Below, in pieces: positions 1 to 56,854 of a stretch of DNA of 56,854 nt. Both the position numbers and the translations under genes were made by a program. The stretch is taken from positions 1 through 56,854 of the forward strand of contig DAIDHM010000127.1 in the NCBI GenBank assembly GCA_027459705.1, given 5' to 3'. The notes beneath the pieces are model-generated. The model did no database searches. It saw only the letters and a program-made list of their open reading frames with translations, and was not told the origin of the DNA. Origin of the DNA: Ktedonobacteria bacterium (GTDB taxonomy: Bacteria; Chloroflexota; Ktedonobacteria; Ktedonobacterales; JACDGC01). Numbering within the stretch: the first letter of the stretch is position 1; every line of letters begins with the position of its first letter.

Positions 1-1186
1 CGTTCTCAATAGGGTTGTTGTACTTGTCGAGCGACATCGGGCCAAAGGCCGAGTCGGTCAATTTGGTCGATTTGACGGCGTTCAGGAACGTGGTCTGGTT
101 AGAGATGTTGCAGCCAACTGATTCGATCGACTGTGCCAACCACTGTGCCGAGGTATACATCGCGGCGGCATAGTAGGAAGGCAGTTGATTGAACTGCTTG
201 TCCCAGGCGTTGACGAAGTCCTGGGTCGCGGGATCATTGCGACCTTCGGCGAAATGGGCACCAGTGATGACCCCAAGAGCCTCGTTGCCCATGCTCCGGA
301 GGAGGGATTGGTCGGTGAGATTTTCCGAGCCATACAGGGGATATTTGCCACTGAGGCCAAAAGTCGACCATTGTTTGAGGAAGCGAATAGAGTCCGCGCC
401 AACCATCGTGGCCTGCACCATATCCGGGTTCAGCGACTGGATCTGGCTGAAGTACGATGAATAATCCGGGGTGTTGAGTGGTGGCCAGAACTGCTTCATC
501 AGCGAGACGCCATTGTCCGTGGCGACATTGACGAAACCACCAGTGTACTCATAGCCAAAGGCGTAGTCCGGCGCAATTGTGACCAGCTTCTTTTGGGTTG
601 GGTAATTTTTTATTACCCAGTCAGCGAAGGCATGGCTGGGGAGGGACGAAGTCCAACCTGCGATGCGGATGACCAGCGGGTTCGTCTGGCGCTGGGTCAG
701 GTCATCGGAACTGGAGACGGCGGGGAAATACGGGATGCCCACCGATTCCGTATACTGGGCGACCGCGTAGCCGACGTTGGCGAAGAGCACGCCATCAATC
801 ATCTGGACATGGTCCTGTTCGACCAGTGCCTTGGCTTTGGTGCGGCCAATATCTGGATTACCAGCAGTATCCTCAATGAAGCTATGGACGGTGGATTGAC
901 CATTGCAGAGGGTGCTGCCATGCTGTTGCCAGTAAAAATTCCACCCGTTGACCATGTCTTTGCCACTCGCAGCACCATTGCCAGTCGATGGGGCAAGGAT
1001 ACCGATGTTGATATCCTTGGTCACACCGCCAGTCGATGAACTGCCACCTGGCGCGGCGGGCGAGCAAGCGGTAATGAGGCCAATGACGCCGAGCGCAACG
1101 AAGAGCAGACGACGGTGGATTCTGAAACCGGAAGGTCCGGTAGCTCCGGATGGTCCGGTGCCATTCGATAGTGCGGGTCTAAACAT
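1..1186 (-). CDS. Branched-chain amino acid-type ABC transporter substrate-binding lipoprotein (3' end outside window)
   Basis: Reading the minus strand from an ATG at 1186 (preceded by GAGGAGG five bases upstream) gives about 395 codons open to the window edge. The N-terminus has a basic stretch, a hydrophobic segment and a lipobox ending ITAC, so the protein should be a membrane-anchored extracytoplasmic lipoprotein. The mature part resembles the periplasmic-binding type-1/LivK family: it starts DINIGILAPSTGNGAASG and later has KALVEQDHVQMIDGV and GIPYFPAVSSSDDLTQ. It would capture the ligand for the LivH/LivM channel encoded just upstream. Odd feature: codons 8-21 read NGTGPSGATGPSG, which is exactly two copies of the dispersed 18-bp repeat, placed before the signal peptide core. 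Ligand is unknown; amino acids, amides, urea or aromatic acids are all possible for this family. Confidence 0.9.
   Translation of the reverse strand, partial: MFRPALSNGTGPSGATGPSGFRIHRRLLFVALGVIGLITACSPAAPGGSSSTGGVTKDINIGILAPSTGNGAASGKDMVNGWNFYWQQHGSTLCNGQSTVHSFIEDTAGNPDIGRTKAKALVEQDHVQMIDGVLFANVGYAVAQYTESVGIPYFPAVSSSDDLTQRQTNPLVIRIAGWTSSLPSHAFADWVIKNYPTQKKLVTIAPDYAFGYEYTGGFVNVATDNGVSLMKQFWPPLNTPDYSSYFSQIQSLNPDMVQATMVGADSIRFLKQWSTFGLSGKYPLYGSENLTDQSLLRSMGNEALGVITGAHFAEGRNDPATQDFVNAWDKQFNQLPSYYAAAMYTSAQWLAQSIESVGCNISNQTTFLNAVKSTKLTDSAFGPMSLDKYNNPIEN
1127..1162. repeat. Two tandem 18-bp dispersed repeat units inside the substrate-binding protein gene
   Basis: Units at 1127-1144 and 1145-1162 match GCCGGATGGTCCGGTGCC with few changes. 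Read on the minus strand they encode GTGPSG-ATGPSG near the N-terminus. Confidence 0.85.
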
Positions 1187-1565
1187 GCGGGCCTCCTCTA
1201 ACGATGATGCAAGGGTCCAGCAACTTTGCCGGATGGTCCGGTGCCGCCGGATGGTCCGGTGCCGCTGTGACCGGGGCTTCATAGATGTGCGAGATCCTCT
1301 CCAGCGATGGAGTAGCTGAGACTGTGATCCGGTGTTTACCAGGTTTCGACGCCACTGGAGTGCTTGGCGGAGCTCATCGCCAATCTTCCCGAGCATCCGT
1401 GAGAAACCGTGCTTGCCGAATGGCCAGATGCCAATCGTGCCTCCTTGCAAATAGCTACTATCGCTATGGCCCCGGAATCTGGCCCATTGTCAAAACTTCT
1501 CGCTTTGCAGTGCCGGGCAGGCCCTTGAGCGCTGCGCACCTGTGATCCTTTGCCAACCCGATCGT
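1187..1565. other. Intergenic region between livM and the binding-protein gene
   Basis: No credible gene. It holds one perfect tandem dimer of the 18-bp repeat (1228-1263). Both flanking genes are transcribed leftward; I see no strong promoter or terminator. Confidence 0.6.
1228..1263. repeat. Perfect tandem dimer of the 18-bp repeat
   Basis: GCCGGATGGTCCGGTGCC occurs twice head-to-tail without any mismatch (1228-1245 and 1246-1263), in non-coding DNA. Each unit contains the hairpin CCGGA-TGG-TCCGG. Confidence 0.95.
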
Positions 1566-2717
1566 TTAGCTGGCAGTGGTTCCAGAGCCTTCACGAGGTG
1601 GAGGGTCCACTTCTATTTGCTGCCCCGCGGAAGGGGGCACTACCCCCTGCGTCGGGCCTTCAGGTGCGAGCGAAGCGGAACCAGACCATCCTGGGACACC
1701 CGATGCTGCGTATCCGTTCGTCTTCGCTATCTCACTGTGCGGTGTCACCGGCTGCAGTCCGGCGGCCGCCTCCGTGGAAATGCGGCGTCGGCGGCGCAGA
1801 TATTGCGCGGCTGTGCCGAGGATGCCATTGCGGGCAAAGATAATGACCAGGACAAGGACGACACCCAATACCGTCTCCCAGCGGTCGGTATAGAGGCTGA
1901 CGGTCTCTTTCAGGTAAACAATGATTACCGATCCAAGGAGCGGCCCGAAGAGCGTGCCAGTACCACCTATGATCACCATGAGGAGCGCCAGAATCGATGG
2001 TTGATTGGTCACAATGTCGTTGCTGACAAATTGTTGCCAGTAGGCATAGAGACAGCCGGCAACCCCAGCAAAGAATCCAGAGACGACGAATCCGAGGATT
2101 TTATGCAGGGTAACGTTGTAACCCAGCGTCCGCATCCGCGATTCACTCTCGCGGATACCCATCAAGACCAATCCGAAAGGACTATGCACGATGCGCCAGA
2201 TCAAGACAATACAGACAATCAGGACCAGTGCACTGAACCAGAAGTACATATAGTCTTGCTTAAGGAAGTCAGGACGCGCGACGACCCCCAAGCCATTGTC
2301 ACCATTGGTGTAATTATACAGGCTGTAGGTCAAACCAAACGCCAGCGAATTGACAGCAAGCGTGATCATCAAAAAATAGGTGCCGGTCGCACGGGTGGCG
2401 ACAAGCGCGAAGACGACGCTCACCGCAGTCGCCATGAAAATACCCATCAAGAAAGTCGGTACGAAACTCGTGTGTTTATCTACCGTCAGGTACGCACAGG
2501 TATAGGCGGCTACGCCAAAGATGGCGGCGTGCCCTAACGATGTCAGGCCGGTATAACCCATCAGGATGTTGAGTCCCATCGCCAGCAGACCATAGATGAT
2601 GATCTCATTCAGGATCGAGAGGTAGGTCTTGTCGACAAGATAGGGAGCGGCTATCAAGAAGACAATCCCCGCGAGGATCCCCGCACCACTGAAAAGACGG
2701 CTCCGCAATTGCGTCAT
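1566..2717 (-). CDS. livM: Branched-chain amino acid ABC transporter permease LivM
   Basis: 383 residues with about eight to nine hydrophobic segments. The family signatures are clear: GLLAMGLNILMGYTGLTSLGHAAIFGVAAY near residues 40-70, the GESESRMRTLGYN-type loop (here IRESESRMRTLGYN), and GGTGTLFGPLLGS. It forms half of the membrane channel with LivH. Its ATG overlaps the livH stop codon by four bases (ATGA), so the two are translationally coupled. The C-terminal ~60 residues after the last membrane segment are Pro/Gly/Ser-rich and contain PGWSGSAS, coded by a decayed copy of the 18-bp repeat (1677-1694). The ATPases LivG/LivF are not in the window; they may lie beyond position 1. Confidence 0.93.
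   Translation of the reverse strand: MTQLRSRLFSGAGILAGIVFLIAAPYLVDKTYLSILNEIIIYGLLAMGLNILMGYTGLTSLGHAAIFGVAAYTCAYLTVDKHTSFVPTFLMGIFMATAVSVVFALVATRATGTYFLMITLAVNSLAFGLTYSLYNYTNGDNGLGVVARPDFLKQDYMYFWFSALVLIVCIVLIWRIVHSPFGLVLMGIRESESRMRTLGYNVTLHKILGFVVSGFFAGVAGCLYAYWQQFVSNDIVTNQPSILALLMVIIGGTGTLFGPLLGSVIIVYLKETVSLYTDRWETVLGVVLVLVIIFARNGILGTAAQYLRRRRRISTEAAAGLQPVTPHSEIAKTNGYAASGVPGWSGSASLAPEGPTQGVVPPSAGQQIEVDPPPREGSGTTAS
1677..1694. repeat. Decayed copy of the 18-bp repeat in the livM tail
   Basis: About 14 of 18 positions match the consensus; read in the livM frame it gives PGWSG, the same reading as in fliI. Confidence 0.5.
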
Positions 2718-3571
2718 TGATTCCTCCCGAACAATCCCTGGGGACGCAAGGCCAGCATCAAGACCATCGGGCCGAAGATGGTGAACTCCGCGAACTGAGG
2801 AAAATAGGTGGTGCCAGCCGCGTAGGTCAATCCAATAAGAAGACTGCCGATGATGGCTCCCTGCAGGCTACCGAGGCCACCGACGATGACAACGACCAGG
2901 CCATACAGCAGGTAGATGGAGTCGTCACCTGGATTGACGGAGAGCAGGGCGGCGCCGATGACACCACTCACCCCGGCGAGCGCAGCGCCCAGAAAGAAGA
3001 CGCTGCTGAAAACAGCACGGATGTTGATGCCAAGACCCGCGACCATCTCGGCATCATCCACCCCTGCGCGGATGATGGCGCCGATGCGCGTCCGTTCCGT
3101 GAAGAGCCAGAGGCCGAGGGCGATGACCGCGGCGATTCCCAGGACCCAGAAACGAATCGTGGGGTACGTCAGCGCGCCGAGGTGTACCGACCCATTCATA
3201 TAACTCGGGGTCAGTACGATCTTTGGCGTCCCACCCCAGATCACCAGGGATTGATCTGCCAGGATGTAGGCGATGCCCACCGTCATGAGAACTTCGGGGA
3301 GTTGGTCGCCACGAACCAGATGCAATAGCACGCGCTCGATCACCACTCCGAGGATCCCAACGACCAGTGCCGCGACAATCACAGCCAGAAAGATATTGCC
3401 TGACGTCCGTTGCGCAACGCTGTAGCCAATATACCCGCCAACCAGGTAAAGGGCACCGTGCGCCAGGTTAGCGATGCGCATCAAGCCAAAGATCAGAGTG
3501 AATCCACTGGCGATCAGGAAGTACACGCCAGCGAGAGTAACACCGTCCAGCAACACCTGGATGATTTGCAT
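2714..3571 (-). CDS. livH: Branched-chain amino acid ABC transporter permease LivH
   Basis: 285 residues, almost entirely hydrophobic. Family signatures: GLMRIANLAHGALYLVGGYIGY in the first third (the FGxxxxxNLAHG region), the cytoplasmic loop RTRIGAIIRAGVDDAEMVAGLGIN typical of the EAA-like motif of LivH, and VVVIVGGLGSLQGAIIGSLLIG near residue 230. The ATG at 3571 has GAGGAGG upstream. It starts the liv unit: livH, livM (ATGA overlap), then the substrate-binding protein after a 379-bp gap. The gap of only 68 bases to osmC upstream leaves little room for a promoter, but none is obvious there. Confidence 0.94.
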   Translation of the reverse strand: MQIIQVLLDGVTLAGVYFLIASGFTLIFGLMRIANLAHGALYLVGGYIGYSVAQRTSGNIFLAVIVAALVVGILGVVIERVLLHLVRGDQLPEVLMTVGIAYILADQSLVIWGGTPKIVLTPSYMNGSVHLGALTYPTIRFWVLGIAAVIALGLWLFTERTRIGAIIRAGVDDAEMVAGLGINIRAVFSSVFFLGAALAGVSGVIGAALLSVNPGDDSIYLLYGLVVVIVGGLGSLQGAIIGSLLIGLTYAAGTTYFPQFAEFTIFGPMVLMLALRPQGLFGRNQ

Positions 3572-3639
3572 GCCGCTGCCTCCTCGATCTTCAAGCTGCC
3601 GGTAACAGTCAAGCTCCTACATAGCAAGTAACCGTGGCT

Positions 3640-4167
3640 TTAAGATGACCCACCATCCGCCGAGGTGCGGGTGGGCGGCGCTTTCCAGCCTGCGGGCGGC
3701 TCCGTCGAGCCACTCTCGTTCAAAGCAATCACGCGTTTGCGCCCCATGAGTTCGATAGTGGTACGCAGCGTGATGGACCCTTCTAGCGAGTTAGAAACTG
3801 GACAGTGTTCAGCGCCCCAGAGGAGTTGGTCGCGCTCGGCATCAGAAATGTTGCCCCAGACTTGGATATGCCGAATTAAGGTAGTCATTTTTAACGCGCG
3901 TTGGTTCGGATCATTTGGGCCATAACACAGGCGATTTTGCTTGTGGCTCACGTGACAAACACTGTGTTCCAGCGCAATCTGGTGCTCACGCGCGACCCCG
4001 GTGAGCGTGACAATCGTACAATTGCCCAATGAGGCCATCAAGAGTTCAAATGGATTGAAACCCAGGCCCTGCCCACCAAATTCTTTTGGTTCATCGCCAA
4101 TGAGACTGTGCTGACCCGATACGGTCTGAATCGTGAAGTTGTCAATCTGAGTTGATATGGTCGCCAT
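3640..4167 (-). CDS. OsmC/Ohr family protein
   Basis: 175 residues from ATG 4167; an in-frame opening extends further upstream but the homology starts at MATISTQIDN, and an AAGGGGG site lies before this ATG. The OsmC fold signatures are FGGQGLGFNPFELLMASLGNCTIVTL and EHCPVSNSL; the two cysteines in GNC and HCP are the redox pair expected of peroxide-reducing OsmC/Ohr enzymes. RHIQVWGNIS and the basic middle are typical of the YhfA-like OsmC branch. Likely role: thiol-based detoxification of organic hydroperoxides in the cytoplasm, using a dithiol donor. The gene follows the same strand as livH but has no functional link to it that I can see. Confidence 0.85.
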   Translation of the reverse strand: MATISTQIDNFTIQTVSGQHSLIGDEPKEFGGQGLGFNPFELLMASLGNCTIVTLTGVAREHQIALEHSVCHVSHKQNRLCYGPNDPNQRALKMTTLIRHIQVWGNISDAERDQLLWGAEHCPVSNSLEGSITLRTTIELMGRKRVIALNESGSTEPPAGWKAPPTRTSADGGSS

Positions 4168-4967
4168 CTTCCATACCCCCTTCGCGGCGAGGGGCGGGAT
4201 CACCAGAGAGAGCTGGTGTTTCGCGCCATTGCGTACCAAAACGGAAGTTGTCGAATCTCTCCTAAACACGAGTGAGTTGGTACATCCGGTTATCGCCAAG
4301 AACTGTTCTGAAAATCTTGGCCGGAGTCCCATGCGCGCGACATCGATGGCCCCGAGCTTGCAGAGTGTAGTAAGTTTGCACAATCCTCACCATCAGAGGT
4401 TGTACGAGTGAATGAGCCACTCCCTCACTCTCTTGAGCATGTGGGCAACTTCAGCACACCACGGGTTGCAAGTAGCCATCAATGCATCGCTCTGGCGCAA
4501 TCCGCCGTACACGATCCCACACGATCGTATAGTGCTGCTGGTTGTGCGCCGCGCAGGTACGTTGGCGTCAGTGCCAACAGGTTGCCCTCCAATAGGACTG
4601 GTATTGTGAGGATTTCCAGAGAGTAGGCCTGGGGTTGCCGAACCCGGAACGGCACCGGGAATGTTTCAATGATACCGATGGCCACGTATGAACCCTATAG
4701 ATTTTTCAACAAGAAATACGCAGAGATTTTATACATTTCCACAATACCTGTTCCCACGGATCTCGCGCTATACTCTTGAACGTAACCGCAGATCTGTGAG
4801 CAAGCACCTGAGGCAACATCCAAGAAGCGTATAGCAGCTTCCATGGTGACTGCCGCTTGAGAATCCGGAGCCGGATGGCCCGGTGCCAGACACTCAAGGG
4901 CATGGTAGGGACAATATGCTCTGACGGTGAAGACGGGATACAGTCGGCGAAAGGAGCAGTGACGATC
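4168..4967. other. Long divergent intergenic region osmC / FAH gene
   Basis: About 800 bp with only short, unconvincing open frames. It should hold the promoters of osmC (leftward) and of the catabolic cluster (rightward). One single copy of the 18-bp repeat lies at 4870-4887. I see nothing else I can name. Confidence 0.5.
4870..4887. repeat. Single copy of the 18-bp repeat
   Basis: GCCGGATGGCCCGGTGCC, one change from consensus (T10 to C), in the region upstream of the FAH gene. Confidence 0.85.
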
Positions 4968-5933
4968 ATGCGACTGGTGACGTATCGCGTACAGAACAAT
5001 GGGGGGAGCCAGCCCTGGCGCGCGGGGATCGTAGTCGGTGAACCAGAAGTCGAAAGCACCAGCGCCAGTCCAGCGACGGTGCTGGACGCCACGGACCTGG
5101 CGCAGAATGCGGGATTATCCGGTGATTGGGGCAGTGTTCGCGCGATCTTGACGCAGAGCCTGGCAGACCAGGCGACGCTGGCGCGAGCGGCGGCACAGGC
5201 ACAGGCACCGGCACCGGGCCACCCGGCGGGCCACTCGGCGGACCATCCCGCGGCAATGGCGATCACGAATGTCCAATTAGGGCCACCAATCCCGGATCCA
5301 GACAAAATCATCTGCCTGGGTCTCAATTATCATGAACATCAGCAAGAGACGAATTTACCAACCGGGTCGATCCCGGTGCTCTTCGCGAAGTTTCGCAATG
5401 CGCTCACCGGCCCCTATGATCCGATTGTGCTGACGCCACTCAGCAGCGAGAACGATTACGAGGCGGAGCTGGCGGTAGTCATTGGGCGGAGATGCAAGAA
5501 TGTGTCGGAAGCTGATGCGCTGGATTATGTTGGCGGTGTGATGGCCTTCGATGATGTCACCGCGCGCGATATGCAGTTTAAAACCAGCCAGTGGATGCCC
5601 GGCAAAGCGCTGGACACGTACGCACCCTGTGGGCCGTGGCTGGTGACGATGGATGAAGTGTCAGATGTGCAGAACCTGGACATCACGACACGCGTCAACG
5701 GAGTCGTTTTGCAGCAGAGCAATACGCGCTTGATGATCTTCTCGGTTCGGGCAGCGGTCGCATTCATCAGCTCGGTTATGACTCTGGAGCCAGGCGACAT
5801 CATCGCGACTGGCACACCCGCTGGGGTCGGCTTCACACGTCAGCCCCCCATATTTCTCCACCATGGAGATATCGTCGAGGTGGAAATTGGGGGCATAGGC
5901 CTGCTTCGCAATCCGGTCAGTGGGCCACATTGA
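4968..5933 (+). CDS. Fumarylacetoacetate hydrolase (FAH) family protein
   Basis: 321 residues from ATG 4968 (AAGGAG 11 bases upstream; homology begins MRLVTYRV). The C-terminal two thirds is the FAH/HpcE catalytic fold: PDPDKIICLGLNYHEHQQE, then the metal-binding ENDYEAELAVVIG, the MAFDDVTARDMQ segment, and GDIIATGTPAGVGF near the end. The family cleaves or hydrates 2-oxo acids (acylpyruvases, 2-oxohept-3-ene-dioate hydratases, sugar-acid hydrolases) with a divalent metal. First gene of a plus-strand cluster with an SDR, a HisD-like enzyme and a cysteine hydrolase, so a late catabolic step is likely; substrate unknown. The linker around residues 80-97 reads APGHPAGHSADHPA, coded by repeat-derived DNA at 5210-5253 between the N-terminal and catalytic domains. 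Confidence 0.88.
   Translation: MRLVTYRVQNNGGSQPWRAGIVVGEPEVESTSASPATVLDATDLAQNAGLSGDWGSVRAILTQSLADQATLARAAAQAQAPAPGHPAGHSADHPAAMAITNVQLGPPIPDPDKIICLGLNYHEHQQETNLPTGSIPVLFAKFRNALTGPYDPIVLTPLSSENDYEAELAVVIGRRCKNVSEADALDYVGGVMAFDDVTARDMQFKTSQWMPGKALDTYAPCGPWLVTMDEVSDVQNLDITTRVNGVVLQQSNTRLMIFSVRAAVAFISSVMTLEPGDIIATGTPAGVGFTRQPPIFLHHGDIVEVEIGGIGLLRNPVSGPH
5210..5253. repeat. 18-bp repeat plus truncated units inside the FAH gene
   Basis: GGCACCGGGCCACCCGGC (complement of the G6/C10 form of the repeat) is followed by two shorter related units. In the FAH frame it encodes APGHPAGHSADHPA. Confidence 0.8.
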
Positions 5934-6023
5934 TCGCCGCCAGTTGCCGGAAGGTCGGGCACCACCTGAAGGTCCGTTATCAGTCGTTGCTGAGCCGATG
6001 GTCCACTGCCAGGGGAGGGCGGA

Positions 6024-6881
6024 ATGACCACACCACCGAATCAAGCCCATGATAACCTCATCACACCAGACCCACGCGACATGCCTCACCCTCGACCACC
6101 TATGGCGGAATATCCACTGGGAGCAGACCAACCGCCGGTCTGGCGTCTGGATGGCAAAGTCGCGGTAGTGACCGGGGGTGGAGCAGGGCTCGGACGCGGA
6201 TGTGCCCTGGCGCTGGCGGCGGCCGGGGCAGAGGTCGCGCTGATCGGCCGCAACCCTGCGCCATTAGCGGAGGTAGCGGCAGAGATTCGATCGCTGGGGC
6301 GCGATGCCTGGGAATTGCCCTGCGATGTGACGCAAGGAGCGGAGATCGTCCAGGCGCTCGCGATGTTGCCGCGCGTCGATATCCTGATCAACAACGCCGG
6401 CCGCAATATTCCCGAGCCATTCCTGTCAGTCAGCGAGGAACATCTGGACGCACTCCTCACGGTGAACCTGCGCGGTCTTTTCCTGGTGGCGCAACATACA
6501 GCGCGCCGCATGGAGTCGCAGGGCCAGGGTGGTGCGATCGTCATGATGTCCTCGCAGATGGGGCATGTCGGTGCAGCCAACCGGACGGTATATTGCATGA
6601 CCAAACACGGCGTCGAAGGCCTCACCAAAGCCCTGGCGGTAGAGCTCGCGCCCCACAATATCCGTGTCAACGCCGTTGCCCCCACTTTCATCGAGACGCC
6701 CATGACGCGACCCTTTTTCGCTGATCCGGTATTTCTGGAGAGTGTCCTGCGTCGTATCCCGCTCGGTCGTTTAGGCCAGATCGCGGAGGTGGCACAAGCG
6801 GTCGTCTTTCTGGCCTCGCCCGCCGCCGCCTTGATCACCGGCGCCAGTCTCGTCGTCGACGGAGGCTGGACGGCGCAATGA
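6024..6881 (+). CDS. Short-chain dehydrogenase/reductase (SDR)
   Basis: 285 residues; GGAGGG lies just before the ATG. After a ~40-residue Pro-rich leader comes a classical SDR: cofactor loop TGGGAGLGRG, the NNAG motif (ILINNAGRN), catalytic Ser in MMSSQMG, and YCMTK for the Tyr/Lys pair, ending with GASLVVDGGW. It should oxidise or reduce a hydroxyl/keto group with NAD(P). The sequence most resembles the gluconate-5-dehydrogenase/3-oxoacyl-ACP reductase-like SDRs, which do not allow substrate assignment. It lies 90 bp after the FAH gene and 97 bp before the HisD-like gene, all on the plus strand, so probably co-expressed. The leader before the Rossmann fold is longer than usual for the family. 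Confidence 0.88.
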   Translation: MTTPPNQAHDNLITPDPRDMPHPRPPMAEYPLGADQPPVWRLDGKVAVVTGGGAGLGRGCALALAAAGAEVALIGRNPAPLAEVAAEIRSLGRDAWELPCDVTQGAEIVQALAMLPRVDILINNAGRNIPEPFLSVSEEHLDALLTVNLRGLFLVAQHTARRMESQGQGGAIVMMSSQMGHVGAANRTVYCMTKHGVEGLTKALAVELAPHNIRVNAVAPTFIETPMTRPFFADPVFLESVLRRIPLGRLGQIAEVAQAVVFLASPAAALITGASLVVDGGWTAQ

Positions 6882-6978
6882 TGCATCCGGCTACCGTGAT
6901 AATTCGACACCAGTCCGCCTAATGTGCTCCTACCCACAACGCTCTGGACAACGAACTCTATAGGGAGGTCCCCGATCT

Positions 6979-8328
6979 ATGGCAGAATATCTGAAACAAC
7001 CCCCACCCCAAGCCGCGGCTATCACCGCCGAGATCCGCGCAACCGTCAGCGAGATTCTCTCCGCCGTCGAACGCGAAGGTGAAGCCGCCGTCCGCCGATA
7101 TTCCGCGAAACTCGATGGCTGGGATCCGCCATCGTTCCTGGTGTCCGCGCAGGACATCGCTACGGCATCGGCGCAACTCTCCGATGAACTTAAAGAACAG
7201 ATTGCGTTTGCGCAAACGCAAGTGCGCAATTTTGCGCAACTCCAACGCGCGACCATGGTCGACTTCGAGCGCGAGACGCTGCCAGGCGTCGTACTTGGAC
7301 AGCGCCACATCCCCGTCAATGCCGTGGGGTCGTACTCACCTGGCGGCCGGTATCCACTCCTCGCATCGGCGATCATGACGGTGGTGACCCCGAAGGTCGC
7401 CGGCGTCAAGCAGGTTATCGCGGCAGCCCCCCCGCGTGGTCCGACGATTCATCCGCCACAACTGTACGCGATGGCTACCTCTGGCGCTGACGCAATCCTC
7501 TGTGTTGGTGGCGTCCAGGCTCTGGCCGCGCTGGCCTTTGGCATCGCGGGCCTGGATCCGGTCGATATGATCGTTGGCGCGGGCAATGCCTATGTTGCTG
7601 AAGCGAAGCGGCAACTCTTTGGAACGGTGGGCATCGATCTGCTGGCCGGGCCAACCGAGATCCTCATCATCGCGGACGAACACGCCGATCCGCATCTTGT
7701 CGCCGCCGATCTGCTGGGGCAGGCCGAACATGGACCGAATTCGCCAGCGATCCTGGTGACCGCATCGCGCGCGCTGGGTGAAGCGGTGCTGCGGGAAGTG
7801 GATCAGTGGTTGAAGATCTGGCCAACCGCCGAGATCGCCGGGGTGGCCTGGCGCGACTATGGCGCAGTCGTCGTCTGCGCCGATGACGAAGAGGTGGCGA
7901 CGGTGGCGGACCGCTACGCGCCAGAACATCTCGAAGTGCAGACGCGCGATCCGGAGTGGTTCTTACAGCGGCTGACGAATTATGGTTCCCTCTTCCTGGG
8001 CACACAATCGACCGTGGCGTACTCAGATAAGGCAATCGGGACGAATCACGTGCTACCGACCGGGCGCGCTGCTCGCTATACGGGCGGACTCTGGGTCGGC
8101 AAGTTCCTCAAGACCGTCACCTATCAACGCTGTACCCCGACCGGCAGCGCGATAGTTGCGCCCGCTGCGGCGGCGATCTGCGATGCCGAGATGATGTATG
8201 GCCACGCGATCACCGCGCGGTTACGCCTCACGGGATGGGAAACGCCAGAGGGTCGGCAAGCAGCAGCCGACCAGACACCAGGGACCATGGCGGTTGTGGG
8301 GTCCGGTGCCACACCCCAGGAAGGATAA
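6979..8328 (+). CDS. HisD-like dehydrogenase (probably catabolic, not histidine biosynthesis)
   Basis: 449 residues with a GGGAGG site upstream. It has the histidinol dehydrogenase fold: VGSYSPGGRYPLLASAIM, CVGGVQALAALAFG, AGPTEILIIADE, the zinc/catalytic stretch LLGQAEHGPNSPA, the Glu-His pair in YAPEHLEV, and SDKAIGTNHVLPTGRAARYTGGLWVGKFLKTVTYQ. In biosynthetic HisD the corresponding loop is normally GDYASGTNHVLPT; the K in SDKAIG and the lack of any his genes nearby fit the paralogous group that contains HpsN (sulfopropanediol 3-dehydrogenase). It would oxidise a primary alcohol to an acid with NAD. Its stop is three bases before the next ATG, so it is translated together with the cysteine hydrolase. 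C-terminal ~25 residues are unusual, low-complexity. Confidence 0.85.
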   Translation: MAEYLKQPPPQAAAITAEIRATVSEILSAVEREGEAAVRRYSAKLDGWDPPSFLVSAQDIATASAQLSDELKEQIAFAQTQVRNFAQLQRATMVDFERETLPGVVLGQRHIPVNAVGSYSPGGRYPLLASAIMTVVTPKVAGVKQVIAAAPPRGPTIHPPQLYAMATSGADAILCVGGVQALAALAFGIAGLDPVDMIVGAGNAYVAEAKRQLFGTVGIDLLAGPTEILIIADEHADPHLVAADLLGQAEHGPNSPAILVTASRALGEAVLREVDQWLKIWPTAEIAGVAWRDYGAVVVCADDEEVATVADRYAPEHLEVQTRDPEWFLQRLTNYGSLFLGTQSTVAYSDKAIGTNHVLPTGRAARYTGGLWVGKFLKTVTYQRCTPTGSAIVAPAAAAICDAEMMYGHAITARLRLTGWETPEGRQAAADQTPGTMAVVGSGATPQEG

Positions 8329-8331
8329 GCT

Positions 8332-9051
8332 ATGGCGAAACCATCTAGCTCGAATGAGACTGCGCCAATCACCTTCGGCCTGGATCGGATCACCCCTGCG
8401 GTGGTGGCGATTGATCTGCATCGCGGGCATCTCGACCCCAGTGTCGCAACGATGCCCGTACCACCTGGTGTGGAAGCGCAAGTGATCGCGGCCAACGCGC
8501 AATTCAACGCAGATTGCCGCGCGGCGGCCATTCCGATCGTACAACTGGTGACGCGCTATCGCGATGTGCGCGAGATCCGCACCAATCCGTTCTGGCGCCA
8601 CCTGGCACAGAGTCCCACTGCCACACGGCGCAACAATGAACGCCACAATTTGATGGGATCGCCCGGCACGGAGATTATCCCCGCACTGTATGATCCCACC
8701 CACGATCTCGTGGTCGATACCAAGAAACGCTATGATTGCTTCATCGGCACCGATCTCGATTTCGTACTGCGATCGCATGGCATCAATCTGCTGTTGATGA
8801 CGGGAGTGAACACCAATAGCTGCATTCTCGCCACGGCGATCCAGGCGTGCTGCCGCGATTACGCGGTGATTGTCATCACTGATTGCGTGGCCAGCATGGA
8901 TGGTCCGGAGTACCATGAAGCAGCAATGCGTTGCTTGCGTCCAGCCTTCGCGTGGACAATGACGGGAGCGGAGGCCCTGGCCGCGCTGACAGCGAGCGGC
9001 GCATGGGAACACGCATCAGGCGCGACGCGGTCCGCGCCGCGCCTGGACTGA
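8332..9051 (+). CDS. Cysteine hydrolase (isochorismatase-like superfamily)
   Basis: 239 residues, AAGGA six bases before the ATG. The isochorismatase-like triad can be placed: Asp in VVAIDLHRGHLD, Lys in DTKKRYDCF, and Cys in GVNTNSCILATAIQA. Members hydrolyse amides or ureido compounds (nicotinamide, N-carbamoylsarcosine, ureidoacrylate, biuret) or isochorismate; a catalytic Cys points to an amidohydrolase. It is the last gene of the FAH-SDR-HisD-like cluster and follows the HisD-like gene by three bases. This suggests the degraded compound has an amide or carbamoyl group, but that is inference. The C-terminal ~20 residues are poorly conserved. Confidence 0.85.
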   Translation: MAKPSSSNETAPITFGLDRITPAVVAIDLHRGHLDPSVATMPVPPGVEAQVIAANAQFNADCRAAAIPIVQLVTRYRDVREIRTNPFWRHLAQSPTATRRNNERHNLMGSPGTEIIPALYDPTHDLVVDTKKRYDCFIGTDLDFVLRSHGINLLLMTGVNTNSCILATAIQACCRDYAVIVITDCVASMDGPEYHEAAMRCLRPAFAWTMTGAEALAALTASGAWEHASGATRSAPRLD

Positions 9052-9081
9052 TCGCCGAGAATCGACTATCCGCAGGTCTGT

Positions 9082-9438
9082 TCACGCACCCTGGCGGCGT
9101 GAGGTATCGTGCTCGGCATCGACGACAGACGAGGGCGTCCCAGTGGCGGCATCATACCCACGCCGCAATTCGCCCTCGATGTCGCCGATCGTGGTGAAGA
9201 TCCCGCGCACTGCCTCGAAGATCCCGACGGTGATGGCGGTGCTATAAGCGGCGAGCAGGCCGACGATCAGCGAAATGAGATGCGTAAAGGCCGTCTCATG
9301 CGATCGTTCCAGCAACAATGCCAATATCTCACTCACCGCGAAGGCCGCTAAGCCCGCCATCGCTGCCCCACGCGCAATGCGCAGCCAGGATCGCCGGACG
9401 GCTGCCCAGAGGCTCCCACGCAATTGACCCACAATCAT
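9082..9438 (-). CDS. Small membrane protein of unknown function
   Basis: 118 residues; GAGGGGG lies about nine bases before the ATG at 9438. Two hydrophobic segments (about residues 24-44 and 54-75) flank a short acidic loop, with a basic N-terminus and a charged C-terminal tail GDIEGELRRGYDAA. I do not recognise a family. It is convergent with the cysteine hydrolase gene, whose stop is only 30 bases away, and monocistronic. The good ribosome site and coherent membrane topology support a real gene. Confidence 0.6.
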   Translation of the reverse strand: MIVGQLRGSLWAAVRRSWLRIARGAAMAGLAAFAVSEILALLLERSHETAFTHLISLIVGLLAAYSTAITVGIFEAVRGIFTTIGDIEGELRRGYDAATGTPSSVVDAEHDTSRRQGA

Positions 9439-9849
9439 CTCTTGTTCCCCCTCTCTGTCCTTCTTAGCGTAGCACGTCCTTGCTAGTTCGGTGTCTCATG
9501 GAACTCCGTGTAGGTGTCCTACGTTATAGAGATGCTTGCCTCGTGAAAGTACAGATTGACGTCATAGTGGTCGGCTATACATCCAGACAAACACGCAAGG
9601 TGAGCACATTGCCAGTAAGCCGTAGATTTACAAGGATTGCCGGGGGAATTTCATCAACAGGTGACAGGGGATGGCAAGGTAGTTTGGTCCAAGGGACCGC
9701 GAGTTCCTACCACTTTGGGCTATGACCGCTCAGGTGAAAACAGACCAGATTGGGGAGCGGAGTGATGTTTGGCAGGTCAGTTGCGTATCGATAGGTGCGG
9801 ACGCCACATCACGACACCACGTGTAGGTTAAGCCCAGAGGAGGGTGACT
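9439..9849. other. Divergent intergenic region
   Basis: About 410 bp between the starts of the small membrane protein (leftward) and the unknown protein (rightward). No convincing gene or named site seen. Confidence 0.5.
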
Positions 9850-10416
9850 ATGATAACAACACACCGACGTATCGTCCTCGCTTGCGCGCAGGCTCAACGG
9901 TTACGATCGATCTCTCCTGGCGAAATAACCGAGGCCGCGGTGGTGCTGACCGCATCCGATACCCACGCGGATGTGCTGAAAACTATCGATAGCCTGGCGC
10001 CCATCGCCAAGCAACCGCAGCTTGGCATCACCATCATCTCGGCTTCTCCCGCGCTCCAGGCAGAGGCTGTCGTGCGCGGTCTACGTGCCTCAACATCGTT
10101 GCGAGATTGGGAAGCCTGGCTGGACGATAGCGAAGCGCGCAACTATCGACGCGAACGTCGACGGCGTCTCACTGAATCCTCAGCCTGGCAGGTTCTCTCG
10201 GCAGACGCTGGATGGCCCGGCAACAACCCGCTCGCCTGCGCGTCGCCGGGGGAGACCTTGCCGACGTTCATCTCGGACCTCCGTCAACAGATGGGCATGC
10301 CGACTCGCGCTGAGGTCGCGCTCTCCGCAGAGGAGCGCTACACGGACGCAATCATCGACATGATCTACGCGACGGGCGGATACGCGATCATGGAGTATCA
10401 GGTACAGTTGGGCTGA
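9850..10416 (+). CDS. Hypothetical protein
   Basis: 188 residues from ATG 9850; an in-frame GTG six bases earlier overlaps the AGAGGAGG ribosome site and is less likely to be the start. The protein is soluble, with a mixed alpha/beta N-terminal half, a highly charged helix (SEARNYRRERRRRL around residue 100) and an acidic C-terminal part ending in MEYQVQLG. I do not recognise a family and see no catalytic motif. It stands alone: a strong hairpin follows at 10496-10533. The segment coding AGWPGNN (10219-10237) is weakly similar to the dispersed 18-bp repeat. Confidence 0.6.
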   Translation: MITTHRRIVLACAQAQRLRSISPGEITEAAVVLTASDTHADVLKTIDSLAPIAKQPQLGITIISASPALQAEAVVRGLRASTSLRDWEAWLDDSEARNYRRERRRRLTESSAWQVLSADAGWPGNNPLACASPGETLPTFISDLRQQMGMPTRAEVALSAEERYTDAIIDMIYATGGYAIMEYQVQLG

Positions 10417-10889
10417 ATGGCAACCCAGCCCCAATGAGAGAATTGTCCATGCATCGTGCCTCTGAACCAATCACCAGCCACCTGACCTGAGAATGCATGC
10501 GGCCCCAGAACTGCCTGGTTCTGGGGCCGCATGTTCTGTTGAAAATAATGGCGCGTGCGCAATCTCCGCGGAGGCGCTTGAGTGCGGATTATGCACCAGG
10601 CCGCACCACGCTGTGATACGTTGCCCAGGGACCTACTGGTCCGTTAGAAGAAGTGGCCGTGTTGTCCCTATAGTCGGCTTGATCGCAATCGGGCAGCTAA
10701 GCCGCGCCGGAAAGATGCGCGGTGGAACACCATCAGGACCATTGGGTTGGCCTTGAGCACTCGTGTATCATCTTATGGTGCGGGAATCGGTTGCTGGCGA
10801 TACGTGGTCTGTCTCTCGGCAATCTCACACACCGGGCATCACAACCGCATAACCAGGCCCGCCCAGAGGAAAGAGGAGCATGTGACCGC
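10417..10889. other. Intergenic region before the PfkB kinase
   Basis: About 470 bp. It holds the strong hairpin at 10496-10533; the rest should contain the promoter of the kinase gene, which I cannot place with confidence. Confidence 0.5.
10496..10533 (+). terminator. Intrinsic terminator-like hairpin
   Basis: A 16-bp stem with one G-T pair (core GCGGCCCCAGAAC / GTTCTGGGGCCGC, 10499-10511 and 10518-10530) and a six-base loop, 80 bp after the hypothetical gene. The downstream T-run is weak (TTCTGTT). Confidence 0.75.
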
Positions 10890-11858
10890 ATGATCGATGT
10901 TCTCACCGTAGGGGAGATCCTGATGGATCTCGTCGCCACCCAGTCTGATGTGACGCTCTTTGATGCACCAGCCTTTCAGCCAAATCCCGGCGGTGCGCCC
11001 GCGAATGTGGCGGTTGGGGTCGCGCGCCTGGGCCGCACTGCCGCATTCATTGGCAAAGTAGGCGCTGATGAGTTCGGCGCAGGGTTTCGCGCGCTGCTAG
11101 AACGTGAGGGCGTCGAGACGCGTGGCCTCTTCACAGATCCCGATGCTATGACGACGCTGGCGTTTGTCGCGCTCAGCGCCAATGGTGATCCGCATTTCGC
11201 GTTCTCACCTGGCGCGCACACGCATCTGACGGTAGCTGACCTTCCGCTCGATCTGATCCGGGACGCGCGCATAGTGTATGCGGGTTCGGTCTCACTAGCC
11301 AATGAACCAGTGGGCGCCGCGACCCTGGCAGCGCTCGCGTTGGCGCGGCAGGCAGGGGCATTCATTGCGTACGATGTCAATTGGCGGCCGACCCTCTACC
11401 GCCATCTGCCGCTGGCTCACGCCCTCGATATTGTGCGCCAGCCATTGCGCCACGCCAATCTCGTGAAGCTGAATGCTGGCGAGCTACGCCTCCTCACTGG
11501 TTCAGAGGACATTGCCACCGGGCTGGACCGTCTGCGGGCCTGGACGGACGCCGAGTTGGTAGTTGTGACGCTGGGAGCGCGCGGTAGTGCCGCCTGGTTT
11601 GCCAACCACATCATCGAAGTGCCAGCCCCCCCGGTCGAGCGAGTCGTTGACGCGACCGGCGCGGGCGATGCGTTCCTGGCCGCGTTGCTGGTCGCTTTGT
11701 CTGACCATCCGCGCGGTCTGGATGGCGATAGCGTGCGAGCGGCGCTACGACGGGCCGGGGTCGCGGGAGCTATCACGGTGACGCGGCATGGGGCCATTCC
11801 CGCGCTGCCAACCGCGGCGCATCTGGATACCATGCTGCGTGACCAGCATCCAGGCTGA
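10890..11858 (+). CDS. PfkB-family carbohydrate kinase (fructokinase/KdgK-like)
   Basis: 322 residues from ATG 10890, chosen because homology begins MIDVLTVGEILMDL and AGAGGAG lies 11 bases upstream. Ribokinase-family signatures: substrate-binding NPGGAPANVAVGVARLG (first PfkB signature) and VVDATGAGDAFLAALL near residue 255 with the catalytic Asp and anion hole (second signature). It phosphorylates a sugar or sugar acid with ATP in the cytoplasm. The GGAPANVA form and ENPGG-like substrate loop favour fructokinase or 2-keto-3-deoxygluconate kinase over adenosine or ribose kinases. No sugar transporter or isomerase is adjacent, so the physiological sugar stays open. Confidence 0.88.
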   Translation: MIDVLTVGEILMDLVATQSDVTLFDAPAFQPNPGGAPANVAVGVARLGRTAAFIGKVGADEFGAGFRALLEREGVETRGLFTDPDAMTTLAFVALSANGDPHFAFSPGAHTHLTVADLPLDLIRDARIVYAGSVSLANEPVGAATLAALALARQAGAFIAYDVNWRPTLYRHLPLAHALDIVRQPLRHANLVKLNAGELRLLTGSEDIATGLDRLRAWTDAELVVVTLGARGSAAWFANHIIEVPAPPVERVVDATGAGDAFLAALLVALSDHPRGLDGDSVRAALRRAGVAGAITVTRHGAIPALPTAAHLDTMLRDQHPG

Positions 11859-12259
11859 CAGCGGATTCCACCCACACGCACCCGCGCTGAGGCAGTGGAT
11901 ACCAACGACCGTGCGCATGAACCGATGTGTTTCATCACTCGCCTCGACCAGATGCCCAGTTGGCCTTGCGGACCGTGCGTGGCTTCGCATGGTGGCGCTT
12001 CATCACCACCTGGGCATCGCAAGGATGCGAAAAAGAACATGGAGATTGACAATGCATACAGGCTGCTTCAGATTGGGCCGTGCATGTGGGATCAAAATGC
12101 GAATGTGAGCAATGTCCTCTTTACGCCATGGCCTTGTGTCTGCTATGCTGCCACCATCATCCATACGCTGCTCGGCATCCCTAGTACCTTACGGTGTCTG
12201 GCCCCTCAGGTACGGTGATGTCCGCCGCAGACAGATCTTCACAAAGGAGTTACCCTTCC
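11859..12259. other. Intergenic region between kinase and antiporter genes
   Basis: About 400 bp without a credible gene. A loose inverted pair GATGCCCAG / CTGGGCATC lies around 11951-12020; its role is unclear. Confidence 0.4.
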
Positions 12260-13852
12260 GTGAGCAGAGCTGTCGCAACTGGTACTGGAACTCGGACCGG
12301 ACCACCCGGAGGACAGGGACCGGATACCGGCCAACCCCAAAGCCCGCGGACGCTGCGCTACCGCTTTCGCAAAGCGTGGCGAGCCGTGTTGCTCCTGGCC
12401 ATCATTCCATTTCTGCAACCCGGGCTTATCACGCAACTGGTTCCAGGCATCAACTCAGCCAGCGTCGTCTTTGTGGCGGGGGTCATCGCGCTGGTGCCGC
12501 TCTCGACGTTTGTCGAAGTCGTTACCGAGGATCTGATTGAACGTCTGGGCCAATTTGTCGGCGGACTGCTGCATGCCTTCTTCTCGAATGCGGCGTTTTT
12601 TGTCCTGACCGCATCGACTCTTATCGAAGCCCATGACACCACTGACCCGGCAGTCGCCAAGAGCTTGATCACGATTGTGCAGAGTTCGATTGCCGGGACG
12701 ATTGTCATCGACATCCTCTTCATCCTTGGCATCGCCATCTTCATCGGCAGCATGCGCAATGGCCGCATGCGCTTTGATGCCGAGATCTCCAACCAATACG
12801 CCGAGATGTTGACAGTCGCTGTCATCGCTCTGGCGCTCCCCACCCTGGCATCGCGGGTCCAGATTCAGATCGGTCTGAATAGCCCGCAATTCAATATCTC
12901 ACCCGCTGAGGCCTCTAACCTGAGCAATATCACGGCGGGCATTCTGATCGTCGCCTATATCGGCTACCTGGGATGGACGGTCTTCAAGTTCCGCGACAAA
13001 GAAGCGGTACCCGAAGATCCCGAGGAGGCCAGCGCCGCCATCCGTGGTGATGCGTTCGGCGCGCTCGCGGCGGCGATCGCCCCAATCGAAGAAGAGCAGC
13101 AGCGCGTTGAACTGGAACAACTCGGCCAGGCCGGTCTGGAACCGAGCCATCCAACCTCTGGCCAGGCCGATACCCTGCGCCGCGGTGGTAAAAAAGCGGC
13201 ACCGGTCCATCCGGTGGTCGTGGTTCCACTTGGTCGTGAGGAAGCCAAAAAAGCTCGCTCTGTGCGCGATCTCGTCAATGATCGCCTCGCCAAGCAAGAA
13301 CAACGCCGTCAAAAACCCATGACTGCCGCCGAACGGGAAGAGCGGGATGAGAACATTGGCATCGAATTGTGGGAACTCGGCGTCTTGATTCTGGGCACAG
13401 CCGGGATCGTCTTCATCTCTGAAGGCATGTCGCACAGTATTCGCGATGGCATCTTGAACTCAACCATCAATGGTTTCAAGCTCAATGAGTTCTTCGTCGG
13501 CTTCATCGTGATCCCCATCGCCAGCAATCTGGTGGAGCTCGCCGCGGGGATCAATACCGCCTGGCATGATCGGTTGGAGACATGCCTGGCCACAACCGCC
13601 GGTTCCGCCATCCAGGTGGCATTGCTGGTGGCGCCGTTGCTGGTGATCGTCGGTCACTTCTTCGCGCCAACTGTTCCAAATGTGTCACAGATGGATCTGG
13701 TCTTTGGCCTCTTTATCCTGGCGGTCTTCGCGTTGATCGCCTATCTGTTTCAGATCATCACCGTTGATGGTGAAACGACCTGGCTCGAAGGGTTGCAGTT
13801 AACCTCATTCTTTGCCGTGCTTGCGGTGGTCGCTTTTTACGCGGGTGCGTAA
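12260..13852 (+). CDS. Cation/proton antiporter of the CaCA superfamily (Cax-like)
   Basis: 530 residues from GTG 12260 (AAAGGAG ten bases upstream); upstream in-frame GTG/ATG codons lack a ribosome site. Two homologous membrane halves are visible, each with a Cax-type helix: FVEVVTEDLIERLGQFVGGLLHAFFSNAAF near residue 90 and FIVIPIASNLVELAAGINTAWHDRLETCLATTAGSAIQVALLVAPL near 410, matching the GNxxE / GSSIQ signatures of Ca2+:H+ antiporters. The halves are split by a ~150-residue hydrophilic, highly charged loop. The loop is much longer than in typical CaxA. Repeat-derived DNA encodes part of the N-terminal tail (GTRTGPPGGQGP) and part of the loop (AAPVHPV, 13198-13215). Likely role: Ca2+ or other cation efflux driven by protons. 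Confidence 0.75.
   Translation: MSRAVATGTGTRTGPPGGQGPDTGQPQSPRTLRYRFRKAWRAVLLLAIIPFLQPGLITQLVPGINSASVVFVAGVIALVPLSTFVEVVTEDLIERLGQFVGGLLHAFFSNAAFFVLTASTLIEAHDTTDPAVAKSLITIVQSSIAGTIVIDILFILGIAIFIGSMRNGRMRFDAEISNQYAEMLTVAVIALALPTLASRVQIQIGLNSPQFNISPAEASNLSNITAGILIVAYIGYLGWTVFKFRDKEAVPEDPEEASAAIRGDAFGALAAAIAPIEEEQQRVELEQLGQAGLEPSHPTSGQADTLRRGGKKAAPVHPVVVVPLGREEAKKARSVRDLVNDRLAKQEQRRQKPMTAAEREERDENIGIELWELGVLILGTAGIVFISEGMSHSIRDGILNSTINGFKLNEFFVGFIVIPIASNLVELAAGINTAWHDRLETCLATTAGSAIQVALLVAPLLVIVGHFFAPTVPNVSQMDLVFGLFILAVFALIAYLFQIITVDGETTWLEGLQLTSFFAVLAVVAFYAGA
12281..12331. repeat. Decayed repeat cluster in the antiporter N-terminal codons
   Basis: GGACCGGACCACCCGG at 12294-12309 with flanking partial units (GGTACTGG, GGACCGG, GATACCGG). 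Encodes a Gly/Thr/Pro-rich tail ahead of the first membrane segment. Confidence 0.55.
13198..13215. repeat. 18-bp repeat copy in the antiporter cytoplasmic loop
   Basis: GGCACCGGTCCATCCGGT is 16 of 18 identical to the complement of the consensus; in frame it reads AAPVHPV within the charged loop. Confidence 0.65.
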
Positions 13853-13882
13853 ATACGCTCGCTGAGATGACTCACAGTGAAA

Positions 13883-13925
13883 TGCTATAGGAGACAGAGA
13901 TCCAGCGCGTCCGCCTCCTATAGCA
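13883..13925. terminator. Bidirectional terminator-like hairpin
   Basis: TGCTATAGGAG (13883-13893) pairs perfectly with CTCCTATAGCA (13915-13925) across a 21-base loop, exactly between the convergent antiporter and fumarase genes. Confidence 0.55.
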
Positions 13926-13939
13926 CGCATGACGCGCGA

Positions 13940-15367
13940 TCAGGCTTCTGGGCCGAGCATCTGTTCGGGGCGGACGCGAGCGTCGAATTCTTCTGGCGTC
14001 AGATAGCCGAGCGCTACGGCTGCCTCGCGCAAAGTCGTATGCTCGTGGTGCGCCATATGTGCCACCTTCGCCGCTTTGTCATAGCCAATCGATGGCGCTA
14101 ACGCCGTGACCAGCATCAGCGATTGCTGCACCCCTCTGGTAATCTGCGCGACGTTGGCCTGGATGCCGACGACACAATGCTCGGTGAACATCGCGCAGGC
14201 ATCAGTCAGCAGGCGGATCGAGTGGAGCAAGTTATGGATCATCACGGGCTTGAAGACGTTCAGTTCGAAATTGCCCTGCGTCCCCGCCATGCCGATCGCC
14301 GCATCATTACCAAGGACCTGGATGCAAACCATCGTCATCGCCTCGCTCTGCGTTGGATTGACTTTCCCGGGCATAATCGAGGATCCGGGCTCATTCTCTG
14401 GCAAGCTCAGCTCGCCCAGCCCGCTGCGCGGTCCCGACCCCATCCAGCGAATATCATTGGCGATTTTCATCAGCGACGCGGCCAACGTCTTGAGCGCGCC
14501 GCTGGCGAAGACGATGGCGTCGTGGCTGGCGAGCGCGGCGAACTTATTGGGCGCGGAGACGAACGGTAACCCCGTGATTTGCGCAATGCGTTGCGCCCCG
14601 CGTTGCGCGAATTCAGGATGGGTATTCAACCCAGTACCAACAGCAGTGCCCCCCAGTGCCAGCTCATAAAGGCCGGGCATCACTGCGCGGATACGTTGCA
14701 TATCGGCATCGAGTTGCGCGACATAGCCGGAGAATTCTTGGCCTAAAGTCAGCGGCACAGCGTCCATCAGATGGGTCCGGCCGATCTTGATGATGTTCGT
14801 GAATTCAGTGGCCTTGGCGTCGAGCGCGTTGCGCAGGATGACGACATTTGGCAACAGCGCATGAATCAGCTGTTCGGCGGCGGCGATGTGCATCGCGGTC
14901 GGGAAGGTGTCATTCGAAGATTGGGACATGTTGACCTGATCATTCGGATGCACCGGATTTTTGCTCCCCATGACGCCGCCGGCAAGCTCGATCGCGCGGT
15001 TGGCAATCACTTCATTGGCATTCATATTGGTCTGTGTCCCGCTGCCGGTCTGCCAGACTCGGAGCGGAAAATGCGCGTCTAATTTCCCATCAATGACCTC
15101 TTGCGCGGCCTCGATGATCACCCGCGCCCTGGCCTCATCGAGCTTCCCCAGATCGCGATTCGTCTCAGCGGCCGCGCGCTTCAGGATCCCCAGCGCGCGG
15201 ATCATGGCTCGTGGCATGACATCTTGCCCGATCGCGAAGTGGATCAACGATCGTTGCGTCTGTGCTCCCCAATAGCGATTGGCGGGGACCTCGATAGATC
15301 CCATACTATCAGATTCGATGCGAACAGCGGTCGGTTCTTGTTCCGGTTCACTTCCTAATGTGGACAT
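13940..15367 (-). CDS. fumC: Class II fumarate hydratase
   Basis: 475 residues from ATG 15367; GGAGG lies 11 bases upstream, and it overlaps an earlier in-frame ATG that is less likely. The fumarase/aspartase fold is complete: [54 protein letters not shown], and the superfamily signature [16 protein letters not shown] with the catalytic Ser. The PTQ after GKVNP, the [10 protein letters not shown] stretch and overall length fit FumC rather than aspartase or argininosuccinate lyase. It interconverts fumarate and malate in the TCA cycle, in the cytoplasm, without an iron-sulfur cluster. Stands alone between the convergent antiporter and the kimA-like gene. Confidence 0.96.
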
Positions 15368-15697
15368 GTGTGGTGAAACCTCCATCGGTTGCAAGTGGGG
15401 CACACTCAGTGGGCGCCAGACTGGCGCCGACCTCCGGACCTACGCGACGAACAGGCAAAAGATGCCGGGATCGGGTGGCCCGATGAGTCCGGATCGTGCA
15501 TGCTTGTCGGGGGATGCCATGAGAACGGTCCGGCGGCCCCTTACGCTGGTCATTGTACCGCGCCCGGGGCCGCTCCACGAACTTCTTTGCGATGAATGCC
15601 GCGGCTCGCGCCTGAGGATTCCTGACGCAATCTGGATCTGCCGCCTATATGCGACGATGATGAGATGTGCACGATTTCATATCATTGGGTTATGCTT
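15368..15697. other. Intergenic region fumC / kimA-like
   Basis: 330 bp. No gene seen. It contains a small palindrome TCGGGTGGCCCGA (15471-15483) inside GC-rich DNA resembling decayed dispersed-repeat units, and presumably the fumC promoter. Confidence 0.4.
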
Positions 15698-18064
15698 TCA
15701 TTCATGGGTGGCCTCCACCGCTGGCTGAGCCAGAATAGGGGGGCCATGCCCATCGGCTGGTGGGCACTCAGCGGGAATGGTTTTCGCCAACTCCGGCCGA
15801 TATGGAACGTTTGCCGTCACGACATAGGGTCGGCTCAGCAAACCAATCTTTAACCGCAAGACAGTCTGATTATGCAGCATAGATTCCCAGGGATTGAGCG
15901 TCACATACTCGGGCAAGACCAGCGTGATGATGTCGTTGGGATGTTGTGCATGCAACGTATCGACAAAGCTGAGGATGGGCACCACAATCGTACGATAAGG
16001 CGAATTGATGAGCATCAACTCCATGCCGCTGGGGTCAACCTGCTGTTGTTGGTTGAGCGAGGTATCATCCAGAGGGTCATCGTCGAGGACATCGAACAGT
16101 ACGGTTGGAGCGTCACGCAGGACATGTTGTGTATTGATACGTTCATTCCAGTCGGCACTCATGCGGTCGAGATCAGCCTGCTCTGAGCTGACAAAGACCG
16201 CTTTGACATGGCGCGAGAGTAAGCGGGCGTACCGTAAACCCTGTAATGCCAGATTTGACATATCCGCGATCGGCACAATCACCACATGGCGCTCTTGTGG
16301 TAAGGTCCGCACTTCCATCTGCTTGATCTGCTGGTTGACCTTCTGATAATGGCGGAATACCGCCTGAAAGAAGAAGTAAAAACCAGGTATGAGGATGACC
16401 ACCACCCAGGCGCCATGGATAAACTTGGTGGCGGCAATGATCAGCATGACGACCCCGGTCGCGATCGCGCCGAGAGCATTGATGGCCATGCCGCGGCGCC
16501 AGTGCGGTTCCTCGCTGGCATGCCTGCGCCAGTGGAGCACCATCCCCGCCTGCGAACAGGTGAACGCCGCGAAGACTCCCAACGCGTAGAGCTGGATCAA
16601 GGCATCGGTGTTGCCCTGAAAGATCGTGTAAAGCACAATCGCCAGCACACCCAGGACGATAATACCTGCCTCGAAGGCCAAGCGATCCCCCTGAGACTTG
16701 AAGAGATGGGGGAGATAATCGTCCTTTGCCAGCAGCGCGGAGAGACGTGGGAAGTCCGCGAAGGAGGTATTGGCGGCCAGGACCAGGATCAACATCGTCG
16801 CACCCTGGAAAACGTAGAAAAACCAGCCAAACCACCCGGTAAAGAACATCGAAGCCATCTGGCCGATCACGGTTGGGTGGCTCGATGGAAATGGCGAGAT
16901 GCCGAAACGCCAGGCGAGATAGGTTGTCCCCCCATACATGATGCCGAGCAATAATGCCATTGCCGAGAGCGTCTGGCTGGCATTGCGCGCTTGCGGCGCT
17001 TTGAAGATTGGCACACCGTTTGAGATCGCTTCGGTCCCGGTCATCGCCGAACAGCCCGATGCGAACGCCGTCAACACCAGGAACGCTGAGAGGTTCTCGG
17101 TCACATGCTGGTTCAGCGGCGTAATAGCGGGTGGAAGTGGATGTAACAAGCCACCCTGAGTGAAGGCATGCCAGATGCCAACGGTGATCATGAGCATATA
17201 ACTGCCTACGAATAGGTACGTGGGCAGGGCAAAGACCATACCAGAATCCCGGACACCGCGCAGATTGACCAACATCATAAAGATGATCAAGGAGACGCCG
17301 ATGAAGACTTCTACAGGCGCGGGAATGGGAATTGCGGTTCCGAGCGCATCGATGCCAGCCGAGACCGAAACACTGACTGTGAGGATATAATCAATCAAAA
17401 GCGCGGCGGCAGCGAACAGTCCAAAATGGATATTCAGATTTTCTTTGGCAACTATATAAGACCCACCCCCATTGGGATAATGATGGATGGTCTGGCGGTA
17501 GGATATTGCCACGATCGCCAACAAGAGAATGATCGCGAGTCCGAGCCAGATATTTTTGCTCAACGCCGCCGCGCCGGCGGGCGCCAAAATCGCGAGCGAT
17601 GCCTCCGTTCCATAGGCAGTGGAGGATAACGCATCCGAAGATAGGATGGCAAGAGCACGGAAGCGCCCGATGCGCTCATGCATCGCTTGATCTTGCGGGA
17701 TGGGTGTGCCGATGATCAGTTTGTGCAAACGCTGGCGCCAGGTGGTGATTGATGGACCCTGGGCGATAGCGAACTGCGTTTTATGCTGAACGACCGAGGC
17801 GTTGCGCGCGTCGAATTTGAGTTTGACGCGTGTGACCCGGCCCTTGATCTTGTCTTCATCAATGACCGTAAAGCTGCCCGATGCCGCCGGATCGATGGTC
17901 GCCGCTTGGTGGTCCGGTGCCGCCGGATGCTCCAGTGCCTCAACTGGCTCGGGAGGCAACAGAGGAGCCTCCCCATCCTCTACGCGTGCTGATGCTTGAG
18001 ATGCTGGTTCCGATACAGGCGAAGTTTCTTCCGTTCTCGGAATGCGTGACAGTGAAGTGGTCAT
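15698..18064 (-). CDS. kimA: KimA-like potassium/APC-superfamily permease
   Basis: 788 residues from ATG 18064 (GGAGA ten bases upstream). A ~130-residue hydrophilic N-terminus is followed by twelve or so membrane segments starting at FRALAILSSDALSSTAYGTEASL, the hallmark of the KimA/YdaO branch of APC permeases (SSDALSSxAYGTE). HHYPNGGGSYIVAKENL and FASGCSAMTGTEAISNGVPIF also fit. After the last membrane segment comes a ~170-residue cytoplasmic domain of USP-like type (HVVIVPIADMSNLALQGLRYARLLS), as in KimA where it senses c-di-AMP. Role: high-affinity K+ import by proton symport is likely. The next genes on this strand upstream encode a KdpD/KdpE-like pair, supporting a potassium role. Residues coded by 17886-17939 (HPAAPDHQAATIDPAASG) derive from the 18-bp repeat. 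Confidence 0.8.
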   Translation of the reverse strand: MTTSLSRIPRTEETSPVSEPASQASARVEDGEAPLLPPEPVEALEHPAAPDHQAATIDPAASGSFTVIDEDKIKGRVTRVKLKFDARNASVVQHKTQFAIAQGPSITTWRQRLHKLIIGTPIPQDQAMHERIGRFRALAILSSDALSSTAYGTEASLAILAPAGAAALSKNIWLGLAIILLLAIVAISYRQTIHHYPNGGGSYIVAKENLNIHFGLFAAAALLIDYILTVSVSVSAGIDALGTAIPIPAPVEVFIGVSLIIFMMLVNLRGVRDSGMVFALPTYLFVGSYMLMITVGIWHAFTQGGLLHPLPPAITPLNQHVTENLSAFLVLTAFASGCSAMTGTEAISNGVPIFKAPQARNASQTLSAMALLLGIMYGGTTYLAWRFGISPFPSSHPTVIGQMASMFFTGWFGWFFYVFQGATMLILVLAANTSFADFPRLSALLAKDDYLPHLFKSQGDRLAFEAGIIVLGVLAIVLYTIFQGNTDALIQLYALGVFAAFTCSQAGMVLHWRRHASEEPHWRRGMAINALGAIATGVVMLIIAATKFIHGAWVVVILIPGFYFFFQAVFRHYQKVNQQIKQMEVRTLPQERHVVIVPIADMSNLALQGLRYARLLSRHVKAVFVSSEQADLDRMSADWNERINTQHVLRDAPTVLFDVLDDDPLDDTSLNQQQQVDPSGMELMLINSPYRTIVVPILSFVDTLHAQHPNDIITLVLPEYVTLNPWESMLHNQTVLRLKIGLLSRPYVVTANVPYRPELAKTIPAECPPADGHGPPILAQPAVEATHE
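17886..17939. repeat. Three 18-bp-period repeat units in kimA-like gene
   Basis: Units begin at 17886, 17904 and 17922; the last is two changes from consensus, the others are more decayed. Encode part of the hydrophilic N-terminus. Confidence 0.7.
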
Positions 18065-18599
18065 GTGGTGTATATCTCCATGTATGACATAGCATGAGCC
18101 GCGCACCAATAGAACTGCAGTAAGTCATTCAACCGATGTACAGGATGGGCAATCGATCGGTGGTTTGACCAATGCGTTCTATCGTTGGTGGAGGGGGGAG
18201 CAGTGGCAGAAGCAGGACGAGTGCTCAGGGGAAATATTTTCGCCCAACGCGCGCCCTGTGAACATGCTGGCGGTATGCTGTGGAATATCGCCATCCTGGA
18301 GCAATCGGCAGCCAAAAATGTGTGATGGTTGTCAGGCACTTCTCCCCTGAGGCGCTTCCATACATTGTTGTAGGAATACTGTTGGAACAGCCAACTAGCG
18401 GTGAAATTGATGAATCCCGCGCATCGCTGTCCCAGGCACGAAGTATGCGACAGGGTGTCACACATAGCAACAGGTACTGATATGTGTTCCAGCATAAAAA
18501 AATGCCGCATGGCTCCCTCTCGCGATAAGTCCAACATTGATAATAGTCCGTTAAGCTCAGATAATGCTCAAAATATGGCAGAGAGTGCTCAAGAAAGTC
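18065..18599. other. Leader region of the kimA-like gene
   Basis: 535 bp between the kdpE-like stop and the permease start. Open frames in it are not convincing. A long untranslated leader before a KimA gene raises the question of a c-di-AMP riboswitch, but I do not recognise the conserved core. Confidence 0.4.
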
Positions 18600-19334
18600 T
18601 CAAGAATTTGCAGAGAGGTCATCGCCAGGACTGAGCAGATGATATCCAATACCCGTATCGGTCAGCAAGTAACGTGGGTGACGCGGATCTGGTTCGATCT
18701 TCTGACGTAATTGACGGATGAACACGTGCAGATAATGCTGTTCGTCTTCATATGCAGGCCCCCAGACCGCCAACAACAACGCGCGATGGGTGATGACACG
18801 GCCTGCGTTGGTTGCCAGGTAGGTTAAGACCGCGTACTCGGTAGGAGTCAAGCGCTTCTCCTGGCCATCGACGAGTACCTGGCGCTTCTGCATGTCAATC
18901 GCGAGCTCTCCAGTTTGAAAGCGCGCGTCGTTGCCCGCTCCGCCTGCGGCGTGTGCCGCGTGGCGGAGGGCAACGCGAATCCGCGCCACGAGTTCGCTCG
19001 GACTGAATGGTTTGGCGATATAGTCATCGGCGCCCGCATCCAGCGCCTTCACCTTATCTTCTTCTTTCGTGCGCGCCGAGAGGACAATGATGGGAACAGC
19101 CGTCCATTCGCGCCATTGCCGCAGATACGCGATACCATCGCCATCGGGCAGCGAGAGATCGAGAATCACGACATCAGGATGCCAGCGATTGATCGCCTCA
19201 ATCCCGGCTTTGGCGGTCGCCGCGCTCTCCACGGTGTAGCCTTCGCCAGTTAAGTGGGTACGCATAGCGCGCCGTATCTCGACTTCATCATCGATGATTA
19301 AGATGCGCACTCCGCGTGAGGTACGTTCATGCAT
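18600..19334 (-). CDS. kdpE: KdpE-like response regulator (OmpR/PhoB family)
   Basis: 244 residues, GGAGA nine bases before the ATG. Receiver domain: RILIIDDEVEIRRAM, the phosphoacceptor in DVVILDLSLPDGDG (Asp near residue 57), VLSARTKEEDKVKALDAGADDYIAKPF. C-terminal winged-helix DNA-binding domain: LTPTEYAVLTYLATNAGRVITHRALL through YLHVFIRQLRQKIEPDPRHPRYLLTDTGIGYHL. The KVKALDAGADDY and WGPAYEDEQHYLHVFIRQLR patterns are those of KdpE. Its start overlaps the kinase stop by eight bases, so the pair is co-translated. It lies directly upstream of the kimA-like gene, which is a likely target. Confidence 0.87.
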   Translation of the reverse strand: MHERTSRGVRILIIDDEVEIRRAMRTHLTGEGYTVESAATAKAGIEAINRWHPDVVILDLSLPDGDGIAYLRQWREWTAVPIIVLSARTKEEDKVKALDAGADDYIAKPFSPSELVARIRVALRHAAHAAGGAGNDARFQTGELAIDMQKRQVLVDGQEKRLTPTEYAVLTYLATNAGRVITHRALLLAVWGPAYEDEQHYLHVFIRQLRQKIEPDPRHPRYLLTDTGIGYHLLSPGDDLSANS

Positions 19335-20991
19335 CGTTCAAGATCTCCAACGGTAACTCTGGGAGGGCACCTTCCAATGGTTCGCTTGGGATAGGCAGAG
19401 AGAAACAGAAGGTCGTACCTTCGCCAACCACACTGGTTGCCCAGATTTCCCCACCATGCGCCCTCACGATTGCCTGACAGATCGCCAATCCCAATCCCGT
19501 CCCGCTCACACGGTGTTCATCATCTTCCCAGGGAAGCCGTTGCGACACACGATAAAATTGCTCGAAGATATGCGGCATCGCTTCCGCAGGGATGCCAATG
19601 CCCGAGTCTGAGATGCGCACTTCGAACGTATCGTAACCATCGTTTTGCACAATCGCCCCCTGAACCCGGACCAGCGAGCCAGGTGAGGAATATTTACATG
19701 CATTCTCGAGCAAGTTGGTGAGCACTTGCTCGATCTGGATCGGATCGATACGCAAGATGGGTGGAGCATCCGGCAAGTCCCAGGCGAACTGGTGTGAGAG
19801 TGTCTGTTGGGTCATCTCCAACCGATCCAGGACCCCAAGAATCACATCCTCAATAGGATACCAGCGCAACTCTGGTTGAGCAACCCCACCTTCCAGACCG
19901 GAGAGGTCAAGAAAATTGCGCACCAGACGGCTGAGGCGCTCAGTGCCACTTTGGATGGATTCGAAAAAGTCGCGCTGCTCCTGTTCGGTCCAGTGAATAT
20001 GTGGATCGCGCAGCGACGTGATCGACGCTTGAATCGCGGTGAGGGGTGACCGTAGGTCATGGGTGACAAGTTGCAGCAAGGTGCTTTTCATGATATTGCT
20101 GGCGCGTTGAGCTTCCACATGAATGGCTTCTTCTTTGAGTTCAAGCCTTTCCAATGCCAATGCACTTTGATCGCGGAAAGACAGCAGGAGTTCTTGATGT
20201 TGGTTGGCAAAGCGCGCATCTTGCCCCGCGAGCCATTGGACGTTTTGTCGCGTTCCCAATATCGTTAACCCGCCAAGTAAATGGCCGCCGCGTTGCAGGG
20301 GCAATGTGACGAGCGTCTCGCTTTCGGCAAGGCGCGTGTCATCGCCCCGCAGCACAGCCAAATAGGGATATCCGGATCCTGAGTCTTCCAGGCTAGCGGA
20401 CGCTTCATCCAGCCCGTCGGCCGTGGTCAACTGGCAAGCCCGCAGTCCGTCTTCCTGGAAGACCCGCAGGATCTGATCCACCAAAGTCTGCAACAAGGTT
20501 TGACGATCGCTCGCTTCGGCGATCGCACGGGCGAGTTCCATCAGCACGATAGCTTGCTGTTGTCGCTCGCGGACAATGACGATGAGTTGGCCAACGACCA
20601 GACTGGTGATGAGGAGAACGATCAACGATATAATCTCGGGAGGTCCGTTCACGATCAGCTCATGCAACGGTGGTACAAAAAAATAATCATATTCCAGAAC
20701 CGCGATGACGGAACCAAATACCGCGGGGCCTCGACCCTGTGTCGTCGCGAGCCAGAGCGTCACCAGCACATAGAGTAAAGCGAGCAACCCACCGCCGACA
20801 TGGGTCTTGATGACGCCAATGCCGATAGACATCAGCGACATCGCCACGAACGCCGAAATATAGCGCAGGGGCGGGAGAAACCGTTGCTGTGGAAAGATCA
20901 GGCGATAGCCCATCTGACGGGCCCAGGTGATAAAGGTCAACCACCGGTCCGTCACCTTCCAGTGGAGTAGATATTTATGGAAATAGCGCAT
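19327..20991 (-). CDS. KdpD-like membrane sensor histidine kinase lacking the N-terminal KdpD/USP domain
   Basis: 554 residues from ATG 20991 (GAGGG five bases upstream). Order: short basic N-terminus; four closely spaced membrane segments with EYDYFFVPP, matching the DUF4118 sensor domain of KdpD; a GAF-like region (about 200-340); HisKA dimerisation with the phospho-His in QLVTHDLRSPLTAIQASI; and the ATPase domain with NLLENACKYSSPGS, DSGIGIPAEAMPHIFEQFYRV and GTGLGLAICQAIVRAHGG. Full-length KdpD (~900 residues) carries an N-terminal ~370-residue KdpD/USP module, which is absent here. No kdpFABC is in the window. Probable signal: potassium or turgor; it would phosphorylate the overlapping KdpE-like regulator. 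Confidence 0.85.
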   Translation of the reverse strand: MRYFHKYLLHWKVTDRWLTFITWARQMGYRLIFPQQRFLPPLRYISAFVAMSLMSIGIGVIKTHVGGGLLALLYVLVTLWLATTQGRGPAVFGSVIAVLEYDYFFVPPLHELIVNGPPEIISLIVLLITSLVVGQLIVIVRERQQQAIVLMELARAIAEASDRQTLLQTLVDQILRVFQEDGLRACQLTTADGLDEASASLEDSGSGYPYLAVLRGDDTRLAESETLVTLPLQRGGHLLGGLTILGTRQNVQWLAGQDARFANQHQELLLSFRDQSALALERLELKEEAIHVEAQRASNIMKSTLLQLVTHDLRSPLTAIQASITSLRDPHIHWTEQEQRDFFESIQSGTERLSRLVRNFLDLSGLEGGVAQPELRWYPIEDVILGVLDRLEMTQQTLSHQFAWDLPDAPPILRIDPIQIEQVLTNLLENACKYSSPGSLVRVQGAIVQNDGYDTFEVRISDSGIGIPAEAMPHIFEQFYRVSQRLPWEDDEHRVSGTGLGLAICQAIVRAHGGEIWATSVVGEGTTFCFSLPIPSEPLEGALPELPLEILNDA

Positions 20992-21162
20992 ACAGTCCCT
21001 CGCCCGTAACATCTGGTTCCATGGTATGCATTGTATCCGATGCTCACATCGTGTCGTTCGCCATATGGAGAGCTCACCCATGCTCGAAATCATAGAGAAA
21101 TAAGACGAAGTCGGCGGGAACCGATTATTGCCGAACATGGGTAATGGAGGGCAAAGAGGGGT

Positions 21163-22383
21163 TCATCCAACAGGTGATGAAGGCGGAGAGGTGGCGCCTG
21201 GCGCGCTGACGTCCTGACGCTCCCGCGTACCGGATCCCTGGCTGGGCGGCGTGCTCTCTCCTCCTGACCCCAACATTTGATGCAATTGCAGGTAGCGCAC
21301 GATGGCCTCGCGATCCAGCACTCCAACCAACTGCCCATCCGCGGCAAGCACTGGCAAATGATCGCCTTCATGTTCCGCCAGAAAGGGCAGGACATCCAGC
21401 AGATATTGATCTGGGTTCAGAACATGCAACTGCTCGATGCCCGTCATCACTTCGCCGACCATCGTCTGTCCCCACTGCTCGCGCGGCACCCGACGCAGAT
21501 GGTTGAGCGTCACCTGGCCGGCCAGGCTGTGCATACGCGTCACGAGAACCGTACGCTGGCTCTGTTGCAAAATGACCCCCGTCACAAGCTGCTCAATCGT
21601 GCGGTTGGCCTCAATGGTCGGTGGCGCCGGACTCATGACGCGACTGACTTTCACGCCGCGGAAGACCGTTTGCAGCGCCAACCGGGCATTGCTGTTTTGG
21701 GCTGCCTGCAAGAAGAACCAGCCGATGAGGCCAATCCAGATCCCATCGAAGATCAGACCATTGAAGACTTCCAGGATACCGATGATGATGAAGAAGAATG
21801 CCAGAATTTGCCCGACTGCGGCGGTCACACGGGTGGCCCGCTGTTGATTATGGGTCGCGGCCCAGATGATGGCACGCAAGACCTGGCCGCCATCCAGCGG
21901 AAGGCCGGGCAGCAGGTTAAATACTCCCAGGACGATATTGGTGATGCCCAGATATTCGATAATAATTCCCAGCGGTATCGAGAACGCCATGGCTGGCCCG
22001 ACCAACACGATGCAGATTCCACCGACTACCAGGCTGGTCAGCGGACCAACGATCGAGATCAGGAACGTCGCCGCGGGTGTGGGCGGTTCACGTTCCAGGT
22101 TCGAGACGCCGCCGAAAATGTAGAGCTCAATTGTGTGGACCTCGATGCCGCGCATCCGCGCGACCAGGGCATGAGCCAGTTCATGCAGCAAGACGGAGGC
22201 AAAGAGTAACATAGCCGTGAGAGCACCAAGCAGCAAGTAGAACGCATAGCTTTTGTCAGGGAGCGCGGCCGGAAATTGCCCATTTGCCAACGTGACAGCG
22301 AGCAAAACGAAGATAATAAACCAACTGAAATTGATATCAATGGCGATCCCGGCGATCGTCGCGATGTTGATTGATCCACGCAT
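21163..22383 (-). CDS. Site-2 protease (M50) family membrane metalloprotease with CBS domains
   Basis: 406 residues from ATG 22383, which has GGAG six bases upstream; an in-frame opening extends 67 codons further but lacks homology. Start MRGSINIATIAGIAIDINFSWF is typical of this rhomboid-unrelated M50 branch. Zinc motif HELAH follows (LLHELAHALVARMRGIE), with the third ligand in NLLPGLPLDGGQVLRA. Six or so membrane segments, then two CBS repeats (VSRVMSPAPPTIEANRTIEQL and VGEVMTGIEQLHVLNPDQYLLDVLPFL), which usually bind adenine nucleotides. It cleaves substrates within the membrane; target unknown. The last ~35 residues are a Gly/Ser/Pro-rich tail. Confidence 0.9.
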   Translation of the reverse strand: MRGSINIATIAGIAIDINFSWFIIFVLLAVTLANGQFPAALPDKSYAFYLLLGALTAMLLFASVLLHELAHALVARMRGIEVHTIELYIFGGVSNLEREPPTPAATFLISIVGPLTSLVVGGICIVLVGPAMAFSIPLGIIIEYLGITNIVLGVFNLLPGLPLDGGQVLRAIIWAATHNQQRATRVTAAVGQILAFFFIIIGILEVFNGLIFDGIWIGLIGWFFLQAAQNSNARLALQTVFRGVKVSRVMSPAPPTIEANRTIEQLVTGVILQQSQRTVLVTRMHSLAGQVTLNHLRRVPREQWGQTMVGEVMTGIEQLHVLNPDQYLLDVLPFLAEHEGDHLPVLAADGQLVGVLDREAIVRYLQLHQMLGSGGESTPPSQGSGTRERQDVSAPGATSPPSSPVG

Positions 22384-22717
22384 GGGAAACTCCACTCTTT
22401 TGCCAGCAAACCGCGCCAGCGAGAGTCGCGTTGGCTCCCTGACGTATTGCGAACCTTCTCTCAAACGATAGCACACGACTGGCGGCCCCGTAGGGGTTTC
22501 GCGCCGCACGCGATCAAATTGTGACTTCATGACCTGTGCCTGTGATGCAATTGATCGTGGGTTCACCCCGCCAGCGATCCGCATCGATGCGCCGCCGCTC
22601 CAACGTACGGAGGAGCGCTGATGGCTGGTTTTGTCCTCGCAATAGCATATACTGTGGAGGGGACAAACCTACCACCTCGCAACATGCTATGTGATCAACT
22701 TCAAAGGAACTCACAAG
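22384..22717. other. Divergent intergenic region
   Basis: 334 bp between the starts of the site-2 protease (leftward) and UPF0303 gene (rightward); presumably both promoters. No gene or clear site seen. Confidence 0.4.
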
Positions 22718-23209
22718 ATGACATCCAACGCTGAGATGCTCGCCCTCCTGCAGGAGATCCAGGAACAAGAAGCAACACTCGTTTTCACGCATTTCACCAA
22801 TGATGACGCGCTGGCCCTGGGGCTGCGTTTTATCGAAGGCGCGCGCGCGGAAGGCAAAGCCATCACGATCGACATCACACGCCATGGCCATCAACTTTTT
22901 CACTATGCGCTGGAAGGTACTTCGCCCGATAATGATCTGTGGATTCAGCGCAAAAACCGGGTGGTGCAACATTTCGGGCATAGTTCGTATTATGTCGGCA
23001 CCGAACTCCGGAGCAAAGGCAAGACCATCGAAGAAGCATCGCTGCTCGATGGAACCATCTATGCAGCCCATGGTGGCGCCTTCCCGATCCGCATCGCGGG
23101 GGTCGGGGTGGTCGGAACGATCACGGTCTCTGGCTTGCCTCAGGCCGAAGATCATGCGCTGGCGGTCCGTATCATCGGCGCGTATCTGGCTGAACTGGCC
23201 GCGCAATGA
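22718..23209 (+). CDS. UPF0303 / heme-degrading-domain (HbpS/GlcG-like) protein
   Basis: 163 residues from ATG 22718, with AAAGGA nine bases upstream. The family pattern is clear: LVFTHFTNDDALALGLRFIEGARAEGKAITIDITRHGHQLFHYAL, TSPDNDLWIQRKNRVVQHFGHSSYYVG and AAHGGAFPIRIAGVGVVGTITVSGLPQAEDHALAV. UPF0303 proteins are small cytoplasmic alpha/beta proteins related to HbpS/GlcG. Some annotations suggest heme binding or degradation, but the function is not established. Monocistronic by layout. Confidence 0.85.
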   Translation: MTSNAEMLALLQEIQEQEATLVFTHFTNDDALALGLRFIEGARAEGKAITIDITRHGHQLFHYALEGTSPDNDLWIQRKNRVVQHFGHSSYYVGTELRSKGKTIEEASLLDGTIYAAHGGAFPIRIAGVGVVGTITVSGLPQAEDHALAVRIIGAYLAELAAQ

Positions 23210-23350
23210 TGCGGTGGGATTGTGCCAGATCTCCCTATTTGGGGCGGGGTGCTAGGGTGGTCATCGCGCAACGTGATACAATGATGAGCAACAGGCAGAG
23301 GTGCTCCCAGCCAGCATACATATTAGCCTTGAGCTGAGGATCGGTGAAAT

Positions 23351-24583
23351 ATGAACCGCATTTACCGTGGCGGCCCTCAAGGGGGTCGTGGCGGTCCGCC
23401 AGGAATGCAAGGCCGACTTTCTGGCGGTCCATTGCAGCGCGCACAACTGGCGTTGATGAACGGCCAGTCCGTCACCGCTGAAGAAATCTGCCGTCGCGAA
23501 CTGGAGAAGAAACCCGACGATGTCATGATGCGTCTGGTCCTGGCGCAGGCGCTCGTCCAGCAGCAACGCGCCAAAGAGGGCGTGGTCGAAGCGCGCCGCA
23601 TCCTCGAATTTCAGCCGAAGAATGTCGACGCCCTGATCCTGCTCTCTTCCTCGCTCGTGCGCACGAACCAGATCAATCCGCCTAAAGAAGCGTTGGAAGT
23701 CGCCGAACGCGCTGTCCAACTTCAGCCCAAGATGGCGCGCACCCATCTGCAACTCGCCGAGGTCTTCATGGCGCGCCGCGAGTTTGACCGCGCGCGCGAC
23801 GAAGCCGAGACCGCGACCCAGCTGGAACCGCGACAGGCGGCTGCGCACCTCCTCAAGGGTCTGGCACTGGTGGAGCTAAAGGATTACGAGGGCGCCCTGC
23901 AATCCACACAAAACGCCATCCGCTTCGACCGCAATTTGGCCGAAGCACATCTGGGCAAAGCGCGGGCGTTGACAGAATTGCATCGCGCTGACGAGGCCAT
24001 GGCGGCAATCGATGAAGCGGAACATATGAACCCGCTCCTGCAACCTGCCCAATTGACCCAGTTGCGTGCCCAGGTTTTTACGAGCCAGCGCAAATATCTC
24101 GCCGCTTATCGTTTCTTGCTACGCTTCATCCAGCGCGGCGGCGCGAATCGCGCGCTCGCCCCCGTCCTGGCTTTTACCCAGTTGATCACCGCGGTGTTCG
24201 GCCAGTGGGGCGTCGCTGTCATCCTTTTCCTGGTCATTATGATTCTCTTTGGCATCAGTCGCATCCCACTGGTCGGCGGATGGATTGTGACGGCCCTATT
24301 GTTAGGCATCGTTGGGTATGGCGCCTGGAATGCGATGCCGATCATCACCGGCAAACCCGCCAAGCAATTGCTGGGGAAACCACCGAGCGCGGCGGTCGGT
24401 TTGGGTGCAGGGGTCGTTGTCCTGGCACTGGTCTTCACTATCACGACCCTCATCGTAGGACGTGGCCACCACCATGTCACCTTTGGCGATTGGTTTAATC
24501 CGCTCTCTGCCTCGATAGCCGGGTTGCTGGCCATCTTTGGTGTCATCGCCGGTTGGCGATTTGTACCAATCGGTAAATCCTGA
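23351..24583 (+). CDS. TPR-repeat membrane protein
   Basis: 410 residues. A Gly/Arg-rich N-terminus (RGGPQGGRGGPPG) precedes about six TPR-like helical repeats between residues 30 and 255 (recurring A-x-x-L-x-L, for example ARTHLQLAEVFMARREFDRARDEAETATQLEPRQ). The last third has four to five membrane segments separated by a His-rich loop (GRGHHHVTFGDW). The TPR part is likely a cytoplasmic protein-binding scaffold tethered to the membrane. I cannot name a partner. A very strong hairpin follows 14 bases after the stop. Confidence 0.75.
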   Translation: MNRIYRGGPQGGRGGPPGMQGRLSGGPLQRAQLALMNGQSVTAEEICRRELEKKPDDVMMRLVLAQALVQQQRAKEGVVEARRILEFQPKNVDALILLSSSLVRTNQINPPKEALEVAERAVQLQPKMARTHLQLAEVFMARREFDRARDEAETATQLEPRQAAAHLLKGLALVELKDYEGALQSTQNAIRFDRNLAEAHLGKARALTELHRADEAMAAIDEAEHMNPLLQPAQLTQLRAQVFTSQRKYLAAYRFLLRFIQRGGANRALAPVLAFTQLITAVFGQWGVAVILFLVIMILFGISRIPLVGGWIVTALLLGIVGYGAWNAMPIITGKPAKQLLGKPPSAAVGLGAGVVVLALVFTITTLIVGRGHHHVTFGDWFNPLSASIAGLLAIFGVIAGWRFVPIGKS

Positions 24584-24596
24584 TCCACGATAATCG

Positions 24597-24648
24597 GCCA
24601 CAGACAACACGCCCTTCTGTTAAAAGAGAAGGGCGTGTTGTCTGTGGC
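24597..24648. terminator. Bidirectional intrinsic terminator hairpin
   Basis: A 22-bp perfect stem (24597-24618 with 24627-24648, core GACAACACGCCCTTCT) and an eight-base loop between the convergent TPR and flavoenzyme genes. No T-run on the plus side. Confidence 0.85.
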
Positions 24649-24661
24649 TTGCGCGCATTGG

Positions 24662-26080
24662 TCAACGACGTGGGATGCCGCGCCGCACAATGGCCGCCGC
24701 ACGGCGGAAGCTCGTCGATGTCAGATAGGCCTCATACGCCGCCTGCTGTAAGCCCGTCGTCAATGTGGGATAGGCATGGATGGTGCGCGCGATATCGTTC
24801 GCCGTCACACCATAGCGCATAGCCAGCGTCACTTCGCCCAGCACTTCGCCAGCATGGTCGCCAACCAGATGCGCGCCCAGAATCACGTCCTTCTTCCCAA
24901 GCACGAGCTTGATGAACCCCGTCGTCGCTCCTTCTGCCTGCGCGCGATCAATCGAGCTCCAGGGCATATTGATGACGCGAACCGCGGTACCATGCCTGGC
25001 ACGCGCCTCATCCTCGGTCAGCCCAACTCGGGCGACCTCTGGCGCAGTAAAAGTAACCCAGGGAACGATGTCCATCGGGACACTGCGGGCCAGCCAGCCA
25101 GGGAGGAAGGCATTTGGCGCGGCATAACCCGCCTGGGCAGCCGCCACATGCGTGAAGAGTAGGCCACCCGCCACATCGCCAATTGCCAGAATTGATGGAA
25201 TATTTGTACGTTGATGGCTATCTACAGTGATGCCTCGCGGAGTCAACGCCACCCCAAGCCTCTCTAACCCCAGATCTTCGACATTAGGAATCCGCCCCAC
25301 CGCGGCCAATACTCTCTCGGCCTGGATGGTCTCCTCGCTCTGGTCATTACGCGTGGTGATGGTATACCCTTGTTCGGTTTTCCCCAGCGCAGTGATGCGG
25401 GTGTTGGTGAGGATGCGTACGCCATCGGCCGCCAGGGCAGTATGCACCGCTTCTGAAGCAGCTGCTTCTTCGCGAGGTAACAAGCGCGACCCGCGCTGGA
25501 TGATGGTCACGCTGCTTCCCAGTCGCGCGAAAGCCTGCGCCAACTCGCACCCGATCGGCCCACCACCGACGATGATCAGCGACGCGGGCAACTGGCGCAG
25601 ATCGAAGACATCTTCATTGGTAAGGTAACCCAGTTCCGCGCCAGGGACTGCCAGCGGTGCGGGACGCGAACCAGTGGAGATAATGAACGATTTGGCGCTG
25701 AGTAGCGCGCCATCCAGTTCCAGCGTGTGCGCGTCGCGGAAGACCGCATGGCCAAAACGCACATCGACGCCTTCGACATACTGTTCCTCTTCATGGCTGA
25801 TTGTGTCAATAACGCCGGCGATCGTCGCGGCAACCATGGGCATGTCGATAGTCGGCGCGGTGGTGATGACGCCACGCGCCATGCCACTGCGAATTTGGTG
25901 CGCTACCCTGGCAATGTGGATCAACGTTTTGCTGGGAACACATCCATAATGCAAACAGTCGCCACCGAGACGGGTTTTATCGATCAGCGCAACGCGCGCA
26001 CCAAACGCGCGAGCTTGCCGGGCGGCGACCAGGCCACCGGACCCTCCGCCAATGACGATGAGATCATAGTCGTATAGCAT
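24662..26080 (-). CDS. Pyridine nucleotide-disulfide oxidoreductase (Lpd/MerA-like)
   Basis: 472 residues from ATG 26080, where homology starts (YDLIVIGGGSGGLVAARQA). FAD-binding GGGSGG motif, redox-active disulfide GGDCLHYGCVPSKT, NAD(P)-binding IIVGGGPIGCELAQAFARLG, and ILAIGDVAGG before the dimer interface domain. Dihydrolipoamide dehydrogenases carry HxHPTxSE near the C-terminus, where His/Glu form the proton relay; here the segment is HAYPTLTTGL, with Tyr and Thr at those places. It is therefore probably not the E3 subunit but a mercuric reductase-like or unassigned flavoprotein reductase. No dehydrogenase-complex gene is adjacent. Confidence 0.85.
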   Translation of the reverse strand: MLYDYDLIVIGGGSGGLVAARQARAFGARVALIDKTRLGGDCLHYGCVPSKTLIHIARVAHQIRSGMARGVITTAPTIDMPMVAATIAGVIDTISHEEEQYVEGVDVRFGHAVFRDAHTLELDGALLSAKSFIISTGSRPAPLAVPGAELGYLTNEDVFDLRQLPASLIIVGGGPIGCELAQAFARLGSSVTIIQRGSRLLPREEAAASEAVHTALAADGVRILTNTRITALGKTEQGYTITTRNDQSEETIQAERVLAAVGRIPNVEDLGLERLGVALTPRGITVDSHQRTNIPSILAIGDVAGGLLFTHVAAAQAGYAAPNAFLPGWLARSVPMDIVPWVTFTAPEVARVGLTEDEARARHGTAVRVINMPWSSIDRAQAEGATTGFIKLVLGKKDVILGAHLVGDHAGEVLGEVTLAMRYGVTANDIARTIHAYPTLTTGLQQAAYEAYLTSTSFRRAAAIVRRGIPRR

Positions 26081-26336
26081 GTGTCGATGTTCACCTTTGT
26101 TGCCCATGGTGGGCGTAGCAATTGTATGGCACGCAGTCATCTGACCAGGTAAATGCGCGACCACCGGCGAATCGCCTGTTCAAGCCCCTCGTGGCGGTGG
26201 CTTCCGCTATGACGGGCGCGCGGACACGCATACTGATAATACACGCTTCTTGTTCATCCGGATCAATCACACTGATAACGAGAATGAGTGAATAGGAATG
26301 GCGATCGTGGGAAGCAGGCAAAAGTACGGTTGAATA

Positions 26337-27278
26337 TTAAACATCTGGCAACACTACGGTCGAAGGGGCGAACACCTTGGATGGATGCCAGGCAGCGTCG
26401 TCCTGGCGTTCGAGGAGCGCAACGAAGACACCATCCGCATCGTAGGCGCGGAGGCGATGCGTCGCGGCGTCTGCGGCGAGCGTCAATGCCAGGCCATGCC
26501 GCAGACGCGTCACGGACGCTGGCGCCAACAGGGCGGCTTGCCAGTCCAGAAGCGCCTCATCAGGCGCGGCGATCACGCGATCCCAACTGCCATCTTGTAG
26601 AGCGATTTGCAGTGCGTCGATCGAGACGGCGCGCGCCAGATCGAATGGGCCGACGCGCGTACGAACGAGATGGCGGAGCATCGCGCCGGGGCCTAGCGCC
26701 TGGCCAAGATCATGCGCCAGTGAGCGGATGTAGGTGCCTTTGCCACACTCAATCGCCAGCGTGAGATCGGGCGGCGACCAGTCTAAAATCTGCAGATCGT
26801 CAATACGCACAGTGCGCGGCGCGAGATCAAGTGTAACTCCTGCTCTGGCCAGGTCATAAAGGCGCTGCCCATTGTGCTTCAACGCGGAAAACATCGGAGG
26901 GATCTGGGCAATCTCGCCCAAGAAACGCGGCAATACATGAGAGATCGCCGCCACATCGAGCGAGGGCGGGCAGGACTGTTGCGCGACGACGGTACCATCG
27001 GCATCATAGGTATCGGTCTCAATACCAAAGGTGATCACCGCGCGATACGCTTTCCCGCTCTCGCCCAGATATTCTACCAGACGGGTGGCTTGACCAAAAC
27101 AGATGGGCAAAACACCTGTCGCCGCAGGATCGAGCGTACCAGCATGCCCGACACGGCGCGTCCGCAACACGCGTCGTAGTCGGGCGACGACATCGTGCGA
27201 GGTCCAGTCCGCTGGCTTATCAATCGCCACGATGCCATCAGTGGGAAATATTGCGTCAGATGGGCTTGATGCGCACAA
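26337..27278 (-). CDS. truB: tRNA pseudouridine(55) synthase TruB
   Basis: 313 residues. The catalytic motif GHAGTLDPAATGVLP with the active Asp is near residue 45, preceded by DGIVAIDKPADWTSHDVV. KAYRAVITFG, PPMFSALKHNGQRLYDLARAG and CGKGTYIRSLAHDLG complete the TruB core; a PUA-like C-terminal part (RLRHGLALTL) follows. It isomerises U55 in the T-loop of tRNAs. Its start overlaps the end of accB by 23 bases, so it is probably translated from the same mRNA. The usual neighbours rbfA, infB and rpsO are absent, which is unusual. Confidence 0.95.
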   Translation of the reverse strand: MCASSPSDAIFPTDGIVAIDKPADWTSHDVVARLRRVLRTRRVGHAGTLDPAATGVLPICFGQATRLVEYLGESGKAYRAVITFGIETDTYDADGTVVAQQSCPPSLDVAAISHVLPRFLGEIAQIPPMFSALKHNGQRLYDLARAGVTLDLAPRTVRIDDLQILDWSPPDLTLAIECGKGTYIRSLAHDLGQALGPGAMLRHLVRTRVGPFDLARAVSIDALQIALQDGSWDRVIAAPDEALLDWQAALLAPASVTRLRHGLALTLAADAATHRLRAYDADGVFVALLERQDDAAWHPSKVFAPSTVVLPDV

Positions 27279-27759
27279 GTGGATCGCCTTTCTTCACGAG
27301 TTGACCATTCTTGGGGGGGAGCGCGACGACGGTGCCCCCAATCTCGGTTTTGATCTCATTGAAGACTTTCATGGCTTCCACCAGACAGACCACCTGACCA
27401 GACTGCACATGATCGCCGATCTGGACGAAGGCAGGCGCAGATGGCGACGAAGAGGTGTAAAATACACCCGTGATGGGCGCCAGCACCGCGACCGTCATAT
27501 CCGCCGGCGCAACCGGTGGTTCAACGGTACGCGCTGGCAGCGTCGCAGGCGGCATGGGCCCGCTGGGCATCGGCACCATCGGCGTAACCTGCGGCGGTTG
27601 CCGACGTAACGCTATCGTCATCTCGCCCATTGTCATTTCGAGGTCGGTCACGCTTGTCCCGCTGAGCGCATCTGCCAGAGATTTGATCTGCTCGACCAGC
27701 GAGAGATCTTCTTGCCCAAGCGGGCCGCTCCATTCAGCATCAGGTCGTCGGTTACTCAC
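27256..27759 (-). CDS. accB: Biotin carboxyl carrier protein of acetyl-CoA carboxylase
   Basis: 167 residues. N-terminal helix region (LVEQIKSLADALSGTSVTDLEMTMGEMTIALRR) matches AccB; a Pro-rich linker follows; the biotinyl domain has SPSAPAFVQIGDHVQSGQVVCLVEAMKVFNEI with the biotinylated Lys in EAMKV, and ends NGQLVKKGDPLVRIKP. It carries CO2 on biotin for malonyl-CoA synthesis. Upstream on the same strand is fabF, giving a short fatty-acid unit fabF-accB, with truB overlapping downstream. accC, its usual partner, is not here. Confidence 0.95.
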   Translation of the reverse strand: MSNRRPDAEWSGPLGQEDLSLVEQIKSLADALSGTSVTDLEMTMGEMTIALRRQPPQVTPMVPMPSGPMPPATLPARTVEPPVAPADMTVAVLAPITGVFYTSSSPSAPAFVQIGDHVQSGQVVCLVEAMKVFNEIKTEIGGTVVALPPKNGQLVKKGDPLVRIKPI

Positions 27760-27808
27760 CGCCGCCCCTCCTCAATCCGCGCGAGCGTCGCTGGGTTGGC
27801 GACGGGCA

Positions 27809-27826
27809 GGCACCGGGCCACCCGGC
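27809..27826. repeat. 18-bp repeat copy between fabF and accB
   Basis: GGCACCGGGCCACCCGGC, the complement of the G6/C10 form, without other changes; non-coding DNA within the probable fabF-accB transcript. Confidence 0.85.
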
Positions 27827-27860
27827 ACCAAGGTGCCTCTGCTCGCGATATTCACGCACA

Positions 27861-29099
27861 CTACCCGGTATATTTCCGCATAGCGAGCACGGCATTATGG
27901 CCCCCAAAGCCCATATTATTCGAGAGCGCAAAGTCAATCGACGCCTTGCGCGCCACATTCGGCACATAATCCAGATCGCAATCCGGATCGGGATGTTCCA
28001 GATTAATGGTCGGTGGCAAGATACCTTCGCGCAATGCAAGCAAGGTCACGGCCGCCTCAATGCCGCCTGCCGCGCCGAGGGTATGTCCGATCATTGATTT
28101 GGTTGAGCTCATCGCCAAGCGATAGGCATGGTCACCAAAGTAGGATTTGATGGCGGCGGTCTCGGTGCGATCATTGAGCGGTGTGGAAGTGCCATGTGCA
28201 TTGATGTACTGCACATCAGTGGGCTTCATCCCCGACTTCTCCATAGCGCGACGAATCGCCAGTTGCAGGCCGATGCCGCCTGGAGCAGGTTCTGTGATGT
28301 GATAGGCATCCGCCGAAGCCCCATACCCAGTGATCTCGCCCAGGATCGTCGCCCCACGGGCCTGTGCCAGTTCAAGATCTTCCAGGATCAGCACCCCTGC
28401 ACCTTCACCCATCACAAAGCCATCACGTTCGGCATCGAAAGGTCGACTGGCGAGTTCTGGCTCGGCATTGCGGCGTGAGAGCGCTTGCATATTGGCGAAG
28501 GACGCGATGCCAATGGGGGTAATCGCATGCTCTGCACCACCAGCGATCATGGCTCGCGCATCGCCGCGTCGGATGATCTCATAAGCTTCACCAATCGAGT
28601 TGGCCGCCGAGGCACAGGCCGAGACGATCGCGTAGTTGGGTCCTCGCGCACCCGTCATGATAGCAACGTAGCCCGTGGCGGCATCGGGAATTTGCTGATA
28701 GATAAAGAAAGGACTAATCCGATCTGGACCTTTGGAGAAGAGAATCTCGAATTGTTCGTGCATGCTCTGCAGGCCACCAACACCCGAGCCGATAATGACC
28801 CCGACATCATCCTGATGAGCGCGCACATCCAGACCAGATTGATCGAGCGCTTCCATCGCCGCCTTGACCGCAAAGGTCACTACAATGTCATTGCGACGCT
28901 GTTCTTTACGATCCATATAGCGCGTCACATCCAGCCCCCGCACCTCGCCCGCGATCGTCACTTTATGCGCCGTCGTATCGAAGCTTGCGATGGGTCGAAT
29001 GCCAGACTTGCCCGCCAGGATATTTGTCCAGGTCGACGCGGTGTCATTTCCCAGGCAGGTCACCAGACCAATGCCCGTGACGACGACGCGAGTTGCCAT
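27861..29099 (-). CDS. fabF: 3-oxoacyl-[acyl-carrier-protein] synthase II
   Basis: 412 residues from ATG 29099, preceded by GAGGTGG. Homology starts RVVVTGIGLVTCLGND. The condensing-enzyme triad is present: Cys in IVSACASAANSIGEA, His in YINAHGTSTPLND and His in MIGHTLGAAGG; the C-terminal NNMGFGGHNAVLAM is also typical. It elongates acyl-ACP chains with malonyl-ACP. It heads the fabF-accB-truB series; a dispersed 18-bp repeat lies in the 101-bp gap to accB. Confidence 0.96.
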   Translation of the reverse strand: MATRVVVTGIGLVTCLGNDTASTWTNILAGKSGIRPIASFDTTAHKVTIAGEVRGLDVTRYMDRKEQRRNDIVVTFAVKAAMEALDQSGLDVRAHQDDVGVIIGSGVGGLQSMHEQFEILFSKGPDRISPFFIYQQIPDAATGYVAIMTGARGPNYAIVSACASAANSIGEAYEIIRRGDARAMIAGGAEHAITPIGIASFANMQALSRRNAEPELASRPFDAERDGFVMGEGAGVLILEDLELAQARGATILGEITGYGASADAYHITEPAPGGIGLQLAIRRAMEKSGMKPTDVQYINAHGTSTPLNDRTETAAIKSYFGDHAYRLAMSSTKSMIGHTLGAAGGIEAAVTLLALREGILPPTINLEHPDPDCDLDYVPNVARKASIDFALSNNMGFGGHNAVLAMRKYTG

Positions 29100-29231
29100 G
29101 GTTCCACCTCTTAGAAAAGTTTCGCGATGGGTTTCCACCTCAGGAACGTGCTGCCCCATTATAGCATGTGAGTGGGAAGGGCGGATCTGTTCAGTTGCAA
29201 ACGGCGTTCCTGCCCAGTCGTCATGGACATT

Positions 29232-30476
29232 TCACGCTGGGGATGCAACCGATTCATTCGATTTTTTCAGTGTATCGCCAGTCTGGCCAGGCTGAGGACG
29301 TACCAGCCAGATCAATGTGCCCGCCAGTCCCAAAATTGCCGCAAGCACCAGCCACGCGATGCGATATCCCCCTGCCCCCTGAACGATCAGTCCAAAAATC
29401 GGTGGGCAGATCACCGCACCGAAGAGAACACACGCGGTAGACAAGCCCATAGCCATGCCCGCGTGCGTTGGCGCGACACGTTCGCCCGCCCAGGTCATCA
29501 GCAGTGCATTCCACCCCACCAACATAGACCCCAGCACGAACCAGAGCACCATCAGAATGAGGTATGGCACGTGCGCTGGCAGAACAGCGACGATTACGGC
29601 TAACGCTGTCCCTACAAATGCCATGAATCCCAGAATGTCGTCGCGTCGCCCATTCCGTCTATCTGAGACCGCACCCACGATGATGCGCGTGATGCTGGCG
29701 CCGACCTGGGCCAGCGCGATCAACACACCAGCGGCAGCCACGGACATCGCCGCTGTAGCATGGAGTTGCGGCACCGTGTAGGTCAACAACACATATTGCC
29801 CCCAGGCCATTAAGAATCCACAGGCGCCCGGTAACGCAATCCGTCGCAGATCGCGTCCCAATGGAATCGTGGTGGGAGTACTGCGGATCGCAGGCGTCGC
29901 AAACGTGGGGAGATGGAACCAGAATATCAAGTTGCAGGCCAGCAGCACCAGTGCCAGAATCAGAAAGATCGCATGCAAGCCTAACGTCTCAGCCAGGATG
30001 GGGAGGGTGAGCGCGGCGATCATCGAGCCGACCGGAACTCCCGTCTGGCGGATGCCCATCGGCATGCCCCGTTCGGTCCGTGACCAGGCAACCATGACGG
30101 TCTTGGTACCAGCCAGGGGAACGGTGCTCAGGCCAATGCCGATCACCACCAACGCCAACGCGGTCAGGAGGATCTGATGTACGAGACTGACGATCAAGGC
30201 GCCACCCGTCATCAGCACGATACCCACCAAAAAAATGTGGCGCGGACCAAAGCGATCCATGAGCGCGCCGGTGAAGATACTCGATGCCATCCACCCCAAG
30301 GTGATACACGAGGTCATCAGTCCCATCTGAGCCAGCGAGAGGTGATAGGTGATCAAGAAGAAGATGCCGATGATGACAACGCCTTGCTGGGTATACGATG
30401 TACCAATCTGTGAGATAGTTGCGAAGGCCAACAGGGCATGCCGCCCCGAACTCGGCGATGTTGCGGGTGACCCCAT
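29232..30476 (-). CDS. Major facilitator superfamily transporter
   Basis: 414 residues from ATG 30476 (GAGGA six bases upstream). Twelve hydrophobic segments. The MFS loop 2-3 motif is MDRFGPRHIFLVGIVL (D-R-x-G form) near residue 65 and the symmetrical loop 8-9 has SDRRNGRRDDILG. GVPVGSMIAALTLPIL after helix 4 is like motif C-type glycines. It resembles the oxalate/formate or cyanate (NarK/CynX-like) MFS groups, but I cannot assign a substrate. Divergent from mutM, sharing a 374-bp upstream region. Confidence 0.88.
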   Translation of the reverse strand: MGSPATSPSSGRHALLAFATISQIGTSYTQQGVVIIGIFFLITYHLSLAQMGLMTSCITLGWMASSIFTGALMDRFGPRHIFLVGIVLMTGGALIVSLVHQILLTALALVVIGIGLSTVPLAGTKTVMVAWSRTERGMPMGIRQTGVPVGSMIAALTLPILAETLGLHAIFLILALVLLACNLIFWFHLPTFATPAIRSTPTTIPLGRDLRRIALPGACGFLMAWGQYVLLTYTVPQLHATAAMSVAAAGVLIALAQVGASITRIIVGAVSDRRNGRRDDILGFMAFVGTALAVIVAVLPAHVPYLILMVLWFVLGSMLVGWNALLMTWAGERVAPTHAGMAMGLSTACVLFGAVICPPIFGLIVQGAGGYRIAWLVLAAILGLAGTLIWLVRPQPGQTGDTLKKSNESVASPA

Positions 30477-30850
30477 GCGCTGTCCTCTCTCTCGGCGTCT
30501 GACAATTGGCGCACCATACGACGCCGCGCAGTGGAGCCAGGCCGAACTCGTAGGTGGATCGATAGCGTGACGACGCTTATGGTGTATGGGGAACATCATA
30601 CACGATCGCAGTGCTGTAGCATACAGTTTACTCCGCGTGCGACGCGAGGTCAACCATGAGTGAGCATGATGTATTGGAGCCATTCAGGCGATGATCGGTC
30701 CCGTACCACCGGGTTATCCGCTGTTTCCGCGCAGAATGGGCTATACTATACACAGGGAACTCTAGATGGTGGAGAGTTCGTCCTGTCTGGCCCGCGTTTG
30801 CGAGAATGCGAGCAATCTGGGTCAATGCGAATGGAGAGTAGCGAGCAGCG
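30477..30850. other. Divergent intergenic region MFS / mutM
   Basis: 374 bp. A TATACT hexamer at 30742-30747 could be a -10 box for mutM, but no good -35 is at the proper spacing. Nothing else seen. Confidence 0.35.
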
Positions 30851-31687
30851 ATGCCCGAATTGGCAGAAGTGGAATATGTCGCGCGGCAGATGCGCATGAG
30901 TGTACTGGGGGCGAGGATCGCCCAGATCACCGTCGCATGGCCGCGAACGATTAGCGTACCGGATGTACCAACGTTCATCCAGCTGCTCAGCGGGCAGGTG
31001 ATCGAAGCCATTGAGCGCCGCGCGAAAGTCTTGCTGATCATGCTCTCCAACGACCTGGTTCTGACCGTTCACCGCCGGATGTCTGGGAATGTGGAATTGT
31101 TAGAAGCCGGCGCGCCGCCACCACGGTATGAGCGTGTTCGCCTCAATCTGACTGATGGGCGCGCCATCGCCTATTCCGATCCTCGTAAATTCGGCCGCAT
31201 GGCGCTCTATGCGGGTGTCGATCTACCAGCCACATTGGCAGATTTTGGTCCAGAACCACTGGATCCGGAATTCACGGACGAAGTGCTGATGAAGATCCTC
31301 GCCAGCACCCCGCGCGCGATTAAAGCATTGCTGCTGGATCAGCACGCCATCGCGGGTCTCGGCAACATCTACGCGGATGAATCGCTCCACGCCGCGGGCA
31401 TTCATCCGCTCCTCCCAGCCAATAGCCTGTCTTCCGCCCAGATTGGGGCGCTGCATGCCGCGATCATCAAAGTCCTCCAACTCGGGATCGCGCATGGCGG
31501 GACGACTTTTGGCCGTCACCGCGGCTTCTATGGTGAGGTAGGTCATAATCTCGAACACTTGCGGGTCTACCAGCGGACGGGCGAACCCTGCCGGACCTGC
31601 GGTACACCGATCGTCCGTATCGTTGTCGCACAGCGCGGCACGCATCTCTGTCCGAATTGCCAGCCAAACATGCACTCATGTAGTTGA
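30851..31687 (+). CDS. mutM: Formamidopyrimidine-DNA glycosylase (Fpg/MutM)
   Basis: 278 residues. The mature N-terminus PELAEVEYVARQM has the catalytic Pro and Glu. Lys in RRAKVLLIML, the YSDPRKFGRM segment, helix-two-turn-helix (AIAGLGNIYADESLHAAGIHP) and a C-terminal zinc finger (CRTCGTP...CPNC) are all in place. It removes oxidised purines such as 8-oxoguanine. The gene is 24 bases upstream of the histidine phosphatase gene on the same strand, so they are probably one operon. Confidence 0.95.
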   Translation: MPELAEVEYVARQMRMSVLGARIAQITVAWPRTISVPDVPTFIQLLSGQVIEAIERRAKVLLIMLSNDLVLTVHRRMSGNVELLEAGAPPPRYERVRLNLTDGRAIAYSDPRKFGRMALYAGVDLPATLADFGPEPLDPEFTDEVLMKILASTPRAIKALLLDQHAIAGLGNIYADESLHAAGIHPLLPANSLSSAQIGALHAAIIKVLQLGIAHGGTTFGRHRGFYGEVGHNLEHLRVYQRTGEPCRTCGTPIVRIVVAQRGTHLCPNCQPNMHSCS

Positions 31688-31711
31688 AGATAAAAGAGGA
31701 GTTCCACGCAT

Positions 31712-32497
31712 ATGGCCACGCCATCCCCGGTCGTCACGCGACTGTACCTGATCCGCCACGGTGAATCCTTCCCCAACATCCAGCCGATCGTCGGCGGAAT
31801 GCGCGGCGACGCTGGCCTGACACCACTGGGTATAGCTCAGGCGCAGGCGCTCTCTGAACGTCTGGCGCGGACCGGTGAGATCCAACCAGATGTCTTGATC
31901 GCCAGTACACTGCCGCGCGCGCGCCAGACGGCTGAGATCATCGCACCTGCGCTCGGTGTTCCGATAGCGTTCGATGAGGGGGTGCATGAATTGCGCCCGG
32001 GCGAAGCCGATGGCATGCCGATCGGCGAATACAAAGCGATGTATGGTATTCCTGATTTCGCGACAAATCCTTACCAGCCATTATCGCCAGGTGGCGAAAG
32101 TTGGGCGTCTTTTACCTTGCGAGTCGGCGAGAATTTGCAACGCATAACCACGGAACACGCTGGCAAGACGATCGTGATCGTCTGCCATGGCGGCGTCATC
32201 GACTCCTCGTTCCTGGTCTTCATGCGTATGCCTGCACAGGTCATCCCCGCCGTCGAGTTTACCACCCATAATACCTCTATCACCCTCTGGGAACGGCATC
32301 AACGAACAGACCGCACACCCGGCACCGGACCTTCCGGGCGCTGGCGACTGGTGAAATATAACGATGATACGCATCTTCAGCAGTTGGGTAAAAATGAGCC
32401 GATCGACTGGAGCGCCGTGCCGATGCCGTCCGAACGCAATATGGGCGAAGAGGATCGCAATGGTCACCAGGCCGTGCCACAGACGACCGAGCACTGA
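31712..32497 (+). CDS. Histidine phosphatase (phosphoglycerate mutase-like) family protein
   Basis: 261 residues with AGAGGAG before the ATG. The RHG signature is LYLIRHGESFPN; the Arg in STLPRARQTAEI and the late His in IVIVCHGGVIDS complete the catalytic pocket. It is a broad-specificity acid phosphatase/mutase-like enzyme; exact substrate unknown. The WERHQRTDRTPGTGPSGRWRLVKYND part shows a repeat-coded GTGPSG (32321-32337) in a loop before the conserved RWRLVRYND-like strand, an apparent insertion. C-terminal ~40 residues are charged and low in conservation. Confidence 0.88.
   Translation: MATPSPVVTRLYLIRHGESFPNIQPIVGGMRGDAGLTPLGIAQAQALSERLARTGEIQPDVLIASTLPRARQTAEIIAPALGVPIAFDEGVHELRPGEADGMPIGEYKAMYGIPDFATNPYQPLSPGGESWASFTLRVGENLQRITTEHAGKTIVIVCHGGVIDSSFLVFMRMPAQVIPAVEFTTHNTSITLWERHQRTDRTPGTGPSGRWRLVKYNDDTHLQQLGKNEPIDWSAVPMPSERNMGEEDRNGHQAVPQTTEH
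32321..32337. repeat. 18-bp repeat copy in the phosphatase gene
   Basis: GGCACCGGACCTTCCGG; in frame it reads GTGPSG. Confidence 0.85.
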
Positions 32498-32713
32498 TCG
32501 CTAGCGCATGCTCAAGGCTGATCCTCTGGAATGGCAAGGGGAAGCAGCAGGGGCAGGTAGATTAAGGGCAGTCGCGTCGCTGGAGTTTCTCTGCGAACAG
32601 GGGTGCAACCGGTTTGACGACTGCCCATTTGCTACGGCCCCATTTGGGCTCGCTGGAATTGAATCAGAGACCTTTACACGGGATTGCCTCTCGTGTTCTG
32701 ATGTGGTTAGTGC

Positions 32714-32730
32714 GGCACCGGACCATCCGG
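32714..32730. repeat. 18-bp repeat copy between convergent genes
   Basis: GGCACCGGACCATCCGG, an exact complement of the consensus minus the last base, in the 244-bp gap between the phosphatase and DUF512 stops. Confidence 0.88.
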
Positions 32731-32741
32731 TTGGGGTCGCG

Positions 32742-34169
32742 CTAGCGCCCGCCAACCAGGACGAGATCACTGGGAAGAGTGTCAGATGCCAGCGCATCGA
32801 TCAGTTCCAATATCTCGCCAGCATCTTTCGCGAAAACGACGCGGTCGCCAACTTGCTCCTGGAAGCTGGCGACCGTCACATCATCGAGAAATTGCGCGCC
32901 AGCGTTATCCAGCACGATGCGCGGCAACAACACGATTCGCCGCCAATCATCGCCCAGTTGCGCGGGTTCGGCCTGACGCCTCTGAGCGATGGCATGCAAA
33001 ATGTCCTGGCCACAAAGTAGCCCCGCGACGGTGACGAGCGGCCCAAAGAAACCATTTTCGACACACAGCAAGTCGACGCGCAGTTGCTCAATCTTATTGA
33101 GATCGGCGGCCATTGCGCTGATGACCTCCCGCGCCATCGTCGCAGTGACCAGCGTAATGTGGGTCGGGTGGGGCAATCGGGCCGGAAGTTTGCGGCGGAC
33201 CCGGCTCCAATAGTCAAGATGGCGCCGGGTCATACCCACCCCATTCTCGGCCTGCGCAAAGTCGCCATAGTGTGTGGCGCGTGGAAATGGCTTACCGGTC
33301 AGGTAATACCATTCGTCAGAGAGGTAAACGAATGGCTCCCCAATCTCGGCCTCGAAGCGCCGTTGCCAATGACGCACCTGACGCACGATCGTCTCCGCCT
33401 CCGCGAGAGTATACGGACGCAGAGCGGGCAGATTGCCGATCTTGAGCATATTGTTGAACTTCGTGACGCCGACCGGCACAGCGGAGATGGAGAGTACATG
33501 CGGGCGCAACGCCGCCAGGTCGGCGATTGAACGATCAATATGCTCGGCATCATTCATCCCCGGACAGAGCACCAACTGTGTATGGACCTGGATGCCCAGG
33601 TCGCCGAGCCGTTGGATATGCTCGATGATCTCCCCAGCACGCGGCCCGTCCACCATCTGGCGCCGTAGCTCGGGCTCAGTCGTATGCACCGAAACGAAGA
33701 GCGGGGAGAGATGCTGCTCGGCCAGACGTTGCCAATCCAACTCTTTCAGGTTCGTGAGCGTGATGAAATTCCCGAAGAGGAATGAGTAGCGGTAATCATC
33801 ATCTTTAATGTAGAGCGTGTCGCGCATGCCCAGCGGCAGTCCACGCTGCGGCGTGTGGCGCTTGGGCAGCCCATCGATGAAGCAGAAAACGCACTTATTC
33901 GCGCAATTGCGGATAAATGGCGCTGGCTCCTCCCCGAAGAGTATCCCAAGATCTTCATCAACATCCTTACGCAGCGTCAGGGTGAGGGCCGTTTGTTGGC
34001 GGCTGACCTCAAGAGTCAGTTCCTCATCCGCGATAAGGTAATGATAGTCGATCAGGTCACGCAACGGGCGACCGTTGATGGCCTGAATGAGATCGCCGGG
34101 GACGAGGCCGACGCGGTCCGCCGGGCTTTCGGGTACTATCTCGCGAACCCATCCATAATATTTGGGCAT
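32742..34169 (-). CDS. DUF512 protein: PDZ-like domain plus radical-SAM-type iron-sulfur domain
   Basis: 475 residues. N-terminal PDZ-like module (VREIVPESPADRVGLVPGDLIQAINGRPLRD, residues 8-70), then CANKCVFC at 89-96, a Cx3Cx2C cluster site as in radical-SAM enzymes, followed by FCFIDGLPKRHTPQRGLPLGMRDTLYIKDDDYRYSFLFGNFITLTNL, a strongly conserved hallmark of this family. The DUF512 C-terminal region (YLSDEWYYLTGKPFP, VENGFFGPLVTVAGLLCGQDI) follows. The family is widespread in Firmicutes, Cyanobacteria and Chloroflexi; its reaction is not established. Convergent with the phosphatase gene and divergent from the chemoreceptor. Confidence 0.9.
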   Translation of the reverse strand: MPKYYGWVREIVPESPADRVGLVPGDLIQAINGRPLRDLIDYHYLIADEELTLEVSRQQTALTLTLRKDVDEDLGILFGEEPAPFIRNCANKCVFCFIDGLPKRHTPQRGLPLGMRDTLYIKDDDYRYSFLFGNFITLTNLKELDWQRLAEQHLSPLFVSVHTTEPELRRQMVDGPRAGEIIEHIQRLGDLGIQVHTQLVLCPGMNDAEHIDRSIADLAALRPHVLSISAVPVGVTKFNNMLKIGNLPALRPYTLAEAETIVRQVRHWQRRFEAEIGEPFVYLSDEWYYLTGKPFPRATHYGDFAQAENGVGMTRRHLDYWSRVRRKLPARLPHPTHITLVTATMAREVISAMAADLNKIEQLRVDLLCVENGFFGPLVTVAGLLCGQDILHAIAQRRQAEPAQLGDDWRRIVLLPRIVLDNAGAQFLDDVTVASFQEQVGDRVVFAKDAGEILELIDALASDTLPSDLVLVGGR

Positions 34170-34603
34170 GCCCTGGTCTCAAGTCTTCCTGTCCGGGGGG
34201 CTAGCCGCCAGACCTCAAATCTCTCGCGCTGTTCGCTCTGCGTGATCCGGAATCTGGAGCGAGCCCATTGTTGTTACCCGTCCCTACCGGCGTCGGCCGC
34301 AAGTTGCGGGGCGACGGTCAGAGCGCACCCACGCGCGGATGAACGCGATATAGTATAGCCCAGCGAAAGGCCTTGGGTCAAACGCGGTGCGATGTGGACA
34401 GGCAGGGTACGCAAAGGCACACAGCATATCATGAAACGATTTGCGCCACACACCTCTTTGAAGGAGCGTGCGCTGTCGATAGTGTGCAGAGGAGATTTCC
34501 AACCCCTTGTGCATGACCCACCCAACGATAGGGCGAGCGGCACCAGGCAAGCGTCAGGCCTCGGCACCCAACAGCCGGTGGCCCATACAGAGGAGATTAT
34601 TCT
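34170..34603. other. Divergent intergenic region DUF512 / chemoreceptor
   Basis: 434 bp; no credible gene. A GTCGATAG octamer near 34475 resembles a sigma-28 -10 element (GCCGATAA), but no matching -35 was found, so I do not call a promoter. Confidence 0.4.
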
Positions 34604-36274
34604 ATGCCTAGTACCGGTCACCATCTCTCATTGAAGCATCGCCTCTTGATCTCGGCAGTAATCTCAGCGGCCGCGATAATCGTGATCAGTCTGATTGGCC
34701 TCATTGGCGTTCAGAACGTAACACAGAGCACATCCGTCGCCATCCGCGCGGATTATGCTAATACCACCGCCATCACGCAGGTGCGAGGCACCATCAGTAG
34801 TCTGGATCGCGATTTCCGCCAGGCGGTAATCGAGACGGATCCAACCTGGATCCAGCAGGCACATGCCCTGGAGAAGTCTGACGAGACCGATCTGATAGCG
34901 GCCCTGGCGGTATATAACGCACTACCCCAATCAGGGAATGCGGCCGCCGCCGCCGCCAAACTGAATGGCGATATCTCGGTATGGCTGGCTACCCTCCACA
35001 CAATGGAGCAATATGCTGGACTCAATACACCACAGGGCGACGCGACCGTCCTGGTGATCTTGCATAGCCAGTGGCTCCCACAATCGCAATCCCTCAACCA
35101 ATCCATCCAGAATATTATCCTGAGCGATCAACAGCGCGGCCAGACCGTGCTGGCCGCCGCGAGTGCCAGTACCCGCTGGCTGGTGACTATTGAGATTGGC
35201 GTTGGTCTCGTGGCGCTTTTCCTGGCTTTGGGATTCCTCACCCTGACGAATCGTCGCATCAATAGTGGCATAGCCACGCTCTCCCTGTCTGTCACAACGA
35301 TGACCGCCGGCGACCTGGAATTGACGACGGCGATGCGCACACTCGCGACCACCGGCGATGAATTTGGCTTGCTGGCTCAACATTTCATACAATTGGGCAG
35401 CGTCTTTGGGCAGATCATCACGCAGGTTCAGGCGGCCAGCGCCAATATCAATCTCATGATGGACCAGATCGGGCTGGCCGCGCGGCAGAGCGGCGGTGCC
35501 GTCGAGCAGGTTGCCCAATCTTCACAGGTCGTGGCCGCTGACGCCCAGGCACAGAACGAGGATCTCTCTCAATCGACCGAGAGCCTGGACACTCTCTCCC
35601 AGCGAGGGTCTTCCATTCAGGAACGCGCAGTGGCGATGATGCAAACAATGGAAGTGCTCAAGGAGAGCGTCGCGCATACGGCTGATCGCATTCGCGCGCT
35701 AGGAGATCGATCACAGACCATTGGACGGATTGTCCAGACCATCAACGAGATCGCCGAGCAAACAAATCTGCTGGCGCTGAATGCGGCGATTGAAGCTGCG
35801 CGTGCTGGGGACCATGGCCGGGGATTCGCGGTTGTGGCCGATGAAGTCCGTAAGTTAGCGGAACGCTCCGCAACCGCGACCAAAGAGATCGGCGTCATTG
35901 TAGGCGAAACTGTCACCGAGACGACCGAAGCGGTGACGGCTATGCGACTTGGCTCCCAGCAGGTGGAAGAAGGAGTCGCGCGGGTACGTGAGGTAGAGCG
36001 CGCGGCGGTCGAGATGTCTGAAAGTCTGCGCGATGTGAGTATGAGGATGGGCACCGTCGCCGAGGTGAGCCAGCGCAACACCGCAGCGGCCGAGGAGCTC
36101 TCGGCTGCCGCTGAAGAGATGAGCGCCCAGGTCGAAGAGACAATCGCGGCGACGAACTCGCTGGCCAACCTGGCGCAGGATCTCCGTAAGTCCCTGGGTG
36201 TATTTGCCCCAGAAGATACTGAATCGACGACGATCAACTTCACCGCTGCTCAGGCGCGCCGCCGCGTAGCATGA
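34604..36274 (+). CDS. Methyl-accepting chemotaxis protein
   Basis: 556 residues. First membrane segment at residues 13-35, an extracytoplasmic helical sensor domain (about 40-185) of the four-helix-bundle kind, second membrane segment ([21 protein letters not shown]-like, about 190-210), HAMP region, then a long coiled-coil signalling domain whose tip is [20 protein letters not shown] followed by [15 protein letters not shown], the invariant MCP hairpin. It signals to CheA/CheW; ligand unknown. It sits next to the flagellar operon but on the other strand. A hairpin follows the stop at 36302-36324. Confidence 0.94.
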
Positions 36275-36301
36275 GCGCCTACCAACCACACAGCCCGGGC
36301 C

Positions 36302-36324
36302 GCCCACGAATGGAATTCGTGGGC
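36302..36324 (+). terminator. Terminator-like hairpin after the chemoreceptor gene
   Basis: GCCCACGAAT / ATTCGTGGGC with a three-base loop, 28 bases after the stop codon. Confidence 0.7.
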
Positions 36325-36398
36325 TATTGCGCGTCAGCGCGTTATTTTCAATCCTCAAAACCGGATAAAGCCCGTTATTTTTATAATATCGCCCAATG

Positions 36399-36436
36399 GA
36401 TGTTCCTATCACTCTCACATCCGTGATGGGAACATC
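36399..36436. repeat. Near-perfect inverted repeat
   Basis: GATGTTCCTATCAC (36399-36412) and GTGATGGGAACATC (36423-36436) pair at 13 of 14 positions across a ten-base loop, and directly abut the dispersed-repeat cluster. Confidence 0.6.
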
Positions 36437-36437
36437 T

Positions 36438-36491
36438 GGCACCGGACTGGCACTGGACTGGCACCGGACCTTCCGGCTTCCGGCTTCCGGC
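36438..36491. repeat. Cluster of full and truncated dispersed-repeat units
   Basis: Two 11-bp truncated units (36438-36459), one exact 18-bp unit GGCACCGGACCTTCCGGC (36460-36477), then two CTTCCGG tails. Confidence 0.8.
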
Positions 36492-36621
36492 ATGTTGCCC
36501 ACCTCACCCACGTACGGCAACAATCGGTTGCGACCGATTTCGTATTACGCGACCATGAATGTATTCAGGGGTAGGCACAACTGGGGCGATAGGCCCGGTT
36601 TGCGCGGCAATCCGCCTGATA

Positions 36622-36678
36622 CGGATAAGCGCACTCGCTCGAATCGTTCATCGTGATTCGAGCGAGTGCGCTTATCCG
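36622..36678 (-). terminator. Terminator hairpin at the end of the flagellar operon
   Basis: A 24-bp perfect stem (36622-36645 with 36655-36678; core GCGCACTCGCTCGAATC) with a nine-base loop starts 18 bases after the flgE stop. No T-run follows on the minus strand. Confidence 0.8.
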
Positions 36679-36695
36679 ACGCTTAGGGGCTGCGA

Positions 36696-37955
36696 TCAGG
36701 CCTGGCTCTTCATATTGACGAGCGTCATCAGGATCGAATCAGCTGTCGTGATGACTTTGGAGTTAGCCTGGAACCCGCGCTCCGCGACAATCATGTCAGA
36801 GAACTCGCGGCTCAGGTCGACATTGGACATCTCCAACGCGCCTGCCGTAATAGTTCCCAGTCCATTGGTGCCGGGCGTTCCAGTGGCACCACCCGAGGTA
36901 CCAAGATTCAGCGTATAGGTCTGAGCGGAACCCGTTCCGTTCGTTCCCAGTGCTGACGCTGGAATGGTGACTGTCATGGTCGCCGCAGGGGTCGTAGTCG
37001 TGATGACAATATTGTTGCCGGCCATAGCTATTGCCACGTTGGGGTTGGTATTCGCCACCCCATTGATCAGCAGAACGGGTGCTGATGCTACCGAAGCGGT
37101 ACTCGCAACCTGGAATTGCACTTGAAAGCTTGAGGGAACCGGCAGTCCTGTCAGCCCAGCGGTAGGAATGCTGCCGCCGATAGTGATACCCGTCGGCACG
37201 GACAGTCCACTGTTGGGCACATAGAGCGAAGGCACTGTCGGCTGCTGGTTATAGCTGCCACTGACCGCCGTACCGGTCGTGAAATTTGGGAGCGTTGTCG
37301 TCGTGTTGGGCGTGCCAGAGTTCAACGTTGTCTCATACATGCTGTTGTTCAGCGCCATCAAGCCTGATGGGTTGGGGAAGGTAACCAATGAGATCTGCGC
37401 CAACGGAACGGTCGTGCCCGTACTGGTCACACCACTGACCGTACCATCAGTCGCGACGTTGAAGCTGGCGTACGTCGTCGGAATATTGATTGGTGCCAGC
37501 GGAGCGCTGGTATTGATTGCAGGTGGCGATCCTTGCGCCTGGAAGCCCAGGAGCATCAGACCTGTGTTCGGGTTGATCAGGTTGCCATTGGCATCGCGGT
37601 CGAAGGCACCATTGCGGGTGTAGTAGATGCTTCCGTTGCTATTGACCGCGAAGAATCCATTCCCCTGGATCATGAAATCGGTCGGTTTGCCGGTGGTCAT
37701 CGCGCTGCCCTGGGTAAAGACCGGCATATTCCCACCAATCTGGACTCCCAGGCCAATCTGTTTCGGATCGATGCCGCCCGCGGTCGCCGTCGGCGCCGCC
37801 GCGCCACGTACTGTTTGGCTGACCATCGTCTCGAAGTTGGTCTCGTTACCCTTGAAGCCGACGGTATTCACATTGGCGATGTTATTCGAGATGACGCTCA
37901 GATAGGATTGAAACGACTGTAGACCGGTGATGGCGGTGAAGAGCGAGCTGAGCAT
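36696..37955 (-). CDS. flgE: Flagellar hook protein FlgE
   Basis: 419 residues from ATG 37955 (GGAGGG eight bases upstream; the gap to the flgD stop is two bases). N-terminal rod/hook signature LFTAITGLQSFQSYLSVISNNIANVNTVGFKG; FlgE-type TDFMIQGNGFFAV and TRNGAFDRDANGNL; C-terminal LEMSNVDLSREFSDMIVAERGFQANSKVITTAD. The middle is Thr/Ser/Gly-rich and variable, as in hook proteins. Length and presence after flgD identify it as FlgE rather than FlgF/FlgG. Exported by the flagellar type III apparatus and assembled into the hook. Last gene of the operon visible. Confidence 0.93.
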   Translation of the reverse strand: MLSSLFTAITGLQSFQSYLSVISNNIANVNTVGFKGNETNFETMVSQTVRGAAAPTATAGGIDPKQIGLGVQIGGNMPVFTQGSAMTTGKPTDFMIQGNGFFAVNSNGSIYYTRNGAFDRDANGNLINPNTGLMLLGFQAQGSPPAINTSAPLAPINIPTTYASFNVATDGTVSGVTSTGTTVPLAQISLVTFPNPSGLMALNNSMYETTLNSGTPNTTTTLPNFTTGTAVSGSYNQQPTVPSLYVPNSGLSVPTGITIGGSIPTAGLTGLPVPSSFQVQFQVASTASVASAPVLLINGVANTNPNVAIAMAGNNIVITTTTPAATMTVTIPASALGTNGTGSAQTYTLNLGTSGGATGTPGTNGLGTITAGALEMSNVDLSREFSDMIVAERGFQANSKVITTADSILMTLVNMKSQA

Positions 37956-37957
37956 GA

Positions 37958-38566
37958 TCAATTCCCTCCGTTGGTGGTCGTGGCTGTCGCGCTACCGGTG
38001 GTCGTCGTGCCACCGCTGCCAGTAGCTGTCGTGCCACCGCTGCCAGTGGCTGTCGTGCCACCGCTACCAGTGGCTGTCGTGCCGCCGCTACCAGTGGCTG
38101 TCGTGCCGCCGCTACCAGTGGCCGTCGTGCCGCCGCTACCAGTGGCCGTCGTCGTGAGATCGGCGGTTGTGGCGGCTACCTGGGTAATATTGTTGACATC
38201 GATAGGTTGGCCATTGACCGTGACGGTGACGCTTGATCCGCTCACGGACATCACCGAGACCATGCCAGTTACGGTCTGGCCATTGACTGACCCAACGACG
38301 GCCTTTCCAATCAGCGAAGACGCGAGATTCTCTTGTTGCGCGACCAGGCCCTGTTGAGCAAACTGAGTCTGATTGAGTTGCGCGAGTTGAGCGATCATAT
38401 CTTTGCCGTCCATCGGCTGCGTTGGATCCTGGTTCTGCATCTCCGCGATCAACAACTGGAGAAAAGCATTGGCGCCAAGTTGATTTGTCGGATCAAGCGA
38501 AGATCCTGACGAGGATCCAGAACTGGTAGGGGAACTATACGTCGTGCCCCCAATCGGACTGCTCAT
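37958..38566 (-). CDS. flgD: Flagellar hook assembly (cap) protein FlgD with a C-terminal tandem repeat
   Basis: 202 residues from ATG 38566, AAGGAGGAG upstream. The FlgD N-terminal domain is clear: NQLGANAFLQLLIAEMQNQDPTQPMDGKDMIAQLAQLNQTQFAQQ, followed by SSLIGKAVVGSVNGQTVTG. It caps the growing hook. The usual C-terminal Ig/tudor-like domains are mostly replaced: after VTVNGQPIDVNNITQVA comes six copies of an eight-residue unit ATGSGGTT (24 bp each, 38004-38147), ending TATTTNGGN. Such a tail is foreign to FlgD family proteins I know. The start overlaps nothing; fliK ends 23 bases earlier. Confidence 0.9.
   Translation of the reverse strand: MSSPIGGTTYSSPTSSGSSSGSSLDPTNQLGANAFLQLLIAEMQNQDPTQPMDGKDMIAQLAQLNQTQFAQQGLVAQQENLASSLIGKAVVGSVNGQTVTGMVSVMSVSGSSVTVTVNGQPIDVNNITQVAATTADLTTTATGSGGTTATGSGGTTATGSGGTTATGSGGTTATGSGGTTATGSGGTTTTGSATATTTNGGN
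38004..38147. repeat. Six tandem 24-bp units in flgD
   Basis: Unit GTCGTGCCACCGCTGCCAGT plus four bases, on the plus strand; neighbouring units differ by zero to one or two bases, with changes accumulating stepwise along the array. Encodes ATGSGGTT six times. Confidence 0.95.
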
Positions 38567-38589
38567 CGTGCGTGTCTCCTCCTTGCGTT

Positions 38590-40515
38590 TCACGCGTTGT
38601 AATTGACCGGGTGGCCCGGTGCCGCCGGTTGGCCCGGTGCCGCTACGGGTGAAGCGGTTCCCGCGGACTCGCTCGCGCTACCGAGCACACCAGCACCAGG
38701 AATGGTTGTGGGTTGTCCGACTGGCACCCCCGTCGCAGATGGCACTGAGGTGGCACTGGCACCGGGCCACCCGACGGGCCATCCAGCAGACCTCCCGGTC
38801 TGCTGGGTGATCCCGCCGATCGCCGTCGCAGATGGCTCCGGCTGATACTCAGATTGGGAGCCACCGGAGCCATCGCGTCCTGCCGAGGACCTCCCGCCGG
38901 TACCGGACCCTCCACCAGAACCATCCGCGGTCACCATCACCGACGCGTCGCCTGTGGTGCTATGCGCAGCCAGCGCATCGCGGATTGTCTGTTGATGGGC
39001 GGTCAGTAATGCCGCCGCCGCGTGTGTCGACGGCGTCAGTTGCGCGCTCAGCGCACCCTGCGCGTCGCGGCGTATAGTCACCTGGATTTGGCCCAGCGCG
39101 GGCGGACTCAGTCGGAGACGCATCTCCGTCGAGTCGCCACGCTGGAGAAGTACTGCCTGATGCACGATCATTTGGGTGAGGGGGTCAGCACCAGTGTCGC
39201 CGACATTACCAGAGACTCCGTCTGTCGACGCCGTGGTCGGCGTTGGCGCGGTCGACAACCCGATGGTGACCTGCTGTGGTCGCGACGCGTCGCTTGACAG
39301 CAATGGACCCAAATGGGTCGTCGCGCCCTTAGCGCGACTCGAGCTTGCACTAGTGTCACCGCTCATCCCTGAACTGGCATCAGTGTTGGCCGCTCCTGCC
39401 GCCAGCAAAGTCGAGAGCGGAGAAGCGGGATCGTTGCCAATCTGGTTGCTACCTAGCGATGCACTTGCAGCCCCGGAAACTCCGGTGCCTGCGGATCCTC
39501 CGAAGGCGCTGGCGGGTCCGGTGAACATCGGTGCCACCGGCGCGGTGAGGCCAGGTGTTTGCCCGGCGGCCAGTTGAACCTGGCCAGCGACTGGAGGCGC
39601 CAGTGCTGTCTGCCCAACTGTCATGGCCAACGCCACCGGCGCGGTTACGCCACCAGACCTTCCGCCGAGTGCGGTGGCATCGACCACCCCAGTCGCGGCA
39701 GAAGAGGGCGCGTCACGCGCCCGTTGTTGGCCTGTGGCACCTGGAACACCGGCAACAACAGCCGCGACATTCGGCCCTGGGGGCAAAGCGAGAGCCGGAA
39801 GGTCCAGTGCCGCCGGAAAGGTTGGTGCCGCCGGAAAGGCTGGTGTCGATTGAGCGCCCGCGCCACCTGCCACCAACAGCGCGCCTGAGGTCGCGCTGGC
39901 AACAGGCCAGCCTGCCCCTGGTTGCCCACCACTGGGCCCACCCGACCCTGCTACTGCTTCGCCATAGGCACCAGACCTTCCAGACGCGCCAGGGATAGCG
40001 GGAGTTGGAGGCAAGGGTAGCGCTGACCCGGTCGTCATAGGTTGGAATGGCAGAGAGATCATCAGAGGTATCTGACCGTAGAAAGGCTGGAGACTGGTAT
40101 CGTGGTGTGTCGAATTCGACCCCGTCGATGATGGCGCGACTATCGGGAGGCCGCTGGTCCCAGCGGATAACCCGGCCATCAGGGGATCAAGAGCAGCATT
40201 GGGTCCCAGAGCGCCTCCATTGAGTGTGGACGTGGGTGCTCCGGATTTTCCGGTGGCACTGGCGCTGGTACCGGTACCGGGCCACCCGGCGGGCCACCAA
40301 CCTGGCGACATAGCGCCAGCCGTCGTCGGGATTGGCGCAAGCATCTGGTCCGTAGAGCCAACCGGACTGACACCGGGTGCGCCTGCCACATCGCCCATTA
40401 CCTGGGTAAACCCCTGGCCGTCACCTGAGAATCCCGGTGTCGTCCCCGTGGATGGTGCAGTGGATGCTGGCTCAGGAGCGACCGGTCCACCTGAATTTAC
40501 AATCGCCATGGACAT
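38590..40515 (-). CDS. fliK: Flagellar hook-length control protein FliK
   Basis: 641 residues from ATG 40515 (GGATGG eight bases upstream; alternatives at 40527 and 40539 lack a better site). Very rich in Ala/Gly/Pro/Ser/Thr. The only conserved part is the C-terminal Flg_hook domain around residues 460-545: STEMRLRLSPPALGQIQVTIRRDAQGALSAQLTPS, then a helix LLTAHQQTIRDALAAHS. It measures hook length and switches export specificity; flgD and flgE follow directly. The long disordered segments contain at least six blocks of the dispersed 18-bp repeat, more than any other gene here, in both readings (APGHPV, GWPGTG). Confidence 0.8.
   Translation of the reverse strand: MSMAIVNSGGPVAPEPASTAPSTGTTPGFSGDGQGFTQVMGDVAGAPGVSPVGSTDQMLAPIPTTAGAMSPGWWPAGWPGTGTSASATGKSGAPTSTLNGGALGPNAALDPLMAGLSAGTSGLPIVAPSSTGSNSTHHDTSLQPFYGQIPLMISLPFQPMTTGSALPLPPTPAIPGASGRSGAYGEAVAGSGGPSGGQPGAGWPVASATSGALLVAGGAGAQSTPAFPAAPTFPAALDLPALALPPGPNVAAVVAGVPGATGQQRARDAPSSAATGVVDATALGGRSGGVTAPVALAMTVGQTALAPPVAGQVQLAAGQTPGLTAPVAPMFTGPASAFGGSAGTGVSGAASASLGSNQIGNDPASPLSTLLAAGAANTDASSGMSGDTSASSSRAKGATTHLGPLLSSDASRPQQVTIGLSTAPTPTTASTDGVSGNVGDTGADPLTQMIVHQAVLLQRGDSTEMRLRLSPPALGQIQVTIRRDAQGALSAQLTPSTHAAAALLTAHQQTIRDALAAHSTTGDASVMVTADGSGGGSGTGGRSSAGRDGSGGSQSEYQPEPSATAIGGITQQTGRSAGWPVGWPGASATSVPSATGVPVGQPTTIPGAGVLGSASESAGTASPVAAPGQPAAPGHPVNYNA
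38606..38641. repeat. Tandem dimer of the 18-bp repeat at the fliK 3' end
   Basis: ACCGGGTGGCCCGGTGCC and GCCGGTTGGCCCGGTGCC; encodes APGQPAAPGHPV just before the stop. Confidence 0.85.
38758..38795. repeat. Dispersed repeat units within fliK
   Basis: GGCACCGGGCCACCCGAC followed by a related GGGCCATCCAGC unit. Confidence 0.7.
39794..39847. repeat. Three tandem 18-bp units within fliK
   Basis: GCCGGAAGGTCCAGTGCC, GCCGGAAAGGTTGGTGCC and GCCGGAAAGGCTGGTGTC, increasingly decayed. Confidence 0.8.
40255..40302. repeat. Dispersed repeat block in the 5' part of fliK
   Basis: Includes GGTACCGGGCCACCCGGC (40273-40290) with partial units on both sides. Confidence 0.7.
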
Positions 40516-40588
40516 CTGTGGTTCCATCCATTCTCTCATGCGCAGTTATCAATCCACGGGTGGCGTAGACCTCCGCGCGGATCCGTGA

Positions 40589-40969
40589 TCATTGTACGGG
40601 AGCCAATGCCGCCGTGAGCAGGGAGAATTTACCAGAGATCATCTGGCCAGCAGTCTGATAACGCAGCGACGTCTGGGCCATCTCGATCATCTGCTGGTTC
40701 ACATCGACATTGTTGCCGTCGTTGCGCACCTGCAGATCATTGCGAGTGGTTGGCGCGGGCAGGGCGCCTGGCACCACCGCCAGCGGATTGCCGGTGCTCT
40801 GTTGAATCGCCGATTGTAAAGATTGCTCGAAATTGACATCGTGGGTGAGATAGCCAGGCGTATCAACATTGGCAATGTTCGTTGATATGATGTCCTGGCG
40901 TTGCGAAAGGCCGTCCAGCCCATAACTGAGCTGGGCCATGGTCGCGTCGAAGAGCGAAGGGGGTTGCAT
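40589..40969 (-). CDS. flgB: Flagellar basal-body rod protein FlgB
   Basis: 126 residues from ATG 40969, with AAGGAGG upstream. Rod-protein signature LDGLSQRQDIISTNIANVDTPGYLTHDVNFEQSL and the C-terminal NNVDVNQQMIEMAQTSLRYQTAGQMISGKFSLL are those of FlgB. It forms the proximal rod. Usually flgB sits immediately before flgC and fliE; here it is eight genes downstream of flgC, between fliJ and fliK, a rearranged order. Confidence 0.93.
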   Translation of the reverse strand: MQPPSLFDATMAQLSYGLDGLSQRQDIISTNIANVDTPGYLTHDVNFEQSLQSAIQQSTGNPLAVVPGALPAPTTRNDLQVRNDGNNVDVNQQMIEMAQTSLRYQTAGQMISGKFSLLTAALAPVQ

Positions 40970-41007
40970 AGTATCTGCCTCCTTGTAAGTGCCGGATGAG
41001 GACCAGA

Positions 41008-41466
41008 CTAGCGCCGGTCTCCGGCTTCGGGCTGATGCTGGCGCCACCGCGCCAGGGCGATCTCGCCGAGGCGTTCTGTCTCGGCACGTTGCGCGACCTC
41101 TGCGGCCGCTTTCTCCAGGTTTTCGAGATGGCGTTCCAACGCCAGACGATCTTGACTGGCAGCGACACAGGCACTGCGGCTGCTGGCCACGCGCGCGGCG
41201 ATGGTGTCGCGCACGACGCGAACCCTGGTGACCTCCGCCGCCAGCCGCGCGACGCGCATCTGGCCAGACTGAATTGCCAACGCGTGCCAGACTGCCGCGC
41301 GCTGCGCATCTTGCAGTTCGATGAGACCTGCCTGGTGCGCTAATTCCGTCAGCCGGACAATGCCATCGGCCTGTGCCAGTCGTTGTTCCTCACGCGTCAG
41401 CGTAATCTGGCATTGCTCCTCAATGCGTCGACGGTGTTCCAATAGAGTTCGCAGTGGTTGTGACAT
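41008..41466 (-). CDS. fliJ: Flagellar export chaperone FliJ
   Basis: 152 residues from ATG 41466 (AGGAG 11 bases upstream; the upstream TTG at 41508 is unlikely). Entirely helical and charged: SQPLRTLLEHRRRIEEQCQITLTREEQRLAQ, a long coiled coil with heptads to the end, typical for FliJ, which links the export ATPase FliI to the gate. Position directly after fliI supports this, since sequence alone is weak in this family. Confidence 0.75.
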   Translation of the reverse strand: MSQPLRTLLEHRRRIEEQCQITLTREEQRLAQADGIVRLTELAHQAGLIELQDAQRAAVWHALAIQSGQMRVARLAAEVTRVRVVRDTIAARVASSRSACVAASQDRLALERHLENLEKAAAEVAQRAETERLGEIALARWRQHQPEAGDRR

Positions 41467-41521
41467 AGGCGTTTGCACTCCTGGCAGCGATATTTCCGCG
41501 AGATCCAATATTCCCCCGTGT

Positions 41522-43054
41522 TCACTGGATCAGCGACTCAAGGGCGGCGATGGATTGATCGAACCGTGCCAACACGTGTTGATCCTGGCGGCGAAACTCT
41601 AACATGCGCGGCATGATCGCTATGGCGGCATCGACCGCCGGATTGGCGCCGGGCGTATACGCGCCGATCGCGATCAGGTCGCGATTGCGTTCATAGATAG
41701 CCAGGTGTTCGCGAAATTTCGCGGATGCCGCAAGATGAGCGGGACTGACGACATCGGGCATCGTCCGGCTGATACTATGGCTGATGTCGATGGCCGGATA
41801 GAGCGACTCGGCCGCCAATTGACGCGCCAGGACGAGATGACCATCCAGGACACCGCGTACCGTATCCGCGATTGGCTCATTCATATCGTCACCTTCCACC
41901 AGGACGGTATAGATCCCCGTGATCGCCCCCTGACGCGTCCGACCAGCGCGTTCGAGCAATCGCGGCAATGTGGCGAACACACTGGGCGTATAGCCGCGCA
42001 GTGCCGGTGGCTCTCCGGTTGCCAGGCCGATCTCGCGTTGCGCCATCGCCACACGGGTAACGGAATCGATCAAGAGGAGGACATGCAGACCACTATCCCG
42101 CAATTGCTCGGCGATTGAAGTTGCCAACCAGGCAGCTTTTAATCGCAAGAGCGCTGGCTGGTCTGACGTGGAGACGACCAGAACGGACCGGCGCAATCCC
42201 TCTGGGCCGAGATTCTTCTCGATGAAATCTTGCACCTCACGGCCGCGTTCACCGACCAGACCGATGACGATGACATCCGCCGCCGCACCGCGCGCGATCA
42301 TACCCAGCAATGATGATTTGCCGACACCGCTCCCAGCGAAGATTCCCATGCGTTGACCGACCCCCAAAGTCAGCAGGCTATCGATCACGCGGACCCCTGT
42401 GGGGAGCGACGTAGCGATACGCGGCCGATCCAGCGGCGCGGGTGCGGCGGTGGAGCTTGCCACCCAGCGCACGTCGCGCAGTGGTCCCTGGCCATCGATT
42501 GGCCGCCCCAGCGCATCGACGACACGGCCAAGGATGCCCTGACCAGTGGGGACGCGTGGCGGGTGGCGTAGCCGGGTGACTAAGCTGCCAGATTGCATAC
42601 CATGCAGCTCACCCAGCGGCATGACGAGCAGCGCGTCATCACGAAACCCGACTACCTCGGCCAGAACCGGCTCTGGCACTTGCATCATCGGGCCTCCACC
42701 TGCATTGGCGATCTGCTTGGACAAACCGTGATGCGGGCCGCTACTGGGGGCACCGGACCTGCCGGCGGCACCGGACCATCCGGGTGCGTGTGGCACAATC
42801 TGGCAGGTTTCACCGATACTGGCATGCAAACCGCGAACTTCGACGGTCAGCCCGACCGCGCGGGTCACCACCCCACATGGCTCCAATACATCGAGATCGT
42901 GCACAGCGATGCCATAGGGCGCCAGATCGACCACGATATGCGCGTCCCGCGCCAATTCGCGTGGACCTGTCGGCGCATCCGCGACGGAAGCAGCGGACTT
43001 TCCGGACAGATCGGCTGGATAGTCCTTATATGGATGCTGTTCGTTGGAGCTCAT
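41522..43054 (-). CDS. fliI: Flagellum-specific ATPase FliI
   Basis: 510 residues from ATG 43054, overlapping the fliH stop as ATGA, with AAGGAG five bases upstream. F1-ATPase beta-like core: Walker A GIFAGSGVGKSSLLG, Walker B LHVLLLIDSVTRVAMAQREIGLATGEPP, GSITGIYTVLVEGDDMNEPIAD-like switch, and the RTRQGAITG region. It energises export. An extra segment of about 35 residues lies in the N-terminal beta-barrel between IGETCQIVPH and AEVVGFRDD; it includes APGWSGAAGRSGAPSSG, coded by two perfect-spaced 18-bp repeats (42749-42784). The insertion is inside an otherwise conserved enzyme domain. Confidence 0.95.
   Translation of the reverse strand: MSSNEQHPYKDYPADLSGKSAASVADAPTGPRELARDAHIVVDLAPYGIAVHDLDVLEPCGVVTRAVGLTVEVRGLHASIGETCQIVPHAPGWSGAAGRSGAPSSGPHHGLSKQIANAGGGPMMQVPEPVLAEVVGFRDDALLVMPLGELHGMQSGSLVTRLRHPPRVPTGQGILGRVVDALGRPIDGQGPLRDVRWVASSTAAPAPLDRPRIATSLPTGVRVIDSLLTLGVGQRMGIFAGSGVGKSSLLGMIARGAAADVIVIGLVGERGREVQDFIEKNLGPEGLRRSVLVVSTSDQPALLRLKAAWLATSIAEQLRDSGLHVLLLIDSVTRVAMAQREIGLATGEPPALRGYTPSVFATLPRLLERAGRTRQGAITGIYTVLVEGDDMNEPIADTVRGVLDGHLVLARQLAAESLYPAIDISHSISRTMPDVVSPAHLAASAKFREHLAIYERNRDLIAIGAYTPGANPAVDAAIAIMPRMLEFRRQDQHVLARFDQSIAALESLIQ
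42749..42784. repeat. Tandem dimer of the 18-bp repeat inside fliI
   Basis: GGCACCGGACCTGCCGGC followed by GGCACCGGACCATCCGGG; in the fliI frame reads PGWSGAAGRSGAP. Confidence 0.9.
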
Positions 43055-44067
43055 GCGCACTCCTTCAATGGCCAGGCTATCGGCCCCTGCTCATCATTCG
43101 ATATATGGGGAGACTCATGATCCGCAAGCGTCGCGCCTTCATCGGAGACAGGAAGGTCCGATGCGAGCAGCGACCCATCCATCTGCGCAAAGACTTCGCG
43201 CACCAGTGCCAGTAGCGCGGTGGGTTGGCCATCCAAATATTGGGTGCGTGTCTCAATGACACAGCCGCCTCGCTCAATCTGTTCATCCGCCAACAGACGC
43301 AGGAGTCCAGCATCCAACCCACGTTGCGACAACACAACTGACCAGTGTTCGACTAGCAATGGTTGATCCGCGGGATGGACACGTATCGTGGCACTCGCGC
43401 TCTCTTCCATCCGATCGATCAATGTGCTGACGCGACGCGCCAACAAAAGCGGATCGTGCGCGATAGACTCACCAAAGAGCGCATTGGCAACCTCCAGGCT
43501 GAGTTGTGTGAGGGTCGTCCGTGCATCGTGCAGTGCTGTACGGTGATTCCAGCGCGCGCCATTGACCAGGGATGCCAGATGATCGAGCAAGGCGTGATGA
43601 GCCTGGTCAAAGGCCACGCGCCCGTCACGCTCACCCTGAGCAAATCCCGCTTGATACCCGCGCTCACGCGCCGCGGATTCAGCGGCGGCGATACCTGACC
43701 GTGTGCACTCCAACTCAGTCTGACAAGCGGTGAGTCGCGTTTGCCAGAGTGTCGCTTCCTCCGCCACCGCCTGGGCAACGCGCCGCCGGACCGCCGCCTC
43801 TTCCTCGGAGATTGCCTGCGCATCTGCGGAGACATCCTGCGGCATGCCGGAACGTACGCGCCCGGTCGGATGTGGCAAGACAACCGCTTCGAGGTGGGGC
43901 AACAATGGCATTGCGTCACGCCAGGTGCCTGTGGCACGCGTCACCCAGGCTGGCCGTCGGCTGGCCTGGTTCTGATCGTGCTCCGCCTCAGAGGTCAGCA
44001 CCGGCCCTTCCGGCTTGCTCATCTGTCGCGCATCCCAATCGGCGCATTTCTCGATATTCTTCTTCAT
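43051..44067 (-). CDS. fliH: Flagellar assembly protein FliH
   Basis: 338 residues; AAGGTG before the ATG. A variable N-terminus, then an Ala/Glu-rich coiled coil (EEEAAVRRRVAQAVAEEATLWQ through GYQAGFAQGERDGRVAFDQA, with the family's GxxxG-like run), and the conserved C-terminal domain with RVHPADQPLLVEHW and GGCVIETRTQYLDGQPTALLALVREVFAQ. It regulates FliI. The N-terminal SKPEGPVLTSE is coded by a copy of the dispersed repeat (43997-44014). Its stop overlaps the fliI start. Confidence 0.88.
   Translation of the reverse strand: MKKNIEKCADWDARQMSKPEGPVLTSEAEHDQNQASRRPAWVTRATGTWRDAMPLLPHLEAVVLPHPTGRVRSGMPQDVSADAQAISEEEAAVRRRVAQAVAEEATLWQTRLTACQTELECTRSGIAAAESAARERGYQAGFAQGERDGRVAFDQAHHALLDHLASLVNGARWNHRTALHDARTTLTQLSLEVANALFGESIAHDPLLLARRVSTLIDRMEESASATIRVHPADQPLLVEHWSVVLSQRGLDAGLLRLLADEQIERGGCVIETRTQYLDGQPTALLALVREVFAQMDGSLLASDLPVSDEGATLADHESPHISNDEQGPIAWPLKECA
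43997..44014. repeat. 18-bp repeat copy in fliH
   Basis: AGCACCGGCCCTTCCGGC, 16 of 18 as the complement of consensus variants; reads KPEGPVL in frame. Confidence 0.65.
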
Positions 44068-44129
44068 GCGTCACCTTCCCACCTACCTGGGCTGACTGTG
44101 CCGACGAGGGTCTTCCCGTCGGCGCAACC

Positions 44130-45188
44130 CTAGACCATTTCGTTCTCGCCACCACGATTGATGACAATCTCTTCCTGTTCCTCCAGGCGGCGGACGATGC
44201 TCACAATCGACCTTTGCGCGCGACTCACCTGGTCGGCACGCATCGCCCCCATCGTCTCGATCTCATCCTGCAGCATTTCCGCGGCGCGGGTCGACATATT
44301 GCGAAAGATCGCCCGACGCATCTCCTCTTTCGTGCCACGGAGCGCGCGCGCCAGGTCTTTCAGATCCACCTCGCGGATGATACGTTGAATGGCGCGATCT
44401 TCCAGTTTGGCGATATCCTCGAAGACGAACATCTTGGACCGGATCTGATCTGCCAGGTCGGGTGCGGTCGCCTCTAAATGTTCGAGCAACGCGCGCTCTG
44501 TATTGCGATCAGAGCGCATTAGCACCTGCACCAGGAAATCGACGCCGCCCGCACCAGTACCCGTCCGTGTCACGGCGCCTGAGAGCCGTTGTTTCAGCAG
44601 CCCTTCGACTTCGCGCACCACCTCGGGGGGAGTTGGCTCCATAGTCGCGATGCGATACGCAACCTCCACACGCAGATCCGTCTCCAGCCGCTGCAGCATC
44701 TGTGCCGTCAGATCGGGAGCGGTCCGCGACAGGACCAGCGCCACGGTCTGTGGATGTTCGGCATTGAAGAAATCCGCCAATTGATTGCGATCGACATCTC
44801 GCAGGAATTGAAAAGGGGCATTCGCGCCATGCGCATTCAAGCGCTTCAGGACATCTTCGGCGGCGGTCGGGCCCAGGACGCGAGTCAGAATCTCGCGGGC
44901 CGCCTCCAATCCGCCCGAGGCGATGGCGGGACCAACACCTGTGCGCTCCAGGCTCTCTTCCATCACGCGATTGATAACCTGGGGATCGAAGCGTCGCAGG
45001 TTCAACATATCGGAAATCAAACGTTCGACTACTGGTCCAGGGAGATGCTTCAAGACCTCCGCCGAGAGTTCCGGACCCAGGCTAGCCAGCAGCAATGCCG
45101 CCTTCTCGCGCCCAGTCGGCGGTTTATTCGACACATCTGGCATCGTCTGGCCCACGGGGACCAACGCGGTATCGCTCTTGGCTTGCAT
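44130..45188 (-). CDS. fliG: Flagellar motor switch protein FliG
   Basis: 352 residues from ATG 45188 (GGAGAGGGAGAG upstream). Three FliG domains: GREKAALLLASLGPELSAEVLKHLPGPVVERL (N), LADFFNAEHPQTVALVLSRTAPDLTAQMLQRL (middle), and the torque-generating C-terminal MFVFEDIAKLEDRAIQRIIREVDLKDLARALRGTKEEMRRAIFRNMSTRAAEML with the charged residues needed for stator contact. It sits on FliF and determines rotation. Shares the fliF-fliG order of most flagellar operons. Confidence 0.96.
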   Translation of the reverse strand: MQAKSDTALVPVGQTMPDVSNKPPTGREKAALLLASLGPELSAEVLKHLPGPVVERLISDMLNLRRFDPQVINRVMEESLERTGVGPAIASGGLEAAREILTRVLGPTAAEDVLKRLNAHGANAPFQFLRDVDRNQLADFFNAEHPQTVALVLSRTAPDLTAQMLQRLETDLRVEVAYRIATMEPTPPEVVREVEGLLKQRLSGAVTRTGTGAGGVDFLVQVLMRSDRNTERALLEHLEATAPDLADQIRSKMFVFEDIAKLEDRAIQRIIREVDLKDLARALRGTKEEMRRAIFRNMSTRAAEMLQDEIETMGAMRADQVSRAQRSIVSIVRRLEEQEEIVINRGGENEMV

Positions 45189-45309
45189 ATCGCTCTCCCT
45201 CTCCGTTTTACGCCCCACCGACGTTGACCCAGGACGCCAGATACCGCCCCGATTGCCGGATATCAGTTCGAATGCCACAGGATCTGTTTGATGTCCTGTG
45301 CCGTTTCAT

Positions 45310-46986
45310 TCACTCTTCGATGTAACTCAGGATGACATTCGCCAGCACATCGGGGTGTTGCTTGGCTGTCGAGATGAGATCTTCGCGGAGGCTATTGCGG
45401 CGCGCGATCTCGGCCTCAGTCAATTGCCGCTGGCGCGCCTGTTGCAGGCTGTTCCCTGTTTGTCCGCTGGTCAATAGAATCGCCTCGCTCTGACCACCGT
45501 CTCCATCACCAGGCGCGGGGAGAGCGACGGACGGACCAGCCGCTCCAGCGATGCTGGCGCCCGCATTGTTCTCTGGCATGAGCATGACCGTAGTCGACGA
45601 CAGTGCGCGACGAGGACGGCGGGTGGCGCGATACGCGAAGACCAGAAGGGCCAGCGCGACGACCGCAATCAATGCGCCACGCAAATAGAGATCAATCTGC
45701 GCCTGTTGCTGCTGAGTCTTCAAAGCCTGCTGGGCAGCGATGACATTCGATTGATTGAATGGTATCGCCGTGACAGTGATCAGGTCACCGCGCGTCGGAT
45801 CCAGTCCAATGGCATTCGCCACGGCTTGCTGGATTGCGGCGATGGTCGCGGGTGGATACGTGCCGTCCAGGAAGACCGCCACGGTCAGACGCTGCACAGT
45901 ACCGGGCGCTTTCACCAGATGGGAGACCGTCTGGGAGACATTGTAGACCGTGTTCGTGTTCGTCTGGTTATAGGTCGAGCTCCCTGTACCGCCCGTGACT
46001 GTCGGCGTCGGCACCAGATTGCTCCCGGTCCCTGGCGGCCCGCTGGTGGTCGGGCCGGCAGGCCCATTGGAAGTCGTTGAACTGGTTGATTGGCTGGAGA
46101 CCTGGTTGGGTTGCTGCCCATAGGTCGTGCTGTCTTGCTGTAACTGATCCCAATTGAGAGTTGCATTCACACGCACGACAGCTTTGCCGGGCCCCAACAC
46201 CGTCGCCAGCATACTCGAGGCTTCCTGGCTGAGTTGTGATTGATAGGATTGCTGGACGTCCATCGCGGTGCCATACGTGGCAGTGGTGAGGGTTGTGCCC
46301 ACCCCAGACTGTTGCACTTGATCTGAGAGGTTGACGCCATTCGTATCCACAACGGTCACATTTTCGGGCTTCAAGCCCTGCACTGAACTCGCCACCAGGT
46401 GCATAATGGCCATGACCTGGCCGGGATCCAGCTGGGCGCCGGGTTGCATGCCGATCACCAGTGAGGCGGTGGGGTCGGCCTGCGACGAAGTATATAAGGA
46501 GCTTTGCGGCAGGACGATATTGACCCAGGCGCCCGTCACCCCGTGAATCTGCATGATCGTCCGTTCCAGTTCGCCTTCCAGGCCACGCAAATAGTCGAGT
46601 TGCTGGGTGAAATCTGTCATAGTCAGCGGATTGGCTTTGTCAAAGATCTCGAAACCGACGACCCCATTATTCGGTAAACCCGCGCCCGCGAGCATCAGAC
46701 GCGTCTCGCTCACCATGCTCGTCGGCACCAGGATCGCATTGCCATTGTCAGCGAGCTGATAGGGGATCTTGCTGGTCTTCAGCTGAGTGACGATCGCCGC
46801 CGCATCCTGGGTGCTCAGGTTACTAAAGAGCACCCCATAAGAAGTTTGCTGTGACCACGTGGCGAAGAAGAAGATCATGGCGATCAACACCACCGACCCA
46901 ACACCAAGCGCTACTTGCTGCAGACGCGACAAAGTCTGCCAGCGATCACGCGCGCGGGTCGCGAGTGTGGAAGGAGCAGGCAACAT
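45310..46986 (-). CDS. fliF: Flagellar MS-ring protein FliF
   Basis: 558 residues. First membrane segment at about 25-46, YscJ/FliF core (YGVLFSNLSTQDAAAIVTQLKTSKIPYQLADNGNAILVP, ELERTIMQIHGVTGAWVNIVLPQSSLYTSSQADPTASLVIGMQPG, VVDTNGVNLSD), a Thr/Ser/Gly-rich disordered loop around 285-345, a second membrane segment (LRGALIAVVALALLVFAYRATRR, about 435-457) and a C-terminal tail for FliG binding. Forms the ring in the membrane. 121 bases before fliG. Confidence 0.95.
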   Translation of the reverse strand: MLPAPSTLATRARDRWQTLSRLQQVALGVGSVVLIAMIFFFATWSQQTSYGVLFSNLSTQDAAAIVTQLKTSKIPYQLADNGNAILVPTSMVSETRLMLAGAGLPNNGVVGFEIFDKANPLTMTDFTQQLDYLRGLEGELERTIMQIHGVTGAWVNIVLPQSSLYTSSQADPTASLVIGMQPGAQLDPGQVMAIMHLVASSVQGLKPENVTVVDTNGVNLSDQVQQSGVGTTLTTATYGTAMDVQQSYQSQLSQEASSMLATVLGPGKAVVRVNATLNWDQLQQDSTTYGQQPNQVSSQSTSSTTSNGPAGPTTSGPPGTGSNLVPTPTVTGGTGSSTYNQTNTNTVYNVSQTVSHLVKAPGTVQRLTVAVFLDGTYPPATIAAIQQAVANAIGLDPTRGDLITVTAIPFNQSNVIAAQQALKTQQQQAQIDLYLRGALIAVVALALLVFAYRATRRPRRALSSTTVMLMPENNAGASIAGAAGPSVALPAPGDGDGGQSEAILLTSGQTGNSLQQARQRQLTEAEIARRNSLREDLISTAKQHPDVLANVILSYIEE

Positions 46987-47249
46987 ACGATCATCTTCCT
47001 CTCAGAACCGGACGGTCCGCCGGATGGACTAGTTCCAGTGCTGCTTGACTATCATGAGATTCGATTGGCCAATTCGGAGATACGTGCGCGCAGAAGCGGA
47101 ACGTGGCTGACAGACAGTCCGCTGTCGCTGGCAAACCGGCCCGGTGCCGCCGTGGTGGCCTGGTCGACCACAGTAGTTACGCGGGCCAACTATGGTCAAC
47201 CAGGTTGCCAGGAGCAGGGTACGAGCCCGATGCCAGCCAGTGGCCACGC

Positions 47250-47621
47250 TCAGACGGGAATTTGCATCATCTGGTTATAGGTATCCAGTGTTTTGTTGCG
47301 GACCTGGACGGCGAGGTCAAAGGTTACCTTGGCTTTCTCCATCGCGATCATCGCGGAGTGGATGTCGGTGGATTGGCCAGTGACCAGTTGTTGGGCCGCC
47401 TGGTCGGCGGCGCTCTGGGTACTGTTCACGGCGTCCACTGCCTGGCCCAGCAATTTCCCGAAGGTATCGGTGATGATACTGGGGCCAGCGAGCGAGGCAG
47501 CGCCGCCGGAAGGTCCGGTGCCAGTCACGCCGGCATTCGAACCGGCGCCAAAAGCTTCGGGGGCGTTCCCAGCGGGTCCAATGGGGCTTAAGCCCATTGC
47601 AACGGGCAGAATCGGCATCAT
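47250..47621 (-). CDS. fliE: Flagellar hook-basal body protein FliE
   Basis: 123 residues; GGAGAGGAG before the ATG, two bases after the flgC stop. The FliE C-terminal helical hairpin is KLLGQAVDAVNSTQSAADQAAQQLVTG, then DIHSAMIAMEKAKVTFDLAVQVRNKTLDTYNQMMQIPV, which matches the family well. It connects MS ring and rod. The N-terminal linker reads VTGTGPSGGAAS, the GTGPSG being a dispersed repeat copy (47505-47522). Confidence 0.94.
   Translation of the reverse strand: MMPILPVAMGLSPIGPAGNAPEAFGAGSNAGVTGTGPSGGAASLAGPSIITDTFGKLLGQAVDAVNSTQSAADQAAQQLVTGQSTDIHSAMIAMEKAKVTFDLAVQVRNKTLDTYNQMMQIPV
47505..47522. repeat. 18-bp repeat copy in fliE
   Basis: GCCGGAAGGTCCGGTGCC; one change (T7 to A) from the consensus and hairpin intact. 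Confidence 0.9.
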
Positions 47622-47623
47622 GG

Positions 47624-48091
47624 TCAGGCTCCTCTCCCGATGCTCAGGGCATCGGATGCCATACTTTTGGCGGTATTTACCGCGGTGACGTTGGCCTGAT
47701 AGGCGCGGCTTGCCCCCATCATGTCAGAGATCTCGGTGACGAGGTTAACGTTGGGATAGACAACGTACCCATTGGCGTTGGCCTGCGGGCTGGTCGGCTC
47801 ATAGACGAGGCGGCCCGGGGTCGTGTCATTGGCAATGGTACTGACCTGGACGCCAAGGGGCAGAGCTTGCGCGTAGCCGCCACCAGCTTGCGGCGTGGGC
47901 GGCGTGGGCGGCGTGAATGGGTTCTGGGTCGGATCCCAGGTCTGGAAGATGACCGCCTCGCGTTGATACGGCCCGCCTTGCGCGGTCTGCGTCGTATTGA
48001 CATTCGCGATGTTATTCGAGATAGTGTCCATACGAGTCTGCTCGGCGGTTAATCCAGACCAACTGGTGAAGAGCGAGGTAAAAAAACTCAT
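47624..48091 (-). CDS. flgC: Flagellar basal-body rod protein FlgC
   Basis: 155 residues from ATG 48091 (AAAGGAG 11 bases upstream). LFTSWSGLTAEQTRMDTISNNIANVNTTQTAQGGPYQREAVIFQT at the start and GYVVYPNVNLVTEISDMMGASRAYQANVTAVNTAKSMASDALSIG at the end are the FlgC pattern. First gene of the flagellar operon; the middle has an unusual TPPTPPTPQAGGG stretch. Two bases separate it from fliE. Confidence 0.94.
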   Translation of the reverse strand: MSFFTSLFTSWSGLTAEQTRMDTISNNIANVNTTQTAQGGPYQREAVIFQTWDPTQNPFTPPTPPTPQAGGGYAQALPLGVQVSTIANDTTPGRLVYEPTSPQANANGYVVYPNVNLVTEISDMMGASRAYQANVTAVNTAKSMASDALSIGRGA

Positions 48092-48403
48092 AGATCCGCT
48101 GACTCCTTTCTGTGTGGGGTGCGTGACATCTGGGTGGCCCGTCCGGTGCCAGTGCCAGTGCAGGCAGACGATGTATAGCAAAAGTGGCATGGCGTCCCGT
48201 TGGCGCATCGGCAATCTGCCACGCGCCGCGAGCGCGAACGGAGATCCTTCTCCACTTGGGGGTTCGCGCTCGCGTATTCACAGGTGCAGGTGTAGCATAC
48301 CCTCAATGCCCACCCTCTCTAAAGGGGCGAATGTCCCCAGCTCCTTTCCCGGATATCCCTCTGGCAGGATTCTCATACTGCCCAGAGGGATATCCGGCGG
48401 CCC
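48092..48403. other. Upstream region of the flagellar operon
   Basis: 312 bp. It holds a repeat-like block at 48132-48150 (GGGTGGCCCGTCCGGTGCC) and the hairpin 48349-48397. It may hold the flagellar promoter; I cannot place one. Confidence 0.5.
48349..48397 (-). terminator. Hairpin between the aspS fragment and flgC
   Basis: A 16-bp perfect stem (CCGGATATCCCTCTGG, 48349-48364, with 48382-48397) that can extend past one bulged base. It starts seven bases after the fragment's stop; no T-run follows on the minus strand, so termination strength is uncertain. Confidence 0.6.
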
Positions 48404-48775
48404 CTATGGCGTTAGCCGATGCAGGTCGCGCGGAAACGTCGCCGCGAGCTTGACGCTGGGTAATCCGATCAGTTGCGCCAGCAGGCGCTCCAGACCGATC
48501 GCGAAGCCACCATGCGGCGGCATGCCATATTTGAAGGCATCGAGATACCAGGCAAGGGGTTCCGCAGGCATGCCAGCCCGCGCAAGCGCCTCGCGATACG
48601 CCGCATACGTATGGAGACGTTGGCCACCAGTCACCAATTCCAGGCCTCTAAAGAGCAGATCGAACGAATTGGAAGCCGGGTGGCCCGGTGCCTGCGACGC
48701 GGGTCCGCGTGCTGGGAAGATCCGGGAGGCGCCCACGCGAACCCGCACGATCAGGTTCAGGCGCGCTCCCGGCAA
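48404..48775 (-). pseudogene. C-terminal fragment of an aspartyl/asparaginyl-tRNA synthetase
   Basis: The open frame gives 123 residues, of which about 95 from SNSFDLLFRGLELVTGGQRL to PPHGGFAIGLERLLAQLIGLPSVKLAATFPRDLHRLTP are an unmistakable end of a class II AspRS/AsnRS, including motif 3 (GGFAIGLERL). A complete enzyme has about 430 residues; the anticodon-binding domain and motifs 1 and 2 are missing. Only about 60 bases lie between this frame and the T-box terminator, so the 5' part of the gene has been lost. A repeat copy (48675-48692, reading APGHPA) lies right at the junction where homology starts, suggesting the deletion or rearrangement involved it. Unlikely to be active. Confidence 0.85.
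48675..48692. repeat. 18-bp repeat copy at the truncation point of the aspS fragment
   Basis: GCCGGGTGGCCCGGTGCC, the G6/C10 compensated form of the repeat. Confidence 0.9.
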
Positions 48776-48833
48776 TCGTCACCGTCGTCCATCTGCATCC
48801 TCCGTAGCCCGGCACATAGCCATGCGCGGCCAT

Positions 48834-49110
48834 AAAAAAACCCTCGCCTCCGCTGGGAGGACGAGGGTTGCTCGTGGTGCCACCTCTTGTATTCCGTCGA
48901 CGCGCCGACACACGCCTCGGACTTAGCCGACCCACAAGAATGGGGGCCGAAGCGCGCTAACGGGCGCACCCGAGTCTGGCAGCGCGGCGCGGTGGGCCGC
49001 GCGCTTCCAGCTGGCTCCGAGCTGTCCTGTCGGAGGGGAAAGGCGACGGTTGCAGCAAGTGCGTCGCTCTCTAGACATTCCCCGGCCGAACCCGGCTCAT
49101 CGTCACCATA
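48834..49110 (-). promoter_or_regulatory. T-box riboswitch leader (tRNA-sensing), probably for aspartyl-tRNA
   Basis: On the minus strand: AGAGAGCGACG followed by TTGCTGCAACCGTCGC (stem I type AGAGAG...GCUG element), candidate specifier triplet GAC (49024-49026) just before GCTCGGAGC, the T-box motif GAGGTGGCACCACGAG (48871-48886), and a terminator with stem CCCTCG-CCTCC / GGAGG-CGAGGG ending in TTTTTTT (48834-48868). The T-box bulge is TGGC, whose C would pair with discriminator G73, as in tRNA-Asp and tRNA-Asn. Downstream is an AspRS fragment, consistent with GAC. The T-box identity is clear; the specifier placement is tentative. Confidence 0.88.
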
Positions 49111-49126
49111 TCGCTGGTATGTCGCA

Positions 49127-49155
49127 ATGATACCATGCTTCCCTGTATAAATCAA
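49127..49155 (-). promoter_or_regulatory. Predicted promoter of the T-box leader
   Basis: TTGATT (49155-49150) and TATCAT (49132-49127) with a 17-base spacer, directly upstream of the T-box leader. Confidence 0.65.
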
Positions 49156-49229
49156 GGGTCACGGGGATTGCGCGGGTGAGAATGCTCCACCCGCAATGCC
49201 AGATCGTTCGATGCCGGTCTGACTTGGCG

Positions 49230-51050
49230 CTATGGCGTTGGCGTGGGAGCGGAAGCGCCGCAGAGGAGGCGAGCAATACCCGCGCCGCCGCGGCCCCCGA
49301 AGCCCGTGCCACCCGCTCCACCAGTGCTCGTGCCACCGGTGCTGGTGCCGTTCCCATTGCCACGACCACCACCCGCGCCACCCGCGCCGCCTCGCCCACC
49401 ACCCGTGCCGGGGATCTGGAGGAAGCTGGTAGACGCGCTACCCGTCGTCGTGGTCGTCGTGCCACCCGTCCGGCCAACAACCAGGCGATCACCCACGCTG
49501 ACACCCTGGACGGCGATGTAGCGTGTCCCGTCAGTCAGGCCCAGCACAACTGGGACCGCGGTGAAATTGTTGTGGACATCCTGTTCGACGACGTAAGCCG
49601 CCTGGGGGCTGTCCTGAGCGAGAGTAGCAGTCGCCTGCAGATCGGTCTGCAAATCGGTCACCGCAGTCTGATAAGCCTGAGTGACAGTGCCACAGGCCAG
49701 TAACTTATAACTACCAGCTGGAGCTGCCGCGACCGCGAAGGTCACAGCAGTGGCGGGGATGAGAACGACGCCACGGCGCTGCTGCGTCACAATCGTAACG
49801 GTCGCTGTCATCGCGGGCAACAGGGTCACCCCCGTGGCAGGAGTCGAGGTAACGTCAATGGTCACGGGGTATGTCACGACGCCCTGGGTGGTGACTCCCG
49901 CTGGCGAGATGGTCGTCACTTTACCGGTGAAAGTTCGTCCCTTGAACGCCAGCACCGAGAACGTCGCCACCTGGCCAATGGCAACCTTGCTGATGTCGGC
50001 TTCATTGACATTGACGAGCACTTGCATCTGCGAGAGATCGGCGATCTGCACAAACGGTGCACCCGGGGCGTTGCCGACCTGGCCATTGACCTGGGTGACC
50101 TGGCCACTGTGTGGCGCGGTGATGGTGGCGTTTGCCAGGTTTGTCTGGGCGGTCTGCAAAGCGACCTGGGCGGTCTGTTGATTCAACAGAGCCGACTGAT
50201 ACCCATTCTGGGCGCTAACCAGGGCTGCCTGAGCTGATTTCACACCATTCTGCGCTGTGGTGATTTGATTCTGCGCGCTGGTAACCTGAGCATTCAGCGA
50301 AGCCACCGTAGCATTGTACGTATCCTGGGCCTGCTGATCGCAGGAGACAACCGGTGTTGGCACCGGTGTTGGCGTCGCGGTCCCCGCTGGGGTTGGTGTG
50401 CTGGACGTCGTTGTGCATTTCGCGATGGCCGTCTGCTCAGTATCATAGGCGACAGCCTGCTGTGCCTGCACCTGCGCTTGGACGTTGCTCAGGTTCGTTT
50501 GCGCATTGGTCAGGGCGGTCTGGGCGGTTGTGATGCCATCCTGGGCATTCGTGATAGCCAGGTTAGCGGAATTTACGCTATTTTGCGCGGAGTTCACCTG
50601 GATCTCGGCCTGCGTCAGAGCATTCTGGAGCGAAGTGGGGTCCAATTTCCCCAGTACCTGGCCAGCGGTGACCGCTTGGCCAACCGAGACATCGATCTCT
50701 TTGAGGGTTGATGTTCCCTGGACGATGACATTATAGAGCGCGCTCTGGAGTGGGCCGGTGCCGCTGACGGTCAACGCCAGCGTTCCCTGGGTTACGGTGG
50801 CATACTGATACACGATCGGTGTCTGGTTAGTGGAGTGGCGAGTGACGAAATATCCGGCGATCAATGCCAGAATCACGACGCCCGCCACGGCCGCGAGGAT
50901 GCGGTTGCGGCGCTGAGTATTCGAGGTCGCAGTCAGCGCATCTTGGTCTTCTTCATCATAAGTGGGCAGAAATAAGGTTGTTTGCGTGGAGACATCGGCA
51001 TCGCCTGGGAGGCCAGGTGCGGCTGAAGCATGCGGATCAGGTGGTGACAT
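49230..51050 (-). CDS. Efflux adaptor (HlyD/MacA-like membrane fusion protein)
   Basis: 606 residues from ATG 51050. One N-terminal membrane segment (IILAAVAGVVILALIAGYFVT-like, about 52-72), then a lipoyl-like half (GTLKEIDVSVGQAVTAGQVLGKLDP), a long Ala/Gln/Thr coiled-coil hairpin (about 140-310), the second half (NATITAPHSGQVTQVNGQVGNAPG), a beta-barrel (VLVNVNEADISKVAIGQVATFSVLAFKGRTFTGKVTTISPAG) and a membrane-proximal domain. Two insertions are unusual: a Thr/Pro linker between two cysteines in the hairpin (CTTTSSTPTPAG...VVSC) and a Gly-rich C-terminus. Works with a MacB- or RND-like exporter not found in the window. Confidence 0.87.
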   Translation of the reverse strand: MSPPDPHASAAPGLPGDADVSTQTTLFLPTYDEEDQDALTATSNTQRRNRILAAVAGVVILALIAGYFVTRHSTNQTPIVYQYATVTQGTLALTVSGTGPLQSALYNVIVQGTSTLKEIDVSVGQAVTAGQVLGKLDPTSLQNALTQAEIQVNSAQNSVNSANLAITNAQDGITTAQTALTNAQTNLSNVQAQVQAQQAVAYDTEQTAIAKCTTTSSTPTPAGTATPTPVPTPVVSCDQQAQDTYNATVASLNAQVTSAQNQITTAQNGVKSAQAALVSAQNGYQSALLNQQTAQVALQTAQTNLANATITAPHSGQVTQVNGQVGNAPGAPFVQIADLSQMQVLVNVNEADISKVAIGQVATFSVLAFKGRTFTGKVTTISPAGVTTQGVVTYPVTIDVTSTPATGVTLLPAMTATVTIVTQQRRGVVLIPATAVTFAVAAAPAGSYKLLACGTVTQAYQTAVTDLQTDLQATATLAQDSPQAAYVVEQDVHNNFTAVPVVLGLTDGTRYIAVQGVSVGDRLVVGRTGGTTTTTTGSASTSFLQIPGTGGGRGGAGGAGGGRGNGNGTSTGGTSTGGAGGTGFGGRGGAGIARLLCGASAPTPTP

Positions 51051-51443
51051 CAGGTTGTCTCTTCCCTTCTGTGCGCGTCGGTGTGGTGGGTGGTGGGCAT
51101 CGAACACATTCCTTTGAGCAATGAAGCAAGACAGCGCCTCACTGGAGAGTCACTTCACAGAAGCAATGAAACTCTTAATCCCTGAAATATTGCTGAAATC
51201 AATGTGAATGACACCAATGGTACTAACAAGCTCGTCCACGCTACCTGGCACTGTGATGCCACTGTGACCACAGGCTTCACCCATGTGTCTGATTCGTGAC
51301 TTTTGGACCGTATTTTATCAACGGGGATACGACAGGGCTTTGAAGCAAGAAACAAGGCTGAGCAACCCAGCCAATCTCCTTCAAGACAAACAGCGCGTGA
51401 AAGATCTACGCGATACGACACAGAACAAACCGGAGGTCTCAAG
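51051..51443. other. Divergent intergenic region
   Basis: About 390 bp between the starts of the efflux adaptor (leftward) and cupredoxin-like (rightward) genes; a CACTGTGA direct repeat (51249 and 51262) is the only small feature noticed. No gene. Confidence 0.4.
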
Positions 51444-52157
51444 ATGCGGGGCGAAATGATAGGTTCAAACAACAGCATGGCATCATTGCAGTGGTTATTC
51501 AGTGGCATTGTCGGTGGCCTGGTCATCTTGACATTGGGTGCCACGCTCGCGGTCCATATGACACCGCCTGTCATTCATTCCAGTCAGCAACAAGTGACAA
51601 CACAGGGCAAGAGTCCGGCGAACTCCACCGCAAATGCTCCCGCGAGTAGTCCGACACAGCAGACCAAGGTAAGTACCGTCCCGACGAAGCAAATAAATCT
51701 CTCGATTGTCGCGACCATGACGATGCCAGATGGTTCAACAATGGGACCCACGTACTTGCCCACGACCTCCCTCTATGTTCCCGCGCACAGCATGGTGACG
51801 GTCACGATCGTCAATTATGATATCGGGGATACTGACCTCCCGGCTGGCTCGCCTTTCGCGAATGTCACCAATGTGGTCGGCGGATCCGCCAAGGTAGATG
51901 GCACATCTTACACGCAACTCGACATCACCAAAGTCGCCCATACCTTTACCATTCCTCAATTGAACGTGAATGTGCCAATTCCGGGCGATTCCCCCACGGG
52001 CGCATCTTCTCTCACAGTGACCTTCAGCTTCATGACCGGCGCGGCAGGCGTCTATGATTGGCGCTGCATGGACCCGTGCGGTAGCGGTAGCAGTGGCTGG
52101 GGTGGGCCGATGGCGACGATGGGCCAGATGGAAGGTACGTTGACGGTTGTCGCCTGA
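51444..52157 (+). CDS. Membrane-anchored cupredoxin-like protein
   Basis: 237 residues from ATG 51444 (GGAGG seven bases upstream). One membrane segment (about 17-38) near the N-terminus, a Ser/Thr/Pro/Gln-rich linker, then a beta-rich domain with VAHTFTIPQLNVNVPIPGDSP and GVYDWRCMDPCGSGSSGWGGPMATMGQMEGTLTVV. This layout matches cupredoxins and the CuA domain of cytochrome oxidase subunit II (one His in AHTF, Cys-x3-Cys in CMDPC, Met near the end). The usual second His between Cys and Met is not seen, so copper binding, if any, would be unusual. No oxidase genes are adjacent. Confidence 0.65.
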   Translation: MRGEMIGSNNSMASLQWLFSGIVGGLVILTLGATLAVHMTPPVIHSSQQQVTTQGKSPANSTANAPASSPTQQTKVSTVPTKQINLSIVATMTMPDGSTMGPTYLPTTSLYVPAHSMVTVTIVNYDIGDTDLPAGSPFANVTNVVGGSAKVDGTSYTQLDITKVAHTFTIPQLNVNVPIPGDSPTGASSLTVTFSFMTGAAGVYDWRCMDPCGSGSSGWGGPMATMGQMEGTLTVVA

Positions 52158-52228
52158 TCGCGACCCGCGCGGCCAAACTCTTCGCGATCAGTTGAAATGA
52201 GGACACACGCCGGTCAGGGATGACACAG

Positions 52229-52284
52229 GCACGACCAGAGAGGGGCGCTGACGACTAACCGTCAGCGCCCCTCTCTGGTCGTGC
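52229..52284. terminator. Bidirectional terminator hairpin
   Basis: A 25-bp perfect stem (52229-52253 with 52260-52284; core GAGAGGGGCGCTGACG) and a six-base loop between the convergent cupredoxin-like and mutS2 genes. Confidence 0.88.
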
Positions 52285-52291
52285 TTCGCGA

Positions 52292-54715
52292 TCATTGATT
52301 GAGCATCACCTCAGTGATGCCTTCGCCGCCCTCGCGCTCCGGTGGTGTACTGAAGGATTTTACGAGGGGATGGCGGCCAAGTTGCTCGCGGATCGCCTGG
52401 CGTAGCGCTCCAGTGCCTTTGCCATGCAGGATACGGACAAGTCGCATTCCCCCCATATAAGCATCATCCAGATAGCGATCGAGCGTGGGCAGCACCTCCT
52501 CGACGCGCATACCGCGCACATCGAGGCGATCCTCCGGCGCGGGCCGCACCTCCAATTTGGGCAACGAGAGCGTCACGCGCTCCAGCGCGCGCGCTTTGCG
52601 ACGACTGAGCCGCTCCAGATCGTCGACGCGGATGCGCATCTTCATCATGCCCAACTGCACCTCCGCCTCGCCACGCGAATCGGGCAGGCCGATCAATTCG
52701 CCACGCAGATTCATGCTGATGACGCGCACAGGGTCGCCGACCTGGAAGGCACCCCCAATGACCTGATCAATGGCCGGTTCGTCACTGGATTCCGCTGGGG
52801 TACTCGCGTGGCTCCGACGGACGGGTACTGACCGGGGCGGTTCGGCCAGCGGCGCCAGGCGACCATCTGTGGCATGGATGCGCTCGCGCAGTTGCGCCAG
52901 TTGCGCTTCGGTCAAGCCTCCGCGCTGTGACTCCGCCCGCAAGCGACCGATATCCGAGCGCAGTTGATGGAGCTGCTTGCGCGCTTCGGCGCGCGCTTCG
53001 TTAAGGATCTGGACACGTTCGCGCTCGATCTCCACGCGTTGCGCCTCCAGTTCGGCCGCGCGAGCCAGCGCCTCATCTCGTTCACGTTCTACGGCGGCGC
53101 GTTCCATGCTGAGATGGAAGCGCTCGTCGGCCGCCGCCTGGCGGTCAGATTGGATCTCCGTGAGCAAGTCTTCCATCTTCAGCGAGGCCGTGCCCAGCAT
53201 GCCGCGCGCGCGCTCGATCACCGCGCCATCCAGCCCCAGGCGCGCGGCGATCGCCAGGGCGTTGGATCGGCCGGGGATGCCGATGCTCAGCCGATAGGTC
53301 GGCGAGAGTGTCTCGACATTGAACTCCACCGAGGCGTTGGTGGCGCCCGCCTGATCGTGAGCGAAAGCCTTCAACTCGGTGTAGTGCGTGGTGGCGACGC
53401 AGGATGCCTCGCGCTCCAGCAGCGTCAGCAAGATCGCGCGCGCCAGCGCCGACCCTTCGCTGGGATCCGTCCCCGCTCCCAGTTCGTCCAGCAAGACCAA
53501 CGTCCCCCGCCCGGCCAGTCGCAGGATCTCGATGATGCGCGTCAGGTGCGAGGAAAATGTCGAGAGCGACTGTTCGATGGATTGCTCGTCACCGATATCA
53601 GCCAGGACATCGTGAAAGATCGGCATCTCTGAGCGTTCATCGGCCGGAAGGTGCAGCCCCGCCTGCGCCATCAGCGCCAGCAATCCCACCGTCTTCAGCG
53701 CGACCGTCTTGCCGCCCGTATTGGGGCCAGTGATGACGACCATCGTGAACTGGTCACCCAATTGGAAGGTCAGCGGCACGACCTTGCCGGTCAGCAGGGG
53801 ATGGCGCGCCTCCACGATGCGCAACCGTCCCTGATCATTCAGTCGGGGCGAGATCCCGCGGATAGCCTGGCTATAACGCGCCTTGGCAAATTGCAGATCG
53901 AGTGTCGCCAACAATTCGACGGCGGCGGTGCAGTATGGTGCCTGTTGCGCTACCGCGTTGGAGAGGTCCGCCAGAATGCGCTCGATCTCGCGGCGTTCAT
54001 CCAGTTCCAACTCACGGAGGCGGTTATTCATATCGACGATCACCATTGGCTCGATGAAGACCGTCGCGCCGCTGGAAGACTGGTCATGAACGATGCCCTT
54101 CACCTGGTTGCGCGCCTCGGCGCGAACCGGCAAGACATAACGTCCCTCACGCATGGTAATGAGATTATCCTGAAGCGCGCTGCGGAATTCATTGACCAGC
54201 CCATTCAAGCGCTCCTGCAAGCGTTGCTGGGATGCGCGTATCTGCTGCCGCAGGTCGCGCAGGTGCGGGCTGGCGCTGTCGCGGACACTGCCATCGTCGG
54301 CGATGCAGGCCTCGATGCGATCATCGAGATCCTGGCGGACCGGAAGATCCGCCCCCATGCGATGCAACAGGGGATAGGTCTCGTCGAGGCGCGTCAACTG
54401 GCGATGCAGATACGTCGAGGAACGCATCGTCACCTGGACCTCGATCAACTGCTCAGGCGAGAGGATGCCGCCGCGCTCCGCCAGCCCCACTGACGCGCGA
54501 ATGTCGCGCGCCGCGCGGACGCCGATCTCGGGGCGCTGGTCGAGGAGGCGCTTGGCTTCGGAGGTGAAGGCCTGACGCTGCCGGACAATCTCCAGTTCAT
54601 CGCTGGGCAACAGTTCCAGCGCCAGCGCACGGCTGGCGGAGAACGCGCAATGCTCCGCAAGGCGTTCGATGATCTTCGGAAATTCCAGGGTCAAACGGCT
54701 TTTTTCGTGCATATC
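52292..54715 (-). CDS. mutS2: Endonuclease MutS2
   Basis: 807 residues from ATG 54715, where homology begins (MHEKSRLTLEFPKIIERLAEH); an in-frame GTG at 54757 overlaps the methyltransferase stop and is an alternative. MutS core: lever helices, Walker A ITGPNTGGKTVALKTVGLL, Walker B LVLLDELGAGTDPSEGSALARAIL, then a long coiled coil (about 500-610) and the C-terminal Smr nuclease domain DVRGMRVEEVLPTLDRYLDDAYMGG...VRILHGKGTGALRQAIREQL. Lacks the mismatch-recognition domain of MutS. Implicated in ribosome-collision rescue and suppression of recombination. Downstream of a methyltransferase gene in the same transcript. Confidence 0.95.
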   Translation of the reverse strand, partial: DMHEKSRLTLEFPKIIERLAEHCAFSASRALALELLPSDELEIVRQRQAFTSEAKRLLDQRPEIGVRAARDIRASVGLAERGGILSPEQLIEVQVTMRSSTYLHRQLTRLDETYPLLHRMGADLPVRQDLDDRIEACIADDGSVRDSASPHLRDLRQQIRASQQRLQERLNGLVNEFRSALQDNLITMREGRYVLPVRAEARNQVKGIVHDQSSSGATVFIEPMVIVDMNNRLRELELDERREIERILADLSNAVAQQAPYCTAAVELLATLDLQFAKARYSQAIRGISPRLNDQGRLRIVEARHPLLTGKVVPLTFQLGDQFTMVVITGPNTGGKTVALKTVGLLALMAQAGLHLPADERSEMPIFHDVLADIGDEQSIEQSLSTFSSHLTRIIEILRLAGRGTLVLLDELGAGTDPSEGSALARAILLTLLEREASCVATTHYTELKAFAHDQAGATNASVEFNVETLSPTYRLSIGIPGRSNALAIAARLGLDGAVIERARGMLGTASLKMEDLLTEIQSDRQAAADERFHLSMERAAVERERDEALARAAELEAQRVEIERERVQILNEARAEARKQLHQLRSDIGRLRAESQRGGLTEAQLAQLRERIHATDGRLAPLAEPPRSVPVRRSHASTPAESSDEPAIDQVIGGAFQVGDPVRVISMNLRGELIGLPDSRGEAEVQLGMMKMRIRVDDLERLSRRKARALERVTLSLPKLEVRPAPEDRLDVRGMRVEEVLPTLDRYLDDAYMGGMRLVRILHGKGTGALRQAIREQLGRHPLVKSFSTPPEREGGEGITEVMLNQ

Positions 54716-54753
54716 CTCTATCTCGATAATCTCTCGGCAACGCCATCCGCCGC

Positions 54754-55470
54754 TCACCTTACGAGCGATTGGTCAGCGTCGACCGTGGCTACTGTTTTCT
54801 CTGCTATGATGAGATACGCGCGCCAGTGTTCCCCACTCTCGATCTCGGCCCAGCCGCGCAACCCCGCGCGCCGCAAGGGTAACCGTTGTTCGATCACATC
54901 GGAGTTGGCCGGTTGCGGGGTCGTGTCTACCACTGCGCGGCCATAGACGATACGTTGGATCGCGACGAGCATCCGCAACCCTAGGCCGTGGGACAAAAGA
55001 TGCGCGCCTTCGACGATGATCAGCCGACCGCCAGGCCGCAACACGCGCGCCACCTCGCACAGCGTCGCTGGGTCGGCGATATAGGGAGCCGGAAAGGTGC
55101 TGACAACACAATCAAACGCCGCATCTGGGTAAGGCAAGGCTTGCGCGCGCCCCAGTGTGATTACCGCCGCCAGACCGCGCCGCCGCAGGGTATGCTGGGC
55201 CCCGCGCACCATCGCTGGCGAGGCATCGATCGCCTGACACTGGTAGCCCGCCGCCACCATATCCGCCAGGAGCCAACCGGGACCACAGCCCAACTCCAAC
55301 ACGGCAACGCCCCGTAGCCGGGGTAGGGCAAGCCGTTGCCAGACGCGCCAGCGACCGGCGAACGGGATCGTGCTCGCCAGCCAGTAGAGCGCCGTATTGC
55401 GATACAGCAGATCGAAGGTCCAGAGGATGATGCGCGGCCGCCACGCGCTTCCCCGCCCCGAGTGAGACAT
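54754..55470 (-). CDS. SAM-dependent methyltransferase (class I, UbiE/Methyltransf_11 type)
   Basis: 238 residues. SAM-binding motif I VLELGCGPGWLLADMV near residue 55, acidic motif AIDASPAMV, motif post-I ALPYPDAAFDCVVSTF and LRPGGRLIIVEGAHLLS. The substrate is not evident; the family includes quinone and small-molecule methyltransferases. No ribosome site precedes the ATG at 55470; an extended -10 box lies about nine bases upstream, so the mRNA may be leaderless. Its stop overlaps a possible mutS2 GTG. Confidence 0.88.
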   Translation of the reverse strand: MSHSGRGSAWRPRIILWTFDLLYRNTALYWLASTIPFAGRWRVWQRLALPRLRGVAVLELGCGPGWLLADMVAAGYQCQAIDASPAMVRGAQHTLRRRGLAAVITLGRAQALPYPDAAFDCVVSTFPAPYIADPATLCEVARVLRPGGRLIIVEGAHLLSHGLGLRMLVAIQRIVYGRAVVDTTPQPANSDVIEQRLPLRRAGLRGWAEIESGEHWRAYLIIAEKTVATVDADQSLVR

Positions 55471-55478
55471 ACCCAGGT

Positions 55479-55487
55479 ATTATAGCA
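55479..55487 (-). promoter_or_regulatory. Extended -10 promoter for the methyltransferase-mutS2 unit
   Basis: TGCTATAAT on the minus strand; a transcript would start about at the ATG (55470), leaving no room for a ribosome site. Confidence 0.6.
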
Positions 55488-55523
55488 CACGGCGAGCATG
55501 TAGGAACATTCAGCCAGAGAACA

Positions 55524-56854
55524 GGGGTGCAGCCAAGAGTTGTCAGCGAGAATTAAGCGACCTTACGGTGAAAGGCAGCGCGGGTAGGAGGAGGAAAGAA
55601 GGCAAAGCGCGCAGCAAAACGGCCACTGCGAACCACTGCCCGGACGGTCGCGACCGCCACACAGCCGTGCTGCGACCATCGCATGCCTGCCTGTTTACAG
55701 CGTGCCTGCACGACATGCTTGCAGGCGCTTTCAATCGAACCACTGCCGATTTGGTAGCCACGTGCCCGATACTGGTCGTAATGCATCTGGTGCTGCTGCC
55801 GCACGAAATAGGTCTCTTCCCGGGCGATAGCGTCATGAAGCCACGCCTTGGCATGGAGGGCATCGAGCACCTGGGTGATCTGTCCCTCCCATAGCGACTG
55901 CTTTTGCTGCTCGAACCAAGTCTGTGCCTGATCCGGGGGATACCGCTGGGCGATCGCGGCTTTGGCCGCCTCCAGGTGCTGCACCGCATGGTACCAGTCC
56001 ACAATATGGGTGGCATGTGGCGGACGCTCTGGCCAATCCAGGTCGCCCCGTCCCCAATTACCACCACGTCCTGGGCCTGCTCCCCACCTCGTCGACAAAA
56101 CTCCGCCCACAGCCGTTCCCGGAATGCCTCCACACCCCCCCGATCCACGACATACGAATGCGCGATCGCTCGGATCTCCGTGCCTGTGGTCTGCGTCGTA
56201 TAGACGCTGCCCACGCGCATCTCTTTCCAGCCCTCCTCCCGGTCATGGACCATGACCCCGTCCATGGACACATACAGTGGGGCCGGGGGCGTGGGATCGG
56301 GTGGCGAGGGATCCGGCGTCGTATACAACCACTGCCCCACTGTTTCGGTGATCGTTTGGCAGGTGGTCGGACTGAGGGCCATCCCCGCATGATCTGCCAG
56401 ATACGTCGCTACTCGCTCAAATGACCACTCGGCCCCCAGTTCAGCCACCACGCCCATGACCTCCCGACTCACGCTGCCGGCACACCAGCCCAACGCCGCG
56501 TCCCGCGGACACCAACCATGCTGGCAGGTGGGGCAGCGGTAGTAGGCACGGGTATATTGCACCGTGCCCACGATCGTCTGCACCTGCGCGGTGCGCTGGC
56601 GTTGATAGGGTGCGGACCTGCCACAGGGACACATCTGGGTGGGCTCGGGATAGTGCGGTGCGGTGCCTTCCACCAGGACTGCCAATCCGGTGCAGGCGAG
56701 CTCCCGGCCCCACACCTGGAACTGCTCCTCCCACGCGGCTTCCTCACTCTGGCTGCTCGCCTGCAGCATCGCTTCGAACTGCTCTGTGGCATAGTGCAGC
56801 CATTGCGCGCGCATCTGTTGCTGTTGTGGCTCTGGTATGATACGGTCCATGCGA
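55524..56854 (-). mobile_element. ISKra4-like insertion sequence (one end outside the window)
   Basis: Contains the frameshifted transposase described separately. The left end is guessed at GGGTGCAGCC (from about 55524), downstream of the transposase stop; the other end and any target duplication are beyond the window. Confidence 0.6.
55553..56850 (-). pseudogene. ISKra4-family transposase with a -1 frameshift
   Basis: Frame one (from ATG 56850) has an N-terminal zinc-ribbon-like part (CPCGRSAPYQRQR, CPTCQHGWCPRD), the first catalytic Asp in LYVSMDGVMV, and reaches VVVIGDGATWI with the second Asp. The normal continuation WPERPPHATHIVDWYHAVQHLEAAKAA is in the -1 frame, which ends at 55553 and includes GSGSIESACKHVVQARCKQAGMRWS with the catalytic Glu. 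The switch falls at about 56046, at ATT-GGC, where one extra T would restore TGG. I see no classic slippery heptamer, so a real inactivating deletion or a base-calling error is more likely than programmed frameshifting. Confidence 0.8.

Follow-up and report, generated by a model that had tools for sequence, protein, structure and literature searches.

We identified, in a window of 56,854 nucleotides (the whole stretch of Ktedonobacteria DNA analysed here), a locus that is probably a decayed version of a regulatory unit with two stages, still intact in related genomes, and that abuts the flagellar operon rather than driving it. Across the order Ktedonobacterales, the leader of aspS2, an archaeal-type aspartyl-tRNA synthetase (AspRS) gene, appears usually to be double, with a T-box followed by a short open reading frame (ORF) rich in Asp and Asn codons and accompanied by crossing helices. 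Our confidence is evenly divided over a scheme for Ktedonobacterales aspS2 in which the T-box would read tRNA-Asp at transcription and a ribosome-gated pseudoknot would read Asp/Asn codons at translation initiation. We judge that the window locus reveals a new form of tandem sensing of tRNA charging, at transcription and at translation. Its elements are as follows.

49127..49155, minus strand: promoter-like site TTGATT-N17-TATCAT, a consensus match only
48854..49112, minus strand: T-box riboswitch RF00230 (32.1 bits, E=4e-5, full model 1-219; 1.1-kb search)
from 49072, minus strand: AGAGAG bulge, read from the sequence
49024..49026, minus strand: specifier codon GAC (Asp), then A; GAC-A holds the same position in the aspS2 T-boxes of relatives
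48871..48886, minus strand: T-box sequence GAGGUGGCACCACGAG, which includes the UGGC bulge
48834..48867, minus strand: intrinsic terminator CCCTCGTCCTCC-CAGC-GGAGGCGAGGG-T7, with U-tract
48757..48792, minus strand: leader ORF MDDGDDCRERA and stop, with Shine-Dalgarno GGAGG at 48803-48799; matched by model R1, trained without the window
48760..48772, minus strand: 5' strand of helix P1, formed by the final leader-ORF codons; P1 covaries in relatives
48734..48747, minus strand: 5' strand of helix P2, from the crossing set of 22 leaders
48722..48734, minus strand: 3' strand of P1, with the same covariation in relatives
48698..48711, minus strand: 3' strand of P2, which crosses P1
48685..48697, minus strand: deletion junction; Shine-Dalgarno, start and ~345 aspS2 codons absent, aspS2 homology starting at ~48690
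48404..48688, minus strand: C-terminal ~90 codons of aspS2 (archaeal-type AspRS), without a Shine-Dalgarno or start of their own
48349..48397, minus strand: long perfect hairpin without a T-run (-36.9 kcal/mol, single copy in the genome)
48294..48336, minus strand: conserved flgC promoter-like element GGACATTCGCCCCT-N22-GTATGCT, downstream of the aspS2 remnant and of the 48397-48349 hairpin
47624..48091, minus strand: flgC, which opens the flagellar cluster (TIGR01395, 146 bits)

A sequence-only reading of this DNA had described a promoter, a T-box motif, a UGGC bulge and a U-rich terminator, and each was recovered (TTGATT-N17-TATCAT, RF00230 at E=4e-5, the T7 terminator); two promoter-like sites were seen in the region against 0.5 expected. 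The covariance-model search it had proposed covered the full RF00230 model at 32.1 bits, and the specifier, read as GAC (Asp), agrees with the type of the downstream gene. On a reading of the sequence, the antiterminator pairing is present and the UGGC within AGGUGGCACC (48885-48876, minus strand) could pair with a G73 tRNA; a probe search for the genome's own tRNA-Asp returned other tRNAs only. All parts of the T-box are in place and signs of decay are absent. It looks intact and Asp-specific, and tRNA-dependent antitermination is predicted. The elements that had been listed for this interval thus stood, while the leader ORF and the two crossing helices (48792-48698) had been overlooked.

The window T-box scores under the Rfam gathering score for RF00230 (93), and a scan at that threshold was silent over the window, where the T-box would stay hidden. 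The source genome holds 14 T-boxes above noise, all below 93 (32-90 bits), and those detected upstream of intact aspS2 in relatives likewise fall short of it (39-63 bits). T-boxes of Ktedonobacterales are probably under-annotated, since their scores fall below this cut-off. Cognate leader peptides were sought behind the other 13 T-boxes of the source genome, and none was convincing. At one of these loci (L016, G000 contig C102), a short ORF led by a Shine-Dalgarno, MLQVGTRQEVSPRRFTTGGQTQR, carries four Thr codons ~84 nt past the T-box motif; the gene there is a probable member of the homoserine/threonine pathway, and the locus is a faint candidate for a second tandem case.

What follows the leader is the end of a gene. 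The ORF at 48404-48775 (minus strand) matches NF003483, aspartate--tRNA(Asn) ligase, with E=1e-37 over profile columns 348-438 of 438, and the earlier description of a beheaded AspRS holds, with ~90 codons left where ~100 had been given. The match is to a fragment only, at 130 bits against a curated cut-off of 353 for full-length NF003483 / TIGR00458. The identity as an aspartyl-tRNA synthetase stands and the type needed correction: by its sequence, the remnant is that of an archaeal-type, non-discriminating AspRS (aspS2), not of the ordinary bacterial enzyme. Its reading frame is still open, and whole aspS2 in relatives of the order (~435 aa) is 66-80% identical to it over the shared part. 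With the end of P2 at 48698 and the first AspRS homology at ~48690, the window has lost the Shine-Dalgarno, the start, ~345 codons and the 3' strand of a third helix, P3, and has kept the T-box, the leader ORF, P1 and P2. A deletion of ~1.1 kb in the source genome, running from just after P2 to aspS2 codon ~345, would have left the leader without a gene to serve.

A relic is the likeliest reading of the locus. Against it stands the absence of decay in the T-box, since decay would be expected in an old relic. The undecayed leader implies that the loss is recent, that it is an artefact, or that the leader is kept for another use, and we rank these in that order of likelihood. An artefact, in which the organism keeps a full aspS2 at this place and ~1.1 kb was lost in assembly through a repeat or strain variant, is unlikely, although several observations speak for it. 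The assembly is fragmented (245 contigs, 95% complete), and the remnant is both open and well matched to relatives, at the 66-80% identity given above. The only other AspRS gene of the assembly, a bacterial-type aspS (G000 contig C16, 21440-22762, locus L013), is full-length apart from one in-frame TAG; with both genes damaged, at least one would be expected to be intact in the living organism. Either the aspS2 deletion or the aspS TAG may therefore be an artefact of assembly or strain. The TAG stands at a variable site, where relatives have T, N or V, and may reflect sequencing error, strain variation or real damage. The search for a full-length aspS elsewhere, suggested earlier together with a check for its own T-box, thus found the bacterial-type gene and detected no T-box there, and the gene is interrupted by that TAG; no AsnRS was found in the source genome. 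Against an artefact at the window locus, the missing part of aspS2 lies on no other contig (the 344 residues, used as a query against the whole assembly, returned paralogous synthetases only), and the junction sits inside a 57-kb contig. Moreover, aspS2 is absent altogether from two other genomes of the same family, which makes the gene dispensable. We infer a genuine deletion in the organism itself.

Favouring the relic over a functional link to flgC, relatives hold the same T-box and a full aspS2 at other loci, away from flgC. The motif GTGGTGGYACCACGA was present in 31 of 47 genomes of the order (32 sites), and 29 of the 30 sites examined could be traced into the aspS2 reading frame, the exception being L166. 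At this last site (G022 contig C254, 9988), the genome has the GTGGTGGCACCACGA T-box motif for a second time, not obviously ahead of aspS2.

When the stretch from the terminator to the fragment was used as a DNA query, a conserved piece was found just 5' of aspS2 in two relatives (G002 and G004). Behind the T-box terminator, relatives carry short ORFs, for example MTSDDDDDGWERA, MNDDDDDDGWKRA, MDNDGDDNDREEDT and MESDDGNDDDDNNTINILGST, whose stops lie ~80-150 nt from the aspS2 start. Over 25 relatives and the window, Asp accounts for 31% and Asn for 12% of 387 codons, with GAC (74) and GAT (47) both in use for Asp. In 23 of the 26 leaders this richness exceeds that of at least 197 of 200 dinucleotide shuffles treated by the same choice rule; Asp codons are few in three. 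The Asn codons make sense because the enzyme family is described, by its name, as charging tRNA-Asn too. Six T-box leaders of the order have no leader ORF, so the second stage is not essential. The leader ORF is presumably translated.

The final codons of this ORF pair, as P1, with a strand 23-53 nt downstream. In an alignment of 19 sequences with the window left out, 91.4% of P1 cells are paired, with 25 two-sided changes; no shuffle of 500 reached this level, and slid partners gave 44-57%. P3, often present, joins the region of the leader stop to the stretch around the aspS2 Shine-Dalgarno and takes in the Shine-Dalgarno itself in several leaders (e.g. G002, G014, G018). In strand-swap tests whose windows were anchored at the ORF stop and the gene start, P1 and P3 each gave 0/20000. 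P2 begins inside the loop of P1, immediately ahead of the latter's 3' strand, and extends past it. The P2 strands diverge between genomes while complementarity is kept, at -28.4 kcal/mol for own pairs versus -19.6 (sd 0.9) for swapped pairs (0/20000). In all three swap tests the windows were set without reference to the helix tested, those for P2 coming from P1 alone. All 22 leaders of a set with hand-picked strands, the window among them, show P2 crossing P1; four leaders (L183-L186) have the leader ORF and lack a clear P2.

A covariance model trained without the window (R1) found 48719-48807 as the best match of the source genome, at 30.2 bits, the next reaching 18.6. At 34 bits or more, it otherwise gave one match per genome, all in aspS2-type leaders, and those in G018, G022 and G041 came from outside its training set. 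No Rfam family besides the T-box matched the leader stretch convincingly.

The helices have the features of an H-type pseudoknot, in that they cross and are supported by covariation, for P1 from counts and for P2 from the strand swap. From these sequences, a pseudoknot is as possible as two mutually exclusive helices. It is quite doubtful that the structure acts alone, in mRNA stability, ribosome pausing or ligand binding, beside an Asp-rich ORF that is incidental. The strands of P1 and P2 lie next to each other and hardly overlap (gap -2 to +5), a coaxial H-type geometry rather than one of strictly competing helices, and this suits such a role; however, the Asp/Asn richness goes far beyond that of shuffles, and the leader amino acids match both the gene and the T-box specifier.

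In the two-stage scheme that we prefer, uncharged tRNA-Asp would bind the T-box of an intact unit and block transcription termination, and the read-through mRNA would offer the ribosome a short ORF full of Asp, and often also Asn, codons. Progress over this ORF would require charged tRNA-Asp and tRNA-Asn, and the ribosome presumably stalls when they run short. The leader ribosome would then decide whether the 3' end of the ORF pairs in P1 or whether P2 and P3, the latter reaching the aspS2 Shine-Dalgarno, are left to form. Translation of aspS2 would in this way be gated by the same signal as its transcription; the direction of this second switch is proposed from starvation logic only, and modelling lends it no support, as the computed accessibility of the Shine-Dalgarno was alike in the P1-formed and P1-blocked states (Wilcoxon p=0.81).

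The leader points toward flgC and, as had been noted, only a hairpin without a T-run follows the remnant (the 48397-48349 stem, -36.9 kcal/mol). As a repeat element this hairpin was ruled out, being a single copy in the genome; as an ancestral aspS2 terminator it has no equivalent behind aspS2 in three relatives. A U-tract terminator was sought between the remnant and flgC, and none was found, so that with a T-box that looks intact, read-through into flgC is possible. The proposal that such read-through places the flagellar genes under the T-box found no support. A flgC element is common to five genomes of the family (GGACATT(C/T)GCCCCT-N22-TAT-like, always 43 bases), in a single copy per genome that always lies at flgC (in G003, two overlapping readings make up one site); its position and conservation suggest a promoter, and the flagellar genes appear to be under their own control. 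aspS2 stands beside flgC in 0/4 relatives (G001, G003, G004, G005), where other genes precede flgC. The plain relic that had been offered as the alternative is accordingly favoured, and the flagellar reading has nothing positive in its support, read-through being possible but unsupported. Capture of an orphaned T-box by the flagellar operon, with Asp starvation adding transcription of flgC and the genes downstream, is very improbable: its T-box, specifier, antiterminator and terminator are all intact, and the relic and flgC share a strand with no U-tract terminator between them, but the conserved flgC element lies downstream of the relic, the arrangement occurs in no relative examined, and two hairpins, one of them that of -36.9 kcal/mol, stand in between. 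A locus that merely adjoins the flagellar operon presumably leaves flgC unaffected.

The flgC motif, GGACATTYGCCCCT-N22-TAT, is unlike the sigma-70 consensus. The second strong hairpin (48274-48227, CGCGAGCGCGAAC...GTTCGCGCTCGCG) lies in the long flgC 5' UTR and is missing from relatives, whose flgC UTR is much shorter.

As a T-box, the window leader is ordinary for the RF00230 class, sharing a Stem I with AGAGAG bulge and specifier, the T-box bulge and the antiterminator/terminator; what sets it apart is only that the downstream gene is lost, and the window offers a natural case in which a leader outlived its gene. A 2008 survey (PMC2494555) covered two Chloroflexi, in which it listed no T-boxes other than ile and trp ones, and noted that AsnRS is missing from Chloroflexi. 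Open-access literature returned no paper joining T-box, leader peptide and AspRS, and none joining T-box and Ktedonobacter; this silence is weak evidence, the rtpA tandem discussed below being equally silent there.

Like the his and trp attenuators, the aspS2 leader has a short ORF in which codons for the regulated amino acid abound, and alternative RNA helices come after it. It differs from them in adding a T-box of the same specificity, in helices that cross and have adjacent strands, and in having no U-tract terminator past the helices in the leaders read by eye. Leader-peptide attenuators include forms that sequester the ribosome-binding site (PMC9413887).

The nearest parallel is the Bacillus subtilis at operon (rtpA, anti-TRAP), where Chen and Yanofsky (2003, 2004, referenced in PMC11255114 and PMC4027176) described a T-box combined with a Trp leader peptide. 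In both, as proposed for aspS2, a T-box responding to uncharged tRNA acts on transcription, and a short ORF behind it, with many codons for that amino acid, acts on translation of the next gene. The rtpA leader stop reportedly adjoins the rtpA Shine-Dalgarno, which a terminating ribosome blocks, whereas in aspS2 leaders the stop is not beside the Shine-Dalgarno of the next gene, and ~80-150 nt with crossing helices intervene. The aspS2 unit further differs in using Asp/Asn instead of Trp, in serving an aminoacyl-tRNA synthetase rather than a regulator, and in belonging to another phylum. To our knowledge, tandem sensing of tRNA charging, at transcription and then at translation, is known from one Bacillus operon; if the two-stage sensor is true, no earlier tandem of this kind on a synthetase gene would be known, as far as found. 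Cultured relatives make the unit testable, among them Ktedonobacter robiniae and Dictyobacter aurantiacus, in which it is intact (loci L067, L068). An independent version of the rtpA arrangement, in another phylum, on a synthetase serving two tRNAs and with a conserved switch of crossing helices, would show this design to be recurrent.
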